Positions 1-12,928 of a stretch of DNA of 12,928 nt are shown here, piece by piece. The stretch's first letter is position 1; the number at the start of each line of letters is the position of its first letter. The DNA is taken from the NCBI GenBank assembly GCA_015655225.1, contig JAATFK010000707.1, positions 1-12,928 of the forward strand, written 5' to 3'. Position numbers and translations under genes: made by a program. This DNA is from Solirubrobacterales bacterium (GTDB lineage Bacteria; Actinomycetota; Thermoleophilia; Solirubrobacterales; Solirubrobacteraceae). A model generated the notes under the pieces. The model was not told the DNA's origin. It worked only from the letters and a program-made list of their open reading frames with translations, and ran no database searches.

Positions 1-446
1 GGCGAGCGTGGGTAGAGCGGCGTCAGCTCGTTCTGCGGGCCCTCGCGCACTCTGCCGAACATCTCGGAGCTCGAGGCCTGGTAGAAGCGCGCCTCCGGGC
101 ACGCCTCGCGGACCGCCTCCAACATGCGCGTGACGCTCACGCCGGTGAAGTCGGCGGTCAGCGTCGGCTGGACCCAGGAGAGCGCGACGAAGCTCATCGC
201 GGCGAGGTTGTAGACCTCCTGCGGGCGTGCCGCGCGGAGCGTGTCGACGAGCGAGCGCTGGTCGAGCAGGTCGCCCTGGTGCAGGGTGATGCGGTCGCGC
301 AGGTGCTCGATCCGGTCGAACTTCTCGGTCGACGCTCGCCGCACCATGCCGTGGACCTCGTACCCCTGGTCGAGCAGCAGCTCGGCGAGATAGGAGCCGT
401 CCTGGCCGGTGATGCCGGTGATGAGCGCGCGCTTGGGAGATGACAT
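1..446 (-). CDS. gmd: GDP-mannose 4,6-dehydratase, N-terminal part (cut by window edge)
   Basis: The enzyme converts GDP-mannose to GDP-4-keto-6-deoxymannose in the cytosol, the entry to GDP-fucose, GDP-rhamnose and related deoxysugars. I translated 148 residues from the ATG at 446 down to base 1; the rest lies beyond the left edge. Residues 8-20 read LITGITGQDGSYL, a GxxGxxG Rossmann motif (G11, G14, G17) in the form typical of Gmd. RRAS follows at 36-39, VYNLAAMSFV at 78-87 and YQASSSEMFG at 122-131. By comparison with the E. coli enzyme, S126 takes the place of the catalytic Thr (conservative) and E128 the catalytic Glu; the YxxxK dyad would be beyond the edge. The NLAAMS stretch and the short loop after RRAS resemble the shorter Gmd subfamily (Pseudomonas type). 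It is divergent from the acyltransferase gene, 56 bases apart, and appears leaderless. Identity is firm; what consumes its product is not visible here. Confidence 0.9.
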   Translation of the reverse strand, partial: MSSPKRALITGITGQDGSYLAELLLDQGYEVHGMVRRASTEKFDRIEHLRDRITLHQGDLLDQRSLVDTLRAARPQEVYNLAAMSFVALSWVQPTLTADFTGVSVTRMLEAVREACPEARFYQASSSEMFGRVREGPQNELTPLYPRS

Positions 447-453
447 GCGGCGT

Positions 454-459
454 AGCCTA
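454..459 (-). promoter_or_regulatory. Putative -10 box of gmd (leaderless start)
   Basis: On the minus strand the hexamer TAGGCT (TAnnnT class) ends 7 bases before the gmd ATG at 446. This places transcription start at or within a base or so of the start codon, and no Shine-Dalgarno sequence is present. No convincing -35 box was found at 16-19 bases. Confidence 0.5.
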
Positions 460-489
460 GGCAACGAGTCGGTCACGCGTCGGCCTGGC

Positions 490-495
490 TAAGCT
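490..495 (+). promoter_or_regulatory. Putative -10 box of the acyltransferase gene (leaderless start)
   Basis: TAAGCT is followed by exactly 7 bases and then the GTG start at 503, the same geometry as the divergent gmd promoter. No Shine-Dalgarno sequence lies upstream of the GTG. The two -10 boxes are 30 bases apart on opposite strands, so the 56-base divergent region serves both genes. Confidence 0.5.
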
Positions 496-502
496 GCGGC
501 GT

Positions 503-1780
503 GTGACAAGCCGGGGGTCGCAGGTTCTCGCGTTGCACGACCGTCTGCCCCTCAGACGGACCGGCAGACGTTCGCTGCGACTCGATCAGGCCTCAGAGCT
601 CGGGCGGGGCGGCAACAACTTCGACCTGCTTCGGCTGCTGGGGGCCGGACTCGTGTTGTTCGCGCACTCCTTTGCGCTTGTCGGCGCCGCCGGGCCGTTT
701 CACCCGCTGCGCGACAGCTGGGGCAGCCTCGGAGTGCTCATCTTCTTCTCGATCAGCGGCTTCCTGGTCGCGCGCAGCTGGTCGTTCGACCCACGACCGC
801 TCTCGTTCGCCTTCAAACGGGCGTTGCGACTGTTGCCCGCGCTGATCGTCTCGCTGCTCCTGACGGCCCTGCTGCTCGGGCCGCTCGTCTCGACGCTGCC
901 ACTCCACCTCTACCTCGAGGACCCGGGGACGAAGGCGTTCGTCATCAACAACGCGACGATGCAGACGACGTATGGGCTGCCGGGCGTCTTCGCGGCGAAC
1001 GTCTACCCCGCCGTGGTCAACGGGTCGCTGTGGACGTTGCCCCTCGAGGTGAAGGCCTACTGCCTGGTGGCCGTGCTCGGCCTCCTGGGGCTGTACGGGA
1101 GACGACGCCTGCTGATGCCGCTCGTCGGCCTCGTCGTCGCGCTCCTGTTGGTCGCGTCGATCCGCAACGCCCTCCCGCTGGGCAACCGCTTCACCGCGAT
1201 GCTCGTCTACGTCCAGGCGGGTCCGGAGGCCCTCGCCAACGCGAAGGCCGGTGCCTACGACGCGTGGGCCCAGCCGTTCGCGGCCTTCGCGATCGGCGCG
1301 ACGATGTTCTCGCTCGCGCGTTGGATCTCGCTGCGCTGGAGCATTGCCGCCCTGTTGACGGGCATCTGGATCGTCGCCGTCGCCAAGGGAGGGCACGTCC
1401 AGACGATCACGACCGCATGGATCGCTCCGTACGTGGTCCTGATCGTCGCGTACCGCACCGCTCACCTGTTCCGCCTGCCGGACCGCGTCGGCGACTACTC
1501 GTACGGCCTCTACATCTATGCGTTCCCGGTGCAGCAGACGATCTCCCACCTGCTGTCGCCGTCGAGCGGTTGGGTCATGCTGCTGCTCTCGGCGCCGATC
1601 ACGTTGCTGTTCGCGATCGCCTCGTGGCACCTTGTCGAGGCGCCGGCGCTGACGCTCAAGCAGCGGCTCGTGCGGCCGCTGGCGGTCGCCAGCCACAAGG
1701 CGCTGCACCCGTCCGAGCGCACCGACCTCGACGCGACGCCGGTCGGCGACGTCTCGGCCGCCGAGCCCGCGCGCCCGTAG
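503..1780 (+). CDS. Acyltransferase family 3 membrane protein (probable polysaccharide O-acyltransferase)
   Basis: Family 3 acyltransferases transfer acetyl or other acyl groups from the cytosolic side onto sugars of surface glycans. The 425-residue protein has a basic N-terminal tail of about 38 residues, then roughly ten hydrophobic segments. Family signatures are NNFDLLRLLGAGLVLFAHSF at 38-57 (R44 and H55 match the conserved Arg and His), FFSISGFLVARSW at 81-93, NGSLWTLPLEV at 173-183, DYSYGLYIYAFPVQQ at 331-345 and SWHLVEAPAL near the C-terminal end. Length is normal. I chose the GTG at 503 because it lies 7 bases after a TAAGCT -10 box; there is no ribosome site. Codon use includes more TTG/CTT and AT-ending codons than the genes downstream. 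Acyl donor and target sugar cannot be read from the sequence; O-acetylation of the glycan built by the neighbouring transferases is the likely job. Confidence 0.9.
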   Translation: MTSRGSQVLALHDRLPLRRTGRRSLRLDQASELGRGGNNFDLLRLLGAGLVLFAHSFALVGAAGPFHPLRDSWGSLGVLIFFSISGFLVARSWSFDPRPLSFAFKRALRLLPALIVSLLLTALLLGPLVSTLPLHLYLEDPGTKAFVINNATMQTTYGLPGVFAANVYPAVVNGSLWTLPLEVKAYCLVAVLGLLGLYGRRRLLMPLVGLVVALLLVASIRNALPLGNRFTAMLVYVQAGPEALANAKAGAYDAWAQPFAAFAIGATMFSLARWISLRWSIAALLTGIWIVAVAKGGHVQTITTAWIAPYVVLIVAYRTAHLFRLPDRVGDYSYGLYIYAFPVQQTISHLLSPSSGWVMLLLSAPITLLFAIASWHLVEAPALTLKQRLVRPLAVASHKALHPSERTDLDATPVGDVSAAEPARP

Positions 1781-1792
1781 CCGGCGCCCTTC

Positions 1793-1798
1793 TAGACT
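1793..1798 (+). promoter_or_regulatory. Putative -10 box of the WecG/TagA-type gene
   Basis: TAGACT lies just after the acyltransferase stop and 8 bases before a GTG at 1807, so a second promoter may produce a leaderless or nearly leaderless transcript. The 26-base gap holds no Shine-Dalgarno sequence. The match is short and rests partly on the same spacing recurring upstream of other genes here. Confidence 0.4.
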
Positions 1799-1806
1799 GC
1801 ATCGAC

Positions 1807-2598
1807 GTGATCGTGCCTCCTCCCCCCGGCGTCATGCCCCAGGCCGCCGTGCTCGGCGTCCCGCTCGCGATCACCGACTACGAGGGCGCGCTCGACTGGA
1901 TCGACGCCGCGATCGCGGCGGACGCGCGGGAGTACCTCTGCGTCGCCGCGGTGCACACAGTGATGGAGTCGCGCGACGACCCGGCGCTGCGAGCGGCCGT
2001 CGCGGGTGCCGCCTTCACGGTGCCCGACGGCCAGCCGCTCGCCTGGGCGCTCCGCAAGCTCGGGCACGACATCGACGCGCGCGTCTACGGCCCCGACCTG
2101 ATGGCCCACTCGCTCGCCCGCGCGGCGGGCACCGGCCAGCGCCACTTCCTCTACGGCGGGCGTGACCGCGCGGCGCTCGACGCGCTCACCGAGAAGCTGC
2201 GGGAGCGCTTCCCGGGACTCCAGCTGGTGGGCGGCTACGCGCCCGTCTTCCGCGAGCTGTCCGAGCAGGAGAGGGACGCCATCGCGGCCGAGATCAACGC
2301 GGCCAGACCGGACGTCGTGTGGGTCGGGCTGGGCGTGCCGCGGCAGGAGAAGTGGATGGCGGCGATGCGCGGGCGCCTCGACGCGCCGATCCTGATCGGC
2401 GTCGGCGCCGCCTTCGACTTCCACGCCGGGCTCGTCCCGCAGGCGCCGCCGTGGATGCAGAAGCGCGGGCTCGAATGGCTCTTCCGCCTGATCCAGGAGC
2501 CGCGCCGCCTGTGGAAGCGCTACGCGAAGCACAACCCGCGGTTCGTCGTCGGGTTCGCCCGGCAGTGGGCGGCGCACCGTCGGCGCACGCGCCGATAG
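1807..2598 (+). CDS. WecG/TagA/CpsF family glycosyltransferase
   Basis: Members of this GT26 family add the second sugar to an undecaprenyl-diphosphate-linked sugar, for example ManNAcA in enterobacterial common antigen or ManNAc in wall teichoic acid, at the inner membrane face. From the GTG at 1807 the protein is 263 residues, normal for the family. Visible motifs are VLGVPLAITDYEGAL at 15-29, FTVPDGQPL at 70-78 (D74 matches the catalytic Asp of the PDG motif), LGVPRQEKWM around 177-186, VGAAFDFHAG shortly after, and PPWMQKRGLEWLFRL followed by EPRRLWKRY near the C-terminus, the region thought to contact membrane. The start is uncertain: GTG 1807, GTG 1813 and ATG 1834 are all in frame and none has a ribosome site. 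I prefer 1807 because of the -10 box at 1793. The open frame extends upstream to 1030 but only as a shadow of the acyltransferase gene. Sugar specificity is unknown. Confidence 0.9.
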   Translation: MIVPPPPGVMPQAAVLGVPLAITDYEGALDWIDAAIAADAREYLCVAAVHTVMESRDDPALRAAVAGAAFTVPDGQPLAWALRKLGHDIDARVYGPDLMAHSLARAAGTGQRHFLYGGRDRAALDALTEKLRERFPGLQLVGGYAPVFRELSEQERDAIAAEINAARPDVVWVGLGVPRQEKWMAAMRGRLDAPILIGVGAAFDFHAGLVPQAPPWMQKRGLEWLFRLIQEPRRLWKRYAKHNPRFVVGFARQWAAHRRRTRR

Positions 2599-2613
2599 GG
2601 GCGGGTCGCCCGC
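2599..2613 (+). other. Small hairpin between the WecG-like and epimerase-like genes
   Basis: The 18-base gap contains GGGCG, 3 bases, CGCCC (2599-2611), with an alternative fold of GCGGG and CCCGC (2601-2613). It sits 3 to 5 bases before the ATG at 2617, where a ribosome site would be, and could dampen translation of the downstream gene. It may be no more than chance in such GC-rich DNA. Confidence 0.25.
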
Positions 2614-2616
2614 TCG

Positions 2617-3582
2617 ATGACGCGCGTCCTCGTGATCGGCGGCGCCGGGACGCTCGGCGCGGCGGTCGTCCGCCGGCTGCTGCCGGATCCCGCCTACGAC
2701 CTCCGCGTCGCCGACGCGCGCCCGGCGCCGCAGTGGCTGCGCGAGGGCTGCGAGATCGACCGCTCCGCCCTCGCCGAGCCGGGGCGGGCGCGGGCGGCGC
2801 TCGACGGCTGCTCGCTCGTGATCGACCTCGCCGACCGCCGGGCGGCAGGGCCGTTCACGCGGATCGAGGCCGACGGCGGCGTGCGCGTCGCGGTCCTGCG
2901 GGCCGCGCTCGACCTCGGCGTCGAGCGCTTCGTCTACGTCTCCTCCGGCGCGGTGCTGGAGCGCGCGACCGCGTTCCCGACGACCGAGGCGCACCTCGCG
3001 GGCTGCGCGCCGCCGACCGCCGCCGACGGTTTCTCGCAGCTGGCCGGCGAGGTCGCGTGCCGGGCCGCCCACGCAGAGCGCGGTCTGCCATTCACGATCT
3101 GCCGCGCGTGCGACGCCTACGGGACGCAGGAGCCGTTCGACGCCGAGCGCGGGCTCGCGCGCGACCTGCCGGGGCTGGTGGCGCGCGCGCTCGCCGGGGA
3201 GCCGGCACCGATGGACGACGGGGCCGAGGACGACGACGGCCCGGGGAGCGGCGCGCTCACGCACGTGGACGACGTCGCCGAGGGGATCGTCGCCGCACTC
3301 GCAGCACCGGCGGCGCTCGGAGAGGACTTCAACCTCGCGGGGCCGGAGGAGCTGACCCGCGGCGAGCTGACGCGGCTCGTCTGGGAGCTGTGTGGCGACG
3401 CCGAGCACGCGGCGGCCGCCACCGCGCCGACGACGCCACCCCGCGCGGGCGCGCGGCGCTGGCCGTCGGCCGAGAAGGCCCGCGCCGTGCTCGGCTGGGA
3501 GGCACGCACGAGCGTGCGCGACGGGATCGCGCGGCTGGCTGCCTGGCAGCGCGCGCACGACCCCGTCGCCGCCCGCCGCTAG
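2617..3582 (+). CDS. NAD(P)-dependent epimerase/dehydratase-like protein with lost catalytic dyad
   Basis: This 321-residue protein has the extended-SDR fold used by sugar-nucleotide epimerases and dehydratases. Residues 3-14 read RVLVIGGAGTLG, a clean GxxGxxG dinucleotide site (G8, G11, G14). VERFVYVSSGAV at 102-113 carries the usual serine region, and a THVDDVAEGI segment near residue 210-220 and a FNLAGPEELT segment match the family's C-terminal half. The place where YxxxK is expected, just before LAGE at 142-145, reads DGFSQ (137-141), so both the Tyr and Lys are replaced. An unusual acidic run, MDDGAEDDDG, precedes the HVDDVA motif. It probably binds a nucleotide cofactor but may not be a classical epimerase; a regulatory or structural role is possible. 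It lies 18 bases after the WecG-like gene, likely co-transcribed. Its substrate is not identifiable. Confidence 0.85.
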   Translation: MTRVLVIGGAGTLGAAVVRRLLPDPAYDLRVADARPAPQWLREGCEIDRSALAEPGRARAALDGCSLVIDLADRRAAGPFTRIEADGGVRVAVLRAALDLGVERFVYVSSGAVLERATAFPTTEAHLAGCAPPTAADGFSQLAGEVACRAAHAERGLPFTICRACDAYGTQEPFDAERGLARDLPGLVARALAGEPAPMDDGAEDDDGPGSGALTHVDDVAEGIVAALAAPAALGEDFNLAGPEELTRGELTRLVWELCGDAEHAAAATAPTTPPRAGARRWPSAEKARAVLGWEARTSVRDGIARLAAWQRAHDPVAARR

Positions 3583-3621
3583 CGTGCCGCGCACGGCACC
3601 GCGCCCGGGTCGCGTTACCGT
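3580..3621 (+). promoter_or_regulatory. Possible -10 boxes upstream of the GT2 gene
   Basis: Two TAnnnT hexamers lie in this gap. TAGCGT at 3580-3585 overlaps the stop codon of the preceding gene and would give a leader of about 40 bases. TACCGT at 3616-3621 is 10 bases before the ATG and would give a leader of only a few bases. Neither has a clear -35. The only Shine-Dalgarno-like bases, GGAG at 3625-3628, are too close to the ATG to be convincing. Confidence 0.3.
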
Positions 3622-3631
3622 CTCGGAGCCC

Positions 3632-4483
3632 ATGGAGTCCATCCCCGCCACGATCGTCGTCCCGACGCGCAATCGCGCCGACTATCTCGACGTCGCGCTC
3701 GCGTCGTTCGCGGCGCCCGTCGCCGCCGCCGGCGCCGAGGTCGTCGTCGTGCTCGACGGCCCCGACGCGGTCAGCGCCGCGGTCGCCGAGCGTCACGGCG
3801 CGCGCGTCGTCGCGCTGCCCCGCACGGCGGGCCCGAACGCCGCCCGCAACGCCGGCGTCGCGGCCGCTCGCGGCGAGCTGGTGATCTTCGTCGACGACGA
3901 TGTCGCCGCCCCGCCGACGTGGCTTCCGGCACTGCTTTCGGCGGCCGCCACGACGCCCGAGCGCGACGTCTTCGGCGGCCCGATCCGCGCCCGCATCGAG
4001 CGCGCCCACGTCGGCCTGCTCGGCTTCTGCGGACGCGATAAGCCGCCGCTGACGACGCTCGACGCCGGCCCCGCCGACCGCGACGTGGAGGTCGTCTGGA
4101 GCGCGAACCTCGCGATCCGCCGCGCCACGCTCGCGTCGGTCGGCGGGTTCGACGAGGCGATCGCGGTCGGCGCCGGCGACGAGGAGGAGTGGCAGGAGCG
4201 CTACCGCGCGAGCGGCGGCCAGGTCCGCTACGTCGCCGCCGCCGGGCTCGACCACCGTCGCACCCGCGAGGACGCGTCGCTGCGCGCGTTCATGCGCGCC
4301 GCCCACCACCGCGGCCGCGCCGGACGCCGCAACGACGCGCGCAAGGGCGCGGTGCCGCCGCTGAGCGCCGAGCTGCGCGTGCTCGCCGGGTGCCTCTGGC
4401 ACGTCGTGCGCCGCCGCTGCGCGAACGGCTTCGTGATGGCCGCGCACGCGACCGGGCGGATCCGCGAGGCGCTCGGGCGATGA
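3632..4483 (+). CDS. Family 2 glycosyltransferase (GT-A fold)
   Basis: GT2 enzymes transfer a sugar from a nucleotide donor to a growing lipid-linked glycan in the cytosol. The 283-residue protein starts ESIPATIVVPTRNRADYLDVAL, the typical first strand and PTRNR loop. GPNAARNAG follows at 67-75, and the metal-binding DxD region is VIFVDDDVAAP at 84-94 (D88-D90). WSANLAIRR at 156-164 and GGFDEA at 171-176 are standard acceptor-side motifs, and GDEEEW at 182-187 supplies the probable catalytic acid. The C-terminal 100 residues are basic, with Arg/His-rich segments that could sit at the membrane surface; there are no clear membrane spans. The ATG at 3632 is the first sensible start. Its stop overlaps the next gene's ATG, so the two are probably translationally coupled. 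Donor sugar is unknown. Confidence 0.9.
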   Translation: MESIPATIVVPTRNRADYLDVALASFAAPVAAAGAEVVVVLDGPDAVSAAVAERHGARVVALPRTAGPNAARNAGVAAARGELVIFVDDDVAAPPTWLPALLSAAATTPERDVFGGPIRARIERAHVGLLGFCGRDKPPLTTLDAGPADRDVEVVWSANLAIRRATLASVGGFDEAIAVGAGDEEEWQERYRASGGQVRYVAAAGLDHRRTREDASLRAFMRAAHHRGRAGRRNDARKGAVPPLSAELRVLAGCLWHVVRRRCANGFVMAAHATGRIREALGR

Positions 4484-5340
4484 GCGCGGACGCGGACGCG
4501 CCCCCGCCGCCGCGCTTCGACGCCGCCGGGGACGTGGTGGACGACTTCGCCTCGGGCGAGAGCGGGATCGTCGCCGGCGTGCGCCGGACGACCAGTACGG
4601 CGGTGCAGGACGCGCTCCTCGACGGGCTCGCGCTCGCGCGACTGGAGCCGTGGCGGCTCGCGCGCGCCGCCGCCTTCGCGCCGCCGCGCCGCCGCGTGCT
4701 GGCGCTCGGGATCGAGCGCGAGGACCGCGCGAACCTGATGGGCGCCGCGCGCGCCGAGCTGGCGCGCTCGCGCCACGACGTGGAGCTGGTCACGACGCCG
4801 GTCGGCGGTCGCGGCAAGTTCGAGAACCTCAACGCGCTGCTCGACGCGCATCCGTTGGAGGACCGCGACTGGCTGCTCGTGCTCGACGACGACGTGGCGC
4901 TGCCGCACGGCTTCCTCGACCGCTTCCTGTTCCTCGCCGAGCACTTCGACCTGCGGCTCGCACAGCCGGCGCACCGCCGCCGCTCGCACGCCGCCTGGCG
5001 GGTGACGCGGCGCCAGCCGCGCAGCGCCGTGCGGGAGACGCGCTACGTCGAGATCGGGCCGGTCAGCCTCTTCCACCGCTCGACGTTCGAGACGCTGCTG
5101 CCGTTCCCGGCGCTGCGCGCCGGCTGGGGACTCGACAACCACTGGGCCGCGCTGGCGCGCGAGCACGGCTGGCGGATCGGCGTCGTCGACGCGCTCCCGA
5201 TCCGCCACATCTCGCGGCCGATCGCCGACTCCTACCGGCGCGCCGACGCGGTCGCCGAGTCGCGCGCGTTCCTCGCGGAGCGGCCGTACGTGACCGCCGC
5301 CGAGGCGCAGCGGACGGTCGCGAGGCACGCAAAGTGGTGA
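4480..5340 (+). CDS. GT-A-like glycosyltransferase (putative), translationally coupled to the GT2
   Basis: The 286-residue protein begins at an ATG that overlaps the upstream stop as ATGA. The open frame runs farther upstream, but only as an out-of-frame shadow of the GT2 gene. After a 30-residue low-complexity acidic/Pro tail, the body shows RRRVLALGIEREDR at 70-83, GKFENLNALL at 112-121 and WLLVLDDDVALPHGFLD at 131-147. That last stretch is a good GT-A metal-site motif (D136-D138). IGPVSLFHRSTFETLLPFP at 192-210 and GWGLDNHWAALAREHGWRIG at 215-234 resemble the acceptor and catalytic-base region of GT-A enzymes, where an Asp (D219) follows GWG. HISRPIADSYRR near the end is also typical of such proteins. 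I assign it to the glycosyltransferases from these motifs, without placing it in a numbered family. It should act with the GT2 product on the same glycan. Confidence 0.75.
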   Translation: MSADADAPPPPRFDAAGDVVDDFASGESGIVAGVRRTTSTAVQDALLDGLALARLEPWRLARAAAFAPPRRRVLALGIEREDRANLMGAARAELARSRHDVELVTTPVGGRGKFENLNALLDAHPLEDRDWLLVLDDDVALPHGFLDRFLFLAEHFDLRLAQPAHRRRSHAAWRVTRRQPRSAVRETRYVEIGPVSLFHRSTFETLLPFPALRAGWGLDNHWAALAREHGWRIGVVDALPIRHISRPIADSYRRADAVAESRAFLAERPYVTAAEAQRTVARHAKW

Positions 5341-5464
5341 GGGACGAAGTGCAGCGAGCCGGAAGTCGCACGCCGCGCGGCGCGCCCGGCGAGGGCCGCG
5401 GGCGACTTCCAAGCGACGATCGCGACGGAGACGGCCGGAACCGTGCCACGGGAGAAGGCGCACG
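5341..5464 (+). repeat. Intercistronic inverted repeat before the GT4 gene
   Basis: The 124-base gap contains a perfect 9-base inverted repeat, GGAAGTCGC at 5361-5369 and GCGACTTCC at 5402-5410. The 32-base interval itself holds the palindrome CGCCGCGCGGCG (5371-5382). Together these could form a branched RNA structure. No T-run follows, so a simple terminator is unlikely. A good ribosome site, GGAGAAGG at 5451-5458, lies 6 bases before the ATG at 5465. No protein-coding sequence is apparent in the gap. Confidence 0.4.
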
Positions 5465-6649
5465 ATGACCGTCTCTGTCGCGATCGTCGCCGAGTACTAC
5501 CCTCGCGCCTCGGACCCCGTGCTCGGCGTCTGGGCGCACCGGCAGGCGCTTGCCGCGCGCGACGCCGGCGCCGAGGTGCGGGTGCTCGTCCTGCACCGGC
5601 CGCTGCCGCCGCTCGCGGCCGTCAGACGCGGCGACCTCGGCGCGCTGCGGGCCGCGTTGCGCCAGCCGCGCCACGCCCAGCTCGACGGGATCGAGGTCAC
5701 CTACGTCCCCTACCTCTCCCCACCGCGACCCTGGAGCTACGGCGCCTGGGGCGCGTGGGCGGCGCCGGCGCTGCGCCGAGCGCTGACGCAGCTCCACGGG
5801 CGCTTCCCGTTCGACCTCGTGCACGCCCACTACGCGGTCCCCGCCGGCGATGCCGTGCGACGGGCGCTGCCGGGCGTCCCGCTCGTCGTCTCGGTCCACG
5901 GCGGCGACGTGCTCGCGACCGTCGCCCGCGGTCCCTACGCGCGCCGCGTCGTGGCGCGCACCTTCGGCCACGCGCGGCTCGTGCTGGCCAACTCGGCCGG
6001 GACCGAGGCGCGCTGCCTTCCGCTCGGCGCCCGTGCGACGGCGGTCGTCCACCTCGGCACCGACCTGCCGCCGGCGAGCGCCGGCGAGCGCAACGCCGAC
6101 CACGCCCCCACCCTCGTGACGGTCGGCCACCTCGTCGCGCGCAAGCGCCACGCCGACGTGCTGGAGGCCCTCGCCCTGCTCGCCCCCACGCATCCACGGC
6201 TGCGCTGGGAGGTCGTCGGCGACGGCCCCGAGCGGGAGCCGCTGCGCGCGCTCGCACAGCGGCTCGGCGTCGCCGAACGGGTCACGTTCCTCGGGCAGCT
6301 GGAGCCGCGCGCGGCGCGTGAGCGCGCCTGGGCCGGCGACCTGTTCGTGCTGCCGAGCGTCGACGAGGCGTTCGGCGTCGCCTATGTCGAGGCGATGGCC
6401 GGCTCCGTTCCCGCGATCGGCTGCGCGGGCGAGGACGGCCCCGAGGAGATCGCCGCCGCCGGCGGCGGGCTCGTGCGCGTCGCCCGCCGCGACCCAGCGG
6501 CGCTGGCGGCGACGCTCGAGCGCCTGCTCGGCGATCCGGCCGAGCGCGCGCGGCTCGGCGCGGAGGCGCGCGCGACGGTGGAGCGGGCGTTCACGTGGGA
6601 GCGCTGCGGCGTCGCGATGGTCGCCGCCTACGAGCGCGCGGTCGCCTGA
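5465..6649 (+). CDS. Family 4 glycosyltransferase (GT-B fold, retaining)
   Basis: GT4 enzymes are retaining transferases that add sugars to lipid-linked or other acceptors in the cytosol. The protein has 394 residues, a usual length. The N-terminal acceptor domain starts VSVAIVAEYYPRASDPVLG, with VWAHRQA at 22-28 and DLVHAHYAVPAGDA at 117-130. VVSVHGGDVL at 141-150 is the conserved HGGD region. The donor domain shows LVTVGHLVARKRHADVLEAL at 217-236 (the Arg/Lys pair that grips the donor phosphates), VVGDGPEREPL at 250-260 and RVTFLGQLEP at 272-281. The EX7E motif is E301 to E309 in SVDEAFGVAYVEAM, and GPEEI follows. The ATG is preceded by GGAGAAGG at 6 bases, one of the few clear Shine-Dalgarno sites here. 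It is 124 bases after the coupled pair of transferases. A hairpin starting at its stop codon suggests transcription ends here. Confidence 0.93.
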   Translation: MTVSVAIVAEYYPRASDPVLGVWAHRQALAARDAGAEVRVLVLHRPLPPLAAVRRGDLGALRAALRQPRHAQLDGIEVTYVPYLSPPRPWSYGAWGAWAAPALRRALTQLHGRFPFDLVHAHYAVPAGDAVRRALPGVPLVVSVHGGDVLATVARGPYARRVVARTFGHARLVLANSAGTEARCLPLGARATAVVHLGTDLPPASAGERNADHAPTLVTVGHLVARKRHADVLEALALLAPTHPRLRWEVVGDGPEREPLRALAQRLGVAERVTFLGQLEPRAARERAWAGDLFVLPSVDEAFGVAYVEAMAGSVPAIGCAGEDGPEEIAAAGGGLVRVARRDPAALAATLERLLGDPAERARLGAEARATVERAFTWERCGVAMVAAYERAVA

Positions 6650-6671
6650 CGCGGAGGCCCGCGTCAGATTT
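6647..6671 (+). terminator. Rho-independent-type terminator after the GT4 gene
   Basis: TGACGCGG (6647-6654) pairs perfectly with CCGCGTCA (6659-6666) around the 4-base loop AGGC, followed by GATTT. The left arm includes the TGA stop of the glycosyltransferase gene. The T-run is short, but T-poor terminators are usual in high-GC actinobacteria. It would close the glycosyltransferase operon. Confidence 0.55.
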
Positions 6672-6832
6672 CGCGGGGGCTGGTTTATTGGTGAGGACCG
6701 CATGGGTACCCGACCGGCAGACGTTGCCCGCGGCCCGGCGCGCTCGGGGCGGGAGACGTCTGATGCCGCGCTGGTCCTGGTCGACGAGAGCCACCCCTGG
6801 TCCCGGGCTCACGTCGCCGGCACGGCATCGCT

Positions 6833-6875
6833 CCGGCGCGGCGGGAGGGGAGCGCGGGCTCCCCTCCCGCGCCGG
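6833..6875 (+). terminator. Very strong GC hairpin (terminator or RNA structure)
   Basis: The core is a perfect 13-base stem, GCGGGAGGGGAGC (6841-6853) with GCTCCCCTCCCGC (6858-6870), around the loop GCGG. With a 3-base bulge on the left arm the pairing extends outward to CCGG on both sides, 18 pairs in all. No T-run follows. It is nearly symmetric, so it would form on either strand. It may be a T-less terminator isolating the downstream pair of genes, or part of a longer structured RNA. Confidence 0.5.
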
Positions 6876-6878
6876 TCT

Positions 6879-6921
6879 GGGATCGCGCGACGGTCGCACG
6901 CAACTTCCCGCCCGCGATCCC
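6879..6921 (+). repeat. Second inverted repeat in the 6650-7000 gap
   Basis: GGGATCGCG (6879-6887) and CGCGATCCC (6913-6921) are perfect complements separated by 25 bases. The arms start only 3 bases after the strong hairpin at 6833-6875, so the two would stack in tandem in RNA. Confidence 0.4.
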
Positions 6922-6955
6922 GTTCCAGGAGGCGAGCGCGTCGCCGGTCCCTTGC

Positions 6956-6961
6956 TAGCGT
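6956..6961 (+). promoter_or_regulatory. Putative -10 box for the secreted protein/ligase pair
   Basis: TAGCGT sits within GCTAGCGTTG (6954-6963). The same 10 bases occur on the minus strand upstream of the glycosylphosphotransferase gene (12352-12361). Predicted transcription start is near 6968, about 33 bases before the ATG at 7001. No clear -35 box and no Shine-Dalgarno sequence were found before the ATG. Confidence 0.4.
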
Positions 6962-7000
6962 TGGGGTCTTCGGCGAGGCCGCTCGCGTCGAATCTCCCTC

Positions 7001-7684
7001 ATGCGCAGGCTCTTCCTCCCCATCGCGATCCTCCTCGCCGCGCTCGCGGCCGTGCTGCCGGCGACCGCCGGCGCGGTCTCGTCGAGCACGATCTACACCG
7101 ACTGCTCGCACTCCTCGACGGGCCTCTTGATCGGCACGTACCCGAAGTCGGCGCTGAAGAAGGCGCTCGACAGCATGCCGACCGACATCTCGGAGTACAG
7201 CGGCTGCTACGACGCGATCAAGCAGGCGCTGCTCGGCGCCAGCGCCGCGAGAGCGCACAGCACGACCGGCTCCAGCGGCCCCAACGCCAGCAGCCCCACC
7301 AGCGGCGGCTCCGGCGGGAGCAGCGCCGGCGGTGGCAGCGCGGGCGCGCCGACGACGAGCGGCGGCAGCACCGGCGGCTCGGCGGGCGGCACGTCGAGCA
7401 CCCCCGCGAACCCGTCGGGCGCGCTCGACAGCGCCGGCTCGGCCGGCACGAGTGCCGCGGCGGCCGCCGCGGCCGCGACGCCCGCGCAGCAGCACGTCGG
7501 CACGAACGCGCCCGTCAAGCTCGCCGGCGCCGAGATCAGCCCGGGCACGCTTCCCGCGATCACGCGCGACGGCCACGCCCTCCCGACCGCCGTGATCGTC
7601 TTCCTCGCCCTGCTCGGCGCCGGCGGACTGGCGATCGCGGGCTCGACCCTCGGGCGACGTGTCCTCGCTCGCCGCAGACCCTAG
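7001..7684 (+). CDS. Secreted, C-terminally anchored Gly/Ser-rich protein of unknown function
   Basis: I do not recognise a characterised family. The 227-residue protein has a clear signal peptide (MRRLF, a hydrophobic core at 6-20, likely cleavage after AGA at 23-25). A compact module at about 26-80 follows, with two cysteines (C35, C69) that could form a disulfide. It includes GTYPKSALKKALDSMPTDISEYSGC; similar small modules are, as far as I recall, common among hypothetical proteins of Thermoleophilia. Residues 85-160 are a Gly/Ser/Thr/Ala-rich linker ending in a run of eight alanines. A hydrophobic segment at 194-214 and a basic tail GRRVLARRRP complete it, giving an outside-facing, membrane-anchored layout. 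The linker could be glycosylated. It overlaps the following ligase-like gene by 26 bases, so the two are probably coupled and may cooperate. The start fits the signal peptide exactly. Confidence 0.75.
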   Translation: MRRLFLPIAILLAALAAVLPATAGAVSSSTIYTDCSHSSTGLLIGTYPKSALKKALDSMPTDISEYSGCYDAIKQALLGASAARAHSTTGSSGPNASSPTSGGSGGSSAGGGSAGAPTTSGGSTGGSAGGTSSTPANPSGALDSAGSAGTSAAAAAAAATPAQQHVGTNAPVKLAGAEISPGTLPAITRDGHALPTAVIVFLALLGAGGLAIAGSTLGRRVLARRRP

Positions 7685-9971
7685 GCCGGAGCCGGCGGAG
7701 GCGAGGGCGACACCGCCCGCCCGCCCGCTCCTCCGCTGGCTCGGCGCCCATCCCGACCCCCCGATCGCCGTCGCGCTCGCGGCGCTGCTGCTCGGGGCCG
7801 TCTTCGTCGCGCGCGGCTTCACCGCCGACAACGGCCCGGTCGGGCGCCTCACGACGACCGAGATCGCCGTCACGCTGCTCGGCGAGCTCGCCGCGACGGT
7901 CGCGGCGCTCGTGGCCCCGACCGGCCGGCGGCTGTGGGGCGGCGTCACCGTCCTGCTGCTGGCCGCGCTGACCGCCTACACGGCGCTCTCGATCATCTGG
8001 GCGATCGAGCCCGCGGGCGCGTGGGACGAGGCGAACCTCGCGCTCAGCTACTTCGCCGCGTTCGCGGGCGCCGCCGCGCTCGTGCGCGTCGCGCCGGCGC
8101 GCTGGAGAGCGCTGCTCGGCGCGCTCGTCCTGACGGCGGTCGTCGTCTCCGCCTACTCGCTGCTGACGAAGGTCTACCCGTCGATCGTCGCGGCCGCCTC
8201 CTACGCGCGCCTGCGGGCGCCGTTCGACTACTGGAACGCGGTCGGGCTGATGGCGGTGCTGGGGATCCCCGGCTGCCTCTGGCTCGGCGCGCGTCGCGAC
8301 GGCCACCCCGTGCTCGGCGCGCTCGCGGTGCCGGGGCTCGGCGTGCTGCTGACGGCGGTCGTGCTGTCGGTCGGCCGCGGGGCGCTGCTGGCGACGCTGT
8401 TCGTGCTCGTGCTGTGGTTCGCGGCCGTGCCGCTGCGACTGCGCAGCGCCGCGGTGCTCGCGACCGCGGGCGCCGGCGCGGCGATCGTGTCCGTCTGGGC
8501 GCTCTCGAACGACGCGCTGTCGAAGGACGGGGTCCCACAGGCGATCGCCGCGCGCGCCGGGCACAACCTCGGGCTGCTGCTGGTGGCGATGGTGATCGTC
8601 TTGGCGGTCGCGGGCCTGTTCCTCTCCTTCGCGATGGCGCGCTCGGCGATCCCGCCGCTGGGCCGGCGCCGGCTGGGGACGCTCGTGCTCGTGCTGGTCG
8701 CGCTCGTGCCGCTCGCGGGGATCGCCAGACTGGCGACCTCGGATCGTGGCCTGACGGGCTCGATCTCGCACGGCTGGCGGCAGCTGACCGATCCCAACGC
8801 GGTGCAGCCGGGCAACGACCCGAGCCGGATCGCGTCGGTCGGGAGCGTCCGCGCGCGCTACTGGAACGACGCCATCACGGTCGGGAAGCGGGCGCCGTGG
8901 ACCGGCGTCGGCGCGAACGGCTACGCGACCGCACGCGACGCGCTGCAGCCGACGCAGCTGCGGGTGACGCACGCGCACGGCTACGTGGCGCAGACGTTCG
9001 CCGACCTCGGCCTGATCGGGCTCGGCCTCAACGCCCTCGTGCTGGTCGCCTGGCTCGTCGCCGCCGGACGGGCGACCGCCCTGCGACGACCGCGATGGCT
9101 GCGCTGGCCGCGGACGTGGGCGATCCCGGGGCCGTGGGGCCGTCCGGCCGCGTCTGCCGCGCCAGCCGCCGCCGCGCCCGCCACCTACGCCCCGGCCCTC
9201 GGCGCGGGGACGCCCGCGGCCGCCGCGTACACGCCCGCGCCCGCCGCGTATGCGCCCGCCCCCGCGTACGCGCCGGCCCTCGCCGCACCGGCCGCCCACG
9301 CGCCGGCCCTCGCCACCCCGGCCCCCATCCCCGAGGCGACTCCCGAGCGGATCGGCCTGATGGCCCTCGCGATCACCGCGCTCGCGTTCTGCTTCCACTC
9401 GGCGATCGACTGGACCTACTACATCCCCGGCGACGCGCTGGTCGCCTGCCTCGCCGCGGGCTGGGTGGCGGGCCGTGGCCCGCTCGCCGACGTGCCGCCG
9501 GCCGGGCGACTGCCGCGCGGCTGGCGGATCGATCTGACACGCCTCGCGGTCGCCGTCACCGTGCTCGCCGCCGGCCTCGCGGCCGCGTGGGTCATCTATC
9601 AGCCGCAGCGCTCCGCGAACGCGAGCGGCGCGTCACTCGACGCGCTCTTCGACGGCCACGACGCGGCCGCCGTCAAGCTCGCCCAGAAGGCAGCGGACAT
9701 CAATCCGCTGTCGGTCGACCCGCTCGAGAGCCTCGCCTCCGCGCAGCAGGCGCAGAACCAGCCGGCTGCCGCGCTGGGGACGCTCGAACGCGCCGTCAGA
9801 CTGCAGCTGGCGAACCCCGAGCCCTGGCTCCAGCTCGGCACGCTCCAGCTCCAGCAGGGCCAGGCGAGAGACGCGGTCACGACGCTCGCGGCCGCGCTCT
9901 ACCTCGACCCCAGATCGCCGATCGCGCAGGACGAGTACGACAGAGCGCTCGCGGTCGCCAGCGGCGGCTAG
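7659..9971 (+). CDS. O-antigen ligase/polymerase-like membrane protein with C-terminal TPR domain
   Basis: Wzy_C/WaaL-type proteins polymerise or transfer lipid-linked glycans on the outer face of the membrane. This 770-residue protein has many membrane spans from about 36 to 470. SVGRGALLA at 237-245 carries a conserved-type Arg (R240). The large external loop contains RYWNDAI at 400-406, GVGANGY at 416-422 and THAHGYVAQTFADLGLIGLG at 437-456, with H438 and H440 in the position of the essential His. After span 451-469 comes a basic loop and an unusual Ala/Pro-rich insert with YAPA-like repeats (about 497-560). Three more spans follow (about 566-582, 590-604, 626-646), then TPR-like repeats (about 661-755; NPEPWLQLGTLQLQQGQARDAVTTL is typical). 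By the positive-inside rule the TPR part is outside. Start is GTG 7659, inside the preceding gene. Polymerase versus ligase (glycan or protein acceptor) cannot be settled from sequence. Confidence 0.85.
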   Translation: MSSLAADPRPEPAEARATPPARPLLRWLGAHPDPPIAVALAALLLGAVFVARGFTADNGPVGRLTTTEIAVTLLGELAATVAALVAPTGRRLWGGVTVLLLAALTAYTALSIIWAIEPAGAWDEANLALSYFAAFAGAAALVRVAPARWRALLGALVLTAVVVSAYSLLTKVYPSIVAAASYARLRAPFDYWNAVGLMAVLGIPGCLWLGARRDGHPVLGALAVPGLGVLLTAVVLSVGRGALLATLFVLVLWFAAVPLRLRSAAVLATAGAGAAIVSVWALSNDALSKDGVPQAIAARAGHNLGLLLVAMVIVLAVAGLFLSFAMARSAIPPLGRRRLGTLVLVLVALVPLAGIARLATSDRGLTGSISHGWRQLTDPNAVQPGNDPSRIASVGSVRARYWNDAITVGKRAPWTGVGANGYATARDALQPTQLRVTHAHGYVAQTFADLGLIGLGLNALVLVAWLVAAGRATALRRPRWLRWPRTWAIPGPWGRPAASAAPAAAAPATYAPALGAGTPAAAAYTPAPAAYAPAPAYAPALAAPAAHAPALATPAPIPEATPERIGLMALAITALAFCFHSAIDWTYYIPGDALVACLAAGWVAGRGPLADVPPAGRLPRGWRIDLTRLAVAVTVLAAGLAAAWVIYQPQRSANASGASLDALFDGHDAAAVKLAQKAADINPLSVDPLESLASAQQAQNQPAAALGTLERAVRLQLANPEPWLQLGTLQLQQGQARDAVTTLAAALYLDPRSPIAQDEYDRALAVASGG
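9141..9338 (+). repeat. Ala/Pro-rich repeat tract inside the ligase-like gene
   Basis: This segment encodes residues about 495-560, built of imperfect YAPA, YTPAP and HAPAL units. The DNA repeats are degenerate (GCGTATGCGCCC, GCGTACGCGCCG and similar). The predicted protein segment is flexible and probably cytosolic, between two membrane spans. Such tracts vary in length easily by slippage. Confidence 0.6.
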
Positions 9972-9998
9972 CGGCGGCAGGCAAGAGAACGCCGCCGC
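9971..9998 (+). terminator. Putative hairpin after the ligase-like gene
   Basis: GCGGCGGC (9971-9978) is complementary to GCCGCCGC (9991-9998) around a 12-base loop. A second copy of GCGGCGGC at 9961-9968 overlaps the coding end and could pair instead. No T-run follows. It is a plausible terminator by position. Confidence 0.4.
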
Positions 9999-10024
9999 GC
10001 CAGGCGCGCTGTGCCACTTCCCGG

Positions 10025-10052
10025 TTGATCACGACGGGCCGTCATCCATAGT
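10025..10052 (+). promoter_or_regulatory. Putative housekeeping-type promoter of the GntR-type regulator
   Basis: TTGATC (10025-10030) and CATAGT (10047-10052) are 16 bases apart and each matches 4 of 6 consensus bases, the best -35/-10 pair in the window. Transcription would start near 10059, leaving a leader of about 55 bases. A second candidate -10, TATGTT at 10075-10080, lies nearer the gene. The surrounding bases 10040-10113 are distinctly richer in A/T than the rest of the window. Confidence 0.45.
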
Positions 10053-10095
10053 TTTGCGAGTATTACGCCACTTCTATGTTGCAATTCGCGCCAAG

Positions 10096-10113
10096 AGTTG
10101 ATGAACTGATCAC
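10096..10113 (+). promoter_or_regulatory. Possible operator next to the regulator's start codon
   Basis: TGAT, 6 bases, ATCA forms a short dyad within GTTGATGAACTGATCAC, immediately before the ATG at 10114. Its position fits autoregulation by a FadR-type dimer, but the half-sites are only 4 bases and the flanks do not match, so this is tentative. Confidence 0.25.
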
Positions 10114-10788
10114 ATGACCCGCCTGCATCGGGAGCTTCTTGCCGACCTGACGGACCAGATCGTGGGCGGACAGCTCGCACCAGGGACGAGACTCCCGCGC
10201 GAGCTCGACTTGACGGTCGAGTACGACGTCAGCCGGGGGATCGTGCGCGAGGGCCTGCGGGCGCTGGAGGAGCGCGGCCTGATCGAGGTCAAGCACGGCC
10301 GCGGCGCGACCGTTCGCGACCCCGGCGACTGGAACGTGCTCGATCCCGACGTCGCGATCGCGTTCGGGAAGAGCGGTGGCGGCCACCTCCCGGCAGACGC
10401 GCTCGCGTGTCTCCCGTTTCTGGAAACGCCGGCGTCTGGCGAGGCCGCGACCGCCGCCACGGCCGCGGATCTCGACGCGATGCGCCGCGAGCTGGAGGCG
10501 ATGCGCGACGCCGGCGAGAACAGCGCGCGCCACCGCGACGCCCGCATCGGCTTCCACCGCATCCTCCTGCGCACCGCCCGCAACCCGATGCTGACCGCGA
10601 TCGGCGAGCGCCTGCACCAGACGATCCCGGACGTCGCGAGCGACGCCCACGCCTCCGACCTGAGCGCCCACCAGCGGATCTACGACGCGATCGAGCGCCA
10701 CGACCCGAGCGCGGCACGCGATGCGATGGACGCCTACCTCAGCGGACTCGGGGCACGACTCGGCGACGTCAAGGCGCGACGACGTTGA
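10114..10788 (+). CDS. GntR family transcriptional regulator, FadR/FCD type
   Basis: A 224-residue DNA-binding regulator. Residues 6-67 form the GntR winged helix-turn-helix: LLADLTDQIVGGQLAPGTRLP, then RELDLTVEYDVSRGIVREGLRALEERGLIEVKHGRGATV with the usual SRGIVREGLRALEERGLI recognition helix. The C-terminal half (about 100-215) fits the all-helical FCD effector domain: DLDAMRRELEAM, HRDARIGFHRILLRTARNPML at 140-160, and SAHQRIYDAIERHDPSAARDAM at 184-205. H148 and H186 fit two of the metal-ligand positions; the expected last His after the final M-x-x is Y208, so the ligand set may be altered. The usual VRRxLE at the start of FCD is also changed (PFLETP). FCD regulators commonly sense small acids or sugar acids. 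It has its own AT-rich promoter region and converges with the glycosylphosphotransferase gene; control of this locus is a guess. Confidence 0.88.
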   Translation: MTRLHRELLADLTDQIVGGQLAPGTRLPRELDLTVEYDVSRGIVREGLRALEERGLIEVKHGRGATVRDPGDWNVLDPDVAIAFGKSGGGHLPADALACLPFLETPASGEAATAATAADLDAMRRELEAMRDAGENSARHRDARIGFHRILLRTARNPMLTAIGERLHQTIPDVASDAHASDLSAHQRIYDAIERHDPSAARDAMDAYLSGLGARLGDVKARRR

Positions 10789-10790
10789 AT

Positions 10791-10805
10791 CGACGCGGCG
10801 CGTCG
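10791..10805. terminator. Possible bidirectional terminator between convergent genes
   Basis: CGACGC and GCGTCG form a 6-base stem around GGC in the 19-base gap between the convergent stop codons (10788 and 10808). The stem is short and has no T-run, so only its position supports it. Confidence 0.3.
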
Positions 10806-10807
10806 CG

Positions 10808-12328
10808 CTAGAACGCCCCGCGTCTCGTCAGCACGGCCGGGATCGTGCGCAGCAGGATCACGAGGTCGAGCGCGACCGACCAGCGCTCGAGGTAGAGGAA
10901 GTCGAGCCGCACGAGGTCGTCGAAGTCGAGGTCGGAGCGTCCCGAGACCTGCCACAGGCCGGTGATGCCGGGGAGCACGAGGTAGCGCTTCTTGTGCCAC
11001 TGCTCGAGTCTCTCGAAGTCCCGTAGCGGCAGCGGACGCGGCCCGACCAGCGACATCTCGCCGCGCAGCACGTTGATCAGCTGCGGCAGCTCGTCGAACG
11101 AGAAGCGCCGGAGGAGGCGGCCGACGGTCGTCAGGCGCGGGTCGTCGCGGATCTTGAAGAGCGCGCCGTCGGCCTCGTTCATCGCCTCCAGGTCCTCCTG
11201 CACCTGCTCCGCGTCGTCGTGCATCGTGCGGAACTTGAGGCAGTCGAACGGCAGGCCGCCCATGCCGGGACGGATCGAGCGGTAGAGGATCGGCCCGCGC
11301 GAGGTGAAGCGCACCGCGAGCGCGATCACGATCAGCAGCGGCGACAGCAGGAACATGATGAGCGACGCGCCGACGAGGTCGAACGCGCGCTTGAGCGCGT
11401 AGTCGATCCCCTCGAAGACGGGCGGGCGGAGCGTGAAGAGCGGGACCGACTGACCCGGCACGAACTCGGCGCGCTGTACCAGGATCTCCATCGTCGAGGG
11501 CGCGATGTGGACGTCGACGCCGCGGCGGTGGCAGAGGTCGACCAGCTCGACCGCCTGCTCCTGCGGGAAGTCGGGATCGGCGATGATCACCTCGCCGACG
11601 CGGTCGCGGTCGAGCACCTCGCCCAGCTCCGCGAGCGTGCCGAGCGAGCGCAGGCCGTTGTCGGGACGGGGCGTCAGCGAGATGTAGCCGACCGCCTCGA
11701 CCTCCGCGCCGGGCGAGGCGGCAAGCGCGTGCGCGACCGCGTCGATGTGCTTGCCGGAGCCGACCAGCAGCGCGCGGCGGCGGTAGCCGGCCTTGCTCAG
11801 CAGCCAGCCCGTCACCTGCGTGTGCGTCCACCGCAGCGACGAGATGTAGACGATCGCGAAGCCGAGCGAGGCGTAGAAAATGTAGAAGCTCTGGTAGTGC
11901 TGGCCGCTGGCGATCGCGAAGATCACGGCGACGACCATCACCTGGAAGAGCGAGCCGACGATCCGCGTCAGGCCCGGCCGGCGCGGGCGATCGGCGTACA
12001 GGTCCGAGCGGGCGAACAGCAGCACCGTCACGAGGACCGCGAACGCGAGCGAGTCGCGCGTCTGCCCGGAGGCGAGGTGGACGCTGTGGCTGAAGGCGCC
12101 GTTGTCCTTGATCACGGCCTTCAGCAGCAGCGCCGTGAAGAGGGCGAGCCAGACGCCCGCGAAGTCGATCGCCAGCAGCGACGCGATCCGCAGCAGTCTG
12201 CGGAGCGTCTCGAGGCGCAGAAGGAACGACAGGACTGGCGGTCGCTTGCGTCGGACATCGCGCTCGGGCAGGACCGCCACCGCTACTCCAGGCTTCTTCT
12301 GTTCGTAGTTCAGGGCGCCGTTCGCCAC
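10808..12328 (-). CDS. Polyprenyl-phosphate sugar-1-phosphate transferase (initiating glycosylphosphotransferase, WbaP/WcaJ type)
   Basis: This enzyme starts glycan assembly by moving a hexose-1-phosphate from a UDP-sugar to undecaprenyl phosphate at the inner membrane face. From GTG 12328 the protein is 506 residues. Several hydrophobic spans lie within about 45-165. A Rossmann-like domain (RRALLVGSGKHI at 184-195, EVIIADPDF at 246-254) follows. The catalytic module runs from about 314 to the end: KRAFDLVGASLIMFLLSPLL, LKFRTMHDDAE at 364-374, DELPQLINVLRGEMSLVGPRPLP around 412-434 and LPGITGLWQVSGRS around 452-465, all signatures of bacterial sugar transferases. The frame is open to GTG 12400, but GTG 12328 has GGAGGT 10 bases upstream and a TAGCGT -10 box behind that, so I prefer it. 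Glucose versus galactose specificity is not readable. It follows the epimerase-like gene on the same strand. Confidence 0.93.
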   Translation of the reverse strand: MANGALNYEQKKPGVAVAVLPERDVRRKRPPVLSFLLRLETLRRLLRIASLLAIDFAGVWLALFTALLLKAVIKDNGAFSHSVHLASGQTRDSLAFAVLVTVLLFARSDLYADRPRRPGLTRIVGSLFQVMVVAVIFAIASGQHYQSFYIFYASLGFAIVYISSLRWTHTQVTGWLLSKAGYRRRALLVGSGKHIDAVAHALAASPGAEVEAVGYISLTPRPDNGLRSLGTLAELGEVLDRDRVGEVIIADPDFPQEQAVELVDLCHRRGVDVHIAPSTMEILVQRAEFVPGQSVPLFTLRPPVFEGIDYALKRAFDLVGASLIMFLLSPLLIVIALAVRFTSRGPILYRSIRPGMGGLPFDCLKFRTMHDDAEQVQEDLEAMNEADGALFKIRDDPRLTTVGRLLRRFSFDELPQLINVLRGEMSLVGPRPLPLRDFERLEQWHKKRYLVLPGITGLWQVSGRSDLDFDDLVRLDFLYLERWSVALDLVILLRTIPAVLTRRGAF

Positions 12329-12338
12329 TGTTTCGTGC

Positions 12339-12344
12339 ACCTCC
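12339..12344 (-). promoter_or_regulatory. Shine-Dalgarno site deciding the glycosylphosphotransferase start
   Basis: On the minus strand GGAGGT lies 10 bases before GTG 12328. It is the strongest ribosome site in the window and argues against the longer frame starting at 12400. Confidence 0.65.
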
Positions 12345-12353
12345 AGCACTACA

Positions 12354-12359
12354 ACGCTA
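12354..12359 (-). promoter_or_regulatory. Putative -10 box of the glycosylphosphotransferase gene
   Basis: TAGCGT (minus strand) within GCTAGCGTTG predicts transcription start near 12347, giving a leader of about 19 bases that contains the GGAGGT site. The longer GTG start at 12400 would lie upstream of this promoter. The 10-base context is identical to that at 6954-6963. Confidence 0.45.
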
Positions 12360-12362
12360 GCG

Positions 12363-12393
12363 CCGGCCGGATGTTCCGTACTTTCTCGGCCGG
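12363..12393 (-). repeat. Inverted repeat upstream of the glycosylphosphotransferase promoter
   Basis: CCGGCCG (12363-12369) and CGGCCGG (12387-12393) are 7-base complements separated by 17 comparatively A/T-rich bases. The repeat is between the epimerase-like gene's stop and the putative -10 box. It could be a terminator for the upstream gene or an operator; no T-run is present. Confidence 0.35.
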
Positions 12394-12412
12394 GCTGCAC
12401 GTTCCTGTGCGC

Positions 12413-12928
12413 TCAGAGGGCGCTGCCGACCAACGTCTCGGCGCCGGCCTCGTCGATCGTGCGGCGCAGGCCGTCGCGCAGCTCGACCTCGGGCGCCCAC
12501 GCGAGCAGCTCTCTCGCGAGCGTGATGTCCGGCTGGCGGACCTGCGGGTCGTCGGTCGGGAGCGGCTCGAAGACGATCTCGGAGCGCGACCCGGTCGCCT
12601 CGATCACGGCCGTCGCGAGCTCCAGCAGCGTGAACTCGTTCGGGTTGCCGACGTTGACGGGGAAGTGGTGGCCCGACTCGGAGAGGGCGATCATCCCCCG
12701 GATCAGGTCGCTGACGAAGCAGAACGAGCGCGTCTGCTCGCCGCTGCCGAAGACCGTGATCGGCTGGTCCTGCAGCGCCTGGCGCAGGAAGGTCGGGATC
12801 GCGCGGCCGTCGTGCGGGCGCATCCGCGGCCCGTAGGTGTTGAAGATGCGGATGATCGAGGTGTCGACGCCCTGCTGGCGGTGGTAGGCCATCGTCAGCG
12901 CCTCGGCGTAGCGCTTCGCCTCGTCGTA
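12413..12928 (-). CDS. NAD-dependent sugar epimerase/decarboxylase, C-terminal part (UDP-glucuronate decarboxylase-like)
   Basis: The last 171 residues are present; the N-terminal half with the Rossmann glycine motif is beyond the right edge. The first codons read [18 protein letters not shown], which holds the catalytic YxxxK pair, so the frame continues upstream of the internal ATG at 12892. [49 protein letters not shown] and [15 protein letters not shown] follow, a run of motifs typical of UDP-glucuronate decarboxylase (UDP-xylose synthase) and close to dTDP-glucose 4,6-dehydratases. The YDEAKR form and [10 protein letters not shown] favour the decarboxylase, which makes UDP-xylose from UDP-glucuronate in the cytosol. 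It precedes the glycosylphosphotransferase on the same strand with an 84-base gap that contains a separate promoter. The reaction is probable, not certain, without the N-terminal half. Confidence 0.85.

Follow-up and report, generated by a model that had tools for sequence, protein, structure and literature searches.

In the window, by which we mean the whole stretch of 12,928 nucleotides analysed here, the gene of a small secreted and anchored protein overlaps the start of a gene coding for a WaaL/Wzy_C-like protein with a C-terminal TPR domain, and this pairing is strongly conserved in the family to which the window belongs. As the best single explanation we propose, at a likelihood somewhat short of even, that the WaaL-like enzyme acts as a glycan ligase, with the small protein as its anchored acceptor. 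The open-access literature, searched by title and start of abstract, yielded no paper on this gene pair and none on surface polysaccharide retention in Thermoleophilia.

A gene pair in a polysaccharide locus

The window is part of a polysaccharide locus (Table 1). WecG, the epimerase, the GT2-like genes and the GT4 gene are followed by the small gene, the WaaL-like gene and a GntR regulator, the initiating transferase being encoded on the opposite strand. The assembly (729 contigs, 77% completeness) is akin to Conexibacter, and a close homologue carries the name Conexibacter sp. The 26-base overlap of the two genes noticed in the first-pass annotation is confirmed by the coordinates of the open reading frames. 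The overlapping GTG start is credible because the next in-frame ATG, GTG or TTG codon of the large frame lies only at residue 85, past the first membrane helices, and because the N-terminus M-S-[ST]-x-A is found again in several relatives. Since the same 26 nucleotides code for the Arg-rich tail of the small protein, the conservation of this tail may partly reflect dual coding.

Table 1. Features of the window and of the two paired proteins
Feature	Position	Strand	Basis or remark
WecG, epimerase, two GT2-like, GT4	1858..6649	+	polysaccharide genes 5' of the pair; Pfam
Small secreted, anchored protein, 227 aa, ATG start	7001..7684	+	ORF
Signal peptide	7001..7075	+	sequence; helix 5-18 in model; cleavage after residue 25 is an estimate
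Helical two-cysteine module, residues 28-85	7082..7255	+	C35 at 7103-7105, C69 at 7205-7207
Ser/Thr/Gly/Ala-rich linker, residues 86-193	7256..7579	+	composition; predicted hairpin at 172-179
LPTAV motif, transmembrane helix, Arg-rich tail	7580..7681	+	sequence, model; tail overlaps start of large gene
WaaL/Wzy_C-like ligase or polymerase, C-terminal TPR, 770 aa, GTG start	7659..9971	+	ORF, PF04932
H-A-H motif	8970..8978	+	second His (H440) invariant in 31 orthologues (A4)
TPR domain, residues 650-770	9606..9968	+	predicted outside the membrane
Initiating sugar-phosphate transferase (Bac_transf)	10808..12400	-	PF02397, 208 bits

Conservation of the pairing and change of partner

In the family of the window, the class-1 set comprises, among the matches listed, 106 ligase places in 105 genomes at E <= about 1e-42; the short pieces of G037 and G090, the second pieces of G060 and G131, the weaker paralogues and the diverged ligase of G061 (genus g16, locus L197, no small gene called) are left out of it. 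At 94 of these 106 places, among the matches listed, the small gene lies directly upstream on the same strand, i.e. 91 tabulated small-gene matches together with G116, G087 and G112, recognised on closer reading. Two further places (G110 and G093) stop at a contig edge and are not assessable, and the ten that are without the small gene all belong to genus g16, where it is present at 2 of 12 places. Outside g16, it is found at 92 of the 92 assessable places among the matches listed, with the reservations that the genera sampled are not independent of one another (G132 and G133 seem almost identical), that gene calling relied on a simple script based on codon usage, which misses some small genes, and that many genomes are fragmented. 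The co-occurrence in Thermoleophilia that the first-pass annotation had put forward as a check is strong, and the outcome that it expected to speak against the pair, orthologous ligases generally lacking the small neighbour, is contradicted by these 92 places. Starting from the small gene, the first 29 loci of homologues have a ligase match alongside (29/29), and a single-sequence search finds a small-protein homologue in 107 of 146 family genomes. A script check of 75 distinct class-1 ligases found a same-strand small gene called upstream of 58; in 43 of these 58 pairs the genes overlap, the overlap measuring 20-40 nt in 38 and exactly 26 nt in 20. The other 17 ligases are nine of g16, two at a contig edge and six misses of the gene caller, for which the small gene is shown by other searches.

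Loci of classes 2 and 3 were drawn from that match listing as well and separated by HMM score. Class 2, a second ligase group inside the family, consists of 19 loci among the matches listed, eight picked via the small match and 11 via the ligase alone. The pair is head-to-head in all eight loci picked for a known small match (L132, L134, L135, L224-L228) and in seven of the 11 picked by the ligase alone, among the matches listed; the small genes of L225 and L227 are taken from genome-search coordinates rather than from the gene caller, and L209 is a weak match (E 4e-5). The four misses (L199, L202, L206, L207) are all of g16; in them the ligase keeps an nrdJ-like gene at its side, identified by eye (Pfam nrdJ being found only in L109, L115 and L134), and the small gene is gone. 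In the case of the class-3 Wzy_C paralogues, none of 15 has the small gene, among the matches listed. As a separate observation, a secreted, S/G-rich and C-terminally anchored protein without the module is encoded upstream of a class-3 ligase (L212:2339-2872) and is perhaps an unrelated analogue; its profile match is weak (E 0.03) and the locus is counted as having no small gene.

Over the whole class, a profile search finds a small-protein homologue in 249 of 399 genomes. Among loci picked by the small match, the ligase is alongside in 13 of 13 in the other families of the order, and is divergent within 29-441 bp in 16 of 18 in other orders, the small gene of L097 being taken from search coordinates; the two loci not counted as pairs are L118 and L111, whose ligase is about 2.4 kb distant. 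The distant families present a ligase followed by the small gene (L249, L250), a small gene overlapping the ligase that follows it (L253) or a divergent pair (L257, L259-L262, L265, L266, L268); in L251 and L252 the small gene is not directly paired with a ligase, in L263 and L267 a ligase stands without a called small gene, and in L256 neither is called. Members of the small family are without a ligase in the fetched stretch in L127-L131, L133, L251, L254, L255 and L258. A sample of 396 genomes of the phylum gave 28 with a match, 24 of them in-class; the four out-of-class matches cover only profile positions 64-180, largely linker, and no module turned up beyond the class in this sample.

Several neighbourhoods deserve a record of their own. 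In family f5, the small-family genes of L254, L255 and L258 are divergent from two sugar-nucleotide dehydratase-like genes, one of which was Pfam-scanned, and a type I signal peptidase gene can come after the small gene (by Pfam in L117, L257 and L266, from gene position only in L114). L128:4447-5617 and L130:3603-4745 code for proteins with the module in tandem, in which the C-terminal region is another one and a membrane helix is lacking; a cofactor F420 ligase gene lies near that of L128.

In genus g16, the small gene is found beside a same-strand PMT_2 glycosyltransferase gene in 10 of 16 small loci, where the PMT gene was identified from Pfam (L150, L155) or from similarity (all others); three of these loci have one further gene in between, a GT4 where scanned (L151). 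L187, in which the PMT gene adjoins a small match that holds a stop and is not called, is not counted, and no PMT gene stands beside the small gene of L152, L153, L185 (contig edge), L186 and L190. The polysaccharide locus of G031 holds a PMT_2 gene, separated by five genes from the small one, as well as a Wzx-type flippase and a UDP-sugar dehydrogenase. WaaL-like and PMT_2 enzymes are both expected to use lipid-linked sugars at the outer face of the membrane. Secreted glycosidase-like proteins, recognised by similarity, flank the PMT_2 and small genes in L150, L151, L155, L182-L184, L188, L189 and L191; the three that were scanned have no Pfam match, and in L253:415-3327 a WaaL-like protein is fused to a glycosidase-like C-terminal domain related to them.

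Architecture of the two proteins

The succession of signal peptide, two-cysteine module, Ser/Thr/Gly-rich linker and C-terminal anchor, as first annotated, is seen in the sequence of the small protein and in its AlphaFold2 model. The N-terminus is hydrophobic and the C-terminal tail reads RRVLARRRP. The mean pLDDT of the model is 65, with block means of 82-91 for residues 31-80; a helix is predicted at residues 196-224, and the linker is mostly disordered, with low pLDDT over most of its length. C35, Y66 and C69 are invariant in a 33-row alignment of relatives (A1); in a wider alignment (A6), Y66 is the sole invariant of the three, and other clades have cysteines at other positions. Since these positions shift between clades, the cysteine pair suggests a structural disulphide rather than a catalytic role. 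The linker of the window protein counts 108 residues, with 31% S+T and 21% G; over the members examined, linkers range from 11 to 115 residues and from 6% to 60% S+T. The best-conserved parts of the family are the module and the membrane boundary, to which the cytoplasmic tail is added in class 2; the head-to-head-class proteins L132:4028-4786, L134:4315-5052 and L135:4177-4932 have a conserved cytoplasmic tail ending in DWVRLGR. The family is undescribed: the small protein matches no family of Pfam or NCBIfam at E<=1, and comparison with the PDB gave no convincing likeness.

No LPXTG-type motif precedes the C-terminal helix of the window protein, which has LPTAV instead. At this place, LPxP[LIV]-like residues prevail among the family members examined, and those of g23 have LPxT[LVM]. 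Four distant homologues (L249-L252) end with a sortase-type LPFTG or FPFTG, L251 and L252 giving weak, sub-threshold matches to LAXTG/NPXTG-type models and L249 none. Sortase PF04203 is present in 26 of 27 hand-picked genomes, that of the window included. Judging from these sequences, the anchor of the window lineage may perhaps be a former sortase-type signal turned membrane anchor. In G025, a sortase gene (L220:2191-2895) is divergent from a class-3 Wzy_C gene. That the small protein is a PEP-CTERM/exosortase substrate is not supported, exosortase PF09721 being found in none of 21 genomes, among them that of the window (77% complete).

The large protein matches PF04932 with 40.3 bits for a cut-off of 31.7, and the 31 members of alignment A4 all match it at E<=0.01. 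It combines a core of WaaL-like membrane fold with the TPR domain, i.e. the Wzy_C plus C-terminal TPR architecture of the WsfB type. Pfam contains PglL-type models, and no PglL model (PglL_A/PglL_B motifs) is among the 13 families found at E<=1 in the scan of the window. H440, R240 and R398 are invariant in the orthologue alignment. The functional residues of E. coli WaaL are R215, R288 and H338, according to the available part of PMC3643930. The TPR domain would lie outside, as indicated by the predicted helix count with the Arg-rich loops placed inside. The TPR region is kept in ligases with and without an adjoining small gene, although fewer of those from g16 and from the head-to-head class show a recognisable one.

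Acceptor, polymerase subunit or tether

In the model that we propose, the pair would act last in a pathway for a lipid-linked glycan. The initiating transferase, WecG and the glycosyltransferases of the locus would assemble sugars on a lipid carrier, and these would then be flipped outward. The WaaL-like protein would move the chain onto the exported small protein, whose disulphide-held helical module would fold outside and whose C-terminal helix would keep the protein in the membrane. The membrane-anchored small protein would thereby retain the glycan at the cell surface.

We prefer this explanation because the small gene is paired with enzymes expected to face outward and to transfer glycans, and because precedents exist for its parts. 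The acceptor of WaaL is the lipid A core; the actinobacteria considered here are taken to be monoderm. The large protein shares the membrane fold of the WaaL O-antigen ligase (PDB 7TPG) and differs from it by the extra TPR domain. WsfB of Paenibacillus alvei, from the glycan locus of a monoderm, also combines Wzy_C with a C-terminal TPR and is a predicted S-layer protein O-transferase, PglL being described alike (PMC2943079, available part); this likeness is drawn from descriptions rather than sequences, the target of WsfB is an S-layer protein, and that part of the source describes no small-protein counterpart. The PglL/PilO/ComP-type O-OTases are WaaL-family enzymes with an adjoining acceptor gene: in 21 of 31 cases, according to the available part of PMC3643930, a pglL gene adjoins a pilin gene or lies not far from it, and in A. 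baylyi ComP was tested as a target of this kind. Unlike them, the large protein of the window has no match to a PglL model, and neither Pfam nor NCBIfam identifies its small neighbour as a pilin. GspA of Actinomyces oris is an actinobacterial surface protein, wall-anchored and glycosylated by LcpA (PMC6381275, available part), and the sortase-type C-termini of the distant homologues recall it; its enzyme is however an LCP phosphotransferase and not a WaaL-like one, and the small protein of the window has no LPXTG.

The idea of an acceptor is strengthened by the second association, with PMT_2, and by the sortase-type C-termini of the distant homologues. The occurrence of the small gene in several gene orders and beside two unrelated enzyme types, and its absence from the 15 class-3 loci among the matches listed, support it, and the LPFTG/FPFTG ends and the sortase of 26 of the 27 picked genomes are as expected for surface display. 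Against it stand the linker, which is neither conserved nor always S/T-rich, the g16 ligases that persist without an adjoining small gene, the small genes without a ligase in the fetched stretch, and the failure of PglL-specific models to match the large protein. The first-pass annotation had proposed a glycan-acceptor pair with the linker as a possible acceptor. The pair gains from the pairing, the PMT_2 link and the sortase-type ends; the linker is unsupported in this role, since with its variable length and composition, and S/T contents of just 6-8% in some members, it cannot be the universal acceptor. Recruitment of the small protein by the TPR domain, also put forward there, is likewise unsupported, the TPR region being kept whether or not a small gene adjoins.

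The main rival is possible, if somewhat unlikely: polymerisation in the pathway would be the task of the Wzy_C protein, and the small protein would be an accessory subunit that would bind it through the module or membrane helix and set the length or the retention of the chain, in the manner of the co-polymerases of Wzy. No second Wzy_C-like gene showed up in the extended G031 and G006 loci (by comparison with the window protein and a Pfam scan of some genes only), G031 has the Wzx-type flippase, and conservation falls on the module, the membrane boundary and the class-2 cytoplasmic tail rather than on the linker, a pattern that suits a protein partner no less than an acceptor. Alone, however, a subunit of the polymerase leaves the PMT_2 pairing and the distant sortase-type signals unexplained. 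It is clearly improbable that the small protein carries no glycan and is a non-covalent tether or wall-associated scaffold for the ligase or the finished polymer; the stalk-plus-anchor architecture, the family copies without a nearby ligase and the helix-free module proteins of L128 and L130 would agree with such a role, but the pairing is specific to two Wzy_C classes and absent from the third, among the matches listed. That the two genes are neighbours through a shared operon history only is highly improbable, for although gene order is largely conserved in the polysaccharide loci looked at, the two genes stay together in unrelated surroundings (beside nrdJ), and the small one is met again next to PMT_2 and in several gene orders.

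In its widest form, which we offer tentatively and hold to be rather unlikely as a whole, the acceptor model would make of the module, stalk and anchor one acceptor family serving either WaaL-like enzymes with TPR or PMT-type enzymes, with an anchor that has drifted between sortase signal and membrane helix, and thus an undescribed surface-glycan anchoring system of Thermoleophilia. If the small protein is an acceptor, the two genes code for a new WaaL-like protein-ligase pair, and the switch of partner to an enzyme of the PMT type would serve as a natural experiment on the requirements of an acceptor. A dedicated acceptor would offer a testable handle on the retention of surface polysaccharide in this class of soil bacteria.
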